From contig JAEDAG010000008.1 in assembly GCA_017309015.1 (NCBI GenBank), forward strand, positions 1 to 64,000: a stretch of DNA of 64,000 nt. The letters run 5' to 3'. Source of the stretch: Faecalicatena absiana (GTDB lineage: Bacteria; Bacillota; Bacilli; Lactobacillales; Lactobacillaceae). The position numbers and the translations under genes are program-made. Each line of letters opens with the position of its first letter. Position 1 is the first letter of the stretch. Positions 1-64,000 of the stretch are shown here, in pieces. A model generated the notes under the pieces. That model worked only from the letters and a program-made list of their open reading frames with translations, ran no database searches and was not told where the DNA came from.

Positions 1-99
1 GTTTGGATTCAAGTAAACTTGAACCCGCACACTGCGAAACTTTGTTCAGTTTTCAAAGTACCAACTTGTTGCCTGCCTTTCGGCGACGCAACGATTTAT
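1..99 (-). other. rRNA operon leader (transcribed leftward)
   Basis: On the minus strand this stretch contains the TTTGAAAACTGAACAAAG motif typical of lactobacillal and bacillal rRNA leaders just before 16S rRNA. It follows two strong promoters. No 16S sequence is inside the window, so the rRNA gene should begin to the left of base 1. The stretch from 223 to 458, between the promoters and the TetR gene, shows nothing I can assign. Confidence 0.7.
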
Positions 100-222
100 A
101 TCTTACTCACTTGTTAAGAATTTGTCAACAAGTTTTTTGATTTATTTTTTCGTGTCTCCGTGAGAGCTTCGTGTCTCGCGCGACAACAAATATTAGTATA
201 CTAGACTTTTTCGTTACGTCAA
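100..222 (-). promoter_or_regulatory. Tandem rRNA promoters P1 and P2
   Basis: Two sigma-A-type promoters face left. P1 has -35 TTGACG (217-222), a 16-base spacer and -10 TATACT (195-200). P2 has -35 TTGACA (123-128), a 17-base spacer and -10 TAAGAT (100-105). Tandem near-consensus promoters feeding a leader with the motif described at 1-99 are the normal arrangement for rRNA operons. Confidence 0.75.
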
Positions 223-458
223 ATTTACATTTTCATTCGGTTTAGCAAGTGAACGCACGGCCGCGTTGTGACAACAGTCTTCTTTTCTTTCCATACTTTC
301 ATAAAGTTAAGTCGGCATCATTACTATATTCTCTCCTGATAGTTCGGAATTTGTTTGAAAATGCCGTGATTTTTTCTGAAATTTTTTGTTTTTTCTTTTC
401 TTAACACAACAATTCCCGCTTTCCCTCTTTTTAATCCATTTCTGACAAGCTTGCTTGT

Positions 459-1046
459 TCATTTGCCGACAGCGGTCTTCCGAATTTGGTCTTCAATAAT
501 TTGGACGGCGATTTGACAACGGTCAACTATTTCAGACTGATCATCACGCATTCCATGATTAATCCATTCGTATAAGGTGGCGTAAATCAAGTCAGCAGCG
601 TTGCGGACCATCTTGTTAGAGTAATCACCAGTTTTAGAATGCTCAGCCACATAATTGCGCGTTACTCGCAAAATTGCTTCGCGGACCTTATCAGGAAGCA
701 TAATAGCAAACTCCTCTCCTTTCTTTCGGCCAGTTTGCCGGCACTGAACGTCTTTAATAAAAGAAATCGCGTGCAGGAAGTAGTTGCGATTGGCTGACAT
801 GTAGAGCAGAAGCTGGTTTAGTCCGGAATTATAGCCACCATGTTCTGGAACGAAATTGACTTCAAGCTGCTTGACCAACAGTTCCGTAACCAATTGTGGC
901 AAACTGCCATAATAGGCATAGAAAGTCGGCCGTGACAGTTGCGCTAAAAGGCAGTAGCGTTTAACGTTCATTTTTCCTGCTTCTTCCCGACTGAATTCTT
1001 TTACTAAAACATTGCTTGCCTTCACTAGGCGTCCGTTTTCGATCAT
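459..1046 (-). CDS. TetR/AcrR-family transcriptional regulator
   Basis: A 195-residue protein. The N-terminal third carries a helix-turn-helix with the TetR-type sequence LSRPTFYAYYGSLPQLVTEL, and the rest is helical, as in TetR ligand domains. I chose the ATG at 1046 because GAGGAGG lies just upstream; a longer reading from 1145 has no such site. The gene stands alone, with the rRNA promoters downstream of it. The target and ligand are unknown. The likely role is repression of an efflux or stress gene, possibly its own. Confidence 0.75.
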   Translation of the reverse strand: MIENGRLVKASNVLVKEFSREEAGKMNVKRYCLLAQLSRPTFYAYYGSLPQLVTELLVKQLEVNFVPEHGGYNSGLNQLLLYMSANRNYFLHAISFIKDVQCRQTGRKKGEEFAIMLPDKVREAILRVTRNYVAEHSKTGDYSNKMVRNAADLIYATLYEWINHGMRDDQSEIVDRCQIAVQIIEDQIRKTAVGK

Positions 1047-1255
1047 TTTTTCCTCCTCGTTTGCCAGCAGCTGGCGCTGTGTAAAGCGCTTGCGGGTTTC
1101 ATGGAACAAATATAACCGAAACATGCTAGGAAAATCCACTGACAAGTCGGAGGGACAAAAGCCCTGTAAATCAACATTTTAAGATCTTCCATAAGGTTGG
1201 AAAGTCTTTAGATATTGCACTTTTCACTTGAAATGTAACAACAAAAATTTTTTAT

Positions 1256-1291
1256 AAAAAATGCCTGCCGCTTCACGCGACAGGCATTTGC
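1256..1291 (-). terminator. Terminator after the tautomerase gene
   Basis: Read on the minus strand, AAATGCCTG pairs with CAGGCATTT around a GC-rich loop and is followed by T residues. It lies just after the stop codon at 1304. Confidence 0.75.
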
Positions 1292-1303
1292 TTTGAACTA
1301 GGA

Positions 1304-1492
1304 CTACTTAGCTGGAGTTCTCCATTCACCGCCTTGGGCGAGTTGACGTTCGCCCAATTGGTTAACGATGACTGAGATGTGTTCTTGCGGAGCACCAGTG
1401 TCTTCTGAGATGACGCGGGTTACGTCCTTCATCATCTTTTCCAGTTGTTCTGGAGTGCGGCCTTCCAACAATTCGATATGTACAAATGGCAT
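1304..1492 (-). CDS. 4-oxalocrotonate tautomerase family protein
   Basis: A 62-residue protein, the standard length for the family. It starts [16 protein letters not shown]; removal of Met would expose the catalytic Pro1. The pattern [16 protein letters not shown] is typical of DmpI/YwhB-like small tautomerases, which form hexamers and shift keto-enol double bonds. The start at 1492 is set by a GGAGG site 8 bases upstream; the longer frame to 1564 has no ribosome site. It is a single-gene unit with its own terminator. The substrate cannot be told from sequence. Confidence 0.85.
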
Positions 1493-1592
1493 GTTCAATA
1501 CCTCCATTTTTAGGATCTGACGTTTCTTTCTATTATACGTGCTTTTTCCTAAAAAATAGCCCATCTCTTGAAAAAAAGTCCCTCTTTCTCAT

Positions 1593-1635
1593 TCAAAAAA
1601 GCACGCGCGGACCGAGCGTCTGCACGTGCTTCTAT
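1593..1635 (-). terminator. Terminator after the NAD(P)H-binding oxidoreductase
   Basis: On the minus strand, AAGCACG pairs with CGTGCTT around a long GC-rich loop and is followed by TTTT. It lies 10 bases after the stop codon at 1645. Confidence 0.6.
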
Positions 1636-1644
1636 TCTAAAAAA

Positions 1645-2490
1645 TTACCGGCCAAGAACTTCCTTGATTGCCTGGTCCAGCGGAGTCAAGCCACCCAAGA
1701 CTTCTTCCAAGTCGCTGCTTTCTTCAGTCAATGAGCCATCGTCAATCGGCTGCTGGAAGCCAGCGTACATGGCTGCCACGTCATGGCTCAAGCCCATGCC
1801 CTCCAGCAGCTTCGCGTATTCTTCCTGGCTGACCTGCTTGACCGTGACCTCTTGGCCAGTTGCCTTGCCCAGTTCTTGGGCAAGGTCCTTGTAGTCGCGC
1901 TTTGGACCAGCAAATTCGTAGACTTCCTTTGGATTTTCACTGGCCAGAACCTTGGCTGCAGCGGCAGCATACTCTCTTTCCAAGGCCCAGCCGGCATAAT
2001 TGTTGGCCCAGTAGACCTGGCTTGCCGGACCTGGCGCCAAGAAGGTCAGCTCATTTTCCAAGTACCAGTTGTTGCGCAAAAATGAGTGCTTAACGCCACT
2101 TTCCTTGATGAGCTTTTCCGTCAGCTGGTGGTCAGCGGCCAGCCAGTTGCTGCTCTTGTCAGCCATCGGGAAACTGGTGTAGGCTACATAGCCAACGCCC
2201 GCCGCCTTCACGGCTTCAACCACGTTCTTGTGCTGGTCGGCTCTAGAGACTTCTCCGCCCGGCTGAGAAGAAATGAACAGCAGCTTGTCGATGCCAGCCA
2301 AGGCCTTGACCAAGGCGGCTTCATCACCGTATTCTGCCACGCGGATCTCTACGCCTGCCGGCAGAAGCTTCTTCCCCTTTTCACCGTCGCGGACGATTGC
2401 CACCACGTTTTCTGCACCAACTTCATCAACCAAAGTTCTAACGGCTGTCTGACCCAATTTGCCAGTCGCCGCGGAAATCGCGTACTTCAT
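1645..2490 (-). CDS. NAD(P)H-binding oxidoreductase, NmrA/QOR2-like SDR family
   Basis: A 281-residue atypical short-chain dehydrogenase. Residues 6-18 (SAATGKLGQTAVR) are the GxxGxxG dinucleotide-binding loop. The FISSQPG stretch after strand 4 and the C-terminal substrate-domain layout match quinone oxidoreductase 2 (QorB/YtfG-like) and NmrA-like proteins. The likely role is NAD(P)H-dependent quinone or aldehyde reduction, or redox sensing, in the cytoplasm. The neighbouring upstream gene is an Rrf2 regulator. In Bacillus a similar pairing occurs (ywnA/ywnB), so redox or electrophile control is plausible, but the regulator has its own terminator. Confidence 0.75.
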   Translation of the reverse strand: MKYAISAATGKLGQTAVRTLVDEVGAENVVAIVRDGEKGKKLLPAGVEIRVAEYGDEAALVKALAGIDKLLFISSQPGGEVSRADQHKNVVEAVKAAGVGYVAYTSFPMADKSSNWLAADHQLTEKLIKESGVKHSFLRNNWYLENELTFLAPGPASQVYWANNYAGWALEREYAAAAAKVLASENPKEVYEFAGPKRDYKDLAQELGKATGQEVTVKQVSQEEYAKLLEGMGLSHDVAAMYAGFQQPIDDGSLTEESSDLEEVLGGLTPLDQAIKEVLGR

Positions 2491-2575
2491 GTTTATTCCT
2501 CCGTCTTCATTGCTTGTTAGTTTCTAATTTACAATCATTCTAACACATGTATTTTGAAAAGCGACATGTTTTAGC

Positions 2576-2612
2576 AAAAAAATAAGCGGCTACTCCGGCC
2601 GCTTATTTTAAA
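2576..2612 (-). terminator. Terminator after the Rrf2 gene
   Basis: On the minus strand, AATAAGCGGC pairs with GCCGCTTATT and is followed by a run of T. It separates the Rrf2 gene from the oxidoreductase gene. Confidence 0.8.
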
Positions 2613-2613
2613 C

Positions 2614-3057
2614 TTACGCTCGTTTGTCTGGTCTTTCCGCTTCCGCCTGTAAGATTCCGTCAACGATGTCTTGCAGACTGATCTCACGCATCTTGGCATT
2701 GGCAGCTGCCTGAACTTCCGCATAGGCGTCAGCCAAGGTGTCCTGGATGTTGCCGCCGACGATGCAGCGGGGCTCAGTGTCCTTGTCGACGTGAAGCAGG
2801 TTGTGCTCCATGTCCACGGCATGGAAGACGTCATACATGCTGATGTCCTTAGGATCCTTGGCCAGTTCCGGCTCAGCGCTCCCCTGCTGGGTCTTCAGCA
2901 AACCGGCCTTGCGCAGGTCGGTCATCAGACTGCGGACAGTGCTTGGGTTGGTGCGGATGCTGCTTGCGATCCGCCGGCTGGACAGGTCCCCGTCATGGCA
3001 GATCACGATATACGACAGCAAATGCAAAGCATCACTCAATTTATGTGAGAACTTCAC
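2614..3057 (-). CDS. Rrf2-family transcriptional regulator
   Basis: A 147-residue protein. Residues 1-60 form the Rrf2 winged helix (LSDALHLLSYI, then TNPSTVRSLMTDLRKAGLL). The three clustered cysteines that hold a 2Fe-2S cluster in IscR and NsrR are absent; only two isolated Cys are seen. It is therefore more like the cluster-free YwnA/CymR type. It starts with GTG at 3057, with GGAGG 9 bases upstream. It probably controls itself and the downstream NmrA-like oxidoreductase in response to oxidative or electrophile stress; this is inferred from family and position. Confidence 0.8.
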   Translation of the reverse strand: MKFSHKLSDALHLLSYIVICHDGDLSSRRIASSIRTNPSTVRSLMTDLRKAGLLKTQQGSAEPELAKDPKDISMYDVFHAVDMEHNLLHVDKDTEPRCIVGGNIQDTLADAYAEVQAAANAKMREISLQDIVDGILQAEAERPDKRA

Positions 3058-3135
3058 GTCAATTATCCTCCACTTTCATTCATTTTTCTAATGTTACCAG
3101 CCCCTGCCAGGAGTTTCCAACTTTCCTGGCAAAAA

Positions 3136-3151
3136 AGTTACACGTGAAACA
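3136..3151. promoter_or_regulatory. parS: parS-like site 1
   Basis: AGTTACACGTGAAACA matches 14 of 16 bases of the ParB/Spo0J consensus TGTTTCACGTGAAACA. It lies in the gap between the Rrf2 and YcxB-like genes, about 32 kb left of dnaA. Two better or equal matches follow within 1.3 kb. Confidence 0.65.
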
Positions 3152-3155
3152 TCGG

Positions 3156-3671
3156 CTACTTAGGAAACTTTCTCCGCAGGAAGTCCAGCAGCTCTTGACT
3201 GCAGTTTTCCTTGAGGATCAAGAGGCCCTGGTCGCGGCTGAGCAGCAGAACGATCTCGTCTTTGGTCTCCAACATCTTGATGAAGTCGGAATACTTGTAG
3301 CTTCCGTCCCCATGGTTGGTCAGCAGCAGAACGTGATCCGGATAGAACTCGTAGCGGATGTGCTCATTCTGGCCCGCTGGCATGGCCGCGAAAGTCTTCT
3401 TCAGCTTGCGCTTGTACAGGTAGTCAATCAATAGCGGATAGGCAATGATCGTCACGCCCAAAAAGACGGTGATTGAGTACTGCTTCATCACAAAGGCAGC
3501 GGCCCCAAGGAGAATCCAGATAGTTTCCGCGATGGCGATAATCAAGCGTCGGCTCTTCTCGGTTACTTTCATGGCCATGCGGGTGTATTCGTCAATCGTC
3601 ATGGTCACGTCAGTCACGTAGGCTGGCCGGCTTGGCCGCTCAATGTGCTTGGATGGGTTGTTTTTTTTCAT
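3156..3671 (-). CDS. YcxB-like membrane protein
   Basis: A 171-residue protein of unknown function. Two hydrophobic helices at about residues 43-85 form a hairpin in the membrane. The C-terminal half (YEFYPDHVLLLTNHGDGSYKYSD onward) resembles the cytoplasmic YcxB-like C-terminal domain. I chose the ATG at 3671, which has AGAGGG six bases upstream; the TTG further up lacks support. It is a monocistronic gene whose stop lies next to a parS-like site. I see no catalytic motif. Confidence 0.6.
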   Translation of the reverse strand: MKKNNPSKHIERPSRPAYVTDVTMTIDEYTRMAMKVTEKSRRLIIAIAETIWILLGAAAFVMKQYSITVFLGVTIIAYPLLIDYLYKRKLKKTFAAMPAGQNEHIRYEFYPDHVLLLTNHGDGSYKYSDFIKMLETKDEIVLLLSRDQGLLILKENCSQELLDFLRRKFPK

Positions 3672-3751
3672 CTTCAGCCCTCTTTTCAACTGATTTATCT
3701 AAATTTTACTACAAATCGGCCAAGACCGGTTTTAAAAGAACCGCCCGTGTT

Positions 3752-3767
3752 TGTTTCACGTGTAACT
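3752..3767. promoter_or_regulatory. parS: parS-like site 2
   Basis: TGTTTCACGTGTAACT matches 14 of 16 bases of the parS consensus. It sits in the intergenic region between the YcxB-like gene and the divergent restriction gene. Confidence 0.65.
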
Positions 3768-3826
3768 TTCCGCTGCCTTTGCTATCATAAAGGACAAGAT
3801 CTAAGAATATAGAAAGACGCGAAACA

Positions 3827-6703
3827 ATGAATGATGCACTTACCAACGCGGTCCTCGCCGGCCTTGCTGACTCCCAGTACCCAGCCAATAATTTCCTTGG
3901 GCCACGCCTTTTGACCAACAGCCAGCAGGAAACCATCTGGCAAGAATTGAAGCGGCAATTGGCCGACTGCCGCGGCTTTGCCTGGACAGTCGCCTTTATT
4001 TCCGCCGACATGCTGGCTCCTTTTAAGCTGATCATGGAAGACCTGGCCCAAGCGGGGGTCTCTGGAACCTTGGTCACTGGGACCTACTTGAATTTCAACA
4101 CCCCCCGCGTCTTCCGCGAGCTCCTGAAGATTAAGAACCTGACCGTCAAAGTCACCCCAGGGCCGCTCCACGCCAAAGGCTACTTGTTTGACCATGATGG
4201 CTTCCAAACCGCGGTGATTGGTTCCGCCAACTTTACCCGGTCCGCCCTGCTCGCCAACCAGGAATGGTGCTTGCGGATCAGTTCCAAGGACCAGGCTGGC
4301 TTGACCAGCAGGCTAAAAGCCGAATTCAACCGCTTGGCGCGAGACGGCCAGCCGCTGACCGCAGCTTGGATCAAAGACTATGAACTGGGCTGGCAGCCTG
4401 GCCAGCAGCACATGTTACACGTGAAACACGCTTCAAGTTCCATCAAGCCCAACCACATGCAAGCCGAAGCGCTAGCGGCTCTGGACCAGCTGGTCAAAAG
4501 CGGCCAGCACCGGGCCTTGGTCGTTTCCGCGACTGGCACGGGCAAGACCTACCTGGCTGCCTTCGCGGTCCAGGCTTACCAGCCGAGACGCTTCCTCTAC
4601 CTGGTCCACCGGGAGCAGATCGCCAAAAAGGCCCTGGCCTCCTTCAAGCAGATCATCGGCGGGCCAGCCAGCGACTACGCCCTTCTGTCTGGCGGCCAGC
4701 GGGCTGATCCCGCCGCCAAATACCTCTTTGCCACGGTGCAAAGCGCGGCGCGGGACCGCTTTTTGCAAGCCATGCCCAAGGATGCCTTTGACTACATCCT
4801 GATCGATGAAGCCCACCGGGCCGCGGCCCCCAGCTATCAGCGGCTCATGGACCACTTCCAGCCTGACTTCTGGCTGGGACTGACGGCGACCCCGGAGCGG
4901 ATGGACCAGCAGGACATCTACCAGCTTTTTGACTACAACCTGGCCTATGAAGTCCGCCTGCGCGATGCTTTAGCGGAAAAAATGCTCACGCCCTTCCACT
5001 ACATCGGCATCCGTGACTATGAAAAAGACGGCATCACGTCCACTGACGCCAGCTCCCTGCGCTGGCTGGGAGCCAGCGAGCGCGTTGACTACATCCTCAA
5101 GGAGCTGGACTACTATGGCTATGACGGCGACCAGCCCCGGGGCCTGGTCTTTGCCAGCCGGCAGGAAGAAGCCCGCGCGCTGGCCCAAAGCTTCAGCCAG
5201 CAGGGCCACCCCGCCAGGTCCTTGACCAACCAGGACTCGCAAGCAGCGCGCCAAGACGCCGTCCAAGCCCTTGAACAGGGCCAGCTGGAATACCTGGTGA
5301 CCGTTGACCTTTTTAATGAAGGCATCGACATTCCCTCGCTAAACCAGATCGTGATGCTGCGAAGCACCCAGTCAAGCACCGTCTTCATCCAGCAGCTGGG
5401 ACGGGGGCTGCGCCTTTTTCCAGGGCAGACCTTCGTCACCGTGATTGACTTCATCGGCAACTACCAGCACAACTACCTGATTCCCCTGGCCTTAGCCGGG
5501 CAAAAGATCTCCAAGGACCAGCTGCGCCAGCAGCTAAGCCGCCCCGACTTCGCGGGCCTAAGCACGGTCAGCTTCAGCCGGATCGCCAGCGAGGAAATCC
5601 TGCGTTCCCTGGACAAGGTCAAGCTGGATGCCCTAAAAGAGCTCAAGGAGGCCTACCTAGAGCGCCAGCAGGAGCTGGGCCGGGTTCCCCTGCTCATGGA
5701 CTTTGCCCGCGGCGGGAAAGTCTCTCCCCTGCTGTTTATCGAGAACAAAAGCCTCAAGCACTACGGCGCTTTTTTGGAAAAAATGGGCGAAGCCTGTCCC
5801 ATGTCCAGCTATGAGAGCCAGGTCCTCTCCTTTATCACCCGCGAGCTGGCCACGGGCAAGCGGCCGCATGAACTGGACCTGCTCAAGGAGCTCTTCGCTT
5901 TGGCCGCGCGAGGCAAAGAAGCCCGCGTTGCCGGCAAAGCCTTGCAGAAGCGCTGGCAAGCGCTGGGCTTCTACGACAGCAGCGATTTGCGGAAGTCTTT
6001 GGCCTCCGTCCTCTCCCTGGACTTCTTTAACGTGAAATCTGGCAAGACCACGGTCAAGGACCAATATGGCGGCGAGCCCATCGTTGACTTTGAAAATAAC
6101 GCTGACTATTGCCTGAATCCCAAGCTTCTGGATCCCAGTCCGGCATTTCGCCGCCTCGCCGCTGACGCGATCGCGACCGGCCTTTTTTTGGCCAAAAACT
6201 ACGACGCCAGCCGCCAGTTCACCCTTTACCGCCAATACGACCGCAAGGACGTCTGCCGCCTGCTCAACTGGCCGCTTGACGTCAGCCGGCCCATGTATGG
6301 CTACCGGATCACGAACCAGGTCTGTCCCATTTTTATCACCTATAAAAAAGAAGAAATTAGTGAAGACAATAAAAAACGGCGCCGCAGCGCCGTTTATGAC
6401 AACCAATTGTCCGATGGCCAGACCTTGCGCTGGTACACCCGCTCACCCAGACACCTGGATTCCGCGGAAGTCCAGGAACTCCTCTCCGGCGTTGCTATAG
6501 GGCGGCAGGCAACCCAGGTCTTAGTCTTCGTCAAGCGCAGCGACGCTTATGGCAAGCAGTTCTACTACTTAGGTGAGGCCGCGATCGTCCCTGGCTCTGC
6601 TAAAGAGGAGCTTTTGGGCGCGAAGAAGCCGGCCGTGGGCCTGGACCTGAAGCTGCGCCAGCCATTGACGCCGCGGATGTACGACCTGCTTTTCGCGGAT
6701 TAA
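3827..6703 (+). CDS. SauUSI-like type IV restriction enzyme (PLD nuclease, helicase, DUF3427)
   Basis: A 958-residue protein, close to SauUSI of Staphylococcus aureus (about 953), with the same domain order. Residues about 115-140 carry a single phospholipase-D-type nuclease motif, HAKGYLF with GSANFT. Residues about 230-540 form a superfamily 2 helicase: Walker A ATGTGKT near 236, DEAH near 327, LTATPER, and the arginine-finger motif QLGRGLR near 525. The C-terminal third matches DUF3427, thought to read modified DNA. SauUSI cuts 5-methylcytosine-modified DNA using ATP; the same role against foreign methylated DNA is inferred here. It is a stand-alone gene with a weak ribosome site. A parS-like site lies inside its coding sequence at 4413. 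Confidence 0.85.
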   Translation: MNDALTNAVLAGLADSQYPANNFLGPRLLTNSQQETIWQELKRQLADCRGFAWTVAFISADMLAPFKLIMEDLAQAGVSGTLVTGTYLNFNTPRVFRELLKIKNLTVKVTPGPLHAKGYLFDHDGFQTAVIGSANFTRSALLANQEWCLRISSKDQAGLTSRLKAEFNRLARDGQPLTAAWIKDYELGWQPGQQHMLHVKHASSSIKPNHMQAEALAALDQLVKSGQHRALVVSATGTGKTYLAAFAVQAYQPRRFLYLVHREQIAKKALASFKQIIGGPASDYALLSGGQRADPAAKYLFATVQSAARDRFLQAMPKDAFDYILIDEAHRAAAPSYQRLMDHFQPDFWLGLTATPERMDQQDIYQLFDYNLAYEVRLRDALAEKMLTPFHYIGIRDYEKDGITSTDASSLRWLGASERVDYILKELDYYGYDGDQPRGLVFASRQEEARALAQSFSQQGHPARSLTNQDSQAARQDAVQALEQGQLEYLVTVDLFNEGIDIPSLNQIVMLRSTQSSTVFIQQLGRGLRLFPGQTFVTVIDFIGNYQHNYLIPLALAGQKISKDQLRQQLSRPDFAGLSTVSFSRIASEEILRSLDKVKLDALKELKEAYLERQQELGRVPLLMDFARGGKVSPLLFIENKSLKHYGAFLEKMGEACPMSSYESQVLSFITRELATGKRPHELDLLKELFALAARGKEARVAGKALQKRWQALGFYDSSDLRKSLASVLSLDFFNVKSGKTTVKDQYGGEPIVDFENNADYCLNPKLLDPSPAFRRLAADAIATGLFLAKNYDASRQFTLYRQYDRKDVCRLLNWPLDVSRPMYGYRITNQVCPIFITYKKEEISEDNKKRRRSAVYDNQLSDGQTLRWYTRSPRHLDSAEVQELLSGVAIGRQATQVLVFVKRSDAYGKQFYYLGEAAIVPGSAKEELLGAKKPAVGLDLKLRQPLTPRMYDLLFAD
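4413..4428. promoter_or_regulatory. parS: parS-like site 3 (inside the restriction gene)
   Basis: TGTTACACGTGAAACA matches 15 of 16 bases of the ParB-binding consensus, the best match in the window. It is embedded in the coding sequence, as is common for parS sites in Firmicutes. Confidence 0.75.
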
Positions 6704-6706
6704 AGC

Positions 6707-6741
6707 AAAAAAGGAACGACTTGCATGAGTCGTTCCTTTTT
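6707..6741 (+). terminator. Terminator between convergent genes
   Basis: GGAACGACT pairs with AGTCGTTCC around TTGCATG-like loop bases, with A-rich left and T-rich right flanks. It can serve both the restriction gene and the facing ECF gene. Confidence 0.85.
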
Positions 6742-6762
6742 CTTTTGCAAAAATAATGCTGT

Positions 6763-7320
6763 TTAGCGCGCCCGCTTTAAGATGCGCTTTGAAGCGTCTG
6801 CCAGGGCAAAGTACAGGATTGGAGTGCAGATTGCCGTTGAGCAGGAGTTGATCACCGTCGGCAACATGCTGGCAAATGACCCGATAAAGTCCGCCTTAAT
6901 GGCCATCCCAGCCATCAGCCCTTCAATGAAGGTCGTGGCATAGGACGTAAAGATCTTGGTCACGCCAGCGATAATGGCCAAAACAATGATGTTCTTTGGC
7001 GTGTCTTCGTACTTGAAGGCCTTAAAGACCGCTGACAAGACGGCGGCGACCACGACTACTTCCAGTATGGTCAGCCAGCTGGTAGCGGCGTAGCCGTTCA
7101 AGATGTCAAAGCCGCCCAAGCCGATGATCCCAGCCAGCATGCCATTTCTAAAGCCAAGGTACAGGATGGCTACGGCCGTCAGGGTGTTGCCAAAGTGGAT
7201 AAATGGCTTCCCAACGACGGCCGGCAGCGGAATCCGCAGGACCCAAATGCCTAAATAGATAATCGCCGCGAAGAGCCCAGTCATGATCCAGGCCCTAAGT
7301 GAATTTTCTTCATCTCTCAT
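6763..7320 (-). CDS. ECF transporter S component, probably for vitamin B6
   Basis: A 185-residue, six-helix membrane protein with the look of an ECF substrate-binding subunit (S component): hydrophobic segments throughout and a small-residue helix 1 (MTGLFAAIIYLGIWV) that would contact the shared EcfT. The shared ATPases and EcfT are not in this window. It starts 41 bases after a pyridoxal kinase gene on the same strand, behind AAAGGAGG, so the two probably share a transcript. From this pairing I infer a pyridoxine or pyridoxal substrate (PdxU2-like); sequence alone does not fix the substrate. Confidence 0.7.
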   Translation of the reverse strand: MRDEENSLRAWIMTGLFAAIIYLGIWVLRIPLPAVVGKPFIHFGNTLTAVAILYLGFRNGMLAGIIGLGGFDILNGYAATSWLTILEVVVVAAVLSAVFKAFKYEDTPKNIIVLAIIAGVTKIFTSYATTFIEGLMAGMAIKADFIGSFASMLPTVINSCSTAICTPILYFALADASKRILKRAR

Positions 7321-7361
7321 AATAAATTTCCTCCTTTAACACGCTTCAAGCCACACATGTT

Positions 7362-8196
7362 TCACTTTTCCAAAAATTGCGCAACCAGCCAAGGCAAAGC
7401 CGCGGCGTAATTCGGGCCAAAACGTTGGTCCTGGTCTGGCGTGGTTGCCGCGATGGACTTGGCGACAAAGGTGCCGGCCGTTTCCGCGGCCTGCTGCAGA
7501 TGAAAGCCGTGCATCAGGCCGGCCATCAGGGCACTGGCGAACAAGTCGCCAGTACCGAAATAGCTGCCCAGGACCCTTTCCTGCACGGAGTCCCAGAAGC
7601 CATCTTGGCGGCTGAAGCCAAAAACCCCGATTTCACGCGCGCCAACCGGCACCCCGGTCAAGACGACTTGATCCAGATCAAACTTCTCTTGCAGCAAAGA
7701 GACGATTTCAAAGGCCTCTTTGCGGTCGATCCGCTCATGTTTCTCGACTGGCTGACCCAGGAGCAGCAAGGCTTCAGTCAAATTTGGCGTCAAAAGCGCC
7801 GCGTGTTGGGCCAGCTCTCCCATTCTGGCCACATAGCCCGCGTCAAAGCCGCGATACAGCTTGCCATGGTCCGCCATGGCCGGATCCAGCAGGATCAGCC
7901 GGCCGGCAAGCTTAGGCAGCTCAGTCAGCCAGACATCCAGAGCCTCTTGCCCCAAATAGCCCAGGTAGACCGCGTCAAAACTGATGTCCTGGCTGGCCCA
8001 GTGGTCCATGATCCCCGGAATTTCCGGCGACAGGTCCAGGTAGGTATTGGCCCCAAAACCGCCGGTGTGCGTGGACAAAAGTGCCGTCGGCAAAGCCGCC
8101 GTCCGCAGGCCCGCGGCTCCCAGAACCGGCAGGGCCACGGCCATGGAATACTTGTCCGACGCAGGACAGGTCTTGACTGATTAAGACTGATTTCAC
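7362..8196 (-). pseudogene. Pyridoxal/pyridoxine kinase, frameshifted near its start
   Basis: The frame ending at 7362 encodes a ribokinase-fold B6 kinase with the anion-hole and base motif GTGDLF and the usual STHTGGFG loop, but its own first Met is too far inside the fold. The missing N-terminus (VKSVLISQDLSCVGQV) is in another frame, starting with GTG at 8196 behind GGGGGAG. The junction reads GTATTCCATG where GTATCCATG would keep the frame, so one extra T at about 8146-8148 breaks the gene. The enzyme would phosphorylate B6 vitamers. The defect may be strain-specific or a sequencing error; the rest of the frame is undamaged, suggesting a recent event. Confidence 0.75.
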
Positions 8197-8327
8197 CTTG
8201 CTCCCCCTTTCGACCACAATTGTAGCCGTAACTCACATTATAAAGACTATGAGAAATAAATTAAAGTGAAAAATAATAATGCTATTTTCAGATTTATTAA
8301 AAAGTATACCATGCTTTTTCAGCAAAC

Positions 8328-8363
8328 AAAAAAATCAGCTGTTTCAAGCGAAACAGCTGATTT
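8328..8363 (-). terminator. Orphan terminator hairpin
   Basis: AAATCAGCTGTTT pairs with AAACAGCTGATTT; on the minus strand it is followed by TTTTTTT. No intact leftward gene lies directly upstream, because an ISL3-type element now sits there. It may mark the end of a gene that was lost. Confidence 0.6.
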
Positions 8364-8482
8364 GGTTAGGAATGTGTTGTGTATGTATAAAATTCAATGT
8401 ATCTCTACATTGAGGAAAGAAAAATAAAAGAAATTTGGATGTTATAGACTGGCTTTTGGATTCCGGTCTACAAGAACAAATT

Positions 8483-9994
8483 GGTTCAGTATAAATTCGT
8501 GTGTAAATAGTAAAAATTAGACAACAAAAAAGAAGGGTTGTCCCTTACAATGTTAATAACCACAAAAACACGAGGGGCCCTTCTTACTATGAATTATACA
8601 GAACAGACAGTTTCTACTCAAGGCTTTGAATCTAACAAAGGCATCTTATTTTTCGAATCTGGCTTAACCGACTTTATTCAATTGGGTATGCCAATTCAAA
8701 ATGAAGGTGAAAAAATCTTTGTTGGAAAATTAGCCGAGTGTGAACCTGGTTTCTGCCCCGACTGCTCAACGAAGCTAGTCAAGAATGGAACCCTTGTCAC
8801 TACCCTTAGGCATATTCCTCTGGGACTAGAACATACTAAGATTAAGGTATCTTACGCACGTTTTCGTTGTCTCAATACTGATTGTAAATTTAATACCAGA
8901 AGTCAGTCTATTCCCTTTAAAGCCAATGGTTATCGAATTACCAAGGCTTTAAAAGAATGCACTGAGCGCCTACTAAGCGATGGATGCACTCTAAAACAAG
9001 TCGCTGAAATTACTGGCCTTGATAAAATGACAGTTAAGTCGATTCACAAGGAACTCCTATTATCTAAATTTACAATCGATGGAAAGACGCTCATTAAACC
9101 TGAAAGACAGGCAAGATACTTAGCCATAGATGAATTCAAACTGCACGATGGTTATAAATACGCCACTGTAATCATTGACTGGGAAACTGGGCACATTCTT
9201 TACTTAGCCCATGGCAAGAAGAAGGCCGTTGTTTATGAGTTTATGGATCATGTTGGCGATGAGTGGATGTCTAAGGTTGAAGCAGTTGCTTGTGACATGA
9301 ACTCAGACTTTGAAGAAGCCTTTAAAGAGCGCTATCCCAAGCTAGACATTGTCTATGACCGCTTCCACATCATCAAGAATTTCAACGATAAAGTTGTTTC
9401 TGAAATCCGTAAGGATGAACAAAAGAGACTAGCTGAAGAAGGTACCCCAGAAGCAGCCAAATTGCTTAAGAACTCTCGTTATATCTTGATGTCTAAACGA
9501 TCTACCCTAGTTCAAAAGGATGGAGATGCTCGACAAGGAAAGCTAGTATCTGTGCCTGGCGAAATCTTCAATAAGCCAGAGATTAGAGCTCATGGTGATA
9601 ATGAGAGCTGGTATGACGATCTACTAGAGGAAAACAGATTGTTCTTCACAATAGACATCGTCAAAGACCTATTGGATCAGGCATATAGCTCAAATGATGA
9701 AGTGGAGATGTGCGTCAAACTCGAGTACATCATAGATATTTGTATCGAGACTGAGAATAGCCACTTTAAGTGGTTTGCCAGACTCTTACAGCGCCACCTG
9801 TCAGGAATCTATTCATTCGCTAAGTACAGGATATCTACGGGCAAATTAGAGGGTATTAACAACAAGATCAAAACTGAGAGACGCAAGGGTTATGGATATC
9901 CAGATGATGAATATTTCTTCTTGAGATTAATGGAATTATCTCGGAAGAAGCCTTAAGTCCCTTAGTTAATTTACACACGTTTTTATACAGAACC
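8483..9994 (+). mobile_element. ISL3-family insertion sequence, complete
   Basis: A 1512-bp element. The left end (GGTTCAGTATAAATTCGTGT) and the inverted right end (GGTTCTGTATAAAAACGTGT) match closely over at least 25 bases. It is flanked by a perfect 8-bp target duplication, AACAAATT, at 8475-8482 and 9995-10002; 8 bp is the known ISL3-family duplication size. A perfect duplication and an undamaged transposase argue for a recent insertion. Confidence 0.92.
8589..9956 (+). CDS. ISL3-family transposase
   Basis: The protein reads MNYTEQTVSTQGFESNKGIL onward, 455 residues from this start; upstream starts at 8550 (ATG) and 8538 (TTG) are also open. The N-terminus has a zinc-binding pattern (CEPGFCPDC then CLNTDC), followed by a helix-turn-helix (TLKQVAEITGLDKMTVKSIH) and the DDE catalytic domain, with D in LAIDEFK, D in VYDRFHIIKNF, and E in the C-terminal KLEGINNKIK. 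It acts on the element ends. AAGAAGGG (8530-8537) and CCCTTCTT (8578-8585) could fold to hide the start region, a common way of limiting transposase from read-through transcripts. Confidence 0.9.
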   Translation: MNYTEQTVSTQGFESNKGILFFESGLTDFIQLGMPIQNEGEKIFVGKLAECEPGFCPDCSTKLVKNGTLVTTLRHIPLGLEHTKIKVSYARFRCLNTDCKFNTRSQSIPFKANGYRITKALKECTERLLSDGCTLKQVAEITGLDKMTVKSIHKELLLSKFTIDGKTLIKPERQARYLAIDEFKLHDGYKYATVIIDWETGHILYLAHGKKKAVVYEFMDHVGDEWMSKVEAVACDMNSDFEEAFKERYPKLDIVYDRFHIIKNFNDKVVSEIRKDEQKRLAEEGTPEAAKLLKNSRYILMSKRSTLVQKDGDARQGKLVSVPGEIFNKPEIRAHGDNESWYDDLLEENRLFFTIDIVKDLLDQAYSSNDEVEMCVKLEYIIDICIETENSHFKWFARLLQRHLSGIYSFAKYRISTGKLEGINNKIKTERRKGYGYPDDEYFFLRLMELSRKKP

Positions 9995-10002
9995 AACAAA
10001 TT

Positions 10003-10357
10003 TTACTCGCTATTTGTGAACAAAGTGTGAACTTTTTAAAAAGAATTATTTATGAGCAAAGTTTGTATTCGCGAATGGTTATTGACTAACTTTTGGTCAT
10101 GCACGACCACGAAAAAGACAGCCCAGGGGAAGGCTGCCTTCTTCGTAATGTCGTGTTGTGTTTTAAGGGAAAAGTGTGTAATAAGAAAAAATCTGGAAAT
10201 TATCTAATTATGAAGTCTATCAAATTCAATTTCAAGGTTTATAGATTGAAGCTTGGCTTCGATCTATGCTGATAATCATACCGGTCACTCGTGAACAAAT
10301 GATGACCACTTTCTAGCGTTTTGGTAAAGAAATGCTTAGCTCTTTTTTAACAGCTGC
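10003..10357. other. Gap between the ISL3 element and the acetyltransferase gene
   Basis: The first 80 bases continue, in frame, a short open frame interrupted by the element. At about 10105-10140 there is an imperfect hairpin (AGACAGCCC against GGCTGCCTT). I see no gene of normal length. Confidence 0.4.
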
Positions 10358-10879
10358 TTAGGCCGTCACTAATTCATAGACGTAGCTGGTCTCGTTTGGC
10401 CGGTAGACGCCGTGAAGGGTCCCCACCCGCTTGAAGCCGGACTTCTGGATCAGGTGCTGCATTGGCAGATTATCCTCGTGGGTGTCGACGCGGACGGACT
10501 TGATGTCGCTCAAGCCGCTTTGGAAGTAGTCGATCACGGCCCGGTAGAGCTGGGAAGCATAGCCGTGGCCGGTGTGGTCGGAGTGGATGGCGACCCGGTG
10601 CACGGTCACGTATTGGTCAGTATCGATCTGCCATGCCCCGTCCAGTTGGTCATAGAAATGGTCTGGCGCCGGAATAATGGTCAGGGTGCCCACCGTTTCG
10701 CCATCGTCAGCCTTGGCCAGATAAGCATAACCGTTGGCGATGTCTTCCTTGACATGGTCCGGGTTCGGGTAGTCGCCCTGCCATTGGTCGATTCCGCGCT
10801 CCGCCAGCTGGGCGCGCCCGTCCTGGAGAATTTCCATCACCTTGTCAAAATCCGCCGCGTTTGCCTTTCTAATCTTCAT
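10358..10879 (-). CDS. GNAT-family N-acetyltransferase
   Basis: A 173-residue protein. The start MKIRKANAADFDKVMEIL is the usual GNAT opening. The acetyl-CoA motif A region reads VHRVAIHSDHTGHGYASQLY (a Q/RxxGxG/A variant with TGHGYAS). NLPMQHLIQKSGFKRVGTLHG is the typical C-terminal motif B. I chose the ATG at 10879, preceded by AGAAGG at seven bases; Met codons at 10885 and 10897 lie in or before that site. The acceptor substrate is unknown. It is transcribed alone and has no clear terminator. Confidence 0.85.
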   Translation of the reverse strand: MKIRKANAADFDKVMEILQDGRAQLAERGIDQWQGDYPNPDHVKEDIANGYAYLAKADDGETVGTLTIIPAPDHFYDQLDGAWQIDTDQYVTVHRVAIHSDHTGHGYASQLYRAVIDYFQSGLSDIKSVRVDTHEDNLPMQHLIQKSGFKRVGTLHGVYRPNETSYVYELVTA

Positions 10880-11226
10880 CCACATGCCTTCTTTCATTAC
10901 GTTAATGCCGTCTTCGGCAAAATTATGCCTTGTATTTAGACAGCCGTCTTTGATTCACAAGAGGCCAGTTTACAAGAAAAAAGCTTTTTTGACCAATGAT
11001 TTGCTCAAGATGATCTTCAGAAAGTGTCTTTTTTCAAGGCGGAAATTGGCCACGTTTTACAAAATAGCGCTTACACCGCGTTTTTTAACCAGTTCGAAAA
11101 CATTGTGTTAAATTTTTGTAACATTACTCTCCTATAATGAAAATTGCGATCTGCAAAAGCAGAAGGAATTTAAATACGACCAAAATTTATAATCGAAAAT
11201 CTAAATTATCGGGAGCATCTGTGTCA

Positions 11227-12402
11227 ATGAAATTCAAGTCTAGCAAATTCGTTGGAGTCCTGACAGCCGCTGCGGCGGCTGTCACCCTGTTCGCCGGCTC
11301 AGCCAGCGCGGCTGCCAAGACCAGCGTCAAGAGCCGGTCATACGGGGTTGACGTCTCCAGCTACCAATCAACCAACCTGTCATCTTACCAAAAGGCCGGC
11401 GCCCAATTCGCGATCGTCAAGGTCAGCGAAGGCATCGGCTACCGCAACCCAAACGCCAAGTCCCAAGTTGCCAGCGCCAAATCCAACGGCTTGATGCCAA
11501 TGGCCTACCACTTCGCCAACTTCAGCAACAACTCATCCAGAGCCAAGAGCGAAGCCAACTACGCTATCTCCAGTGCCAAGGCTGTAAAGGTGCCTAGCGG
11601 CTCATACCTGGTCTGCGACTGGGAAACCAGCAGCACCAACTACACTTCCGGCAGCAAGAGTTCCAACACCAGCGCCATCATCGCCTTCATGGACAAGGTC
11701 AAGGCCGCCGGCTTCCAACCTTTGCTTTACTCCGGCGCCTACCTGCTCAACAGCAACATTAACACCAACAGGGTTGTCAAGAAGTACCCTAACTCACTGT
11801 GGGTTGCTTCCTACGCCAGCGCTGGCCGGATTGACACGCCAAACTTTGCCAACTTCCCTTCAATGAATGGGGTTTTGATCTGGCAGTTTACTGAAAACTG
11901 GCGCGGCCTGAACGTCGACGGCAACATTTCCCTCCTGCCGCTGTCAATCACCTCAGCCGCAACTTCTTCAAGCAAGAAGGCAACGAGCACCAGCTCAAGC
12001 AGCTCCTCATCAAAGGCCGCCGTTGCCCAAGCTCCTGTAGCCAAGACCAAGAAGCTCATCATGTCCAAGTCTTACGTCTACACTTCAGCCGGCAAGCGGA
12101 CCAAGAAGTACAAGAAGGCCTACACTTACGTTTACGTGCTTGGCGGGATCGTTAAGATCGGCAAGAAGACTTTCTACAAGATCGCCACTAACCAATACCT
12201 GCGCGTAAGCAACATTGACGGTGCCCGCTACACCCTGAAGAAGAAGGCAACCATCTACAACTCAAAGGGCAAGAAGGTCAAGAAAGTGGCCGCCCTGAAG
12301 AAGGGGTCATCAGTTGCCGTTTACGGCGGCGCCCGCAAGATCGGCAAGAAGACTTGCTACCGGATCAACAAGGGCCGCTACATCCTGAAGGGGACCTTCT
12401 AA
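11227..12402 (+). CDS. Secreted GH25 lysozyme with SLAP cell-wall domains
   Basis: The protein of about 391 residues has a signal peptide (MKFKSSKFVGVLTAAAAAVT, cut near ASAAA). Residues about 38-240 form a GH25 muramidase: GVDVSSYQ at the first strand, and the catalytic acid motif CDWE near 131. A Ser-rich linker follows, then about 115 C-terminal residues rich in Lys and Tyr, with two copies of the lactobacillal SLAP pattern that holds proteins to the cell wall. The likely role is peptidoglycan remodelling or autolysis. A GTG at 11221 is five bases from GGGAG and may be the true start; the ATG at 11227 begins the signal peptide. Confidence 0.88.
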   Translation: MKFKSSKFVGVLTAAAAAVTLFAGSASAAAKTSVKSRSYGVDVSSYQSTNLSSYQKAGAQFAIVKVSEGIGYRNPNAKSQVASAKSNGLMPMAYHFANFSNNSSRAKSEANYAISSAKAVKVPSGSYLVCDWETSSTNYTSGSKSSNTSAIIAFMDKVKAAGFQPLLYSGAYLLNSNINTNRVVKKYPNSLWVASYASAGRIDTPNFANFPSMNGVLIWQFTENWRGLNVDGNISLLPLSITSAATSSSKKATSTSSSSSSSKAAVAQAPVAKTKKLIMSKSYVYTSAGKRTKKYKKAYTYVYVLGGIVKIGKKTFYKIATNQYLRVSNIDGARYTLKKKATIYNSKGKKVKKVAALKKGSSVAVYGGARKIGKKTCYRINKGRYILKGTF

Positions 12403-12444
12403 TTTCCTGATCAGGCACAGACTCCAAAAATTGGAACAAATAAA

Positions 12445-12482
12445 AACATGACTCCGATATTCAATCGGGGTCATGTTTTTTC
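12445..12482 (+). terminator. Terminator of the lysozyme gene
   Basis: AAAACATGAC and GTCATGTTTT pair, with inner pairing CCGAT/ATCGG and a trailing T run. Confidence 0.85.
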
Positions 12483-12539
12483 GTCCTTGGTTTATCTTTC
12501 AGCCATATCCCCAATCGCAGCACTTTAAACGACACTTTT

Positions 12540-12720
12540 TTCTTAATCATATCATTCATTTCAGCACGATTTCTGCTAATCATTGCGTTTCGATTGCATC
12601 GATTTCCGCTAATCGTCGCACTTTAATTGCAACGATTCTGCTAATCATTGCGCTTTGATTGCATCGATTTCTGCTAATCGTCGCACTTTAATTGCAACGA
12701 TTATGGTCAATCGCAGCATA
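12540..12720. repeat. 65-bp tandem repeats, each made of two ~32-bp half units
   Basis: Copies at 12572-12636 and 12637-12701 differ at only a few bases. Each splits into two related halves built around GCTAATCATTGCG...GATTGCATCGAT and GCTAATCGTCGCA...AATTGCAACGAT. More decayed half units flank the pair on both sides (from about 12515 and to about 12719). AATCGTCGCA and TGCAACGATT in each half form an imperfect inverted repeat. There is no gene in 12403-12773; a 61-codon frame here is a by-product of the repeat. Confidence 0.8.
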
Positions 12721-12740
12721 TTGACTTAATTTTACCGGCT

Positions 12741-12766
12741 ATTTACACAAGTTTTTAGACAGAAAA
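12741..12766. mobile_element. Relic right end of an ISL3-type element
   Basis: ATTTACACAAGTTTTTAGAC and the next six bases match the right end of the intact ISL3 element (about 9970-9994) at all but about four positions. No transposase remains next to it. Confidence 0.5.
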
Positions 12767-12773
12767 CTAAAAG

Positions 12774-13193
12774 TCATGACTTCGAGAGTAACTGTTCCAT
12801 TACATCAGACCACATTTTCATGTCCTCGTGAGGACAAGCCAGCAAAACTGTTAAGGTAGGAAATTCTGTCTTTAAGTACTGTATAGCTTGGACGCAACGT
12901 TTGAGAAAGAGCAAATTCATGATCTCTGAATAACAGTTAAGATCCAGCTCAACAATTAAACTTGTACATTCTGGCTGAACTTCAACCAAATTCCTCAGTT
13001 TCAGCAAACTTTCTGTCTGCAACATTTTCGAAGCAGAAAGTTTCCTTCGACAAAGCGGATAATCAAACAGACAGTATACAGCCCCTAACTCTAAAACATC
13101 AGACACGGTTTCACTGGCCACTAAGCGAAGTGGTTTAGCCGGCATCGGCAACCGGTCTAAATGTATCGTAAGCAAAGAATATGACTTCTTCAA
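12774..13193 (-). CDS. Hypothetical protein downstream of a toxin/immunity-like pair
   Basis: A protein of about 139 residues that I do not recognise. I place the start at the TTG at 13193, six bases after a perfect AGGAGG (13200-13205); an upstream frame to 13292 would overlap the preceding gene by 89 bases. It is Leu-rich without clear membrane helices and ends DMKMWSDVMEQLLSKS. It follows the acidic gene at 13204 by ten bases on the same strand and is likely co-transcribed. Small genes in this position often encode further immunity proteins; that is inference only. Confidence 0.5.
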   Translation of the reverse strand: MKKSYSLLTIHLDRLPMPAKPLRLVASETVSDVLELGAVYCLFDYPLCRRKLSASKMLQTESLLKLRNLVEVQPECTSLIVELDLNCYSEIMNLLFLKRCVQAIQYLKTEFPTLTVLLACPHEDMKMWSDVMEQLLSKS

Positions 13194-13203
13194 TAAATAC
13201 CTC

Positions 13204-13551
13204 CTAAAAGTCAAAGGCAATGCCAGTATTGCATTTAATCGCCAGATTAGCATACTCCAGCATTTTTTCATACACTGGACGGACCGTATCATTCATTGGC
13301 CGCTTCATCCGGTCAAGCAACCACTGACGGAAGCCAACACACTTGTCGGGCTCAAAGAAGTCATAATCGCCCCAGTCAAACATGGCATCGAACTTATCCC
13401 ACATCTCAACCAAGAAGCCATCATCTTCCAAGGCCTGGGCAGTCTTTTCATCAAAGTAATACTCAACCGACGGCTCACCGTCAACAATGTGTATCTTGTA
13501 TTCGTCATCGTACTTTAACGCACGATCATCTAACGCAACTGATAACCACAT
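13204..13551 (-). CDS. Small acidic protein, possible immunity protein
   Basis: A 115-residue protein starting MWLSVALDDRALKYDDEYKI. It is strongly acidic (runs such as YFDEKTAQALEDDG and FDWGDYDFFEPD) and cytoplasmic. The ATG lies one base after the stop of the basic gene upstream, behind GAGGAG, so translation of the two is likely coupled. A basic small protein followed by an acidic partner is the classic toxin/immunity order of polymorphic toxin cassettes. I do not recognise the exact family. Confidence 0.55.
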   Translation of the reverse strand: MWLSVALDDRALKYDDEYKIHIVDGEPSVEYYFDEKTAQALEDDGFLVEMWDKFDAMFDWGDYDFFEPDKCVGFRQWLLDRMKRPMNDTVRPVYEKMLEYANLAIKCNTGIAFDF

Positions 13552-13552
13552 A

Positions 13553-13939
13553 TTACATCTCTCCTCTCTTTTTAATTTTAAAGTGTGTCTCTTTTTCATA
13601 TTTGGACGGTGTTCCGTCTAATTTGCAGAATTTTTTGGTCTTTTTGTCAAAAATACGCAAGTAGCCGGCTATCTTATCACATTTGATTTTATATCTGGTA
13701 CCCTCGAAATCAAATTTCACTCCACCCTCTGTGTGAAATGACCTCTTTGGATCTCCTTTAGGTACAAAGCGATCTACAACCTCATTAACATTGACTTTGT
13801 TCTTAAGCCAATCCTGGTTCCACTTCTTTTCCCGATCTTTGCTTCTAACATACCGACGCCGATCAATATCATTTTGCGGTACAGTGACATTAACGTAATA
13901 TTTTGAAACTTCTGAATACGTCGACTTTGAATCACTCAT
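13553..13939 (-). CDS. Small basic protein, possible toxin tip (polymorphic toxin C-terminal domain)
   Basis: A 128-residue, Lys/Arg-rich protein. The C-terminal 70 residues (VDRFVPKGDP..., then GYLRIFDKKTKKFCKLDGTP, then ETHFKIKKREM-like ending) look like a compact beta domain of the sort found at the tips of secreted toxins, but I cannot name the family. There is no signal peptide or delivery domain, so this could be an orphan cassette left from a larger gene. It overlaps the upstream gene by one base (TAATG) and is one base from the acidic gene downstream. Confidence 0.5.
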   Translation of the reverse strand: MSDSKSTYSEVSKYYVNVTVPQNDIDRRRYVRSKDREKKWNQDWLKNKVNVNEVVDRFVPKGDPKRSFHTEGGVKFDFEGTRYKIKCDKIAGYLRIFDKKTKKFCKLDGTPSKYEKETHFKIKKRGEM

Positions 13940-14157
13940 TATGCTGCTCCTCTATGACACTTAGAATGAAAATCTTCATAATAACGGTAGTCAACTCCCA
14001 TCATATCCAGTTGCTCATCAACCAATTTATCATGTTGACGGGCCTTTCCATATATCAAAAGATGGCTAGGCTGTAATGACAGAATTTTGTCAGTATATCT
14101 AGATGCCTCAAAGAAATCATTCGATGATTTGCAACCAAGAAATCCAGATACACACAT
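13939..14157 (-). CDS. Hypothetical 72-residue protein, possibly a gene remnant
   Basis: The frame reads MCVSGFLGCKSSNDFFEASR, then SLQPSHLLIYGKA, and ends KCHRGAA. The LLIYGK segment recalls the end of DUF4417-type proteins, so this may be the C-terminal stub of a longer gene; I am not sure. Its stop overlaps the next start (TAATG), so whatever transcript exists probably continues into the toxin-like gene. The upstream side (14158-14404) shows no recognisable gene. Confidence 0.35.
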   Translation of the reverse strand: MCVSGFLGCKSSNDFFEASRYTDKILSLQPSHLLIYGKARQHDKLVDEQLDMMGVDYRYYEDFHSKCHRGAA

Positions 14158-14404
14158 GACATGTCGTGGAATATTTCTAACTTACTTAAACTTCCCACAC
14201 CAAAAAGAACTATGAAGTCCAAAAAATAGTAGATATTCCTACTGATTTTTACCCACAAAATCTGTCTGCGCCGTCTTTGAACTTGTTCGTGAATCTGTTC
14301 AAATTGACAACAGCCAGAAGGTCATAGACCCGCATTAATCTAGGGATGCAAAAACTAATCGAAAACCCGATGAACCTCAGTTTTAGCCATTCTTGTCAAG
14401 TAGC

Positions 14405-14434
14405 AAAAAACGTTAGCAAAATGCTAACGTTTTT
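14405..14434 (-). terminator. Terminator of the mazEF operon
   Basis: A perfect stem, ACGTTAGCA and TGCTAACGT around AAA, with A and T runs outside. It lies 16 bases after the MazF-like stop. Confidence 0.9.
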
Positions 14435-14449
14435 CACCCACGAACCGAA

Positions 14450-14818
14450 TTACTTAGTAATTAAGCTTACGATTCGTTGTTGAGCCATGGCAAATGTTGC
14501 TGTTGGTAACATTCCAACATACTCAGCATTCCGCTTTCTATAATCTAATGTGTAGAACTGCAAGGTGTTCACGTAACCGTCTATGCTTTTCATCTGAACT
14601 GGTAGAAAAAGCTGCCTAAGTTGGTTGTTAGACGCATGTGTTATCGGTGCTACTATCGTTAGACCAGAAACCTTACTGTACTTCTTTGAACTTAGAACAA
14701 CAGCTGGGCGTCTTTTTCGAATTTCTTTACCCAAAGAAGGATCAAAATCAATCCAGATTATATCCTGTCGGTCTGGGATGTACGCGCTCTGGCTACCATT
14801 CATCGTCGTCATCGACAT
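14450..14818 (-). CDS. MazF/PemK-family endoribonuclease toxin
   Basis: A 122-residue protein with the family's opening RQDIIWIDFDPSLGKEIRKR and the RPAVVLSS strand, followed by VAPITHASN and the C-terminal LPTATFAMAQQRIV. MazF toxins cut mRNA at short sequences when their unstable antitoxin is lost. The ATG at 14818 has GGAGG five bases upstream and overlaps the antitoxin gene by 26 bases, the usual coupled order. It ends at a strong terminator. The cut sequence cannot be predicted. Confidence 0.88.
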   Translation of the reverse strand: MSMTTMNGSQSAYIPDRQDIIWIDFDPSLGKEIRKRRPAVVLSSKKYSKVSGLTIVAPITHASNNQLRQLFLPVQMKSIDGYVNTLQFYTLDYRKRNAEYVGMLPTATFAMAQQRIVSLITK

Positions 14819-15032
14819 TCAATCCTCCAAATGCTTCTTCTTGTTTGCAATCAGTAAATTTCTTATCCCAATCTGGATCATTGAATGGGTTTGAACTTTC
14901 AGGAATGTAAACAATAACTCCATCTCTTCCCTTATATACGCTGTATTCCTCAGCGTCTGCAACAATATCTTTCGGAATTGTAAATACTTTAGAATTTCCA
15001 ACCTGTCTTGCTTTGACTGTATTTGATAGCAT
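14793..15032 (-). CDS. MazE-like antitoxin (AbrB/SpoVT fold)
   Basis: A 79-residue protein. MLSNTVKARQVGNSKVFTIPKDI is the swapped-hairpin AbrB-type DNA-binding half, and the acidic tail (NVDDDDEW) would wrap the toxin. The start at 15032 has GAGGGGG upstream. It is the first gene of the mazEF pair and probably represses its own promoter together with the toxin. Confidence 0.85.
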   Translation of the reverse strand: MLSNTVKARQVGNSKVFTIPKDIVADAEEYSVYKGRDGVIVYIPESSNPFNDPDWDKKFTDCKQEEAFGGLNVDDDDEW

Positions 15033-15114
15033 TTTTGTTCCCCCTCTCTTCTTTCGTATACACTGAGTATATACTCGGCGGGTAACGCTTGCAAGCAGAA
15101 GGCTCAAGCGATGA

Positions 15115-15261
15115 TTGAATCCAATTAATATCTACCAAAGCGTAACCGGCCACTCACTAGAACTTCACGATCTGCAAAAAGGTAATTTCACTATCCGGGA
15201 GATGGCAATTCTGACCGGCATGTCCAAAAGCACCGTCGGCCGGAAGCTAAGGGACGACTAA
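15115..15261 (+). pseudogene. C-terminal helix-turn-helix scrap of a site-specific recombinase or similar
   Basis: An open stretch ends NFTIREMAILTGMSKSTVGR then KLRDD and stop. This is the shape of the Hin-type helix-turn-helix at the end of serine recombinases, though other small DNA-binding proteins are possible. No start codon with a ribosome site and no catalytic domain precede it. Confidence 0.4.
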
Positions 15262-15278
15262 TTTTTTTGCAAACAAAT

Positions 15279-15327
15279 AGCTACATTAACTCACTCTGTG
15301 TTGATGTGAGATAATGTAGCTTTTTTC
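15279..15327 (+). terminator. Structured hairpin/terminator, type shared with 55.65 kb
   Basis: AGCTACATTAACTCAC pairs with GTGAGATAATGTAGCT with one internal mismatch pair and is followed by TTTTTT. A related sequence in inverted orientation lies at 55650-55697. Confidence 0.75.
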
Positions 15328-15401
15328 TTCTCTATAATATTTCTTACTGATGCGCGTCAAGTCATGTGCTCATTGCTGTTCATAACTTAGGCATCCTCCA
15401 G

Positions 15402-15653
15402 TTACTTCTTACGCCTTTTAAAAGATCTGACGATTTGCGTGCTTACAGCAATGACTATCACCGCGACAGTGTAAATGCTACCCCAAAGCTTTTCACTTTC
15501 CCAAAACATTTCAGTTGCTGCCGCGGAATGCTCGCCAAAAATCATCATGCCATAACTATAGTAGAGCGAATGGAGAGTTATCAAGACCAAACCTACTACT
15601 ATGATTAACAGTACTCCTGCCAGCCATTTCATAATCTTCTTAGCAACATGCAT
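15402..15653 (-). CDS. Small two-helix membrane protein
   Basis: An 83-residue protein with two predicted membrane helices (about residues 9-30 and 57-75) and a basic tail RSFKRRKK. I do not recognise a family. It starts five bases after the stop of the FetB-like permease, with AGGAG very close to the ATG, so it may be translated by coupling as the third gene of that operon. A supporting role for the transporter is possible but unproven. Confidence 0.5.
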   Translation of the reverse strand: MHVAKKIMKWLAGVLLIIVVGLVLITLHSLYYSYGMMIFGEHSAAATEMFWESEKLWGSIYTVAVIVIAVSTQIVRSFKRRKK

Positions 15654-15658
15654 CGCTC

Positions 15659-16426
15659 CTACCCCTCTTCCCGCAGCTGGCTTCGCTTGTTGAAGTAATT
15701 GCGGTAGGACAAATAGCCCGCGATCACGGCGCCCAGGCCAGTCGCTGACAAAAGCATGAAAGTGACCATGATCTGGTACTTGATGGCGTAAACCGGGTCC
15801 ACGCCGGCAAAAATCAATCCGGACATCATCCCCGGCAGGCTGACCAGCCCCACCGTCTTAGCCGAGTCGATCGTCGGCTGCATGGCGGTCTTGATGCTCC
15901 GCCGCAGGATGGTCATGCTGGCCGTCTTCACGTCAGCCCCGAGGGCGATTTTTTCCAAAACCTGCTGGCGCTGGTCGTGAAAACCCGTGGCTAAAGCCTT
16001 ATAGCAGAGGCCCATGGCCACCATCTCATTGCCGGCGATCATCCCCGTAATCGGAATGATCTGCATCGGCTTTAGCTTCACCGTCTGAGTCAGCAGCAAA
16101 ACACCCAAGGTGATGTAAGTCCCGATCAAGAGGGCCACGATTGACTGCCAGAGCTGGCGGTTCGGGTTGGGATCCCGTTTGTTGGCGTTCCAGGCCGCGT
16201 TAAAAATGATAAACAAGGTCATCAAGAGGGTCAAAATGGCATTGTTGACCTGCATGATGAACTTCAAGACGTAGCCGACGATGACCAGCTGGACGATAGC
16301 CCGGGCAACGCTATAAAAAATGTCCTTGGTCAAGCCCAGCTTTTCCTTCCAGGAAATCGCCACGGACACCAGGACCAGGGCAAAAGACAAGATTAATGAC
16401 AAATCGCTGACAGCCATTGATTTCAT
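15659..16426 (-). CDS. FetB-family ABC transporter permease (metal export)
   Basis: A 255-residue membrane protein of the FetB/YbbM (UPF0014) family: about seven hydrophobic helices and the conserved central stretch PITGMIAGNEMVAMGLCYK, followed by SLPGMMSGLIFAGVDPVYAIKYQ. In E. coli FetAB exports iron and raises peroxide tolerance. Its ATG overlaps the ATPase stop by four bases (ATGA). The same window encodes pyruvate oxidase, an H2O2 producer, so iron export to limit Fenton damage makes sense, but that link is inference. Confidence 0.85.
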   Translation of the reverse strand: MKSMAVSDLSLILSFALVLVSVAISWKEKLGLTKDIFYSVARAIVQLVIVGYVLKFIMQVNNAILTLLMTLFIIFNAAWNANKRDPNPNRQLWQSIVALLIGTYITLGVLLLTQTVKLKPMQIIPITGMIAGNEMVAMGLCYKALATGFHDQRQQVLEKIALGADVKTASMTILRRSIKTAMQPTIDSAKTVGLVSLPGMMSGLIFAGVDPVYAIKYQIMVTFMLLSATGLGAVIAGYLSYRNYFNKRSQLREEG

Positions 16427-17061
16427 TTCAGCACTCCTCCTTTTTCCATGTGCAGGAGCTGCTTGGAAGCGGCCAGCTCCTCTTGGTCGTGGGTCACCTG
16501 CACGATCGTGGTCCCCTCCTGGTGCACCCGGGCAATCAGCTGGTGGACGATCTGCTTGCTCTCTTCATCCAAACCGGTCGTCACCTCATCCAAGAGAAGG
16601 ACCTCCGGCCGGAAAAGCAGGTTGCGGATCAGCGCTACCCGCTGCTTCTCCCCGCCAGACAGGGTGGTAATCTTTTTATCCAAATAATCAGCTGGCAAAT
16701 CTACCTGCTTCAAGGCCTCCTGGGCCCGCTTTTCATCAAAGTCCTGCTTGCGGATGGCAAAAGGCAGGCTCAAGTTGTCCCGTACCGTTTCGTCAAACAA
16801 GGTTGGCTGCTGGAAGCAGTAGGACACCTGCCGGCGGTACTGGACCAGGTCCAGGTTGTCAAGATTTTGCCCCTTGTAAAAAATCTCTCCCTTATTAGGC
16901 GAGATCAAGCCCGCGATCAGCTTCAAAGTCGTGCTTTTCCCGCTGCCCGACGGCCCGGTCAAGGTGAGATAGTCCCCCTCCTCCACGGCAAAGGAAACGG
17001 CCTGTAGGATTTCCTGGTCACCAGCCCGGTAGGCCACCTGCTTGAGTTCAATAAGTGCCAT
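16423..17061 (-). CDS. FetA-family ABC transporter ATP-binding protein
   Basis: A 212-residue ABC ATPase: Walker A GPSGSGKST, Q-loop CFQQPTLF, signature LSGGEKQR, Walker B VLLLDEVTTGLD, and H-loop VTHDQEE. It pairs with the FetB-like permease, which it overlaps by four bases. The ATG follows AGGAGG. IS605 copy 1 ends only 43 bases upstream of the gene, so the native promoter has probably been cut or replaced; a TATAAA-like -10 remains at about 17087-17093. Confidence 0.88.
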   Translation of the reverse strand: MALIELKQVAYRAGDQEILQAVSFAVEEGDYLTLTGPSGSGKSTTLKLIAGLISPNKGEIFYKGQNLDNLDLVQYRRQVSYCFQQPTLFDETVRDNLSLPFAIRKQDFDEKRAQEALKQVDLPADYLDKKITTLSGGEKQRVALIRNLLFRPEVLLLDEVTTGLDEESKQIVHQLIARVHQEGTTIVQVTHDQEELAASKQLLHMEKGGVLK

Positions 17062-17104
17062 TTTTTCCTCCTGATTTCTGCAACTTTTATACTACAGTTA
17101 CATT

Positions 17105-17370
17105 ATGACATGCTCCCCCGACCAAGGTCGGGGGTTTCTTTATAGGCTAGTGCTCACGCGCAGCCTACAGCTTCTGAGAACGACCAACTTATTCTTGCAA
17201 GCAGGCTTGACCGAGGTCAAGCCTGCTTTTTTACTGGTTCTGTCCAGCAAGCTGAACAGCAGTGCAAAAACAGAGGTCAGTCTATTTATCACGGAAGTGC
17301 CCCCTCCGACGATTCCGCCAAGCCGCATTGGCTGCTGTTTGACGGTACGATTTTTTCTTGCCCAGCTCTC
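17105..17370 (-). ncRNA. Probable omega RNA (reRNA) of IS605 copy 1
   Basis: The 266 bases between the tnpB stop and the right end are nearly identical in all three copies and rich in hairpins. By analogy with TnpB systems, this RNA would use the bases just beyond the right end (on the minus strand, AATGTAACTGTAG...) as guide. It is inferred from position; expression is not shown. Confidence 0.55.
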
Positions 17371-18549
17371 TCAGAGCTGGGCAAGTCCTTTAAGCAAAAT
17401 ATTGATTGATGCATTGACGTCACGGTCATGGTGCGCCTTGCAGAATGGGCAGTCCCATTCCCGCACTGACAGTGGCTTCTTGCCCGTATCCTTGCCGCAT
17501 TTTGAGCAGATTCGGCTGGTGTGTGCTGGATTGACCTTAATGAGGATCTTTCCGTACTTCTTGCATTTGTATTCCAGCATGTCACGAAATCTGCCCCAGC
17601 TTTGGCGCAGAATTGAGCGGGCAAGGTGGTGATTCTTCGTCATGTTCTTGATCTTTAAATCCTCAATGACGATGACGTCGTATTCCTTCACCAGTTGATT
17701 CGTTACCTTGTGCAGATAGTCATCGCGCTGATTTGTGATGCGGCTCATATAGCGGTTCTTGGCGACATTGGCTTTCTGCCAGTTGCGATAGTCAGACAGG
17801 CTTTTTGCGCCAAGAACCTTTTTGCTGGCGTCCTGCTGCGACTTAACCAAAGCCAAATGACGGCGCTTGGATGACTTACTCTGCCAGATTTCTGCTTGTT
17901 TCTCGCAGTAATCTGATGAGAACTTGTCAAACTTTCTGCCGTCTGACAGGATGGCCAAGTGCGTCAGCCCCACGTCAATGCCAACTGCCTTGCCAGTCTT
18001 TGGCAGGAAGGCGATCTTTTTCTCCACAATGAGAGAAAGCCAGTAGCGCCCGCAAGCATCGACGCTGATCGTGTAGCGCTTGATCTTGCCGTCGATGACG
18101 CCGGTTTTCGATGATCTGACTCTTCTCAGCTTCGGCAGGAACATGTTTCTTTTGCCCATGATCCGGATGCCGGACGACTTGCCAGTATATGACTGCTTGG
18201 CGTTATGCTTTGAGTGGAAGCGGGGCTTGCGCCTCGTTCCGGCAAAGAACGCCTCCCAGGCATCGCTGATGTTCTTGGTCACGATTTGGAAGCTGGAGCT
18301 GTCGCTTGCCTTGAGAAATGGATATTCGTTTTTTAAAGCGGGAAGCAGATTGTTAAGATCGAATTCCGTTAACAATTTTGATTTCTTGTTGTTCTTGTAG
18401 CGTTCCTGATAGAGGCTGACAAGCTGATTCCAGAGGAAGCGGTCATTGCCAAAGAACTGTCTAAGTTTGGCTTGTTGTACGAGAGTCGGGTACAGTCTGA
18501 TTTTTACTCCATATTCCGGCAGATCTGACTTGCGCTTGCGTATTGCCAT
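17371..18549 (-). CDS. tnpB: TnpB RNA-guided nuclease, IS605 copy 1
   Basis: A 392-residue protein with all three RuvC-type catalytic motifs: D in GIDVGLTHLA, E in VIEDLKIKNM, and D in HHDRDVNAS. A zinc ribbon (CSKCG ... CPFC) sits between the last two. TnpB uses an RNA from the element's right end to cut DNA and favour retention of the element. It starts at an ATG behind GGAGGAAGCGAC, 22 bases after the tnpA remnant. It is more than 95 percent identical to the other two copies by eye. Confidence 0.92.
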   Translation of the reverse strand: MAIRKRKSDLPEYGVKIRLYPTLVQQAKLRQFFGNDRFLWNQLVSLYQERYKNNKKSKLLTEFDLNNLLPALKNEYPFLKASDSSSFQIVTKNISDAWEAFFAGTRRKPRFHSKHNAKQSYTGKSSGIRIMGKRNMFLPKLRRVRSSKTGVIDGKIKRYTISVDACGRYWLSLIVEKKIAFLPKTGKAVGIDVGLTHLAILSDGRKFDKFSSDYCEKQAEIWQSKSSKRRHLALVKSQQDASKKVLGAKSLSDYRNWQKANVAKNRYMSRITNQRDDYLHKVTNQLVKEYDVIVIEDLKIKNMTKNHHLARSILRQSWGRFRDMLEYKCKKYGKILIKVNPAHTSRICSKCGKDTGKKPLSVREWDCPFCKAHHDRDVNASINILLKGLAQL

Positions 18550-18571
18550 GTCGCTTCCTCCTTTCTAGCGT

Positions 18572-19039
18572 TTAGTGAAACGGTCTATTCCATTGCGTCT
18601 CAATGTATTTCTTGACGACAGCTTCGGTTGTCACTCCAATGCTTCCTGCATAATAGCTCGGTGACCACCCCAGAAGTATTCCTTCATCGTTTCCGGGTAC
18701 TTTTCAAAAAGCCACTTGGCCGTAATGCCTTTGAGCTTCCTGACGATATTTGTCACGCTCTCTTTGGGTTTGGCAGACAGCAGAATATGCACGTGAGTTG
18801 GCATTATTTCCAAAGCCTTGACCGTATACTCATTCTCACGGCAGATCTGCAGGATCTTGTCCTTGAGTGAATCGACAATAATTGGATTAGCCAAGGCTTG
18901 GTTGCGATACTTGGTACACCAGACGATGTGGTAATTGAGGTTGTATGCGTAGCCTCGTCCATGGATGATATCTGACTCATCATTCCTGAATTCGTATTTA
19001 ACTATATGAGTTGCACCTTCTTCCAGAAATTTCAGTCCT
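18572..19039 (-). pseudogene. tnpA: TnpA (Y1 HUH transposase), inactivated, IS605 copy 1
   Basis: The N-terminal part has the HUH motif (MPTHVHILLS). The frame breaks after EYFWGGH. The expected SPSYYAGSIGVTTEAVVKKY and YIETQ, which hold the catalytic Tyr, follow in another frame and end at 18572. The same break is in all three copies. In this copy, and in copy 2, the position of the start ATG seen in copy 3 is TTT, and no good start codon is visible. Confidence 0.85.
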
Positions 19040-19150
19040 TTAGCTATTTATATTATATCGCATACCGAACTAACGTTCACGCGTTAAAACAAAAAAGAGG
19101 GCGATTCAACTCGGCATTAAAATGCCAAGTTTTCTCGCCCTCAACGTAAT

Positions 19151-19187
19151 AAAAAGCAGTCAACTTTTTTGAAGCTGGCTGCTTTTT
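19151..19187 (-). terminator. Terminator of the ABC-2 operon
   Basis: AAAAAGCAG pairs with CTGCTTTTT, with further pairing of AGTCAAC/GAAGCTGGCT poor. IS605 copy 1 inserted immediately after it. Confidence 0.65.
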
Positions 19188-19193
19188 GCTCGT

Positions 19194-19730
19194 CTATTTT
19201 TTCTTTAAGCCCGATATTTTGCCGGAATCAAGCGTAGCCACTTTGGTCAAGCTGCTCTTGTACTGATAAAGGCTGCCCTCATCTGAAAGCCCGGCATTAT
19301 ATTTTAGAAAGGCATAGTAGTCATCACCAAGCTTAAACAGGTTCAGCATCGCGATAGCGTGCTTGCTTCTCTTGGCAATCAACTTAGTTAGCTTGACCCA
19401 GTTTTCATCAGAAGAGACCTGTTTGTTTTTCCTCAGTGCTTTCTCGTTTACCGTTAAGTAAATATGGTTTTTCTTGTCCGTATGCTCCACAAAAACTTGT
19501 GGGTCTACTTCAATCGGCTTAACAAACTGCTTGTTTTGACTGGACCTGCTTTTTTCGACCTTCCCGTTATCATAGATGGTCGCGAAGCTAGTTCCAGAGT
19601 CATCGTCTGCCGTTATTCTAGCTTCCAAAATCGCGCTGGCGCTGTTATCAATGTGCTTTAGCAACAACAATGCCCCAAGCAGCAGAACGACAATTAAGCC
19701 AGAAATAATCGTTGCTCTCTTTTTGTTCAT
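19194..19730 (-). CDS. Membrane-anchored extracytoplasmic protein, duplicate 1
   Basis: A 178-residue protein: short basic N-terminus, one helix (about residues 8-26), then a soluble outer domain. It begins MNKKRATIISGLIVVLLLGA. A paralogue at 24051-24584 differs at only about a dozen residues. I do not recognise the family. It is the last gene of the ABC-2 operon and ends at a terminator. The location outside the membrane suggests a helper or sensor for the exporter; that is inference. Confidence 0.6.
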   Translation of the reverse strand: MNKKRATIISGLIVVLLLGALLLLKHIDNSASAILEARITADDDSGTSFATIYDNGKVEKSRSSQNKQFVKPIEVDPQVFVEHTDKKNHIYLTVNEKALRKNKQVSSDENWVKLTKLIAKRSKHAIAMLNLFKLGDDYYAFLKYNAGLSDEGSLYQYKSSLTKVATLDSGKISGLKKK

Positions 19731-19849
19731 ATGTTTCTACCTTAAATTTGTCCTTTATAATAATATACCTTACCTCCTAGAGACGCTGCGCTCAATTCTA
19801 CTTTTCTATATACTGATTACGCTAAATAAGACAGCCTTTTCATCATATG

Positions 19850-20518
19850 TCACAAATCTTTTCTGGAAATTTCCTGCTGCACAATGAAAAACAAGAAAAG
19901 AAGCAAGCCTAACATTATCGGCAAGCAGGAGAAGAGTAAAGTAGCAAATTCTGGGACGACAAAATCATAAAGTATGGACAAGTGGTGGTTAACATTCAAG
20001 AAGAAAGAAAGACCATTTATAACAAACCCTACTAGAAATGCCGTAATTCGATTACTAATTAGAAAGCAAAAACTGGTAAGCAGAAGAAGAGCCAAGCACG
20101 ACAAAATTAAATATAAACAGCGAATCAATGCCTCAGTAGCTACTGCCCCTAACGTCGGCCTCCAGCCATTAACAAACATCCCCGTTAAACTACCACACGC
20201 CCATGGTAGCAGACTTGAAAGTAGTATCTCTATCAAACGGTACTTAAGTTGCTTCCAAATAATCCATCTTCCACCAGCGATGTAAATATCTTGAAATCTA
20301 ATTCGAAAGGTACTCAATAAAAGCAAGATCTGACTAGGTATTAAGAGGCTAAAAATCAGAAAGCGCGAGAACAGAGTTTGCTCTAACCACAGGTTTTGCT
20401 GTGTATTACTTATTAAAAACGCATTGCTACATCCCCCAAAGAATAGCAATGCGGCAGTTAACAGATACCACTTGTGTACAGTCGTATCTAACAGCCACTG
20501 CTGTTTAATAACCTTCAC
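19850..20518 (-). CDS. ABC-2-type permease-like membrane protein, paralogue A
   Basis: A 222-residue protein with about six membrane helices. I chose the GTG at 20518 (VKVIKQQWLLD), nine bases after GGAGG, because the paralogue at 23193 aligns from the same point and gives the same length. The pattern HKWYLL..., FSRFLIFSLLIPSQILLLLS and SFFLNVNHH is shared with that paralogue, at perhaps 60 percent identity. It is probably a transmembrane subunit of the exporter driven by the ATPase at 21841. Substrate unknown. Confidence 0.65.
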   Translation of the reverse strand: MKVIKQQWLLDTTVHKWYLLTAALLFFGGCSNAFLISNTQQNLWLEQTLFSRFLIFSLLIPSQILLLLSTFRIRFQDIYIAGGRWIIWKQLKYRLIEILLSSLLPWACGSLTGMFVNGWRPTLGAVATEALIRCLYLILSCLALLLLTSFCFLISNRITAFLVGFVINGLSFFLNVNHHLSILYDFVVPEFATLLFSCLPIMLGLLLFLFFIVQQEISRKDL

Positions 20519-20547
20519 ACTTAGACTCCTCCCTTTTCGCACGAAAA

Positions 20548-21330
20548 TTACAGCACGGCCCGGCGGCAAGCCAGCTTATACATCCCCATACAGTAGGCAG
20601 TTAACGCTATCGTCATCAAAGCTGTCAGCCATAACAGTGGACGGCTGCCATTCTCTGGCAAGAAATCAGTAGGTGATATGCTTGGCATATCATCAATTGG
20701 TAAAACGGCATCCAATTCCATTAAGATCAGCTCTAAAACCAAGGCTGTACTCAATGATGCAAAGCGATTTCTAATCCAAACCGAGTTGACCAAGACAAAT
20801 ACCGAAAACAAACCTCCCCAGACAGAAGCTAACAAGATGTTTAAACATGCGTGAACAAATGGATGACTATAGTACAAAGAAACCAGCATGGTGTTGAAGT
20901 TGAAAACCCCAATATTGATATTCAGCAAATTATCTGGCTTAAAATTGGGAAGAATCAACAGATACCCCAGCAGGTTAAAAAGCATAGGGATCATGATGGT
21001 CACAAAACCAGTCATAAAAGCCATAGCCACATATTGCATAATCAAACGAGCTACAGGCACCTGCAGTTTAAACTTATTGAATAGACCGCTGTCTAAGTCC
21101 TCTTTTAACATGTTTCCTGCTGGAATGCTGGCCAAAAAGGGCAAGAGAATGAAGAAAATTGTCGTTGCAGATGAGTCAGTATTAATTGATAACCAGCGGG
21201 TGTAAGGCGAGTCGATATTCGCCATGCCAGTGTAGCAGTTGACGATTATCTGCCCCAAACTTACTGCCATTCCAACAGCAATCGCCGCGACAAACCAGCG
21301 CTTATTTAATCTTGACCATAATAAACTCAT
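20548..21330 (-). CDS. ABC-2-type permease, subunit C
   Basis: A protein of about 260 residues with six membrane helices, starting MSLLWSRLNKRW. The ATG at 21330 has GAGGG upstream; one at 21345 overlaps the previous stop (ATGA) and is also possible. The stretch FLASIPAGNMLKEDLDSGLF is typical of ABC-2 permeases of the antibiotic or bacteriocin immunity type. It would form part of the exporter with the ATPase at 21841. Confidence 0.7.
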   Translation of the reverse strand: MSLLWSRLNKRWFVAAIAVGMAVSLGQIIVNCYTGMANIDSPYTRWLSINTDSSATTIFFILLPFLASIPAGNMLKEDLDSGLFNKFKLQVPVARLIMQYVAMAFMTGFVTIMIPMLFNLLGYLLILPNFKPDNLLNINIGVFNFNTMLVSLYYSHPFVHACLNILLASVWGGLFSVFVLVNSVWIRNRFASLSTALVLELILMELDAVLPIDDMPSISPTDFLPENGSRPLLWLTALMTIALTAYCMGMYKLACRRAVL

Positions 21331-21341
21331 TCTATCTTCCC

Positions 21342-21851
21342 TCATTCCAAAAGCAGTGAATATTTCTTATACCCATTGCCATCCCCAACCAAAAAGCTAA
21401 ATCTGGCCGGTGCGTTTTCTGTATCGTACCAACTTCGCACATTGTCAAATTTCAGCGTCAATGGCTGGGGAGTCTTGTTAGTCAAATATCCAATGGCCAT
21501 TTTGTGCCCCTTGCCATCCACCACATCAAGATCTGATTGATTGCTGATGCTGTATGGCATATTGAAATGCATGTTGTCAACCGCTGCGATTATGCCGCGC
21601 TTGCCATCCGCGTAATAGCCACGATCTTTCAGATCAACCTTTACAGTCAAATAGACGTTTTCTTTCCCTTTGACCATCTTGGCGGACAGAATCTTAAAGT
21701 TGATTCCCGGAGCATGAACCTCCTGCCCTTTTTTGACCAAAATTTCCTTGTCTACCCCGCGGCAAACAGGATTAGCGTTTACTTGCCAATAGCGCAGGCC
21801 TGCCAGCACGCACAAGACGATGGCTGCTGCCAGCCATACTTTACGCTTCAT
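21342..21851 (-). CDS. Signal-anchored extracytoplasmic protein of the ABC-2 operon
   Basis: A 169-residue protein with one N-terminal helix (MKRKVWLAAAIVLCVLAGLR) and an outer beta-rich domain. It overlaps the end of the ATPase gene by 11 bases, which argues for coupled translation, and leads straight into permease C. The fold resembles the small accessory proteins (DUF-type immunoglobulin-like) often found with lactobacillal ABC-2 exporters, but I cannot name it. Confidence 0.6.
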   Translation of the reverse strand: MKRKVWLAAAIVLCVLAGLRYWQVNANPVCRGVDKEILVKKGQEVHAPGINFKILSAKMVKGKENVYLTVKVDLKDRGYYADGKRGIIAAVDNMHFNMPYSISNQSDLDVVDGKGHKMAIGYLTNKTPQPLTLKFDNVRSWYDTENAPARFSFLVGDGNGYKKYSLLLE

Positions 21852-22470
21852 GAACCACACCTTCTTCAACTTTAAAGCGCTTGGTTGCCACTTGATTAAC
21901 AAAATCCCGGTCATGTGAGGCGATGACAAAAGTGCATCCCTTGCTTTGCCGCAACTTAATCAAATCCACCAACTTATCAATACTATCGCTGTCCAAAGCG
22001 TTGGTCGGTTCATCTAAAACAATCAGCGGATATGACCCCAAGAAGGCTTCAGCAATACCCAGCTTCTGCTTCATCCCTAAAGAAAACTTCTTGACCTTTT
22101 CATTAGGAAAGCGGCTTAAGTCAAAGTATTTCAGCAATTCTGCAATTTCCGCAGCAGAAATATGCTCATCAAGCTTGGCTAAAAGCTCCATATTCTGCGT
22201 TGCCGTGAATTCTGTAATCAAGCTGGGATTTTCAATCAGAATTCCGGCCTTGACCGGATAAGCATCTTGTGGCTTGACCTGCTTGCCAGCTACCAAGACT
22301 TCCCCGTCAACCTTCATCAAGCCCAAAATCGTCTTTAAAATCAAGGTCTTCCCCGATCCGTTGATCCCTTCAAAAACCGCGATCTGGCCAGCCTCAATCT
22401 TGCAGTTTACTTGACTGAGCAGCTGCCGGCCTGAGATGACCTTGTTTACATTCTTTAACTCAATAAACAT
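21841..22470 (-). CDS. ABC transporter ATP-binding protein (ABC-2 exporter)
   Basis: A 209-residue ATPase: Walker A GINGSGKT, signature FSLGMKQKLG, Walker B LIVLDEPTNALD, and H-loop IASHDRDF. The LGMKQ form of the signature is usual in exporters of the BcrA/LanF class, which remove peptides or lipids or give self-immunity. It starts at the ATG at 22470 behind AGGAGGAAG. It is the only ATPase in an operon with three or four membrane partners. Confidence 0.85.
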   Translation of the reverse strand: MFIELKNVNKVISGRQLLSQVNCKIEAGQIAVFEGINGSGKTLILKTILGLMKVDGEVLVAGKQVKPQDAYPVKAGILIENPSLITEFTATQNMELLAKLDEHISAAEIAELLKYFDLSRFPNEKVKKFSLGMKQKLGIAEAFLGSYPLIVLDEPTNALDSDSIDKLVDLIKLRQSKGCTFVIASHDRDFVNQVATKRFKVEEGVVHEA

Positions 22471-22480
22471 TCTTCCTCCT

Positions 22481-23191
22481 TTAGACCCAGCCGTGCTTGC
22501 TGTCAACTAACACGTACAGCAAAGCCCAAAGCAAGGTCCACACTAACATAAACAACTCTGCGCCACTGGTCCAGCGGCTAAACATTAAAGCATTCAGCGG
22601 ATTGCCGCTCCAAGCCGTCAAAGAGGTCGAAACCAACAAGACGATTGGCATAATCAGGCCCAAAGCGGGGGTGAATTCACTGCAGCTGGCTTGAATCAGT
22701 AAAAGTGAACTCACCCCAAGCCAGGCAATTAACATCCAGTACAATTCTGCCGCTCCTCCTTGCCAGGGTCCCAGAACAAGAGGAGAGTTGCCACACAGCA
22801 AGTCTTTCAACCACAGGCAGGCATTGCTTGCCAAGACGTAAACTGCGGCCAAAAGCAATTGCAATATGACATTGACCCAGCTGAAATGACTTGGCTTGAT
22901 CTGCTGGCCCCGCAGCTGCATTACCCTGCTGATCCACAATTCCTTGAAAATATTCAAGCTAATCATCAGCGGGAAAAAGAAATAGCCGAACCACAAGACC
23001 GGAAAGTCTCTAATCCCAGCCCTTATCTCTGCCAGGCCAAGCCCTTGGAAGACCATTATACTGGCACTTCTGCCGTTTCTCATGAAACCACCGGCAACTA
23101 GTAAAAACAAACAGATCAACAGTAGCCAAGATAGGAATCTCACCTTTATCAGCTGCCAGAAATACAAAAACTGATCTTTAAAAAGCCGCAT
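22481..23191 (-). CDS. ABC-2-type permease, subunit B
   Basis: A 236-residue membrane protein with about six helices, starting MRLFKDQFLYFWQLIKVRFL. The ATG at 23191 follows GGAAAGGACTGG-like sequence and begins two bases after the stop of paralogue A' at 23193. It has no close match elsewhere in the window. It lies directly upstream of the ATPase gene. Confidence 0.65.
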   Translation of the reverse strand: MRLFKDQFLYFWQLIKVRFLSWLLLICLFLLVAGGFMRNGRSASIMVFQGLGLAEIRAGIRDFPVLWFGYFFFPLMISLNIFKELWISRVMQLRGQQIKPSHFSWVNVILQLLLAAVYVLASNACLWLKDLLCGNSPLVLGPWQGGAAELYWMLIAWLGVSSLLLIQASCSEFTPALGLIMPIVLLVSTSLTAWSGNPLNALMFSRWTSGAELFMLVWTLLWALLYVLVDSKHGWV

Positions 23192-23192
23192 T

Positions 23193-23861
23193 TTACCAGT
23201 CCTTTCTAGCGATTTCCATTTGCACGCCAACAGCTAGAAACAAGACTATGCTTAGCAGGATCGGCAAGCGGGACAGAAGCAGGGTTCCCAAATCATCGAT
23301 GAGAAAATCATAGAACAAGGAAAAATGATGGTTGACGTTCAAGAAAAAGGAAATTCCGCTTAGAATAAAGCCGGCCAGAAAGGCCCAGATTCTCTTGCTA
23401 GCCAGCAAACAGAGACTGACTAGCAAGAGAATAGCCAGGCAGGACAAGGACAGATACAGGTAGCGAATCAATGCTTCTGCCACTATAGTCCCTAATCTGG
23501 TCCCCCAGCCATTGAGGCACATGCCGATTAAGCAGCCAGCTCCCCATGGCACAAGGGTCACGAGCAAAGCCATCGCCAAATGGTACTCCAGCTGCTTCCA
23601 AATTATTCGCCTGCTCCCAGTAACATATATATCCTGCAGACGGACACGAAATGTACTCAGTACAAGCAAGATCTGAGCAGGAACCAGCAAGCTGAAAATC
23701 AGGAAGCGTGAGAATATGGTCTGGCTTAACCACTGATTTTGCGGCGCGTCGCTTACCAGAATTGCAGTACTGCATCCCCCAAATAAAATTAAAATGTCTG
23801 CTAGGAAATACCACTTACGTATAGCATTGTCCTGCAACCATTGTTGCCTGATAATATGCAA
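23193..23861 (-). CDS. ABC-2-type permease-like membrane protein, paralogue A'
   Basis: A 222-residue protein with six helices, paralogous to 19850-20518. I prefer the TTG at 23861 (LHIIRQQWLQDN), nine bases after GAGGAG, because the ATG at 23870 touches the ribosome site and because the paralogue then has the same start and length. It is the first gene of the ABC-2 operon proper; a terminator separates it from the copy of the anchored protein upstream. Confidence 0.65.
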   Translation of the reverse strand: MHIIRQQWLQDNAIRKWYFLADILILFGGCSTAILVSDAPQNQWLSQTIFSRFLIFSLLVPAQILLVLSTFRVRLQDIYVTGSRRIIWKQLEYHLAMALLVTLVPWGAGCLIGMCLNGWGTRLGTIVAEALIRYLYLSLSCLAILLLVSLCLLASKRIWAFLAGFILSGISFFLNVNHHFSLFYDFLIDDLGTLLLSRLPILLSIVLFLAVGVQMEIARKDW

Positions 23862-23994
23862 TTCACTCATCTCCTCAATTATTTTCGACCCCTCAATCGC
23901 TTTCATTATAGTTCCATAAATGATATTAGTATACACTTTTTTTGATAACATCGGTTATTAAAACATGCACCATTATTTCCAATAAAATGCAAAA

Positions 23995-24036
23995 AAAGTG
24001 AAACCTTCAAACAAAGTTTCACTCTTTTCATCAACG
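23995..24036 (-). terminator. Terminator after anchored protein duplicate 2
   Basis: AGTGAAAC pairs with GTTTCACT, with a T run on the minus strand. The sequence is almost the same as the gnd terminator at 26324-26370. Confidence 0.8.
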
Positions 24037-24050
24037 ATTGCTTTGCTCGC

Positions 24051-24584
24051 TTATTTTTTCTTTAAGCCAGATATTTTGCCGGAATCAAGCTTTGCCACTT
24101 TGGTCAAGCTGCTCTTGTACTGATAAAGGCTACCATCATCTGAAAGACCGGCATTGTATTTTAGAAAGACATAGTAGTCATCGCCAAGCTTAAACAGGCT
24201 CAGCATCGCGATAGCGTGCTTGCTTCTCTTGGCGATCAGCTTAGTTAGCTTGACCCAGTTTTCGTCAGAAGAGACCTGTTTGTTTTTCCTCAGTGCTTTC
24301 TCGTTTACCGTTAAGTAAGTATTATTTTTCTTGTCCGTATGATCCACAAAAACTTGTGGATCTACTTCAATCGGCTTAACAAACTGCTTGTTTTGGCTGG
24401 ACCTGCTTTTTTCGACCTTCCCGTTATCATAGATGGTCGCGAAGCTAGTTCCAGAGCCATCGTCAGCCGTTATTTTAGCTTCCAAAATCGCGCTGGCGCT
24501 GTTGTCGACGTGCTTTAACAGCAACAATGTTCCAAGCAGCAGAATGACAATTAAGCCAGAAATAATCGTTGCTCTCTTTTTGTT
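24051..24584 (-). CDS. Membrane-anchored extracytoplasmic protein, duplicate 2
   Basis: A 177-residue near-copy of the protein at 19194-19730 (for example I to V, D to G and H to N changes; about 93 percent identity by eye). It starts MNKKRATIISGLIVILLLGT at 24584, behind GGAAGG. It forms its own unit with a terminator, upstream of the ABC-2 operon. Its upstream flank is an IS30 remnant, so the promoter may have been altered. Confidence 0.6.
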   Translation of the reverse strand, partial: NKKRATIISGLIVILLLGTLLLLKHVDNSASAILEAKITADDGSGTSFATIYDNGKVEKSRSSQNKQFVKPIEVDPQVFVDHTDKKNNTYLTVNEKALRKNKQVSSDENWVKLTKLIAKRSKHAIAMLSLFKLGDDYYVFLKYNAGLSDDGSLYQYKSSLTKVAKLDSGKISGLKKK

Positions 24585-24650
24585 CATATCTATCATCCTT
24601 CCATATGTTTTAACCGCTTTTACGCTATTTCTGTTTGCTAAATTTGTCAA

Positions 24651-24956
24651 CTATATATTTATGTCGATTGCAATAATAAATTGAACACTTGCCAATAGCA
24701 TCTGGTAGACCTTACGGGTATCGATTCTAGGACTGCGTTCATCGATGCTTCGGTCTAGAATGCGCTTGTTTGCATGAACACGACGAGCCTTGGTATTGCA
24801 CTTTACCTTTTCTGGGAGGTCGATGTTCCTGATGTCCATAAGGCCAAGGTCGACGTAGTTGTACAGAGTCTTGGTAGACACGACCTGATCTTTTGGGAAG
24901 ATACCTTCGGCTAAAGTATAGCCAACGCAGGCATCAAGAGACCAGCCTCGCTTATG
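24651..24956 (-). pseudogene. IS30-family transposase fragment
   Basis: On the minus strand the frame reads HKRGWSLDACVGYTLAEGIF, then STKTLYNYVDLGLMDIRNID and LPEKVKCNTKARR, then the RILDRSIDERSPRIDTR stretch, before going off into unrelated residues. This is the middle part of IS30-type transposases, just before the first catalytic domain residues. Both ends are missing and no terminal repeats are seen. Confidence 0.8.
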
Positions 24957-25040
24957 GAAACTTGGGAAACATAGTTGATGAACTTACTTCGACGAAGAAA
25001 AAAGCTCTTACGGCTGCATTCACGTCTATGGCGCTCATAA

Positions 25041-25229
25041 GTGTGCCGGGGGCGCCGGCCTACATGGCGGTGCTTTATCGATGGCCGCTACATGGTGGGG
25101 ATGCAGATGATCATGCGCGTCGCCATCATCACGGTGGCGATCGCGCTGGGCTTTTTGCTGTCGGCCCTGTTTCAGGAGGCGCTGAACAAGCTGATTAAGC
25201 GTCGGCGGTGCGCGCGGCTGCGGCGGTAG
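25041..25229 (+). other. Short membrane-type open frame, probably a gene fragment
   Basis: The 62-codon frame contains one clear hydrophobic helix (MIMRVAIITVAIALGFLLSA) and a basic end. It has no ribosome site. It lies in a mosaic of fragments between the IS30 remnant and the 42-bp array, and may be the tail of a lost membrane protein. Confidence 0.25.
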
Positions 25230-25261
25230 ACTTTTGGATAATTTGGCCCGGAGGGGCTACA

Positions 25262-25366
25262 ATGTTGGCTGACGAGTCGAGAAAAACGCATGGTGCTTAT
25301 TTTGAGATAGAGGGCATCCGGCTTAACTGCCAGACGCGGGAAGCGTCGATGCTGACACACCCTTGA
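25262..25366 (+). CDS. 34-codon open frame with a strong ribosome site
   Basis: MLADESRKTHGAYFEIEGIR then LNCQTREASMLTHP. The ATG has GGAGG seven bases upstream, better than many real genes here, yet the frame is very short. It could be the start of a truncated gene or a small protein. The stretch from here to the terminator at 25433 shows nothing else I can assign. Confidence 0.35.
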   Translation: MLADESRKTHGAYFEIEGIRLNCQTREASMLTHP

Positions 25367-25432
25367 TGTGAACGAGAAGGAGTCACGGCCGTCTATGTCG
25401 TACTGATTTTGGACAATTCGGCCGCCTTGATA

Positions 25433-25464
25433 GAAGGACCCTGGTAACAGGGCCCTTTTTTTGT
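25433..25464 (+). terminator. Rho-independent terminator
   Basis: GGACCCTG pairs with CAGGGCCC around GTAA and is followed by TTTTTTT. It would stop rightward transcripts just before the 42-bp array. Confidence 0.8.
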
Positions 25465-25501
25465 TGGCGTGGTGGGGTTGGGGGGTGCCGCCGTTGCTGT
25501 T

Positions 25502-26262
25502 GCCCCCAAAGTATGTCAACCGGTCTGGATTTTGGCAAAAACTGCCCCCAAAGTATGTCAACCGGCGTGGATTTGGTCGAAAAACGCCCCCCGAAGTATG
25601 TCAACCGGTTTGGATTTGGTCGAAAAACACCCCCGAAGTATGTCAACCGGTTTGATTTTGGTCAAAAACCGCCCCCGAAGTATGTCAACCGGTTTGATTT
25701 TGGCCGAAAAAAGCCCCCGAAGTATGTCAACCGGCATGGATTTGGTCGAAAAACGCCCCCAAAGTATGTCAACCGGCATGGATTTGGTCGAAAAACGCCC
25801 CCGAAGTATGTCAACCGGTTTGATTTTGGTCAAAAAACGCCCCCAAAGTATGTCAACCGGCGTGGATTTGGTCGAAAACCGCCCCCGAAGTATGTCAACC
25901 GGTTTGATTTTGGTCGAAAAACGCCCCCAAAGTATGTCAACCAAATCTGGTTGAGTCAACTTGGGGGCAAAAAACGCCAAATCCTAGCCCGGTTGAGTCA
26001 ATCTGGGGGCGAAAAATATCAAAAAACAGCCCGGTTGAGTCAACTTGGAGGCGAAAAACATCAAAAACCAGCCCGGTTGAGTCAACTTGGGGGCAAAAAA
26101 CGGCAAATCCCACACCGGTTGAGTCAACTTGGGGGCGAAAAACGCCAAATCCTAGCCCGGTTGAGTCAACTTGGGGGAGAAAAACGGCAAATCCCACACC
26201 GGTTGAGTCAACTCGGGGACGAAAAAACGCCAAATTGCAATCGGTTGACATACTTTGGGGCT
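25502..26262. repeat. Two-headed array of 42-bp repeats (11 forward, 7 inverted, 1 terminal)
   Basis: TATGTCAACC recurs at 25512, 25554, 25597, 25639, 25681, 25723, 25765, 25807, 25849, 25891 and 25933: eleven A units, spaced 42 bp apart except one interval of 43. TTGAGTCAAC-type cores follow at 25951, 25993, 26035, 26077, 26119, 26161 and 26203: seven B units, also 42 apart. A last core at 26245 (TTGACATACTTTGGGG) is the exact complement of an A core. A units carry CCCCC(A/G)AAGTATGTCAACC; B units carry GGTTGAGTCAACTTGGGGG, related to the reverse complement of A. Long frames through the array exist only because 42 is a multiple of three. Confidence 0.9.
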
Positions 26263-26323
26263 GCATCGGCCACCACTTTCCTTAATTCATATTCCCTGCG
26301 TCCAGTTTCACTAGCTATGCAAG

Positions 26324-26370
26324 CAAAAAAGAGTGAAACCTTCAAACGAAGTTTCACTCTTTCTTTTTCA
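26324..26370 (-). terminator. Terminator of gnd
   Basis: AGAGTGAAAC pairs with GTTTCACTCT; on the minus strand a run of T follows. Confidence 0.85.
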
Positions 26371-26383
26371 GCAAATTGCTTGA

Positions 26384-27769
26384 TTATTTTTCTTCGTACC
26401 ATTCGGTGTGGTAAACGCCCTCGCGGTCGTTTCTGTAGTAAGTGTGGGCACCGAAGTAGTCTCTTTGCGCCTGGATCATGTTGGCTGGCAGGCTTGGGTT
26501 GAAGATTGATTCCAGGTAGTTCAAGGCCGCGCTGAAGCTTGGCGTCGGAATGCCGGCTACGGCTGCCTGCTTAACGACTGCTCTCAAGGCTGGCAGGTTC
26601 TTTTCCATCACGCCGGCAAAGTATGGGTCTTGGAAGAGGTTGTCCAGCTGCTTGCCGTCAGCGTAGGCATCTTCAATGTGGTACAGGGTCTTGGCGTGGA
26701 TGATGCATCCCGCTTCCCAGTTCTGGGCGATGGCTGGGTAGTTCAGTTCCCAGTCATAGGCCTTGGCGGCCATGGTCAATTGCTGGAAGCCTTGGGCGTA
26801 AGCCACGATCTGGGCCAGGTACATGGCCTTGCCCAAGTTGTCGATCAAATCAGCTGGTACTTCACCCTGGTATGAAATCTCCTTGCCTTCTCTAGTCGTG
26901 GCCTTGGACATGAAGCGGGCCAATACGGCTTCCGCTACCACCGTAATCGGCGCGCCCAGCTTGATGGCGTCTTCCAGCATCCAGTTGCCAGTCCCCTTGT
27001 AGGAGGCCACGTTCAGGATGTGGTCGATCACATCGTCGTCAGTCAGGTCGTCCTTTTGGCGCAAGACCTTTGAAGCAATTTCAATCAGGTAGGCGTTCAA
27101 GTCGCCCTTGTCCCATTCAGCGAAGATGTCCGCCATTTCCTGGTTGGACTTGTGGGCTGCCTTGCGCATGATGTCGTAGACTTCGGAGATTTCTTGCATG
27201 ATGGCGTATTCCATCCCGTTGTGGACCATCTTGACGTAGTGGCCCGCCCCTTCTGGCCCGATATAGGACACGCAAGCCCGACCGTCTGCAGTCTTAGCGG
27301 CCATTTGGGTCAAGATTGGAGCTACTTCATCATAAGCTTCCTTGTCGCCGCCTGGCATCAAGGCTGGGCCGTGCAAAGCCCCTTCTTCACCGCCGGAAAC
27401 GCCCATGCCGATAAAGTGCAGGCCGTGCTTGGCCAGTTCATGATAGCGCCGGTTGGTGTCATTGAAGTTGGAATTCCCGCCGTCAATGATAATATCGCCC
27501 TTGTCCAAGAGCGGAATCAACTTTTGAATCGTTTGGTCAACTGGATCGCCAGCCATGATCTGCACCAGAATCTTGCGCGGCTTTTCCAAGGAGTTGACGA
27601 ATTCTTCCCAAGTGTAGCAAGGCTTCAGCTTGTCGTCCTCGTACTTAGCCAAGGCGTCTACTTCTGGCTTGTCGATACTGAAGCCAGATACTGAGAAACC
27701 GTGATTTCTAACGTTAAGGGCCAAGTTCTTGCCCATAACCGATAAGCCAATCACACCGAATTGTTGCAT
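26384..27769 (-). CDS. gnd: 6-phosphogluconate dehydrogenase, decarboxylating
   Basis: A 461-residue cytoplasmic enzyme that oxidises 6-phosphogluconate to ribulose 5-phosphate and CO2, giving NADPH. The N-terminus FGVIGLSVMGKNLALNV is the dinucleotide-binding loop. GMGVSGGEEGALHGPALMPGG and KMVHNGMEYAIMQ hold the substrate and catalytic Lys/Glu residues. The C-terminal QAQRDYFGAHTY(Y)R signature is complete. Slightly shorter than some relatives (about 470) at the C-terminus. Codon use is that of a well-expressed gene. It has its own terminator; pyruvate oxidase lies upstream as a separate unit. Confidence 0.97.
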   Translation of the reverse strand: MQQFGVIGLSVMGKNLALNVRNHGFSVSGFSIDKPEVDALAKYEDDKLKPCYTWEEFVNSLEKPRKILVQIMAGDPVDQTIQKLIPLLDKGDIIIDGGNSNFNDTNRRYHELAKHGLHFIGMGVSGGEEGALHGPALMPGGDKEAYDEVAPILTQMAAKTADGRACVSYIGPEGAGHYVKMVHNGMEYAIMQEISEVYDIMRKAAHKSNQEMADIFAEWDKGDLNAYLIEIASKVLRQKDDLTDDDVIDHILNVASYKGTGNWMLEDAIKLGAPITVVAEAVLARFMSKATTREGKEISYQGEVPADLIDNLGKAMYLAQIVAYAQGFQQLTMAAKAYDWELNYPAIAQNWEAGCIIHAKTLYHIEDAYADGKQLDNLFQDPYFAGVMEKNLPALRAVVKQAAVAGIPTPSFSAALNYLESIFNPSLPANMIQAQRDYFGAHTYYRNDREGVYHTEWYEEK

Positions 27770-27840
27770 GAAAGTAACCTCCTAGTAGCTCTAACTGCTC
27801 TGCTTTATATGCTCTAACTACTCTATTATACTTTGTGAGC

Positions 27841-27877
27841 ATAAAAAAGCGAAACCAAAGGTTTCGCTTTCTTAATT
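27841..27877 (-). terminator. Terminator of pyruvate oxidase gene
   Basis: AAGCGAAACC pairs with GGTTTCGCTT around AAA, with a T run on the minus strand. Confidence 0.85.
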
Positions 27878-27894
27878 GCTTATTTCACTGCTGA

Positions 27895-29745
27895 TTAGTG
27901 AGAAGCGCCTGAAGTCGTGTCAGGAGCGTTTTCTGGCTTAGAAGCGCTTGATACGGCTTGAACCTTCAAAGCTTCTTCCTTGTCTTCTGAGTGGCCGGAA
28001 GCACCTGAAGCGGCGTCGATTTCCAAGCCGAACTTGTCAGCAAAGTATGAGAATGGGTGAAGGGCTTCAGCGTGGTAGTACTTCACGAATTCTGGGTCGT
28101 CCAAAGTGTTCAATTCAGTTGAGTAAGCCATGTGCTTGGTGTACTTAACGTCGATGAAGGCAGGACCATCCATCTTCTTCCATTCCTTAACGGCAGCTTC
28201 GAATTCAGCCTTGTCGTGAACAGTGAAGGCCTTCATGTTCATCCCTTCGGCTACCTTTGCCCAGTCGTTGTCTGGCAGGATAACGCCTGACAATGGCTGG
28301 TTTGATTCGTCGCGTTGTTCGGCTTCAATGTAGCCCAAAGTTTCGTTGGTGAAGACTACAGTCAGAACGTGCATGTTGTAGCGAGCCATAGTCAACAGTT
28401 CTTCGCTCATCATCGCGAAGCCACCGTCACCAGCCAAGTGCCATACTTCACGGTCTGGGTAGGCAGTTGCGGCTGCCAGGGCAGCTGGTGAGCCGTAGCC
28501 CATCGTTGCGTACAGGCCGGAAGTGGTCCAGCGTTGCTTGCCGTTCATGTTGAGCAGACGAACGTGGTCCATGTTGACGTTACCAACGTCGATTGAGAAG
28601 ACGGCATCGTCAGCGGCTTCCTTGTTGATGACATCCCAGATTGGTTCTTGGCGCACGCGCCCTTCGTCCTTCAAGTGGTCATCAGCGAATGATGCCAGCC
28701 ATGCGTCCCATTCTTCACGGTCAGCCAAGGCTGCCTTGTAAAGCGGTGATTCTTCGCGGGCTTCGCCAGCGTCGATCAGGGCCCGCAATGCCTTCTTGGC
28801 GTCAGCCTTCATGGCGACGTCTACTGAGTGGCGCTTGCCAAGCTTTTCTGGGTCAACGTCGATTTGGATGACCTTAGCGTTCTTAGGGAACCACAGAACT
28901 GAGAATGGTGAGTTGTTGCCAACCCAAACTACCAGGTCAGTGTGGCCTTGAACTTCGTTAGGAGCCTTAGCGCCGATTCTGCCGATCGTGCCAAGGTATG
29001 GCTTGAATGAGTCTTCAACGATCCCCTTGCCCAAGTATGATGACATCATTGGCATCTTGAACTTGTCTGAGAATTCCTTCAATTCTTCAGCAGCGCCTGA
29101 AGCACCCAAGCCGAAGTAGACAACTGGGTTCTTGGCTTCCTTGATCAAGGCAGCGGCAGCTTCAACGCTTTCCTTGGTTGGAGCAGCGTAGTTGTCAGCT
29201 GACAGGTTGTTGGCTGACACGCGGTAGTTGTCGTCGATTTCTTGCCAACCGAAGTCCTTAGGGATGATCAAGATTGCAGGACCCTTCTTAGCGTAAGCGG
29301 TCCGGATCGCGGTGTCCATCAAGACTGGCAAAGCTTCCTTGGTCTTGGCTTGGTGAACCCAAACGGCAACGTCACGGAACCAAGGCATTTCGTCGAAGGC
29401 TTGGAAGAAGTTGATGTCTTGACGAGGGGTTGGAACGTTGGCGATCAAAGCAACCATTGGGGTCTTGTCGTACTTAGCGTCGTAAAGACCGTTCATCAAG
29501 TGAACCGCGCCAGGGCCGGCTGAACCCATGCAGACGCCAAGCTTGCCAGTCAGCTTGTATTCAGCTGAAGCTGCCAAGGCAGCGGCTTCTTCGTGACGTA
29601 CTTCAATGTACTTTACAGTGTCTTGCATTTCGTAGATCGCGTTCATGGTTGAGTCAAATGAGCCACCTGGCAGACCGTAAAGGTGGTCGATGCCCCACTT
29701 GTTCATCACGTCTAAAACAGCGTTAGCGCCTTTAATTTTTGCCAT
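27895..29745 (-). CDS. Pyruvate oxidase
   Basis: A 616-residue thiamine-diphosphate flavoenzyme: pyruvate, phosphate and O2 give acetyl phosphate, CO2 and H2O2. The activating Glu lies in YIEVRHEEAAALAASA. The FAD domain follows GLGASGAAEELKEF. The TPP/Mg motif is GDGGFAMMSEEL ... NETLGYIEAEQ. Length and sequence match POX of lactobacilli. The last 35 or so residues are a Ser/Ala/Glu-rich tail not needed for the fold. Strongly biased codons suggest high expression. It is a likely source of peroxide in air; FetAB and redox genes nearby may help cope. Confidence 0.93.
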   Translation of the reverse strand: MAKIKGANAVLDVMNKWGIDHLYGLPGGSFDSTMNAIYEMQDTVKYIEVRHEEAAALAASAEYKLTGKLGVCMGSAGPGAVHLMNGLYDAKYDKTPMVALIANVPTPRQDINFFQAFDEMPWFRDVAVWVHQAKTKEALPVLMDTAIRTAYAKKGPAILIIPKDFGWQEIDDNYRVSANNLSADNYAAPTKESVEAAAALIKEAKNPVVYFGLGASGAAEELKEFSDKFKMPMMSSYLGKGIVEDSFKPYLGTIGRIGAKAPNEVQGHTDLVVWVGNNSPFSVLWFPKNAKVIQIDVDPEKLGKRHSVDVAMKADAKKALRALIDAGEAREESPLYKAALADREEWDAWLASFADDHLKDEGRVRQEPIWDVINKEAADDAVFSIDVGNVNMDHVRLLNMNGKQRWTTSGLYATMGYGSPAALAAATAYPDREVWHLAGDGGFAMMSEELLTMARYNMHVLTVVFTNETLGYIEAEQRDESNQPLSGVILPDNDWAKVAEGMNMKAFTVHDKAEFEAAVKEWKKMDGPAFIDVKYTKHMAYSTELNTLDDPEFVKYYHAEALHPFSYFADKFGLEIDAASGASGHSEDKEEALKVQAVSSASKPENAPDTTSGASH

Positions 29746-29863
29746 AAGTTAATCTCCTTAAAATTTGTTACTTACAGCTTTTCATTAAAACAGATTTCTT
29801 CACTTTTGCAAGGGCTACCAAAGCCTGTTATAACAAGATCTCGCTCTTACTCAATATAAAAAA

Positions 29864-29932
29864 ATCACAAGCTTTCCGCGATAGAAAAAACAAATCGTGT
29901 CTTCCTTGCTTTCAAGCTTGTGATTTTTTAGC
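29864..29932 (-). terminator. Long hairpin between pyruvate oxidase and mnmG genes
   Basis: AAAAAATCACAAGCTT at the left pairs perfectly with AAGCTTGTGATTTTTT at the right around about 36 bases. It can terminate the leftward mnmG transcript. The 300 bases from 29746 to 30084 hold this hairpin and the pyruvate oxidase promoter region and otherwise nothing visible. Confidence 0.7.
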
Positions 29933-30084
29933 TAACTTTGCTTTTGTCCCCCAGTGGCGCAGACCAATTATTTTTTAGAGTTTTTTGGCAATTTGCAATT
30001 CTTTTAAAAAATAACAAATTTCAAATTCGCCTGCTTTTTCTGAATAGCAAAAGCGCAGTTTTATATATTTTTTTGGATAGGCAG

Positions 30085-31980
30085 CTAATCCTTGACCTTG
30101 GAGTACTTGCCATTTTGCACGTAGACGCTGAGAATGGCCAGGTCGGCTGGGTTGACCCCGGAGATTCTTTCAGCCTGGGCCATGGTTTCCGGCCGGATCT
30201 GCTTGAACTTCTCCCGGGCTTCAGTGGCCAAGCCGTCGATTTGGTCGTAGTCGATGTCAACCGGAATCTTCTTGGCTTCCTGGCGGCGAAGGCGGTCCAC
30301 CTGGATCTCCTGCTTCTTGATGTAGCCAGCGTACTTGACGTTGATCTCCACCTGCTCCTTAACGTAGCGGTCCCCGGCCAGCTTATGGCCCGTCAGGCGC
30401 TCAAAGTCGGCAACCGTGACCTTTGGCCGGCGGAGGAAGGCATCCCCCTTGACCCCGCCATTCAGGGCCGCTTCGCCGATTCCAGCCAGAAATTCGTTGA
30501 CGGCGATGGTCGGGTGCACGGTCACGTCCTTTAATTCTGCCAAGTCGGCCTTGATTTCCGCTTTCTTTTCCAGGAATCGCTGGTAGCGGTCCTCGGAAAT
30601 CAGGCCCAGCTGATAGCCCTTCTCGGTCAAGCGCAGGTCCGCGTTGTCGTGGCGCAGCAGCAAGCGGTATTCCGCCCGGCTGGTCAAGAGCCGGTAAGGC
30701 TCATTGGTTCCCTTGGTGACCAGGTCGTCGATCAAGACCCCGATGTAGGCCTCATCGCGGCCCAAAACGAAGCCTGGCTTGCCTTGCGCGCTCAAGGCCG
30801 CGTTGATTCCGGCAATCAGGCCCTGGCCGGCTGCTTCCTCATAGCCGGAAGTCCCGTTCATCTGGCCCGCGGTAAAGAGGTGCTTGACCTTCTTGGTCTC
30901 CAGGGTGTGGGTCAGTTGCCAAGGATCGATGACGTCGTATTCGATAGCATAGCCTGGCCGCATCATTTCCGCTTTTTCCAGGCCAGCGACTGAGTGGAGC
31001 ATCTGCAGCTGGACTTCTTCCGGCATGGAGGTTGAAAAGTCGCCGACATAGATTTCCTCGGTCTTGCGCCCTTCCGGCTCCAGGAAGATCTGGTGGCGGT
31101 CTTTGTCCGCGAAGCGGACGACCTTGGTCTCAATTGACGGGCAGTAGCGCGGCCCCACCCCAACGATGTCGCCAGAGTACATTGGCGAGCGGTCCAGGTT
31201 CTCATTGATGATCTTATGGGTCCGCGGATTGGTATAGGTCATGTAGCAAGAAGTCTGGTCGCTCAGGTAGTCGGCATCCTTGCTGGTGAAGGAGAAGTGG
31301 CGCGGCTCCTTGTCGCCTGGCTCTTCTTCGGTCTTGGAGTAGTCGATCGTGTTCTTGTTGACGCGCGGCGGGGTCCCCGTCTTGAAGCGGCGCAGCTTGA
31401 AGCCGAGCTTTTCCAGGTTCTCGGACAGCTTGACGGCCGGAATCGTGTTGTTGGGGCCGGAGGAGTAGTTCAATTCCCCAATGAAGATCCGTCCCCGGGC
31501 GGCCGTACCCGTGGTCAGGACGACGCTCTTGGCCTGGTAGCGGGCTCCGGTGTTGGTAACCACGCCCTTGCAGATCCCGTCTTCAACGATCAGCTCATCG
31601 ACGATCGCCTGGCGCAGGGTCAGGTTGGGCGTGTTTTCAATGGTCCGCTTCATTTCCTCATGATAGTCCCACTTGTCGGCCTGGGCCCGCAAGGCGCGGA
31701 CAGCCGGGCCCTTGCCCGTGTTCAGCATCCGCATCTGGATGTAGGTCTTGTCGATATTCTTGCCCATTTCGCCGCCAAGGGCGTCGATCTCGCGGACGAC
31801 CGTCCCTTTGGCCGGACCGCCGACTGACGGGTTGCAGGGCATGAAGGCGACCATGTCCAGGCCGATAGTGAGCAGCAGCGTCTTCTGCCCCATCCGGGCG
31901 CTGGCCAGAGCCGCTTCGCTGCCGGCGTGGCCGGCACCGACCACGATGACGTCGTATTCATTGGTAACGTATGTCTTCAT
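30085..31980 (-). CDS. mnmG: tRNA uridine-5-carboxymethylaminomethyl modification enzyme MnmG
   Basis: A 631-residue FAD enzyme that, with MnmE, adds the carboxymethylaminomethyl group at U34 of tRNAs. [19 protein letters not shown] is the FAD loop; [12 protein letters not shown] and the ATGTAARG-like stretch [10 protein letters not shown] are family hallmarks; the C-terminal helical domain binds MnmE. It starts 16 bases after mnmE, the usual order. The genes that normally follow near origins (rsmG, parA, parB) are not here; pyruvate oxidase follows instead. Confidence 0.97.
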
Positions 31981-31995
31981 CTTGTTCTTGCTTGC

Positions 31996-33378
31996 CTACT
32001 TTCCTAAACAGAATTGACTAAAGAGGTCATTGATCAGCTCATCCGGGCTGCTCTCACCCGTGATTTCGCCCAAGGTCTCCCAGGCGCCGGTAAAGTCGAT
32101 CTGGACCAAGTCGACGGGCATCCCCGCCTCCAGGCCGCTGACCACGTCCGCCAGCTGCCGCTTGGCCTGCTCCAGCAGACCAGCCTGGCGCTGGTTGGTC
32201 ACCAGAACCTGGTCGTTGGAGTTTTCGATCCCGCTGAAGAAGAGCTGCTTGATCAGGTCTTCCAGCTCATCCAGGTGCGCTTTTTGCAGAATTGAGGTGG
32301 CGATTACCGGGCTCTGGCTGCTTTCCAGCTGGTCAGCGTCCAGCTTAACCCCAAGGTCGGTCTTGTTCAAGACGATGATCCGCTTCTTGTCCTTGGTATA
32401 GTCAAGAAGGCGCTGGTCTTCCGCCGTCAATTCCTGGCTGGCATCCAGCAGGAGCAGGACCAGGTCCGCCTGGCCGATCGCCTGCTTGGACCGCTCAACC
32501 CCGATCTTTTCCACCGTGTCTTCCGTGTGGTGAATCCCAGCCGTGTCGATCAGTTTCAAGGGCACCCCTCTGACGGACACGTATTCTTCCAGCGTATCCC
32601 GGGTAGTCCCCGCCACGTCGGTGACGATGGCCTTGTCGCTTTGGGTCAGGTAGTTGAGCAGCGAGGACTTGCCGACGTTGGGCCGGCCCACGATCGCCGT
32701 GGCCAGGCCGTTTCTGAGGATCTGCCCCTCTTGGGCGGTCTGGAGCAGGCGGTCGATCTCCGCGGTCGCCTTTTCAGAGCAGGCCCGCATTTTTTCGGCG
32801 GTCACCTGCTCTTCATCGTACTCTGGGTAGTCGATGTTGACTTCCACGTTGGCCAGCACGTCCAGGATTTGCTGGCGGATAGCCCGGATCTCTTCCAGTA
32901 AGCCCCCTGCCAGCTGCCGCACCGCCACGGCCCGGGCCTTGTCGGTCTTGGCCCGAATGATATCCATCACGCTTTCGGCCTGGGTTAAGTCGATGCGGCC
33001 GTTGACAAAGGCCCGCTTGGTGAATTCGCCCGGGTCGGCCATTCTGGCCCCATTGGCCAGAAGCAGGCGCAGGATGTCGTTGGTGACCACGATCCCCCCG
33101 TGGCAGTTGATTTCCACGACGTCTTCCTTGGTGAAGGTCTTTGGCGCCCGCATGACGGAAACCATGACCTCATCAATCACCTGGCCGCTGGCCGGGTCCA
33201 CGACGTGCCCGTAGTTGATCGTGTGGGTGGGCACTTGCTCCAAATTCTTGCCCTTGAAGACCCGGTTGGCAATCGTCACCGCTTCTTCGCCGGACATGCG
33301 GACGATCGAGATCCCGCCTTCGCCAATCGGGGTTGAAATCGCCGCAATCGTATCAAATTCCGTTAATCTTTGCACCAT
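31996..33378 (-). CDS. mnmE: tRNA modification GTPase MnmE
   Basis: A 460-residue GTPase. The N-terminal domain binds formyl-tetrahydrofolate. The G domain has [12 protein letters not shown] (G1), DVAGTTRD (G2), DTAG (G3) and NKTD (G4). The C-terminal FCLGK carries the invariant Cys. It works as a complex with MnmG and is in an operon with it. The gene starts ATG behind CGAGG. Confidence 0.97.
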
Positions 33379-33402
33379 CGCAAGTCTACCTCGTCTTTTT
33401 GG

Positions 33403-33455
33403 TATAAAAAAAGTGCAATTTCCACCATGAGAAATGATGGATAAAGCACTTTCAC
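33403..33455 (-). terminator. Terminator after yidC
   Basis: AAAGTGC and GCACTTT pair with an inner CCATCAT/ATGATGG stem; T run on the minus strand. Confidence 0.75.
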
Positions 33456-33500
33456 TACTTTATCTAAAAATAATTTTAGATGACTTTTCGATTATCCGCG

Positions 33501-34373
33501 CTATTTGCGCTTGTTGATCCGCTTGTAGGCTTTTCTCATCTTGCGCTGTCGTTCACGCTCCGCGTTAGCCTTAGCCTCCTGCTCCTTGCGGTACTTGAAC
33601 GGGTTCTGCAGAACCAGCGTCTGGCCGACCTGGAACAGGTTGGAAATTACCCAGTAGAGGGAAATGGCTGATTGGAAGTAGATCGCCCAAATACCGACCA
33701 TAATGGCCATCCCGTAGCTCATCAGCTTGGTCGTCATTGACTGGGATGAATCCGGCATGGACATGGTGGCAATGTATGAGGACAAGAAAGTGAACAAGGC
33801 CGCCAAGATTGGCAAAACGAAGTATGGGTCTGGCTTGCCCAGGTCCATCCACAGAAACTTCCCGTTCTGCAGCTCTGGCGTCCGCCAAATGGCTTGGTAC
33901 AGAGCCCACATAACCGGCAATTGGATCACGACCGGGAGGCAGCCCGCGTAAGGGTTGACCCCGGCTTCCTTATAAAGCTTCTGCGTCTCTTCGTTCAGCT
34001 GGTTTCTTGATTCAAGGTCCTTGCCTGGATACTTGGCCTGCAAGGCCTTGATCTGTGGCTGAATGTCCTGCATCTTCTTCGTGCTGTTGATCTGCATGGC
34101 ATTCAGCGGCAGCAGGATCACACGAATGATGACCGTAAAGATGACGATCGCCCAGCCGTAGCTGCCGCCGCACACCTTGGCAATCCATAAGACGAATTGG
34201 GACAGGTAGTAGACAACCCAGGCGTCCCACCAATTGCTCGAATTATGAGAAATCGGCGCGGGCTTCTGGGTGGTCTGGGTAGCGCAGCCACTCAGAATCA
34301 GGGCAAAAACCGCAACAAGTGCCATCAAGCCCATCAGGCGCTTGACACTTTTCTTCGATAAGATGTCCTTCAC
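33501..34373 (-). CDS. yidC: Membrane protein insertase YidC/OxaA
   Basis: A 290-residue insertase. It has a lipoprotein signal (ALILSGCATQ), as in Gram-positive YidC1/SpoIIIJ. Five helices follow, including the family signature around the conserved hydrophilic groove Arg (IRVILLPLNAMQ). The basic tail (KRINKRK) would touch the ribosome. It starts directly after the rnpA stop, in the standard rpmH-rnpA-yidC order. Confidence 0.95.
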   Translation of the reverse strand: MKDILSKKSVKRLMGLMALVAVFALILSGCATQTTQKPAPISHNSSNWWDAWVVYYLSQFVLWIAKVCGGSYGWAIVIFTVIIRVILLPLNAMQINSTKKMQDIQPQIKALQAKYPGKDLESRNQLNEETQKLYKEAGVNPYAGCLPVVIQLPVMWALYQAIWRTPELQNGKFLWMDLGKPDPYFVLPILAALFTFLSSYIATMSMPDSSQSMTTKLMSYGMAIMVGIWAIYFQSAISLYWVISNLFQVGQTLVLQNPFKYRKEQEAKANAERERQRKMRKAYKRINKRK

Positions 34374-34742
34374 TTATTTTTCCTCGACTTTATTTGGCGT
34401 TTCCTCAATGACATGGGCCAAAGCCAGCGCGTGAAGCAAGTTCTTGCGAGTCTTTTCCCAGTCAAAATCGCGAGCGTAGGGTCTGGTGATGACCAGAAAA
34501 TCCAGGCGCGGATCGATCTGTGCCTTGTATTCGGTCAGCACGGCCCTGATATAGCGCTTGAGACGGTTTCGGGCCACGGCCGTGTGGCCGACCTTTTTAC
34601 CGACAGAGATCCCGACCCGGAAGTGGCGGTTCTCCTCCCGCGGCAGCGTGTAGATCACGAAGGCCCGGTTGGCGACTGAAGTGCCATTTTCAAAGACGTT
34701 CTGAAAATCCTGCTCGGATTTAACTCGATATGACTTTCTCAA
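34374..34742 (-). CDS. rnpA: Ribonuclease P protein component
   Basis: A 122-residue basic protein with the family sequence (RxxKRxIR form): [20 protein letters not shown]. It binds RNase P RNA and helps mature tRNA 5' ends. It lies between rpmH and yidC and abuts yidC with no gap. Confidence 0.96.
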
Positions 34743-34763
34743 AGCTCTTTACACTCTCGCGAA

Positions 34764-34790
34764 TTAAAAAAACCACTGGGATTCAGTGGC
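34764..34790 (-). terminator. Terminator/attenuator between rpmH and rnpA
   Basis: CCACTGAATCCCAGTGG followed by TTTTTTT on the minus strand, right after the rpmH stop. It would lower rnpA expression relative to rpmH. Confidence 0.8.
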
Positions 34791-34931
34791 TTAAGCAGAT
34801 AATACTTTTCTACCCTTTGCACGGCGTCTAGCCAATACCTTACGGCCGTTGCTTGTAGCCATACGCTTCATGAAGCCGTGAACGCGTGAACGGTGACGCT
34901 TCTTTGGTTGGTAAGTTCTCTTAGTTGACAT
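34791..34931 (-). CDS. rpmH: 50S ribosomal protein L34
   Basis: A 46-residue protein beginning [20 protein letters not shown] and ending [10 protein letters not shown], a typical L34. The ATG at 34931 follows GGAGGTGCAAATAA. It is the first leftward gene at the origin. Confidence 0.97.
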
Positions 34932-35064
34932 TTATTTGCACCTCCATTTTTTAGTGCTACGTGCACAATTTCTTATCTAGAATATCACGAAGCAAAAGAA
35001 AAACCAAGCCTTATTTGCAAATTCCCGCCCTTTTTTCCTTAAGAAGGCTGGAAAAAAATCCCCG

Positions 35065-35350
35065 CCTTGTGGACGAAGCAGCCGGGGATAAAAAATTTTT
35101 TCGTGGTCATCAACAGGCTTGTCTGCAGCTTTATCCACAAGCCACAGGGTGTTAAAATCTTTTTGAACAGCCTGTGGAAACATTCCGGTCAGTCCCGGCT
35201 CGTTCATTGGGGCTCTAAGAAAAGATATCCACAGGCGTAATCCACATTTTGCCACTTTTGATAAAATTATCACCATGAATCACAAGGCTCGCTGCCAATC
35301 TTTTGCACAAGCTGTGGATTCTGGATTTCTTTCTTCCACCTGTGGAAAAC
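35065..35350. other. oriC: Origin of replication, part 1 (DnaA-box cluster upstream of dnaA)
   Basis: DnaA boxes: TTATCCACA at 35131 (perfect), ATATCCACA at 35225, TAATCCACA at 35238, TTTTGCACA at 35301 (fits TTWTNCACA), TGTGGATTC at 35313, TGTGGAAAA at 35341 (perfect in reverse), and weaker TGTGGAAAC at 35173. Genes read away from here on both sides. This region also must hold the dnaA and rpmH promoters. Confidence 0.88.
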
Positions 35351-35404
35351 CGTTGGGTTAAATGCTAAAATAATTTTGCTAAAAAATTTTTGGAGGAATG
35401 TTTT

Positions 35405-36781
35405 TTGTTCGATTTAAATAAATTCTGGGAGACCTTTAACGCTGAAATGCGCTCGCAATTCAACGAGGTCTCCTATAACGCTTGGTTCAAAAACACTAAG
35501 CCCGTTTCCTTCAACAAGGGGACGCGTGAATTGGTAATCTCCGTCCAAACTCCCGTGGCAAAGGGGTATTGGGAGCAAAACATCTCCGCTAATCTGATTC
35601 AATCGGCCTATGCCTACGCCGGCATCGACGTGTACCCGGTTTTTGTCGTCCAGCAGGGAGGCGAAAAGCGCAGCGAGCGGATGGTTGAACCCCAGAAGAA
35701 GGAGAGCCAGCCCGTCCGGACCACCGGACCGGAGCCAGTCAGTGCCGGTTTCAACAGGGACCTGCACCTGAATGAGAAGTACACTTTTGACAACTTCATC
35801 CAGGGTGAGGGCAACAAGCTGGCGGCCGGCGCGGCCTTGGCCGTAGCCGACAGTCCCGGCACCTTCTACAACCCCTTGTTCATCTTCGGGGGCGTCGGGC
35901 TGGGCAAGACCCACCTGATGCAGGCCATCGGCCACCAGATGCTGGAAGAGCGGCCAAACGCCAAAGTCGTCTACATTCAAAGCGAAACCTTCGTCAACGA
36001 CTTCATCAACTCCATCAAGAACAAGACCCAGGAGCAGTTCCGCGAAAAGTACCGGACTGCCGACCTGCTCTTGGTGGATGACATCCAGTTCTTCGCCAAG
36101 AAGGAAGGGATCCAGGAAGAGTTCTTCCACACCTTCGAGACCCTCTACAACAACCAGAAGCAGATCGTCATGACCAGCGACCGCCTGCCAACCGAGATTC
36201 CGGACCTGTCAGAGCGCCTGGTTTCCCGCTTTGCCTGGGGCCTGCAGGTCGAGATCACGCCGCCGGACCTGGAGACGCGGATCGCCATCCTGCGCAAGAA
36301 GGCTGAATCCGAGGGCCTGGAAGTCGATGAATCCACCCTGGACTACATTGCTTCCCAGGTCGATACCAACATCCGGGAACTGGAGGGAGCCCTGGTCAAG
36401 GTTCAGGCCCAGTCCACGATCCAGAAGCAGGACATCAACATCGGCCTGGCCCGGTCGGCTCTGGCTGACTTGAAGCTGGTCCAGAAGAGCCGGGGCCTGC
36501 AGATCTCCAAGATCCAGGAAGTGGTTGCCAACTACTTCCAGACCTCAGTAGCCGAGATGAAGGGCAAGAAGCGGGTCCGCAACATCGTGATCCCCCGCCA
36601 GGTCGCCATGTACCTGTCCCGGGAGCTGACCGACGCCAGCCTGCCCAAGATCGGCCAGGAATTCGGGGGCAAGGACCATACCACTGTCATGCACGCCTGC
36701 GACAAGATCGCCCGGCAGATGAAGACCGATACGGAAATTAAATCTGCCGTCTCCGACCTGCGTCAGATGCTGGAGCGCTAG
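35405..36781 (+). CDS. dnaA: Chromosomal replication initiator DnaA
   Basis: A 458-residue initiator. Start chosen at the TTG at 35405 (MFDLNKFWETFNAEM when read as Met), eight bases after GGAGG; the frame also opens at 35390, but that overlaps the ribosome site. AAA+ motifs: GGVGLGKTHLMQ (Walker A) and LLVDDIQFF (Walker B). The C-terminal domain IV has the DnaA-box reader GGKDHTTVMHACDKI. It binds the boxes on both sides of its own gene, so self-control is expected. Confidence 0.97.
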   Translation: MFDLNKFWETFNAEMRSQFNEVSYNAWFKNTKPVSFNKGTRELVISVQTPVAKGYWEQNISANLIQSAYAYAGIDVYPVFVVQQGGEKRSERMVEPQKKESQPVRTTGPEPVSAGFNRDLHLNEKYTFDNFIQGEGNKLAAGAALAVADSPGTFYNPLFIFGGVGLGKTHLMQAIGHQMLEERPNAKVVYIQSETFVNDFINSIKNKTQEQFREKYRTADLLLVDDIQFFAKKEGIQEEFFHTFETLYNNQKQIVMTSDRLPTEIPDLSERLVSRFAWGLQVEITPPDLETRIAILRKKAESEGLEVDESTLDYIASQVDTNIRELEGALVKVQAQSTIQKQDINIGLARSALADLKLVQKSRGLQISKIQEVVANYFQTSVAEMKGKKRVRNIVIPRQVAMYLSRELTDASLPKIGQEFGGKDHTTVMHACDKIARQMKTDTEIKSAVSDLRQMLER

Positions 36782-36805
36782 GCCAAAAGAGGTCCGTTAA
36801 TAACA

Positions 36806-36930
36806 TGTGGAAAAGTCCTTAAGTTGTCCACAGGTTAGCAACAGGCCAAATCCCGTATTTCCGCGGCTTGGGGTCACTTTTCAACAGTACCCACAGGCCC
36901 TACTACTAATACTACTTATATTTAATAGAA
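36806..36930. other. oriC: Origin of replication, part 2 (DnaA boxes and unwinding element)
   Basis: TGTGGAAAA at 36806, TTGTCCACA at 36824 and a TACCCACA box at 36888 lead into GGCCC and then CTACTACTAATACTACTTA (36900-36918) and AT-rich DNA. The repeated three-base pattern has the form of the DnaA-trio unwinding element described in Bacillus subtilis, in the same place between dnaA and dnaN. Confidence 0.8.
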
Positions 36931-36967
36931 TAATAATAAAAGAGCATGCAAGCATCGAGGAGGAAAA

Positions 36968-38125
36968 ATGAAATTTACTGTAGATCGCAGCTTGTTCATA
37001 AATAAATTAAATGATGTCCTCAAGGCTGTCTCATCCCGGGCTTCAATTCCAATTTTGACCGGGATCAAGCTGGACCTTGACGAAAACCGGTTGCTACTGA
37101 CTGGGAGCGACACGGACATCTCTATTGAAGCCGCCATTCCAACCAAGACCAGCGAAGGCGAAAAAAATGCCGACCTGATCTTCTTCTCAGCTGGTTCAGT
37201 CGTCGTCAACGCCCACTTCTTCTCTGAAATCGTCAAGAAGCTGCCAAACACCACTTTTGACTTTGAGGTCAAAGAAGGGTTGCAGATTCAAATCGTCTCC
37301 GGGGATGCTGACTACACGATCAACGGCTTGGACGCCAGCAGCTACCCGCGTCTGCCGGAAATCAGCGATGAAGCCTCATTCTCGGTTCGCGGCAAGACCC
37401 TGCAGGACCTGATCAACGCCACCGTCTTCGCGGTTTCCACCCAAGACAGCCGGCCAGCGCTGACTGGGGTCAACTTCACCTTTGCCCAGGACCACATCAA
37501 GGCCGTGGCCACCGACTCCCACCGTCTGTCGCAAAGAACCATGGCGACGGAAGACGGTCCAGCCAGCGAAGTGTCCATGATCCTGCCAGGGAAGAATTTG
37601 CAGGATCTGGCCCAAATCATTGGCGAATCCGATCCGGAACTGAAGATCTTCCTGGGCGACAGCCAGGTCATGTTCAAGATTGACAGCTTGAACTTCTATA
37701 CCCGGCTTTTGGAAGGGGTCTACCCAGACGTTGACCGCCTGCTGCCAGCTTCCTCAACGACCCATGTCCAATTCGACATTGCCGACCTGTCCAGCACCTT
37801 GAGCCGGGCCAGCCTGGTGACCCACGCCAACCGGAACAATGCCGTGCAGATGAAGCTGGACGTGGCTAACGGCCAAGTTACCGTTTCGGGCAATTCACCG
37901 GAAATCGGCAAAGTGGAAGAAAAGGTCGGCTTTGCCAACCTGGATGGCCGCGACTTGAGCATTTCCTTCAACCCGGACTACATGCAGGCTGCCCTGCGGG
38001 CCGCCAGAAGCGTGGCTGATGCCGTCAAGATCAACTTCACTGAGCCTTTGCGTCCATTCACGGTCGTTCCGGCCAAGGAAGGGGTCGAATTCGTGCAGCT
38101 GATCACGCCAATCAGAACTTTCTAA
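36968..38125 (+). CDS. dnaN: DNA polymerase III sliding clamp (beta subunit)
   Basis: A 385-residue clamp with three repeated domains, beginning MKFTVDRSLFINKLNDVLKA and ending in the typical QLITPIRTF. It tethers the polymerase to DNA. The ATG follows CGAGGAGGAAAA. It is 186 bases downstream of dnaA across the unwinding element, and is followed by a terminator. Confidence 0.97.
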   Translation: MKFTVDRSLFINKLNDVLKAVSSRASIPILTGIKLDLDENRLLLTGSDTDISIEAAIPTKTSEGEKNADLIFFSAGSVVVNAHFFSEIVKKLPNTTFDFEVKEGLQIQIVSGDADYTINGLDASSYPRLPEISDEASFSVRGKTLQDLINATVFAVSTQDSRPALTGVNFTFAQDHIKAVATDSHRLSQRTMATEDGPASEVSMILPGKNLQDLAQIIGESDPELKIFLGDSQVMFKIDSLNFYTRLLEGVYPDVDRLLPASSTTHVQFDIADLSSTLSRASLVTHANRNNAVQMKLDVANGQVTVSGNSPEIGKVEEKVGFANLDGRDLSISFNPDYMQAALRAARSVADAVKINFTEPLRPFTVVPAKEGVEFVQLITPIRTF

Positions 38126-38133
38126 TAATCACG

Positions 38134-38162
38134 AAAAGCTGTCCGTTGGACGGCTTTTTTTG
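38134..38162 (+). terminator. Terminator of dnaN
   Basis: AAAAGCTGTCC pairs with GGACGGCTTTT and a T run follows. The next 200 bases hold a TATAAT at about 38301, likely part of the promoter of yaaA-recF. Confidence 0.8.
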
Positions 38163-38359
38163 TCCTCTTTCGGCGAAAGGGGGCTTTTTTTCACTTCTGA
38201 ATGTTTGTAAGGCGATTGAGTACTCCAATACTAGTTAGGGCTAAAATCGCTCAGAGGGCCTAAAAAGGGCTGTCTTGATTGAGTTTTAGCCTGAAAAAGA
38301 CTATAATTATAAGTGGATTATTAGTGTTTTAACGAAGGTTTATTTTTTCAGGGTGGAAG

Positions 38360-38584
38360 GTGACGCTTATCAAAACTTTAGCGATCAACGGTGAGTACAT
38401 CACTTTGGGTCAATTATTGAAAGACGAAAACGTGGTTTCCTCCGGCGGCCAGGCCAAGTGGTACTTGAAAGAAAATCCAGTCCTCTTGAATGGGGAAGCG
38501 GAAGACCGCCGCGGCAAGAAGCTTTATCCTGGCGACAAGCTGGAAGTTGCCGGGGAAAGCTATGAACTGACCAAGGGGCTTTAA
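38360..38584 (+). CDS. yaaA: S4-domain RNA-binding protein YaaA
   Basis: A 74-residue S4-like protein ([20 protein letters not shown], then [10 protein letters not shown] and [20 protein letters not shown]). In Bacillus and lactobacilli it sits between dnaN and recF, as here. The start is GTG at 38360. Its stop overlaps the recF start (TAATG). Confidence 0.88.
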
Positions 38585-39711
38585 TGTACCTGAGTCACTT
38601 TAAGGCGGCGGGCTTTCGCAACCTGGCGCCGCTGGAGCTCGACTTTGACCCCAAGGTCAATCTTTTTTTGGGCGAAAATGCCCAAGGCAAGACGAACCTG
38701 CTGGAAGCCATCTACTTCTTGGCGCTGACGCGCTCGCACCGCACCAGCAACGACAAGGAGCTGATCGGCTTCGGGGCTGACTTTGCCAGTCTTGAAGGCC
38801 ATGTCCACAAGAGCCAGGTCGAGCTGGACCTGCGCCTGGTCATCAGCAAGAAGGGCAAGCTGGCCTGGGTCAACCGGATCGAGCAGGGCCGCCTGTCCAA
38901 GTACGTTGGCCACCTGAACGCGATCCTGTTCTCCCCGGAAGACCTGGACCTGGTCAAGGGGGCGCCTGGCATCCGCCGGCGCTTCATGGACCTGGAATTC
39001 GGCCAGGTCAGTCCGGAGTATCTCTACTACGCGGGCAAGTACCGGCAGGTCCTCCAGCAGCGGAACAACTACTTGAAGCAGCTGGCCAAGGGCGGGGCGA
39101 AGGACCAGGTCCTTTTGGACGTTTTGTCCGACCAGCTGGCCCAAGCCGCCAGCGAGGTCATTGCCCGCCGCTACAAGTATTTGGCGGACTTAAGCCGCTA
39201 CGCGGCCAAGGCCTACCAGGCAATCAGCCTGGGAAGAGAAGACCTGCGGGTGATCTACCGGCCTTCAGTCAAGGAGATCAGCGAGGCGGACGCGCCCAGG
39301 CAGATCCAGGAGAAGATCAGCCAGCGCCTGGCTCAGGTCAGAGCCGATGAGCTGCGGCGGGCCACGACCCAGCTGGGCCCCCACCGCGACGACATCGAGT
39401 TCCAGCTGGGGGGCAAGAACGCCCACCTGTATGCCTCCCAGGGGCAACAGCGGACGATTGCCCTGAGCTTGAAACTGGCGGAAATCAGCTTGATCAAGCA
39501 GCTGACCAATGAAAGTCCGATCCTGCTCCTGGATGACGTGATGAGCGAACTGGACCACCTGCGGCAGGGGGCTCTGCTGACCTTTATCCAGGGCCAGACG
39601 CAGACTTTTATCACGACGACGGATCTGGCGGGTATTTCCCGGGAAATAGCCGACCAGCCTAAGATCTACTACATTCAATCCGGACAGATTAAAGAAAAAG
39701 AGGAAGGGTAA
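38584..39711 (+). CDS. recF: DNA replication and repair protein RecF
   Basis: A 375-residue SMC-like ATPase: Walker [14 protein letters not shown], signature-like [18 protein letters not shown], Walker [13 protein letters not shown]. It helps load RecA at gaps in DNA. The ATG overlaps the yaaA stop and the gene ends at the gyrB ATG, so yaaA-recF-gyrB-gyrA look co-transcribed. Confidence 0.96.
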
Positions 39712-41679
<1,968 letters not shown>

Positions 41680-41690
41680 GGGAGGATTAG

Positions 41691-44159
41691 ATGGATAACG
41701 AGAATCAAGGACAAGACCGCCGGATTCGCAATGTTGATCTGACGAAGACTATGCGCAGCTCCTTCTTGGACTACGCCATGTCGGTTATTGTCGCCCGGGC
41801 GCTTCCCGACGTGCGCGACGGCTTGAAGCCAGTCCAGCGCCGGATCCTTTACGGGATGAACGAATTGGGCGTCACGCCTGACAAGCCTTACAAGAAGAGT
41901 GCCAGAATCGTTGGGGACGTCATGGGTAAGTACCACCCGCACGGCGACTCCTCAATCTACCTGGCCATGGCCCACATGGCCCAGGACTTCGCCTACCGCT
42001 ACATGCTGGTCGACGGGCACGGGAACTTCGGTTCCGTCGACGGCGACCGGCCAGCCGCCATGCGTTACACGGAAGCCCGCATGAGCAAGATTGCCGTGGA
42101 AATGCTGCGCGACATCAACAAGAACACCATCGACTGGCAGAGAAACTACGACGACACGGAAAACGAGCCAGTCGTCCTGCCAGCCAGAATCCCGAACCTT
42201 TTGGTCAACGGGTCCAGCGGGATCGCGGTCGGGATGACCACCAACATTCCGCCGCACAACTTGTCTGAGGTCATCTCCGGCATCCACATGCTGATGAAGA
42301 ACCCGGACGTGACCACCAAGGAACTGATGAAGGCCATTCCAGGCCCTGACTTCCCAACTGGCGGGATCTTAATGGGCAGAAGCGGGGTGCTCCGGGCCTA
42401 CGAAAGCGGCAAGGGGAACATCGTGGTCCGGGCCAAGACCGAGATCGAGACCGAAAAGAGCGGCCGCGAGCGGATCATCGTTTCCGAAATTCCTTTCTTG
42501 GTCAACAAGGCCGAGCTGGTGCAAAAGATTGCTGAGCTGGCCCGGGAAAAGGTGATCGACGGGATTACCGGGGTGCGCGATGAATCCGACCAGAGCGGGA
42601 TGCAGATCACGATCGACATCCGCCGGGATGCCAGCGCCAGCGTGGTCTTGAACAACCTCTTCAAGGAAACCCCGATGCAGTCCAACTTCGCCATCAACAT
42701 GGTGGCGATCGTCAACGGGACGCCGAAATTCCTGACCTTGAAGCAGATGCTCCAGTACTACCTGGACCACCAGGAAGACGTCATCACCCGCCGGACCAAG
42801 TTCGACCTGGAAAAGGCCCAAGCCCGGGCCCACATCCTGGAAGGGCTGCGGATTGCCCTGGACCACATTGACGAGATCGTGACCCTGATCCGCAATTCCG
42901 AGTCCAGCGACATCGCCAAGGCCGGCTTGATCAGCCGCTTCAACCTGGACGACCGCCAGGCTCAGGCTATCCTGGACATGCGGCTGGTTCGCCTGACCGG
43001 CTTGGAGCGCGACAAGGTTGAAGGCGAATACCAAGAGCTGCTGGTCAAGATTGCCGACTACAAGGACATCCTGTCCAAGCCGGAAAGAATCGACCAGATC
43101 ATCTACGATGAGCTGCTGGACATCCAGAAGCGCTTCGGCGACAAGCGCCGGACCCAGATCACGGCCAGCGAGGTCGTGACGATCGAAGACGAGGACCTGA
43201 TCGAAGAGCAGAAGGTCCTGCTGACTTTGACCCACCAAGGCTACGTCAAGCGGATGCTGGCTGACGACTTCAAGACCCAAAACCGTGGCGGCAAGGGGAT
43301 CAAGGGGATGGGCGTCCAGAAGGGCGACTTCATTGAGCACCTGCTCTACGCAAGCACCCACGACTACCTCTTCTTCTACACCAACAAGGGCAAGGTCTAC
43401 ATGAAGAAGGCCTACGAGATCCCGGAATACGGGAGAACGGCCAAGGGCCTGCCGATCGTCAACCTGCTCCAGCTCGACAAGGGCGAGCACATCCAGACCG
43501 TGGTCAGCGCGGCGCAAGGACATGAGGACGAATACGCCTTCTTCATCACCAAGCTGGGGACGGTCAAGCGGACCAAGATCAGTGAGTTTGAAAACATCAG
43601 AAACAACGGGCTGATCGCCTTGACCCTCAAGGACGGGGATGAGCTGTCCAACGTCCTGATCACTGACGGCAAGCAGAAGATCATGATTGCTACCCACCTG
43701 GGCTACGCCGTGACCTTCAAGGAAGAAGACGTCCGGGCCATGGGGAGAAGCGCGGCCGGCGTGCGCGGGATCAACCTGCGCGAGGGCGACTACGTGGTCG
43801 GCTCCGGAGTCCTGAATGAAGGCGATGAAGTCCTGACCATCTCTGAGAAGGGCTACGGCAAGCGGACCGCTGCCAGCGAGTACCCAGTCAAGGGCCGCGG
43901 CGGCAAGGGGATCCAAACGGCCAAGATTGGCGAAAAGAACGGCCCGCTGGCCGGGGTCGCGGTCGTTGACGGCAAGAGCGACATCATGCTGATCACCACT
44001 GATGGGATCATGATCCGCTTCAAGGTCGAAGACGTCTCCCAAACCAGCCGGTCCACCATGGGCGTGCGCTTGATCAAGGTAGCCGACAAGGCCAAAGTTG
44101 CCAGCCTGGCCGTGGTGCCAGCTGAGGACGCGGCTGAAAAAGCGGCTGAGGAAGAATAA
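41691..44159 (+). CDS. gyrA: DNA gyrase subunit A
   Basis: An 822-residue DNA-cutting subunit. The catalytic Tyr is in [10 protein letters not shown]; six C-terminal blades wrap DNA, including the GyrA-box-like [10 protein letters not shown]. In the quinolone-binding helix the sequence is [19 protein letters not shown]. Ser87 matches E. coli Ser83, but Leu91 replaces the acidic residue (E. coli Asp87). The gene starts 11 bases after gyrB, behind GGGAGG. Confidence 0.97.
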
Positions 44160-44220
44160 GACTTAAGAAAATTAAGAATAAGGGGCTAAAAGCTAAAATA
44201 ATAACTTTTTGCTCCAAGCC

Positions 44221-44304
44221 AAAAAATTACCAGACTTTTCCGTGTAATAGTTTATGGAACGAAAAAAGTTCCGGATCACGTGGAAAAATGTTTGGTAATT
44301 TTTT
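44221..44304 (+). terminator. Long two-tier inverted repeat after gyrA
   Basis: AAAAAATTACCAGACTTTTC pairs imperfectly with GGAAAAATGTTTGGTAATTT, with an inner hairpin GGAAC/GTTCC. The right side ends in T residues. It is a probable gyrA terminator. The rest of the 250-base gap holds a small hairpin GAGTAATT/AATTACTC near 44333-44352 before rpsF. Confidence 0.65.
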
Positions 44305-44409
44305 GTTATTTGTGCTAGAATTAGTCATTGCGAGTAATTAGAACCAATTACTCCTTGTTCTTGATTTTAGCCAAGAACCATTTAGTCCAAAAGGAGGTGC
44401 AATAGTCTT

Positions 44410-44703
44410 ATGTCAACCAAGTACGAAGTTACTTACATCATCAAGCCAGACGTTGATGAAGAAGCAAAGAAGGCCATTATTGACAAGTACACTAAGGTGA
44501 TCGCTGACAATGGTGGTGAAATGGTTGAAGCTAAGGACTGGGGCAAGCGTCGTTTCGCATACGAAATCGAAAAGTATCGTGAAGGTAGTTACTACATCAT
44601 GACCTTTACTGCCAACGACGCTGCTGCTGTCAACGAATTTGCCCGTTTGAGCAAGATCGACGACTCAGTTCTGCGTTCAATGACTGTTAAGCTGGACAAG
44701 TAG
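44410..44703 (+). CDS. rpsF: 30S ribosomal protein S6
   Basis: A 97-residue protein ([20 protein letters not shown] onward), normal for S6, which pairs with S18 on the ribosome. First gene of rpsF-ssb-rpsR, behind AAAGGAGGTG. I looked for the known S6:S18 leader motif and could not identify it with confidence. Confidence 0.96.
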
Positions 44704-44757
44704 TCCACCAAGAAATAAATTGTAGTTTTCCGTAATAAAGGATAGGAGGAAATGAGT

Positions 44758-45354
44758 ATGATTAATAGCGTTGTACTTGTTGGCCGTTTAACACGTGATC
44801 CTGAATTACGTACCACTGGGAGCGGCATCTCGGTTGCTACGTTCACTCTTGCCGTAGACCGGCAATTCTCAAATGCCAATGGGCAAAGAGACGCGGACTT
44901 TATCAACTGTGTCATCTGGCGCAAGTCAGCAGAGAACTTCTGCAACTTCACCAGCAAGGGCAGCTTGGTCGGCATCCAAGGCCGCATCCAAACCAGAAGC
45001 TACGATAACAAAGACGGGCAGCGGGTTTATGTAACGGAAGTCGTCGTTGACAACTTCGCCCTGCTGGAATCACGCCGTGAGCGTGAAGCCCGTCAGCAAC
45101 AAGGCGGTTTTGGCGGCAACAGCTATGGCCAAGGCGGCGGTGCATATGGTGCCGGCAACTACGGCTCAGGCTTTGGCGGCAATAACAACAACGCCTTTGG
45201 CAGCAGCCAAGGCAGCGCTCCAAGCGCTGGCAACGGCTCAAGCCTGAATGAAGATAATAAGAAGGACGACTTCGGGAACGCCGGGTCAAACGCCAACCCG
45301 TTTGACAATTCCGACGGCTCGATCAACGTCTCAAATGACGATCTTCCATTTTAA
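44758..45354 (+). CDS. ssb: Single-stranded DNA-binding protein
   Basis: A 198-residue protein: OB fold ([20 protein letters not shown]) in residues 1-105, a Gly/Gln/Asn-rich flexible linker, and the acidic tip NDDLPF that docks repair partners. I chose the second ATG (44758), eight bases after GGAGG; the first (44752) is too close. It lies between rpsF and rpsR in the common order. Confidence 0.96.
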
Positions 45355-45385
45355 CTAAAATCTAGAAAAGAAAGGATCTGAAGAC

Positions 45386-45622
45386 ATGCCTCAACAAAGA
45401 AGAGGTGGTCGTCGTCGTCGCAAGGTTGACTTCATCGCAGCTAACCACATCGACTACGTAGACTACAAGGATGTTGATCTGTTGAAACGTTTTATCTCAG
45501 AAAGAGGTAAAATCTTGCCACGTCGTGTCACTGGTACTAGCGCTAAGAACCAACGCAAGGTTGCCAACGCTATCAAGAGAGCCCGGATCATGGGTCTCCT
45601 GCCATTCGTAGCTGAAGACTAA
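45386..45622 (+). CDS. rpsR: 30S ribosomal protein S18
   Basis: A 78-residue basic protein ([20 protein letters not shown], then [19 protein letters not shown]), typical S18. Last gene of the rpsF operon, before a terminator. Confidence 0.97.
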
Positions 45623-45653
45623 GTCTTCTGACGTGCGGATCACAATACGTAAG

Positions 45654-45694
45654 AAGAGGACTGAGCATTCCAAGAGAATGCTTGGTCCTTTTTG
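45654..45694 (+). terminator. Terminator of the rpsF-ssb-rpsR operon
   Basis: AGGACTGAGCATTC pairs with GAATGCTTGGTCCT, followed by TTTTTG. Confidence 0.85.
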
Positions 45695-45758
45695 TTTTCC
45701 CTCCTGGTAGGTTATAATAGAAAATAGTTTAATCTACTTTTTAACGTGGAAGAATTTT

Positions 45759-47780
45759 ATGAAGCAATTTTTACGCAAACTTGAATTGCCAGAGTTTGTG
45801 CGGGACAGCAGACTGACGGTGGCGGTCATCGCCATCATCGTCTTGGAACTGCTCAGCACTTTTTTTGCCTTCTTTATCAACCGGATCTTTGGGGTGGCAC
45901 TGCTGCTGATCTTTGTCTTCTCCCTGTTCTGGGTCGTTTTCGGCATTTACATTCTGGCAAAGAACACCAACAACTACGCGGCCAACCTGTCCTACCGGAT
46001 CAAGCGGGGGGAGCAGGAAGCCATGATCAAGATGCCGCTGGGGATTCTGCTTTATGACGAATCGCGCCGGATCCAATGGGTCAACCCCTACCTGCAGCTC
46101 TATTTGGGTGAAAAGGACGTCATCGGCCAGATCATCGGGGAGGTCGATGAGAGCCTGGGGCAGCTTTTGGAAGATGCCTTGAACGCCAAGACTTCGGAAA
46201 GCAAGGTCGTCAAGTGGGATGGTCACCAGTTCGAAATGGTGGTCCAAGACAGCATTGGGGTCATCTACCTGCTGGACATCACCCGCTACGCGGACATTGC
46301 CGACAAGTACAAGGCCGAGCGCCTGGCCATCGGGCAGATCTTCATTGACAACTACGATGAATTGAGCGAGCGCATGCATGACCAGGAGCTGGCCAGAACC
46401 AGCACCTACCTGCAGACGACCTTGAATGACTACGCCAAGAAGTTCAGGGCCTACCTCAAGCGGATCGATGAGGACCACTTCCTGCTCTTGACCCACCTGC
46501 ATGACCTGGAGGCCATGGAAGACGACAAGTTCTCGGTCTTGGACAAGATCCGTTTGGAAACCAGCCGCAACAACACGCCCCTGACCTTGTCCGTCGGGAT
46601 CGCCTATGGGGGCGACTCTCTGCGCAAGATTGCCAACCAGGCCCAGGCCAACCTGGACCTGGCCTTGGGGCGGGGGGGCGACCAGGTCGTCCTCCGGGAA
46701 TTGGGCCAGATGGCCAGATTCTATGGCGGAAAGTCCAATCCCATGGAGAAACGGACCCGCGTCCGGGCTAGAATGGTCTCTCAGGCCCTCAGTGAGCTCT
46801 TTAAGGATGCTGACCAAGTCTTCGTTCAAGGGCATCAGCGGCCTGATATGGACTCTGTCGGCAGCGGGATCGGGGTCGTCAAGATTGCCCGCCTGCATGG
46901 GGTCAAGGCCCGCTTTTTGCTGGATACCGCCCACTGCAACTACGACGTTGACCGCTTGGTCAAGAAGATGCAGGCAGCCAGCCCGGACCTGGACCTGTTT
47001 ATCGATCCGGAAGAAGCCAATCTGGAAGCGACTGACAACTCGCTGCTGGTCATGGTGGACCACTCCAAGTACTCCATTACCTACGACCAGCCGCTTTACG
47101 ACCGTTTGAAGAACCGGATCGTGGTCATCGACCACCACCGGCGGGGGGAGGAATTCCCAGAGAACCCAATGCTGACCTATGTTGAGCCTTATGCCTCATC
47201 AGCCAGCGAACTGGTGACTGAAATGGTTGAATACCAGCAGCCGGCGGACGGCAACCGGGTCTTGACCAATCTGGAAGCTACGGCCATGCTGGCCGGGATC
47301 ACGGTCGACTCCAAGGAGTTCTCCCTGCGGACCGGGACCAGAACTTTTGACGCGGCCAGCTACCTGCGCTCTATTGGAGCCAATTCGGCAACCGTGTCCG
47401 AGCTGTTGAAGGAAGACATCAACAGCTTCCTGGTCAGAACCCACTTGGTGGCCAGCCTGCAGATGCTGCGGCCAAAGATGGCGGTCATGCAGGGGCCGGA
47501 AAACAAGGTCATCGACCCAATCCTGACGGCCCAGGCGGCCGATACGGCCCTGGATTTGGAAGGGGTCTCGGCTTCTTTTGCCATCACCAGACGCGCCGGC
47601 GACACGATTGGGATTTCTGCCCGGTCGATGGGTCATATCAACGTCCAGGTGATCATGGAGAAGCTGGGCGGCGGTGGCCACTTGTCCAACGCGGCCACGC
47701 AGCTGAAGGACGTGTCGGTTGAAGAGGCCTGCAAGCGGCTGCTGGCCGCGATCGACGAGTATTTGCAGGAAAACAGCTAG
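45759..47780 (+). CDS. gdpP: Cyclic-di-AMP phosphodiesterase GdpP
   Basis: A 673-residue membrane enzyme: two N-terminal helices (residues about 20-70), a PAS-like domain, a degenerate GGDEF domain, then DHH/DHHA1. The DHH part shows DMDSVGSG, the DHH motif in VVIDHHRRGE, and the C-terminal GGGGHLSNAAT. It breaks c-di-AMP to pApA and so affects wall and osmotic balance. It starts the gdpP-rplI-dnaB group, the usual Firmicutes order. Confidence 0.95.
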   Translation: MKQFLRKLELPEFVRDSRLTVAVIAIIVLELLSTFFAFFINRIFGVALLLIFVFSLFWVVFGIYILAKNTNNYAANLSYRIKRGEQEAMIKMPLGILLYDESRRIQWVNPYLQLYLGEKDVIGQIIGEVDESLGQLLEDALNAKTSESKVVKWDGHQFEMVVQDSIGVIYLLDITRYADIADKYKAERLAIGQIFIDNYDELSERMHDQELARTSTYLQTTLNDYAKKFRAYLKRIDEDHFLLLTHLHDLEAMEDDKFSVLDKIRLETSRNNTPLTLSVGIAYGGDSLRKIANQAQANLDLALGRGGDQVVLRELGQMARFYGGKSNPMEKRTRVRARMVSQALSELFKDADQVFVQGHQRPDMDSVGSGIGVVKIARLHGVKARFLLDTAHCNYDVDRLVKKMQAASPDLDLFIDPEEANLEATDNSLLVMVDHSKYSITYDQPLYDRLKNRIVVIDHHRRGEEFPENPMLTYVEPYASSASELVTEMVEYQQPADGNRVLTNLEATAMLAGITVDSKEFSLRTGTRTFDAASYLRSIGANSATVSELLKEDINSFLVRTHLVASLQMLRPKMAVMQGPENKVIDPILTAQAADTALDLEGVSASFAITRRAGDTIGISARSMGHINVQVIMEKLGGGGHLSNAATQLKDVSVEEACKRLLAAIDEYLQENS

Positions 47781-47839
47781 GCCGGCAGGAAACAATGGCA
47801 ATACTAGAAAGATAAGCGACAAGCAAAGGAGAAGGACTC

Positions 47840-48292
47840 ATGAAAGTTATTTTTATGCAAGATGTTAAGGGCCGCGGCAAGCGGGGACAAGTCAAGAACG
47901 TGCCAGACGGCTACGCGCAAAACTTCCTGATCAAGCGCGGCCTGGCCAAGGAAGCCAACAAAGGCAACCTGAACACCCTGAAGCGGGTGGAAGCCAACGA
48001 AAAGGCTGAATACGAGGCTCAAAAGGCTGAAGCCGAAGCCATCAAGGCCAAGCTGGAAGCAGACGGCACGGTCGTTGAACTGAAGTCCAAGGCCGGCGCG
48101 GATGCCCGCCTGTTCGGCTCAGTTTCCGGCAAGAAGATCGTGGCAGCTCTGGACCAGCAGTTTGGCATCAAGCTTGACAAGCGCAAGCTGAACCTGCCAG
48201 AGCCAATCAAGGCCCTGGGCTACACCAACGTGCCAGTCAAGCTCTTCAAGGGCGTTGAATCCAAGGTGCGGGTGCACATTACTGAAGAATAA
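47840..48292 (+). CDS. rplI: 50S ribosomal protein L9
   Basis: A 150-residue protein starting [20 protein letters not shown], with the long linking helix and the C-terminal domain of L9. ATG behind AAAGGAGAAGG. Confidence 0.97.
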
Positions 48293-48354
48293 GCCGGAAA
48301 AGGCCGGGCCAGAGCGGATTTTTGTTAATGATTTGGAAGATGTGATGGAGACTC

Positions 48355-49728
48355 ATGGATAACCTGCTTGCACAACAAGTCCCGCATGACGCTGCCGCTG
48401 AAAAGGCCGTCCTGGGGGCAATCTTTATCGATCCGGAAGCGATCAACGACGTCAGCGCGGTGCTGGAAGCCACCGACTTCTATGACCACGCCAACCGGAT
48501 CATCTATTCGGCCATGCTCAAATTGGCTGACGAGGGCCAGTCCATTGACCCGGTAACCATCCAGGCGGAACTGGAGCGGCGGGGGCAGCTGGATGAGATT
48601 GGGGATATTTCCTACATTACCGACCTGCTGGGGGCCACGCCGACCTCTTACCACGTCAAGGACTACGCCAAGCTGGTCCATCAGAAGTCAGTCCTGCGCA
48701 ATCTGATCAATGCCAGCCAGAAGATCATCACCAATGCCGTCCAGGGGGCGGATCCGGTAGAAGACATCCTGTCTGACGCCGAAAGCGAGATCATGAACGT
48801 CTCCAGCCAGCGGGGCAGCAATGGCTTCCATGACATCGAGAAACTGGTTAAAGAGGCGGTCCGTCAGATCACCGAGAACGCCAAGAACCACGATACCGTT
48901 ACCGGGCTTAGGACGGGCTTCAAGGGGCTGGATGAGATGACGACGGGCTTGCACGAAGATGAATTGATCATCTTGGCTGCCCGGCCCGGGGTTGGTAAGA
49001 CTTCGTTCGCGATGAACATTGCCAAGAACGTGGCCTTGGAAGGGCGCCAGCCGGTCGCCGTCTTCTCGCTGGAAATGTCAGGCGAGCAATTGGTGCAGCG
49101 CTTGATCGCCTCAACGGGACTGATTGACTCCCAGCACCTGCGGACCGGGAATCTGGACAGTGAGGACTGGTCGCGCCTGGAGCTGGCGGCCGGCGGCTTG
49201 AGCAAGGCGCCGTTGTTTATTGACGACACGCCCGGAATCAAGATCAGCGAGATCCGTTCAGAGGCTTTGAACCTGCAAAAGCAGGAGGGCAAGCTGGGCC
49301 TGGTCGTAATCGACTACTTGCAGCTGATTGAAGGGCCAAGAAGCGAATCCCGCCAGCAAGAAGTTTCCGCGATCTCGCGGCAATTGAAGAAGATGGCCAA
49401 GGAATTGCACGTGCCGGTCATTGCCCTGTCCCAGCTGTCCCGGTCGGTTGAGCAGCGCCAGGACAAGCGGCCGATCCTGTCTGACCTGCGTGAATCCGGG
49501 TCAATCGAACAGGACGCCGACATCGTCGGCTTTTTGTACAGAGAAGACTACTACCGCGATGAAGATGGCGGCGACGGCGATGACAAGAAGGACGGGGACG
49601 ACCCGGAAAACGTCGAGATCGAAGTCATCATCGAGAAGAACCGTTCCGGGCGAAGAGGCTCCACCAAGCTGATGTTCTCCAAGCCTTACAACCGCTTCTC
49701 CAACATCCTCGACCAGCCTGAAAATTAA
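48355..49728 (+). CDS. dnaB: Replicative DNA helicase DnaB (DnaC in Bacillus naming)
   Basis: A 457-residue hexameric helicase: N-terminal domain (PHDAAAEKAVLGAIFIDPEA), RecA-like domain with ARPGVGKTSFAMNI (Walker A), VVIDYLQL (Walker B) and SGSIEQDADIV. No intein. Opens the fork at the origin. It follows rplI and ends at a terminator. Confidence 0.97.
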   Translation: MDNLLAQQVPHDAAAEKAVLGAIFIDPEAINDVSAVLEATDFYDHANRIIYSAMLKLADEGQSIDPVTIQAELERRGQLDEIGDISYITDLLGATPTSYHVKDYAKLVHQKSVLRNLINASQKIITNAVQGADPVEDILSDAESEIMNVSSQRGSNGFHDIEKLVKEAVRQITENAKNHDTVTGLRTGFKGLDEMTTGLHEDELIILAARPGVGKTSFAMNIAKNVALEGRQPVAVFSLEMSGEQLVQRLIASTGLIDSQHLRTGNLDSEDWSRLELAAGGLSKAPLFIDDTPGIKISEIRSEALNLQKQEGKLGLVVIDYLQLIEGPRSESRQQEVSAISRQLKKMAKELHVPVIALSQLSRSVEQRQDKRPILSDLRESGSIEQDADIVGFLYREDYYRDEDGGDGDDKKDGDDPENVEIEVIIEKNRSGRRGSTKLMFSKPYNRFSNILDQPEN

Positions 49729-49733
49729 TTGAT

Positions 49734-49767
49734 AAGGACTTGCAGATTTTGTTGCAGGTCCTTTTTG
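49734..49767 (+). terminator. Terminator of dnaB
   Basis: AAGGACTTGCA pairs with TGCAGGTCCTT and a T run follows. Confidence 0.85.
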
Positions 49768-50640
49768 TTTGGAGCGGAAGCTGTTTGTCCTTTAATTTTT
49801 TCATGAAAAAATTAAAATAAGAGATAGATAAGCAATCATCAATAAGCAAAGAAGTGAGCCAATGATACCTGAAATACTGTTGGAGTACGACGTGCCAGCG
49901 GGGATGCTGATCTTCCAAACAATCTACATCAAAGACAAGCGGCCCTCAACGCAGGCCTTAATGCATGCTGAGGCAGCAGTGTGCGTTTATGCGGTCTGCC
50001 GGACCTACTCCGTGTTTCTGCGCGTGGACGGGCGAGTTGACGAGTACAGACTGGTCGTGCTTGCCAACCTGCTGGCCAGCATTGCCCAAGCCGTGGCCGT
50101 CTTCTTCGTCTTTTTGTTCTTCTTGCGCCTGACCAGCCGGCAGGTGGACAAGAAGTTGGCCCTGGCCTGCGCCATTCCGCTGCTGGTCTTTGTCGCCTTC
50201 TTGCTGGTGCCGCCTTTGCGCGACCACGTCTACGTGATCTCCAGCCGCAGTGAGTACGTCAGCGGCCCCTGGAGCTGGATCGGCCTCTTGTATGCGGCGG
50301 TCTACGTGGTCATGATCATCGTGACCGCGACCATCCACCAGGATGACTTCCAGAACCGCTACGCGGCGGTCGTGGCACTGGGGCTGTTTTTGCTTTTGGC
50401 CAACTATATTGACTACCGCTTCGCGACCCGGATCGACACCTTCATCCTGGCCCTCTGTCTGACGGCTTTTGCCACGATTCTGGACGCGGAGAGCTACGAC
50501 AGGCTGCGGAAGATCTCGCTTTATTACGTTGAGGGCGAGAAAACTTGGCATTTCGATGCCGAGTTGAATCGCCCTCTTTTTTTTTGCTTTAACGCGTGAA
50601 CATTAGTTCGGTATGCGATATAATATAAATAGCTAAAGGA

Positions 50641-51104
50641 CTGAAATTTCTGGAAGAAGGTACAACTCATATAGTTAAATACGAATTCAGGAATGATGAG
50701 TCAGATATCATCCATGGACGAGGCTACGCATACAACCTCAATTACCACATCGTCTGGTGTACCAAGTATCGCAACCAAGCCTTGGCTAATCCGATTATTG
50801 TCGATTCACTCAAGGACAAGATCCTTCAGATCTGCCGTGAGAATGAGTATACGGTCAAGGCCTTGGAAATAATGCCAACTCACGTGCATATTCTGCTGTC
50901 TGCCAAACCCAAAGAGAGCGTGACAAATATCGTCAGGAAGCTCAAAGGCATTACGGCCAAGTGGCTTTTTGAAAAGTATCCGGAAACGATGAAGGAATAC
51001 TTCTGGGGTGGTCACCGAGCTATTACGCAGGAAGCATTGGAGTGACAACCGAAGCTGTCGTCAAGAAATACATTGAGACGCAATGGGATAGACCGTTTCA
51101 CTAA
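50641..51104 (+). pseudogene. tnpA: TnpA (Y1 HUH transposase), inactivated, IS605 copy 2
   Basis: As in copy 1: HUH motif THVHILLS is present, but after FWGGH the frame is lost, so the Tyr-bearing part (KKYIETQWDRPFH, ending at 51104) is out of frame. No ATG start (TTT at the position of the ATG in copy 3). Confidence 0.85.
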
Positions 51105-51126
51105 ACGCTAGAAAGGAGGAAGCGAC

Positions 51127-52305
51127 ATGGCAATACGCAAGCGCAAGTCAGATCTGCCGGAATATGGAGTGAAAATCAGATTGTACCCGACTCTCGTACA
51201 ACAAGCCAAACTTAGACAGTTCTTTGGCAATGACCGCTTCCTCTGGAATCAGCTTGTCAGCCTCTATCAGGAACGCTACAAGAACAACAAGAAATCAAAA
51301 TTGTTAACGGAATTCGATCTTAACAATCTGCTTCCCGTTTTAAAGAACGAATATCCATTCCTCAAGGCAAGCGACAGCTCCAGCTTCCAAATCGTGACCA
51401 AGAACATCAGCGATGCCTGGGAGGCGTTCTTTGCCGGAACAAGACGCAAGCCCCGCTTCCACTCAAAGCATAGCGCCAAGCAGTCATATACTGGCAAGTC
51501 GTCCGGCATCCGGATCATGGGCAAAAGAAACATGTTCCTGCCGAAGCTGAGAAGAGTCAGATCATCGAAAACCGGCGTCATCGACGGCAAGATCAAGCGC
51601 TACACGATCAGCGTCGATGCTTGCGGGCGCTACTGGCTTTCTCTCATTGTGGAGAAAAAGACCGCCTTCCTGCCAAAGACTGGCAAGGCAGTTGGCATTG
51701 ACGTGGGGCTGACGCACTTGGCCATCCTGTCGGACGGCAGAAAGTTTGACAAGTTCTCATCGGATTACTGCGAGAAACAAGCAGAAATCTGGCAGAGCAA
51801 GTCATCCAAGCGCCGTCATTTGGCTTTGGTTAAGTCGCAGCAGGACGCCAACAAAAAGGTTCTTGGTGCAAAAAGCCTGTCTGACTATCGCAACTGGCAG
51901 AAAGCCAATGTCGCCAAGAACCGCTATATGAGCCGCATCACAAATCAGCGCGATGACTATCTGCACAAGATCACGGATCAGCTGGTAAAGGAATACGACG
52001 TCATCGTCATTGAAGATCTCAAGATCAAGAACATGACGAAGAATCACCACCTTGCCCGCTCAATTCTGCGTCAAAGCTGGGGCAGATTTCGTGCCATGCT
52101 GGAATACAAGTGCAAGAAGTACGGAAAGATCCTCATCAAGGTCAATCCAGCATACACCAGCCGAATGTGCTCAAAATGCGGCAAGGATACGGGCAAGAAG
52201 CCACTGTCAGTGCGGGAATGGGACTGCTCATTCTGCAAGGCGCATCATGACCGTGACGTCAATGCATCAATCAATATTTTGCTTAAAGGACTTGCCCAGC
52301 TCTGA
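51127..52305 (+). CDS. tnpB: TnpB RNA-guided nuclease, IS605 copy 2
   Basis: 392 residues, with catalytic residues in GIDVGL, VIEDL and HDRDVNAS, and the zinc ribbon CSKCG/CSFC. A few substitutions relative to copy 1 (for example I to M before the first Cys pair), none at catalytic sites. It starts behind GGAGGAAGCGAC. Confidence 0.92.
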   Translation: MAIRKRKSDLPEYGVKIRLYPTLVQQAKLRQFFGNDRFLWNQLVSLYQERYKNNKKSKLLTEFDLNNLLPVLKNEYPFLKASDSSSFQIVTKNISDAWEAFFAGTRRKPRFHSKHSAKQSYTGKSSGIRIMGKRNMFLPKLRRVRSSKTGVIDGKIKRYTISVDACGRYWLSLIVEKKTAFLPKTGKAVGIDVGLTHLAILSDGRKFDKFSSDYCEKQAEIWQSKSSKRRHLALVKSQQDANKKVLGAKSLSDYRNWQKANVAKNRYMSRITNQRDDYLHKITDQLVKEYDVIVIEDLKIKNMTKNHHLARSILRQSWGRFRAMLEYKCKKYGKILIKVNPAYTSRMCSKCGKDTGKKPLSVREWDCSFCKAHHDRDVNASINILLKGLAQL

Positions 52306-52572
52306 GAGAGCCGGGCAAGAAAAAAATCGTACCGTCAAACAGCAGTCAATGCGGCTTGGCGGAATCGTCGGAGGGGGCACTTCCGTGATAAATAGACTGA
52401 CCTCTGTTTTTGCACTGCTGTTCAGCTTGCTGGACAGAACCAGTAAAAAAGCAGGCTTGGCTTCGGTCAAGCCTGCTTGCAAGAATAAGTTGGTCGTTCT
52501 CAGAAGCTGTAGGCTGCGCGTGAGCACTAGCCTATAAAGAAACCCCCGACCTTGGTCGGGGGAGCATGTCAT
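52306..52572 (+). ncRNA. Probable omega RNA (reRNA) of IS605 copy 2
   Basis: The conserved 267-base tail after tnpB up to the right end. It contains GCAGGCTTG/CAAGCCTGC and the end hairpin CCCCCGACC/GGTCGGGGG. The guide would be the flanking GACGAGCTGTCTGGC..., i.e. the GGDEF gene itself. Inferred from TnpB biology. Confidence 0.55.
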
Positions 52573-53083
52573 GACGAGCTGTCTGGCCTGAAGAACCGCT
52601 ACAGCCTGCTGCGGGACTTTGACAAGCTGCAGGGGGAGGATATCTGCCTGGCCATCATGGACATCGACTATTTCAAGCGTTTCAACGACACTTACGGGCA
52701 CGTGGCCGGAGACAGGGGCCACCCTGCGCCGCTTTTTTGACGGGCAGTCTTACCGCTATGGCGGGGATGAGTTTATCGTCATGACCAAGATGGCCCCTCC
52801 TGCTTTTTCCAAGCGGATGGAAGACCTGCGCCTGGCAATCGCGGCCCAGCCGCTGGACGGGATCGCGGACCACGTCACGCTTTCTTACGGGAAGGCTTAT
52901 GCTTACGTGGATGAGGGCGCCCGCCTGACGCGGATCATCAATTCCGCGGATGAAAACCTCTATCACTGGAAGAAGGTCCGCAAGGCCCAGGCCAAGTACC
53001 AGCTGCCACTAGAATAAAAAGTTCCGCCGGCTGGCGTTTGCTTGAGTGGGCCGTTTTTTCGAAAATCGGTTCCTAAAAATAAG

Positions 53084-53114
53084 AAAAAAACACTCATCTA
53101 AGTTAGATGAGTGT
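53084..53114 (-). terminator. Terminator of the DUF2974 gene
   Basis: ACACTCATCTAA pairs with TTAGATGAGTGT; T run on the minus strand. It may also stop the facing GGDEF transcript. Confidence 0.85.
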
Positions 53115-53123
53115 CGTAGGACA

Positions 53124-54290
53124 TTAGTCTTGGGACAGGTCGTAAGCCTCAAAAAAGATGGGGCCCTGACGGGAGTCGTTGAAGTGCTTGACTTTTTCCA
53201 GAGGGTCTTCAGCCGGCTTGGCAAAGGGGAGGGTGAAGCTCTGCCGGGCCGTTTCAATGATGCTGTTGAAGATCTGGCGGAAGATGGCCCGCATTTCCGG
53301 ATCCATGGCCAGGTAGGCGCGGCCAAAGCGGTAAGTCCCCGTAAGTCCGGTGATCTGGTCAATCTTGGTAATGTCCAGGCTGCCAAAGGCGTCAAAAAGG
53401 GCCGACCACATCTGTCCCCGCTTGCTGTTGGGGATGTTGTGGTTGAACTGGATCAGGGAGTGGCGGATCATCCGGGCCGTTTTGGTCAGGCCGTCCGGGG
53501 CCAGCACGTAGCTGTCCCGGCCCACGCTCCAGGTCCGGGGATCATGCTGATTGGCCGCCGGCATGGTGCACTTGACGACCAGGACGCGCTCAGGGTGGTC
53601 CAGCATGGTCCCGATGATCGAGCTTTCGGGGATGTAGGTCTTCATCTTGTCCAAAGCCTGCTGAAAGCCAGGGTAGGTGTAGACCTCCTGGCTGTAGCCG
53701 GGGCCATCGAAGCTGTAGGTGCGGATGATCCGTTCTTGGATGTCGGGGTCAGCGAAAGCCAGGGCATAGTGAGCGTAGTTGCCGCCCTTGGAGTGGCCAG
53801 TGACAAAAATTTTGTCGTCAGGGAAGGCCCGGCCGATCTTGTCCAGGTATTTGGCCGCGACCTTCTGCCCTTCGATTTCGGGGGTGTAGTTCATGATCAT
53901 ATCCTCGTTCCAGCCGATCATGGACTGGTCGGTTCCGCGGAAGGCTACGATGATCGTGGAGTCATCCAGGCGGAAGGCCCCAGCGTTGAACTGCATGGGC
54001 TCAGGTTCGGCCTCCATCTTGTTGACCCAGTCCAGGATCTCGATTCCAGCATAGCGGGGCGAGCGCGGCAGCAGCAGGAGCTCGGTCTTCTCTTTGGGAT
54101 CAAATGGCTGCTTGGGGTCGTGCTGGCGGTAGAGTGCCTCACAGACTTCTTTTAAAGAGTGGCCGGCGACGCTGGGGTCAAAGGCCAGGTAGGCCAGGGA
54201 TGCAAAAAGGGACGCGTCCAAGCTGTTGAAGCGCCGTTCACTGAAGGTCAGATCCCCGCGCCAGCGCAGATAGTCTAATGTTGTTGCCAT
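53124..54290 (-). CDS. DUF2974 (Mbeg1-like) alpha/beta-hydrolase
   Basis: A 388-residue protein. Lipase-like nucleophile motif VTGHSKGGNYAHYALAF (GxSxG), preceded by FRGTDQS, which resembles the oxyanion-hole region of class 3 lipases. DUF2974 proteins are predicted cytoplasmic lipases or esterases. The ATG at 54290 has GGAGG eight bases upstream. Single gene with its own terminator. Substrate unknown. Confidence 0.82.
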   Translation of the reverse strand: MATTLDYLRWRGDLTFSERRFNSLDASLFASLAYLAFDPSVAGHSLKEVCEALYRQHDPKQPFDPKEKTELLLLPRSPRYAGIEILDWVNKMEAEPEPMQFNAGAFRLDDSTIIVAFRGTDQSMIGWNEDMIMNYTPEIEGQKVAAKYLDKIGRAFPDDKIFVTGHSKGGNYAHYALAFADPDIQERIIRTYSFDGPGYSQEVYTYPGFQQALDKMKTYIPESSIIGTMLDHPERVLVVKCTMPAANQHDPRTWSVGRDSYVLAPDGLTKTARMIRHSLIQFNHNIPNSKRGQMWSALFDAFGSLDITKIDQITGLTGTYRFGRAYLAMDPEMRAIFRQIFNSIIETARQSFTLPFAKPAEDPLEKVKHFNDSRQGPIFFEAYDLSQD

Positions 54291-54359
54291 CACAAAAACC
54301 TCCTTAGCTAACATTGTACATTATTGTCCAAAAAGCGGGGCGGGGAAGGCTTTTTTTAA

Positions 54360-54388
54360 AATACGGCACTCTAACGAGTGCCGAAAAA
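54360..54388 (-). terminator. Terminator of the MgtC-like gene
   Basis: CGGCACTC pairs with GAGTGCCG around TAAC/GTTA; T-rich on the minus strand. Confidence 0.65.
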
Positions 54389-54392
54389 TAAT

Positions 54393-54408
54393 TGTTTCAC
54401 GTGAGGGC
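54393..54408. promoter_or_regulatory. Weak parS-like site on the right side of the origin
   Basis: TGTTTCACGTGAGGGC keeps the left half and centre of the parS palindrome (12 of 16). It is much weaker than the three sites at 3-4.4 kb. Confidence 0.3.
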
Positions 54409-55112
54409 TACTTGCTGCCGGGCGAGTAAGTGATGCGCTTGATATCCGGGTATTTGCGCAGGTTCATGATGATCTGGTTTTCATCGATCCGGCTGGCGAT
54501 TTCGCCATCGCAGCTGAAAAGGACATGGTCGTCAGAGACGCTGATGATCTTGATGCTGAGCTGGTGAACCTCGTTTTTTTCCAGTTCGCTTTGAATGGTT
54601 TCCAGGATATGGGGCGTGTTGCTGGCTTCGATCAAGAGGCTGATGCTGACCTTGCGGAGCAGGTTGAGGACCGCTTCTTCCCGCAAAAAGCGCTGCACGA
54701 GCAGGAGCAGGACGGCGGCCACGATTCCAACCCAGTAAAGGCCAACCCCAATCGCGATTCCGATGGCTGAAGTGGCCCAGAGTCCCGCGGCGGTCGTCAA
54801 TCCGGAAATCTGCTCTTTATGGACCAGGATGGTCCCGGCACCGATAAAGGAAATTCCCGTGACCGTCAAAGAGGCGATTCGCGATGGATCGTAAGAAACG
54901 TTGCTGAAAGTGAGCATGTCGTAGAACCCATACTTGGAGACGATAGAAAACAGGGTGGAGGCAATGGCTACCACGACGTGGGTATGCAGGCCCGCGCTCT
55001 TTCTCTGGGTTGCACGCTCAAAGCCAATCAGACCGCCGCAAAAGGCGGACAGCAGGATCCGCAGAAGCCAGACCAGTTGAAAGCTGACAGGGATGCCGGT
55101 AAATTTTTCCAT
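54408..55112 (-). CDS. MgtC/SapB-family membrane protein
   Basis: A 234-residue protein: four to five N-terminal helices with the signature LSAFCGGLIGFERATQRKSAGLHTH, then a soluble ACT-like C-terminal domain. MgtC-type proteins affect magnesium or ATP homeostasis and stress survival. The ATG follows AGGAGGAAAAAT. It is monocistronic. Confidence 0.88.
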   Translation of the reverse strand: MEKFTGIPVSFQLVWLLRILLSAFCGGLIGFERATQRKSAGLHTHVVVAIASTLFSIVSKYGFYDMLTFSNVSYDPSRIASLTVTGISFIGAGTILVHKEQISGLTTAAGLWATSAIGIAIGVGLYWVGIVAAVLLLLVQRFLREEAVLNLLRKVSISLLIEASNTPHILETIQSELEKNEVHQLSIKIISVSDDHVLFSCDGEIASRIDENQIIMNLRKYPDIKRITYSPGSK

Positions 55113-55241
55113 ATTTTTCCTCCTTGCTGATTGTAGTTCTTTCGGCGCAAATAAGCCGAAAAAAATAAAAAATTGCCAAAAAGACTTGCAAAAGTCTGCA
55201 ATTAATGGTTAAATTAATAACTGTGCTAAGGCACAAGAGTT

Positions 55242-55314
55242 GCTGACTTAGCTCAGTTGGCAGAGCACTTCACTAGTAATGAAGGGGTCGGAGGTTCGAA
55301 TCCTCTAGTCAGCA
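55242..55314 (+). tRNA. tRNA-Thr, anticodon AGT, copy 1
   Basis: A full cloverleaf: acceptor GCTGACT/AGTCAGC, D arm GCTC/GAGC, anticodon stem CTTCA/TGAAG with loop CTAGTAA (anticodon AGT), T arm GGAGG/CCTCT with TTCGAAT, discriminator A. CCA is not encoded. The upstream GGTTAAATTAATAA with TTGCAA 18 bases before is a likely promoter and is repeated before copy 2. Confidence 0.93.
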
Positions 55315-55416
55315 TTATACAGATTTTTGTTTACGATTAAACTTTATTTATCAGCGTTTTGCAAAGATAAATAAAGTTTTTTTGTAATATCGATCTATTG
55401 ACAGTTTATCAGAATG

Positions 55417-55632
55417 ATAAGTCAGCAGCAGAAGGTGGTTTTGGCGCGCGCGGAAGTACACAGCAGCCAGTTGCTTTTGATCGATGAAGGGACCAGCGCA
55501 ATTGACCAAGCGGCCAGCCAGGTGATCTTGCATGAGCTGTTTAAGTCCAAGCGGACAGTGGTCCTGATCGCGCACAACCTGCCCGCAAAAGAGCGGGCCC
55601 TGTTTGACCGCGAGCTTGCCTTGACTGCCTAA
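55417..55632 (+). pseudogene. ABC transporter ATPase fragment
   Basis: Reads SQQQKVVLARAEVHSSQLLL then IDEGTSAIDQAAS and VVLIAHNLPAKERALFDREL. That is the tail of the signature, Walker B, D-loop and H-loop of an ABC exporter ATPase. Walker A and the membrane domain are gone, and the Walker B acid is followed by G rather than P. A remnant lying between two tRNA copies. Confidence 0.8.
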
Positions 55633-55649
55633 GCGCTTTTGCATGAGAA

Positions 55650-55697
55650 AAAGGCTGCATTATCTCACATTACAGAGAGTGAGTTAATGCAGCCTTT
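55650..55697 (+). terminator. Structured hairpin, type shared with 15.28 kb
   Basis: AGGCTGCATTATCTCAC pairs with GTGAGTTAATGCAGCCT and TTTTG follows. Its reverse complement resembles the hairpin at 15279-15327 in stem and loop. Confidence 0.7.
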
Positions 55698-55726
55698 TGT
55701 TTGCAAAAATCAAGACGCTAATATTT

Positions 55727-56146
55727 TCAGGGAACGATCAGGTAGACGGCCACGTCGGCGGCGCAGATGGCCAGAACGACCCAGCTCAGCCAGTAAAAGA
55801 TGGTGGCGTCAGCGCGGTCAGTGAAGGTCAGGTAGACCAGGCCGCTGGCCAGCAGGACAAAATTAAGCCGGTCCAGAGGATCAAAAGTGGGATTTGGATA
55901 AAAAATAGCCACGGCTAGAATGAAAAGGGCCACGGGAACCGTCAGCCAAGGGGTGATCCAAGGTCCGGCCCACAGGCCCACGAAGGCCAGAAACGCGCAC
56001 GCGAAAAAGGCGATGCCCAATGGCCGCTCATTTGGAGGAATTATCAGCGGCGTCCCCCAGCCGCCAGCCATGTCGTAAAAAGACAGCAGAACCGCGAAGC
56101 AGAGCAGCAGACGGCTCGCGCTGGCTTGAAATAGTTTCGATTTCAT
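55727..56146 (-). CDS. Small four-helix membrane protein
   Basis: A 139-residue protein with four hydrophobic helices, starting MKSKLFQASASRLLLCFAVL. I do not recognise the family, though the layout is like small DUF-type membrane proteins of lactobacilli. It lies alone between the two tRNA-Thr genes. No good ribosome site is visible before the ATG, which lowers confidence. Confidence 0.55.
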   Translation of the reverse strand: MKSKLFQASASRLLLCFAVLLSFYDMAGGWGTPLIIPPNERPLGIAFFACAFLAFVGLWAGPWITPWLTVPVALFILAVAIFYPNPTFDPLDRLNFVLLASGLVYLTFTDRADATIFYWLSWVVLAICAADVAVYLIVP

Positions 56147-56360
56147 ATCTTTTTAGTTATCCCTTCAGTTAGTGCAATTTAAAGTTGCCTAACTATTTAA
56201 CAGATTTTCAATAAACACGATCTAACTATACTTAAATGCTAGCGCTCAGGTCCAGTTAAGTCAATTAACGGCCGCGATTTTTGCAACTTTTTTGCCAAAA
56301 GGGCTTGCGCTTCCGGTGAAAAAGTGGTTAAATTAATAAATGTGTTAAGGCACATGAGTT

Positions 56361-56433
56361 GCTGACTTAGCTCAGTTGGCAGAGCACTTCACTAGTAATG
56401 AAGGGGTCGGAGGTTCGAATCCTCTAGTCAGCA
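56361..56433 (+). tRNA. tRNA-Thr, anticodon AGT, copy 2
   Basis: Identical to copy 1 over all 73 bases. The promoter-like GGTTAAATTAATAA upstream is also conserved, and a terminator follows within 10 bases. Confidence 0.93.
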
Positions 56434-56440
56434 TAATTTA

Positions 56441-56470
56441 AACCGTCACCTGCAGGATGGCGGTTTTTTT
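56441..56470 (+). terminator. Terminator of tRNA-Thr copy 2
   Basis: AACCGTCA pairs with TGGCGGTT, then TTTTTT. It may also serve the facing lipoprotein gene. Confidence 0.8.
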
Positions 56471-56617
56471 CTTGCCTAAAATCCTTCAAGCTTTTATTAC
56501 GTTGAGGGCGAGAAAACTTGGCATTTCAATGCCGAGTTGAATCGCCCTCTTTTTTTGCTTCAACACGTGAACATTAGTTCGGTATGCGATATAATATAAG
56601 CAACTAAAGAACTGCAA

Positions 56618-57075
56618 ATGCTGAAAGAAGGTGCAACTCATATAGTTAAATACGAATTCAGGAATGATGAGCCAGATATCATCCATGGACGAGGCTACGT
56701 ATACAAACTCAATTACCACATCGTCTGGTGTACCAAGTATCGCAATCAAGCCTTGGCTAATCCGATTATTGTCGATTCACTCAAGGACAAGATCCTGCAG
56801 ATCTGCCGTGAGAATGAGTATACTGTCAAGGCTCTGGAAATAATGCCAACTCACGTGCATATTCTGCTGTCTGCCAAACCCAAAGAGAGCGTGACAAATA
56901 TCGTCAAGAAGCTCAAAGGCATTACGGCCAAGTGGCTTTTTGAAAAGTATCCGGAAACGATGAAGGAATACTTCTGGGGTGGTCACCGAGCTATTACGCA
57001 GGAAGCATTGGAGTGACAACCGAAGCTGTCGTCAAGAAATACATTGAGATGCAATGGAATAGACCGTTTCACTAA
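56618..57075 (+). pseudogene. tnpA: TnpA (Y1 HUH transposase), inactivated, IS605 copy 3
   Basis: This copy keeps an ATG (MLKEGATHIVKYEFRNDEPD) and is open for 132 codons to FWGGHRAITQEALE, lacking the Tyr-bearing end, which follows out of frame to 57075. HUH is present in MPTHVHILLS. Confidence 0.85.
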
Positions 57076-57097
57076 ACGCTAGAAAGGAGGAAGCGAC

Positions 57098-58276
57098 ATG
57101 GCAATACGCAAGCGCAAGTCAGATCTGCCGGAATATGGAGTAAAAATCAGACTGTACCCGACTCTCGTACAACAAGCCAAACTTAGACAGTTCTTTGGCA
57201 ATGACCGCTTCCTCTGGAATCAGCTTGTCAGCCTCTATCAGGAACGCTACAAGAACAACAAGAAATCAAAATTGTTAACGGAATTCGATCTTAACAATCT
57301 GCTTCCCGTTTTAAAGAACGAATATCCATTCCTCAAGGCAAGCGACAGCTCCAGCTTCCAAATCGTGACCAAGAACATCAGCGATGCCTGGGAGGCGTTC
57401 TTTGCCGGAACGAGGCGCAAGCCCCGCTTCCACTCAAAGCACAGCGCCAAGCAGTCATATACTGGCAAATCGTCCGGCATCCGGATCATGGGCAAAAGAA
57501 ACATGTTCCTGCCGAAGCTGAGAAGAGTCAGATCATCGAAAACCGGCGTCATCGACGGCAAGATCAAGCGCTACACGATCAGCGTCGATGCTTGCGGGCG
57601 CTACTGGCTTTCTATCATTGTGGAGAAAAAGACCGCCTTCCTGCCAAAGACTGGCAAGGCGGTTGGCATTGACGTGGGGCTGACGCACTTGGCCATCCTG
57701 TCAGACGGCAGAAAGTTTGACAAGTTCTCATCAGATTACTGCGAGAAACAAGCAGAAATCTGGCAGAGCAAGTCATCCAAGCGCCGTCATTTGGCTGTGG
57801 TTAAGTCGCAGCAGGACGCCAACAGGAAGGCTCTTGACGCAAAAAGCCTGTCTGACTATCGCAACTGGCAGAAAGCCAATGTCGCCAAAAACCGCTATAT
57901 GAGCCGCATCACGAATCAGCGCGATGACTATCTGCACAAGATCACGGATCAGCTTGTGAGGGAATACGATGTTATCGTCATTGAAGATCTCAAGATCAAG
58001 AACATGACGAAGAATCACCACCTTGCCCGCTCAATTCTGCGCCAAAGCTGGGGCAGATTTCGTGACATGCTGGAATACAAATGCAAGAAGTACGGAAAGA
58101 TCCTCATTAAGGTCAATCCAGCATACACCAGCCGAATCTGCTCAAAATGCGGCAAGGATACGGGCAAGAAGCCACTGTCAGTGCGGGAATGGGACTGCCC
58201 ATTCTGCAAGGCACATCATGACCGTGACGTCAATGCATCAATCAATATTTTGCTTAAAGGACTTGCCCAGCTCTGA
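57098..58276 (+). CDS. tnpB: TnpB RNA-guided nuclease, IS605 copy 3
   Basis: 392 residues, intact catalytic triad (GIDVGL, VIEDL, HDRDVNAS) and zinc ribbon (CSKCG/CPFC). Small differences from the other copies lie mainly in the central region near residues 245-255. Confidence 0.92.
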   Translation: MAIRKRKSDLPEYGVKIRLYPTLVQQAKLRQFFGNDRFLWNQLVSLYQERYKNNKKSKLLTEFDLNNLLPVLKNEYPFLKASDSSSFQIVTKNISDAWEAFFAGTRRKPRFHSKHSAKQSYTGKSSGIRIMGKRNMFLPKLRRVRSSKTGVIDGKIKRYTISVDACGRYWLSIIVEKKTAFLPKTGKAVGIDVGLTHLAILSDGRKFDKFSSDYCEKQAEIWQSKSSKRRHLAVVKSQQDANRKALDAKSLSDYRNWQKANVAKNRYMSRITNQRDDYLHKITDQLVREYDVIVIEDLKIKNMTKNHHLARSILRQSWGRFRDMLEYKCKKYGKILIKVNPAYTSRICSKCGKDTGKKPLSVREWDCPFCKAHHDRDVNASINILLKGLAQL

Positions 58277-58543
58277 GAGAGCTGGGCAAGAAAAAAATCG
58301 TACCGTCAAACAGCGGTCAATGCGGCTTGGCGGAATCGTCGGAGGGGGCACTTCCGTGATAAATAGACTGACCTCTGTTTTTGCACTGCTGTTCAGCTTG
58401 CTGGACAGAACCAGTAAAAAAGCAGGCTTGGCTTCGGTCAAGCCTGCTTGCAAGAATAAGTTGGTCGTTCTCAGAAGCTGTAGGCTGCGCGTGAGCACTA
58501 GCCTATAAAGAAACCCCCGACCTTGGTCGGGGGAGCATGTCAT
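58277..58543 (+). ncRNA. Probable omega RNA (reRNA) of IS605 copy 3
   Basis: The conserved 267-base tail after tnpB. The guide would be the flanking GTTGTTGCGGGGTGTTT, part of the lipoprotein gene. Inferred from TnpB biology. Confidence 0.55.
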
Positions 58544-58792
58544 GTTGTTGCGGGGTGTTTTTACGTAGCGAATGCCGTAGTATTTGACGGTTTTGGCTTT
58601 CTCGTCAAAAAACAGGCGCGCGCTCTTTCCGCGGTACTTTTCCAGACCATTGCCCTTCTTGTCCGTGATTGAAGTCATGCTGGCAACCTTGATCGTGTTT
58701 TTCTTCTTATCCGCGTTTTCCGTTTGCGAGCAGGCAGTCAGGATCAACAGGCCTAAGAAGAAAAAGGCGATAATCATACCTTTCTTTTTCAT
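58544..58792 (-). pseudogene. Small lipoprotein, C-terminus displaced by IS605 copy 3
   Basis: MKKKGMIIAFFFLGLLILTA then C: a lipoprotein signal with lipobox LTAC, followed by about 60 polar residues to TPRNN. Removing the element would add VIKA and a stop (56486-56500), so only the last few codons were separated. With the element in place the frame runs on into transposon sequence for over 90 codons. The start at 58792 has AGAGG seven bases upstream. Function unknown; the product may still work. Confidence 0.7.
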
Positions 58793-59017
58793 GACAAAAC
58801 CTCTGAAATTACACACACTACATCCTACTGTAAATTATACCGCTTTCAGGAAGCGATTTCACCGACTCTTGATCTGGAACATATGGGTTCCTGTTTTGTT
58901 GGCAAATACAAATAAATATGATGCAAAATAAGCCTAATATGACGTTTGTTCAGCAGAAAATGTCTCTTGGGTTTATAATGAGTGCGTAAGTTGATTAATA
59001 CTTTTTAGGAGGAAAAT

Positions 59018-59701
59018 ATGAAAAGAAACAAGATTTTAGCTTCAGTTTCAACGGCTGCTTTAGCCTTGGGAATGTTGACAGTCATTGGTGAAAAGCAAGT
59101 CAATGCCGCGGACAATGATGATCCCGCTGACATCGTAACGGTTGTGAACTATACTCCGGCTAAGTCAGCCGTCACTGCCGTTAAAACCAGCTATAACGCT
59201 AAGACCAAGTCATTGACGATCACTGGCAAGGCTAAAGGCGCAAGCAAGGTGGCTGTCAGCTACAATGCCAAGGCTCTCAAGCCAGCTAAGGTGACCAAGA
59301 AGGGCCAATTCAAGACGACCGTCAAGTTCATCGGCTACAAGAACTTCTCTCTTACTGGCTTAAATGCCAAGGGAAAGGCAGTAACCAAGGCTTACGTTTT
59401 GACCAAGGACAGTTACGCTGCCGCTAAGCCAACCCTGCTCAAGGCTAACCGGTCCAAGAAAGGGCTGACCTTCACGACCGACGCCAAGAAGAAGACGACT
59501 TTGAACTTCTACTACAAGAACAAGCTGGTCAAGAAGGCCAAGCTGACCAAGGACAAGCAAAAGGTCTTCTTCTCAGCCAAGTCACTGAAGGGCAAGAAGG
59601 GGAACTTCAAGGTCGTTGCCTCAGCCGCTGGCAAGAAGAGCAGCCAAGCTGCCCAATTCAAGATCATCGGCGTTGGCCAGACAACCGTAACCAACTACTA
59701 A
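59018..59701 (+). CDS. Secreted Lys-rich surface protein
   Basis: A 227-residue protein with a signal peptide (MKRNKILASVSTAALALGML, cut near VNAADN) and repeated beta-type segments rich in Lys and Ala (TGKAKGASKVAVSYNAKALK; LNAKGKAVTKAYV). It resembles the bacterial Ig-like or SLAP-type wall-associated proteins of lactobacilli. Its high positive charge suggests binding to wall polymers. GGAGG precedes the ATG. Function unknown. Confidence 0.7.
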   Translation: MKRNKILASVSTAALALGMLTVIGEKQVNAADNDDPADIVTVVNYTPAKSAVTAVKTSYNAKTKSLTITGKAKGASKVAVSYNAKALKPAKVTKKGQFKTTVKFIGYKNFSLTGLNAKGKAVTKAYVLTKDSYAAAKPTLLKANRSKKGLTFTTDAKKKTTLNFYYKNKLVKKAKLTKDKQKVFFSAKSLKGKKGNFKVVASAAGKKSSQAAQFKIIGVGQTTVTNY

Positions 59702-60097
59702 AAGCAAATATAACTGCACCTGAAAAACGTGTGACAATGTATGACTGATACCATCACTATATTATGGTCTCAAGACCTTGACTCAAATGAGAATCAACGC
59801 CTTGGATCGTCGGTGTTAAGGCCTGACGCCCAATCAGAATGACTCTGGTCGTTTCGGTCACAATTTTTTGAACTGTCCGTAGACAGTTCTTTCGTTTTTC
59901 TCATCGGCTCTGCGTCATGACGCGTTTCCATGACATGACGCTGGGCGAAGCTGCCGCGACATCCGAAGATGCTTGCACTGAGGCGTGCGGTCTTACGCGT
60001 CTAAGCCGACATTTTTCCGCGAGATCTCCAGAGTCTCGCCATGGACAAGGCCTGCCCGTAGGCTGTCTCTTGACGGTCTGTTCCTTTAGTCGATAAA
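59702..60097 (-). ncRNA. Possible omega RNA/right-end region of a second TnpB element type
   Basis: 396 bases without a gene, directly downstream of the TnpB relic on the minus strand. Strong hairpins are seen, e.g. GAACTGTC/GACAGTTC (59874-59894) and CGTCATGA/TCATGACG-like pairs near 59916-59940. By position this would be the guide RNA scaffold of that relic element. Sequence differs from the IS605 copies. Confidence 0.35.
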
Positions 60098-60421
60098 TTA
60101 TAAAGCTTTGTTGAGCTCCGGATGATCAATCAAAAACGTGAGATTCATCATCGCATTTCTGTCCCGATCTACGACTTTCTTGTAGTTCGGGCATTTTTCG
60201 TTGTAGCACACATACTCATCGTGCTTGGTGCCATGCTTCTTGTTGCCGTAAAGGGTGATCTTTTCATCGCCTTTCTTGACGTTGCCGCACGCTGCACAGC
60301 GCTGAATTGACGGATACAGTCTGTCCGCCATGACAAGCTCGCAGCCATGCCACTTGCACTTGTACTCAAGAATCGACTTAAAGCGACCAAACATGGCACG
60401 ATGTACGCCTTTTGAAATGTA
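60098..60421 (-). pseudogene. TnpB C-terminal fragment (different lineage)
   Basis: Reads MFGRFKSILEYKCKWHGCEL, then the zinc ribbon CAACGN ... CYNEKCPNY and the last catalytic motif VDRDRNAMMNL, ending ELNKAL. This is the last third of a TnpB unlike the three IS605 copies. The first two catalytic motifs are missing. Confidence 0.82.
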
Positions 60422-60425
60422 GAAG

Positions 60426-60469
60426 AAAAAGTGCTGGATGCTTGCTCTCGAGGTCATCCAACACTTTTT
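60426..60469 (-). terminator. Terminator of the B12 operon
   Basis: AAAAAGTGCTGGATG pairs with CATCCAACACTTTTT around 13 bases. It follows the PduO stop. Confidence 0.8.
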
Positions 60470-60480
60470 AATTTGCGAGC

Positions 60481-61044
60481 TTATTTTTTCGGACGCCGCC
60501 GCGGCCGGGCTGGCTTGCTCTTGACGTCAGCTACGCCCTCCAAAAGGTTGGCGTAGCGGGCCATCACGAACAGGTAGTCTGACAGGCGGTTCGGGTACTT
60601 GAGGCTGTCACTCTTGACCTCCCCGCTTTCGTCCGCGTACAGCACGCAGACCCGTTCGCTGGTCCGGGCCAGTGCCCGGGCATACTGGAGGTTGGCGCTG
60701 GTCTTTGACCCGCCGGGCAGGATAAATTCATTCATTTCCGGCAGTTCTTCCGTCCAGGCATCGATTTGCTCTTCCATGTAAGTCACTTCAGCCGAAGTAA
60801 TCGTATGGTGCCGCTTGACCACCAGGTCAGCCTGCAATTCATACATTTCCCGCTCCAGCTTGATCAGCTTTTCTTCCAGGCCCTGGCAGGCCGGAGAAAG
60901 GTTGGCCACCGTAACCCCCAGCCAGGACTGCAGCTCATCGAGAGCTCCCAGTGTCTGGATCTGCGGGTCGTATTTGGCGACCATCTTGCCGGTAACCTGC
61001 TTGGTTTTCCCCTGGTCGCCGACTTTAGTGTAGATTTTGAGCAT
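60481..61044 (-). CDS. pduO: PduO-type cob(I)alamin adenosyltransferase
   Basis: A 187-residue enzyme that converts cob(I)alamin and ATP to adenosylcobalamin. YTKVGDQGKTKQV is the ATP-binding N-terminal motif; FILPGGSKTSANLQYARALA and RTSERV form the second site. The end is a basic tail (ARPRRRPKK). It overlaps the S-component gene by 20 bases. It would supply the cofactor of the NrdJ reductase encoded at the head of the same operon. Confidence 0.92.
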   Translation of the reverse strand: MLKIYTKVGDQGKTKQVTGKMVAKYDPQIQTLGALDELQSWLGVTVANLSPACQGLEEKLIKLEREMYELQADLVVKRHHTITSAEVTYMEEQIDAWTEELPEMNEFILPGGSKTSANLQYARALARTSERVCVLYADESGEVKSDSLKYPNRLSDYLFVMARYANLLEGVADVKSKPARPRRRPKK

Positions 61045-61585
61045 TTTGCTTACACCCTGCTTTCTTTTTAAACCGGTCCAGGCCCAAAATCAATGGCAGA
61101 TAAAGGATAGGATAAAAGGCCAAGTTGCCGGCGACATGATACAAGTCAAAGGTCAGGCCGCTGACCCAGTAGGCGATAAAGGCAGCCCAGCCGCCCCAGC
61201 CAGCCATGCCCAGGCTGACGAAGAAGCCGTATTCCAGGCCCAGAAAGCCGGCCAGGAGCTCCTGCAGCCAGAAGAATTTCCGGCTTTTCAGTGGCAAAAG
61301 TCTGGCAAATAGCGCTACGGTCAAGGCGCAGGCCGCGTAGGCAAAGATCTGCGGCAAGGTCCAAATGCCAAAGCCCAGGAAGATGTTGGAGATCACCATG
61401 ACCAAAATGGCTAGGAGAATCCCTGTCCCTGCCCCCAGTTCCAGCGTGGCCAGCATGATAATATCGGTCACTGGCTGGACATTGGGGATATCGATAATTT
61501 TGAAGATCCGCAAAACCACGCACATCGCCGTTAGCAGGGCGAGCAGGGTCAGCCTTTGCAGTTGGTAGCGTTCCTTGGTCTGCAT
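61025..61585 (-). CDS. cbrT: ECF transporter S component, cobalamin type (CbrT-like)
   Basis: A 186-residue, six-helix S component: RLTLLALLTAMCVVLRIFKI begins helix 1, and FLGFGIWTLPQIFAYAACAL is the later helix pair. It needs the shared EcfA/EcfA'/EcfT module, encoded elsewhere. An ECF-CbrT complex from this species has been described as a cobalamin and cobinamide importer; position between a B12-type surface protein, PduO and NrdJ makes this gene the obvious candidate. It starts one base after the DUF4430 stop (TAA G ATG) and overlaps pduO. Confidence 0.85.
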   Translation of the reverse strand: MQTKERYQLQRLTLLALLTAMCVVLRIFKIIDIPNVQPVTDIIMLATLELGAGTGILLAILVMVISNIFLGFGIWTLPQIFAYAACALTVALFARLLPLKSRKFFWLQELLAGFLGLEYGFFVSLGMAGWGGWAAFIAYWVSGLTFDLYHVAGNLAFYPILYLPLILGLDRFKKKAGCKQNAQNLH

Positions 61586-61586
61586 C

Positions 61587-62051
61587 TTAGTATTGCTTCA
61601 AAGTGAAGACAACCTTGGACTTGTTCTTAGTCAGCTTTTGCTTGTTAGCAGCCACGCTGGCCAGCTTGCCGTCAACCGTGTAAGTCCAGTAGCGCTTCTT
61701 CTTTTGGTTGCCCAGGCCATTGATCTTAGTGATGAAGACGCCGTATGAAGATTTAGTATAGTTAACCTTCCAGGCCTTCTTCAAAACAGTGAAGACGCTC
61801 GTCCCCTTCTTGACCTTGAAAGTCTTCTTAGCCAGGGCTCGCTTGTTCTTGGCCTTGGTCGTGTCCTTCAAAGTGTAGGTCACGCTGATTTGCTTAGCCT
61901 TGGCCTTCTTAGTAGTCTTCTTTTTAGTGGTCTTCTTGGTCTTTCTAGTGGTCTTAGCGGCTTGTACATTTTGCTCTTGGACTGGCTGGTTGGCAAAAAG
62001 GCCCACGAAGGCTGCCAAGGCAACTACAACTGTTAAAATCTTCTTTTTCAT
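61587..62051 (-). CDS. Secreted DUF4430 protein (transcobalamin C-terminal-like), possible B12-binding surface protein
   Basis: A 154-residue protein. Signal peptide (MKKKILTVVVALAAFVGLFA, cut near VQAA), a Lys/Thr-rich wall-binding linker (KKTTKKKTTKKAKAK), then about 95 residues matching DUF4430: KGTSVFTVLKKAWKV, YGVFITKINGLGNQKKKRYW and TYTVDGKLA. DUF4430 shares the fold of the small C-terminal domain of transcobalamin and intrinsic factor. There is no LPXTG anchor; the cationic linker may bind wall polymers. It is one base from cbrT, so co-made with the transporter. Confidence 0.8.
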   Translation of the reverse strand: MKKKILTVVVALAAFVGLFANQPVQEQNVQAAKTTRKTKKTTKKKTTKKAKAKQISVTYTLKDTTKAKNKRALAKKTFKVKKGTSVFTVLKKAWKVNYTKSSYGVFITKINGLGNQKKKRYWTYTVDGKLASVAANKQKLTKNKSKVVFTLKQY

Positions 62052-62114
62052 TTTTGTTTCTCCCGTTTTTTATTTCTGTTTTGTTTTTTGTCTTTTATTT
62101 CTAGTTTCCCTGCC

Positions 62115-64000
62115 TTACTTAACCGGGCAGGCGCCGCCTTCACAGTCAGTCTGGTCGACCAGTTCCAGGTCCTTGACGTCGCTGTTCAGCTGGCTGAAGA
62201 CTTCTTCCACGTCGCCGGTGATTTCCTGGCTGCGCTTTTCGTAAGTCTCCTTATCGATCGGTTCCTTTGGCGCTTGCTGCAGGGAACCGCCGAAGTATGG
62301 CAGAAGCGAGGTTGACTTGGTGATAAAGCGGTACTGGCGGAGCAAGGATTCAACCTGACCTGCTTCGGAATCCTGGAAAGTAATCGTGCAGGAAACCGCG
62401 TTGTCCGACCAGTAAGTCTGCAAGAAGGCCTGAGTGGCAAACTGTTCCGCGATTGAAACCGTGCCAGCTGAGGCAAAGTTAGGGTTGTCCGCCCCCACCG
62501 CCTTGATCGGGAATTCCACGCAGGTCGTGTTTTCCGTGTAGATATCAGCTTCCGTCCGGTAGCCGCAGGCCTTCAAGGCTGGCAAAAGCGGGTCAGAATC
62601 CTGGAAACGGATCCGCTGGATCAAGTAAGCCCCGTAGTGGAAGTGCATGCCTTCACTGGCCCCGGCCAGCTTGGCCACCGTGCCTGACGGCTTGACCGTG
62701 GTGTGCTTGATTGATTCATTGCAGCCCAAAGTCTTGCTGTAATCCTGGTCAGCCTTGACCACGACCTTGTAAAGGTGGTCAACCGCCTTGATGGCCCGCT
62801 TGTCGTAGACTGGCACCTTGATGGCTTCATGGGTTTCCGGGTCAAAGTCATCCTTGAAGCCGGTAACCACCCGGTTGCCCAGTCTGGTCAAAAGCCAGTC
62901 CTGGATCCCGGACATGGAGATCCCGATCCGGCGGTTCTTTTGAATTATTTCCCGGGAAATTTCCCAGTCATAAGAACTAAAGGTTACCCGCTTGGCGTAA
63001 CGGGCCGCTAAGGCAAAGACTTCCTGCAGGTCCCAACCCTGTTCTTCCGCGATCAACGGGAAGACTTCAAAGAGGTTGCAAGGTTCCCCGTTGGCCAGGG
63101 AGATCTCCCCGCAAGGGTTAGTCCCTTCCACGTCGCCGTCAATTCCAGCCTGGTAGCCATCAACGATCCGGCCATAGTTCTTGGACAGGTCCAGGTTCAC
63201 AATCCCCGGTTCACCGTTTTCACGGATCCCGGCAGCGATTGGCTGGTAGCCGCTGAAGGCTGAATCAACTGCCACGCTGTTGTTGGATGCCCAGCGGTGA
63301 TGCATCAGCTTCTCCTGGTCCTGCTTCATGGAAATGAAGTCTTGGTCATCGTTTGAACCCAGGGCCAGTTCCGCTGACCGGCGGACATTGCCGGCTACGA
63401 CTGCCTTGCCGATCAAGTTGCAAATGTCAGTGGCATCAACCGCTGAAAGGCGGCCGCCAGCCTTGCTGTTCAAAACTTTGTTGATGTCCAGCAGCATGGA
63501 GATCAAGGGCATTGGGCCGGAAGCCGTGCCGCCGAAGCCATGAATCTCTGCCCCATAAGGCCGGATGTCAGACAAGTCCAGGATCAGCTTTTGTTTGCGG
63601 TCCGGGTTAGTCTGGGCAAAGTGGAGGTCAATCAAGAGGGCATTGGCCAAAACCCAGCCTTCCCGGGTGTCCGGCAGGCGGTAGTAGATGCTGTCAGCAT
63701 CTTGAACCAATTCATTCTTGCCGACGGCCCCGACCTTGATGGAAGCATCGTAGGATTCACTGGTCTCATCGATCACCAGCTGCAGGTCGATATCAAAGTC
63801 GACCCGGGGGATCTGGCTGATGTTGGATCTGGCAACTGAGAAGCCGACCCCGCCCCCCTTCATTAATTCGTCAAAGAGGAAGGAGAAAGGCATGGAGACG
63901 GCCTTTTCCTGCTTGCTAAGATAGCTGGGCACGATCTTGCTGTCCCCGTACTTCTGCGGGCGGATAGCCACAAACCAGCAGTTGTTCAAGGAATCCCCGG
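62115..64000 (-). CDS. nrdJ: Adenosylcobalamin-dependent ribonucleoside-triphosphate reductase (class II), 5' end outside window
   Basis: The visible 628 codons run from GDSLNNCWFVAIRPQ to the stop; about 110 N-terminal residues lie beyond base 64000. It makes dNTPs from NTPs using adenosylcobalamin. NPCGEISL holds the thiyl-radical Cys (408 in the L. leichmannii enzyme); GEPCNLF and NNCWF hold the redox pair (419 and 119); the C-terminal DCEGGACPVK carries the shuttle pair (731 and 736). The sequence is, as far as I recall, nearly identical to that enzyme. It heads the B12 operon; only 63 bases and no terminator separate it from the DUF4430 gene. Confidence 0.95.
   Translation of the reverse strand, partial: GDSLNNCWFVAIRPQKYGDSKIVPSYLSKQEKAVSMPFSFLFDELMKGGGVGFSVARSNISQIPRVDFDIDLQLVIDETSESYDASIKVGAVGKNELVQDADSIYYRLPDTREGWVLANALLIDLHFAQTNPDRKQKLILDLSDIRPYGAEIHGFGGTASGPMPLISMLLDINKVLNSKAGGRLSAVDATDICNLIGKAVVAGNVRRSAELALGSNDDQDFISMKQDQEKLMHHRWASNNSVAVDSAFSGYQPIAAGIRENGEPGIVNLDLSKNYGRIVDGYQAGIDGDVEGTNPCGEISLANGEPCNLFEVFPLIAEEQGWDLQEVFALAARYAKRVTFSSYDWEISREIIQKNRRIGISMSGIQDWLLTRLGNRVVTGFKDDFDPETHEAIKVPVYDKRAIKAVDHLYKVVVKADQDYSKTLGCNESIKHTTVKPSGTVAKLAGASEGMHFHYGAYLIQRIRFQDSDPLLPALKACGYRTEADIYTENTTCVEFPIKAVGADNPNFASAGTVSIAEQFATQAFLQTYWSDNAVSCTITFQDSEAGQVESLLRQYRFITKSTSLLPYFGGSLQQAPKEPIDKETYEKRSQEITGDVEEVFSQLNSDVKDLELVDQTDCEGGACPVK

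Follow-up and report, generated by a model that had tools for sequence, protein, structure and literature searches.

CbrS, a predicted secreted DUF4430 protein encoded next to the B12 importer component CbrT, as a probable accessory corrinoid-capture domain

The 64,000-nucleotide stretch of DNA analyzed here (the window; contig JAEDAG010000008.1, positions 1 to 64,000) carries nrdJ, the DUF4430 gene cbrS, cbrT, and pduO as a single run on the minus strand. The genes and the segments of the CbrS protein are as follows:

60481..61044, minus strand: pduO, ATP:cob(I)alamin adenosyltransferase (PF01923, 162.6 bits; TIGR00636, 158.9 bits)
61025..61585, minus strand: cbrT, S component of the cobalamin ECF transporter (PF12822, 53.3 bits; cut-off 30.7)
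61587..62051, minus strand: cbrS, secreted DUF4430 protein of 154 amino acids (PF14478), proposed corrinoid-capture partner of CbrT
61590..61892, minus strand: CbrS residues 54–154, predicted beta-grasp domain of the transcobalamin beta-domain type (AF2 model)
61734..61748, minus strand: CbrS residues 102–106, SYGVF, aligned with haptocorrin SWGPY
61893..61958, minus strand: CbrS residues 32–53, Lys/Thr-rich linker, proposed to make electrostatic contact with anionic wall polymers (charge, low pLDDT)
61959..62051, minus strand: CbrS residues 1–31, putative Sec-type signal peptide, likely cut after VQA31 (read from the sequence)
62115..64000 in the window, minus strand: nrdJ, adenosylcobalamin-dependent ribonucleoside-triphosphate reductase (TIGR02505, 890.5 bits)

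The end of nrdJ lies 63 bases from cbrS, a single base separates cbrS from cbrT, and cbrT overlaps pduO by 20 bases. The first-pass annotation had described a four-gene, same-strand run with this 1-base gap and 20-base overlap and with no terminator in between, and the coordinates, the gene families, and a scan of the nrdJ–cbrS gap all confirmed it. The gap contains no terminator-like site, while the scan of the region returned three sites in total, with 6.6 expected by chance. The 5′ end of nrdJ is at contig position 64334, beyond the window (the full ORF is contained in locus L054), which rules out the TTG at 63989 as its start. A single NrdR-like box, with two mismatches to the consensus and 0.03 sites expected, was seen upstream of nrdJ and is a weaker lead. 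Regulation of the operon by a cobalamin riboswitch was rejected because neither five Lactobacillus loci nor the complete genome G000 gave a match at gathering score.

CbrS scores 74.2 bits against PF14478, well above the Pfam gathering cut-off of 23.8. The S component is CbrT itself, as it matches the crystallized CbrT (6fnp_A) with a phmmer E value of 1.2e-113, and a count on the alignment gives five differences in 182 residues. CbrT had reportedly been predicted by Rodionov in 2009. The same gene order, with a near-identical CbrT, was named nrdJ-cbrS-cbrT-pduO in L. delbrueckii by Santos et al. 2018 (PMC5997447), so that, from the passages available, neither the cluster nor the name cbrS is new. 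In that work, B12 transport is experimental: ECF-CbrT moves cobalamin in proteoliposomes, and CbrT binds cobalamin with a Kd of 9 nM. ECF-CbrT was the object of study in those passages and CbrS was not; because cbrS is named only once in the main text, in the Discussion, CbrS appears to be dispensable for ECF-CbrT in vitro (PMC5997447). We found no study of CbrS itself in the literature searched.

The CbrS precursor is strongly basic, with a net charge of +38 and a pI of 10.7, and residues 32–55 contribute a net charge of +12. It has no lipobox by pattern, no cysteine, no LPXTG motif (the C terminus is VVFTLKQY), and no anchor family in the Pfam or NCBIfam tables. Attachment to the wall is proposed from its strong positive charge only. 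The lipobox pattern was found in several CbrS relatives, and a 14.3-kDa protein of L. rhamnosus is presumably the CbrS counterpart in that species. In the portion of the source available, it is tabled as an "additional lipoprotein component of putative cobalamin ECF transporter" (PMC9963975). Another basic, secreted-looking protein is encoded near the operon, at 59018–59701.

The AF2 model of CbrS reveals a structured domain at residues 54–154, preceded by residues 1–53 with low pLDDT and without structure. In fold searches, the best matches to the modelled domain were the beta domains of transcobalamin, haptocorrin, and intrinsic factor, with all other folds trailing far behind, and structural alignments with these animal carriers covered approximately residues 52–154 at 16–24% identity. 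The model and the fold search therefore support the earlier proposal that the DUF4430 domain has the transcobalamin beta-domain fold, and this predicted match is new here. CbrS differs from the animal carriers in that its 154 residues hold one DUF4430 domain and no alpha domain, and the ligand contacts are only partly kept. CbrS also gave a strong fold match to RUMGNA_00854 of Ruminococcus gnavus (PDB 3u7z), annotated as a "putative metal binding protein." The fold was modelled for the window protein, and relatives with a short loop would share it according to the alignment; a single-sequence model, built with no alignment, of the L. reuteri homologue (L103) had a mean pLDDT of 55.6 and was too poor for use.

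Comparing genomes, it becomes clear that the DUF4430 gene is a near-obligate neighbor of cbrT. Across 61 Lactobacillus genomes, it lies directly upstream of CbrT at 29 of 30 loci, the remaining locus being a fragment. In a set of 30 Lactobacillus loci that includes the window's own, matches to NrdJ, DUF4430, CbrT, and PduO occur together at 27 (exceptions L019, L027, and L028), which is more than chance; within this set L029 and L030 overlap L003 and L002. Among 251 Lactobacillaceae, DUF4430 adjoins CbrT (identity ≥36%) at 28 of 31 loci, the exceptions being G241, G123, and one locus of G172. Spacing is tight, between −1 and 9 bases in 26 of the 28 named loci with DUF4430 directly before CbrT. 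The cbrS gene beside CbrT is broken in G020 and G045 (internal stop or truncation), G007 has two copies, one with a stop, and the weak CbrT-like genes of G078 and G074 have no DUF4430 partner. In other Lactobacillaceae, DUF4430 is found near a divergent S component of unassigned substrate.

Such tight pairing also raises the possibility, which we regard as unlikely, that CbrS acts as a protein partner for CbrT without binding corrinoid itself, its beta-grasp domain docking on the outer face of CbrT to stabilize, gate, or lid the transporter. The genomic link is to CbrT, the gene spacing is narrow, and the candidate corrinoid-contact loop is not conserved, all of which are in line with this reading. 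Leu358 of transcobalamin would fall within the SYGVF/SWGPY stretch. The backbone of Leu358 contacts the phosphate of cobalamin, according to the part of the source available (PMC5599065). The aromatic-Gly loop of the window CbrS is missing from all 44 other Lactobacillaceae homologues tabled, and a loose pattern for it matched 21 of 71 DUF4430 domains in the phylum sample. SYGVF was therefore dropped as a conserved cobalamin-contact signature, since most relatives are without the loop. Against a partner-only role, the proteins with a strong fold match bind cobalamin with this very domain, with the possible exception of 3u7z, and CbrT functions without CbrS in vitro in the passages available (PMC5997447).

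Of 398 genomes sampled across the phylum, 121 encode DUF4430. At 40 hand-picked DUF4430 loci, an ECF S component was present at 35 and a cobalamin riboswitch at 28 (34 riboswitches, 0.6 expected), so the suspected link of DUF4430 to B12 holds in the wider phylum through the riboswitches. We presume that genes of a heme system in L. sakei resemble the DUF4430 and S-component genes met here. That system is ECF-like (Verplaetse 2020, as cited in the portions available of PMC7299338 and PMC7872071) and, together with the divergent S components of other Lactobacillaceae, it suggests a tetrapyrrole system in which CbrS binds heme or another porphyrin-like ligand in place of cobalamin. The NrdJ, PduO, and B12-proven S component of the window operon and the riboswitches at 28 of 40 loci make this very unlikely. 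It is hardly credible that CbrS plays no role in B12 and is a basic surface protein of a general kind, carried along in the operon: two of the 40 phylum genes stand apart from ECF genes (L174 and L187, where the surrounding DNA examined lacks both an S component and a riboswitch) and the protein at 59018–59701 is similarly basic, but the 29 of 30 Lactobacillus loci and the riboswitches elsewhere argue against it.

A toroid-like protein is also encoded at 10 of the 40 phylum loci. Searched against the PDB, a profile of eight such proteins matched mostly squalene-hopene cyclases and, more weakly, farnesyltransferases, with no transcobalamin, intrinsic factor, or haptocorrin among the 38 matches listed; because of this, only a class of fold is suggested for them, and kinship with the transcobalamin alpha domain was not seen by sequence. 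There is perhaps an even chance that Bacillota widely bear a cell-surface transcobalamin, built of an alpha/alpha-toroid and a beta-grasp (DUF4430) domain that share a protein or are encoded side by side. S-layer homology domains, sortase, or lipid would keep it at the surface, and its expression would come from operons under a cobalamin riboswitch that also include a dedicated ECF importer. The L. delbrueckii CbrS would then be a minimal beta-only version, with CbrT replacing the alpha domain.

Our analysis favors CbrS as an accessory corrinoid-capture domain for CbrT and the ECF-CbrT B12 importer, which we consider probable. Its computational basis is the transcobalamin beta-domain fold and a gene nearly always adjoining a CbrT-type S component. 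CbrS would be exported by Sec and, being strongly basic, retained in the anionic wall, while related species may hold a lipoprotein form on the membrane. The beta-grasp domain would bind corrinoid, and CbrT would fill the role of the transcobalamin alpha domain by receiving it at the membrane face, and import of the corrinoid by the ECF module would be followed by adenosylation by PduO and use by NrdJ. Counted against capture are the activity of ECF-CbrT without CbrS in vitro in the passages available (PMC5997447), the non-conserved loop, CbrT loci without DUF4430, broken cbrS copies, L174 and L187 standing apart from ECF genes and riboswitches, and the missing riboswitch in the five Lactobacillus loci and G000. 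The first-pass interpretation gained partial support: the fold, the neighborhood, and the phylum-wide B12 link hold, and its refuting condition, DUF4430 genes elsewhere having no B12 neighbors, was checked and did not apply, while cobalamin binding, wall attachment, and hand-over to CbrT stay proposals. The cluster and the cbrS name were already in print (PMC5997447, in the part available).

There is competition for B12 uptake in gut and food communities, and BtuG and BtuH of Bacteroides are surface B12 proteins of Gram-negatives. The idea common to them and to the proposal for CbrS is that B12 is caught at the surface and passed to an importer; BtuG and BtuH, however, serve the TonB-dependent BtuB. 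Judged by titles and abstracts, a transcobalamin-like or DUF4430 surface B12 system of Gram-positives is not described in the literature searched, and B12 capture outside their membrane appears little studied. ECF transporters are described, in the part of the source available, with a membrane S component in place of an extracellular binding protein (PMC7299338). Here, a milk bacterium encodes a small secreted protein with the predicted fold of half of an animal B12 carrier beside its B12 importer, and relatives adjoin like importers in many bacteria, which suggests a little-studied mode of B12 capture at the cell surface. Should CbrS prove to bind corrinoid, an extracellular binder would exist in at least one ECF family too, the animal B12 carriers would have counterparts in bacteria that are amenable to expression and testing, and a function would be assigned to the domain of unknown function DUF4430.

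Profile matches bear out the four-gene, one-strand operon described in the first-pass annotation: on the minus strand at 60481-64000, transcription runs from nrdJ through the DUF4430 gene and cbrT to pduO. The single base between the DUF4430 gene and cbrT and the 20-base overlap of cbrT with pduO are also as noted there, and 63 bases separate nrdJ from the DUF4430 gene. nrdJ extends beyond the window, to contig position 64334. Searching the window's genome for the small subunit of class I ribonucleotide reductase (PF00268) gave no match, and for the class III enzyme NrdD a single one. As NrdD is oxygen-sensitive, this leaves NrdJ as the sole candidate found for aerobic deoxynucleotide synthesis, in keeping with the B12 auxotrophy that PMC5997447 cites for L. 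delbrueckii. Upstream of nrdJ and outside the window, an NrdR-like box (contig 64403-64418; 8404-8419 of L054, a locus reaching past the window end) has 2 mismatches to the consensus; this motif suggests that the B12 genes may be switched together with nucleotide reduction. Other elements were located as follows.

25271-25387, + strand: COG3610-DE RNA (RF03066), 89.4 bits
55242-55314 and 56361-56433, + strand: two tRNA matches with the same score; one sits just before the IS200/IS605-type pair
56618-58276, + strand: IS200/IS605-type pair (profile matches), Y1_Tnp, then OrfB_IS605 with a Cas12f1-like_TNB domain
59018-59701, + strand: basic secreted-looking protein
60098-60457, - strand: TnpB-like fragment apart from the IS pair, immediately downstream of pduO

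A longer paralogue of the 59018-59701 protein lies beyond the window (L054, 9231-10400), with a matrixin-type PF00413 stretch followed by a C-terminal part similar to that protein.

Aligned with the crystallised CbrT 6fnp_A (E 1.2e-113), the window CbrT departs from it at 5 of 182 residues by our own count. Since Santos et al. 2018 (PMC5997447) name the cluster nrdJ-cbrS-cbrT-pduO, the window DUF4430 gene is cbrS; the operon is already known. An L. rhamnosus proteomics paper (PMC9963975) lists an "additional lipoprotein component of putative cobalamin ECF transporter" and, elsewhere, a DUF4430 protein with its gene near rtpR. The literature searched on DUF4430, CbrS, transcobalamin-like and cobalamin-riboswitch ECF systems yielded no experiments on CbrS.

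Among 61 Lactobacillus genomes, DUF4430 occurs in 28 and CbrT in 29. DUF4430 stands upstream on the same strand, within 60 bp, at 29 of 30 CbrT loci (28 genomes); the lone exception, genome G054, has a CbrT match of just 72 aa and no DUF4430. Likewise, 34 of the 36 DUF4430 matches lie within 1 kb of CbrT, the remaining two being extra copies in G020. The genus-level link has P = 5e-18, a value that ignores kinship of the genomes. The cbrS beside CbrT is broken in G020 and G045, and a stop lies inside one of two cbrS copies in G007. In G045, CbrT is 96% identical, nrdJ reads into the end of cbrS, and pduO is split; unless the assembly is at fault, this cassette is decaying as one.

Across 251 Lactobacillaceae genomes, DUF4430 is found in 66, CbrT (E <= 1e-10) in 46, and TIGR02505 in 49 (46 above its cut-off). 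All 30 genomes with CbrT at >=36% identity also carry DUF4430, which lies within 60 bp at 28 of their 31 CbrT loci; around weaker CbrT-like loci (26-35%), it lies within 5 kb in 14 of 16. The family-level link has P = 9e-21, kinship again ignored. Pairing with CbrT is not universal, as genus g4, which comparison with named loci identifies as Companilactobacillus, has short DUF4430 genes without a CbrT match at E <= 1e-10. Of the 8 named Companilactobacillus loci, 7 have a more distant S component a few genes off, as does the archaeal contig L116; in L087 and L116, this component is grouped with an EcfT-like gene and a double ABC ATPase, and the group is divergent from DUF4430. On L116 (a Methanofastidiosia MAG), these divergent genes are CbiQ-like, ABC ATPase, and S component, and the DUF4430 protein is acidic with a lipobox. 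Six named Limosilactobacillus loci (L092, L093, L097, L099, L103, and L110) have the cbrS-cbrT pair, with zero NrdJ matches in their fetched DNA and PduO in L092 only, as a weak match about 4 kb off; the bond of cbrS is thus to CbrT.

DUF4430 is present in 121 of 398 genomes of Bacillota, the window's phylum; from 40 of these one locus each was hand-picked (two batches of 20; 0.50 Mb total). By BLAST, 35 of the 40 loci (20/20, then 15/20) contain an S component akin to CbrT or its relatives; none was found in the fetched DNA of L170, L174, L179, L182, and L187. Rfam placed 34 cobalamin riboswitches in 28 loci (13 and 15 by batch), two of them within a single locus in L157, L168, L175, L176, L178, and L185. 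The next same-strand gene downstream carries DUF4430 or matches the toroid probe in 25 of the 34 cases; a 97-aa ORF intervenes in one, and a different gene comes first in eight. The background of at least 70 riboswitches in about 59.3 Mb (21 genomes, 20 from the samples; sizes rounded), a lower bound for genomes with only 74 candidates scored, predicts 0.6 in the fetched DNA versus the 34 observed. L174 and L187 lack both S component and riboswitch, and their neighbours include no ECF match.

Proteins matching a 352-aa protein of locus L067 are present in 10 of the 40 loci. The L067 protein itself matched squalene-cyclase-type PDB chains (E 1.6e-4) and no Pfam family. Pfam assigns toroid domains of squalene-cyclase or prenyltransferase type to proteins of L161, L163, and L178. 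Toroid, DUF4430, and S-layer homology domains occur together in a single L161 protein, and toroid and S-layer homology domains in an L178 protein. In all three loci, the toroid and DUF4430 proteins with S-layer homology domains are accompanied by ECF genes and a cobalamin riboswitch. In transcobalamin, too, the alpha domain comprises six inner and six outer helices (PMC6257451); kinship of the toroid-like proteins with it is putative. Both halves of the animal carrier layout seem to be present.

The window CbrS has a net charge of +38, a pI of 10.7, no cysteine, no lipobox, and a probable signal peptide; it exceeds all 45 tabled homologues in length and positive charge. Other species have a lipobox form, and seven Lactobacillus loci carry both, which suggests two types, one on the membrane and one in the wall, the latter perhaps held there electrostatically. 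Tandem cbrS genes lie between nrdJ and cbrT in L082-L084 and L088-L091, loci that we take to be bee-associated, the lipobox form first and then the form without it.

Several results tell against a corrinoid-catching role. In liposomes, CbrT functions without CbrS, according to PMC5997447, and citing papers report an ECF heme system in L. sakei. The SYGVF loop of the window CbrS resembles SWGPY of haptocorrin; it is absent from all 44 other Lactobacillaceae proteins tabled, and a loose pattern for it matches 21 of 71 DUF4430 domains in the phylum sample. The one good fold model is that of the window protein, the single-sequence model of an L. reuteri homologue being poor. The close pairing with CbrT would also suit a partner that binds no corrinoid, a reading we consider unlikely given the modelled fold. 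That fold and the wide genomic linkage give good grounds for the prediction, made in the first-pass annotation, that the DUF4430 protein acts as a transcobalamin-like catcher of corrinoid, and CbrS probably captures corrinoid and hands it over.
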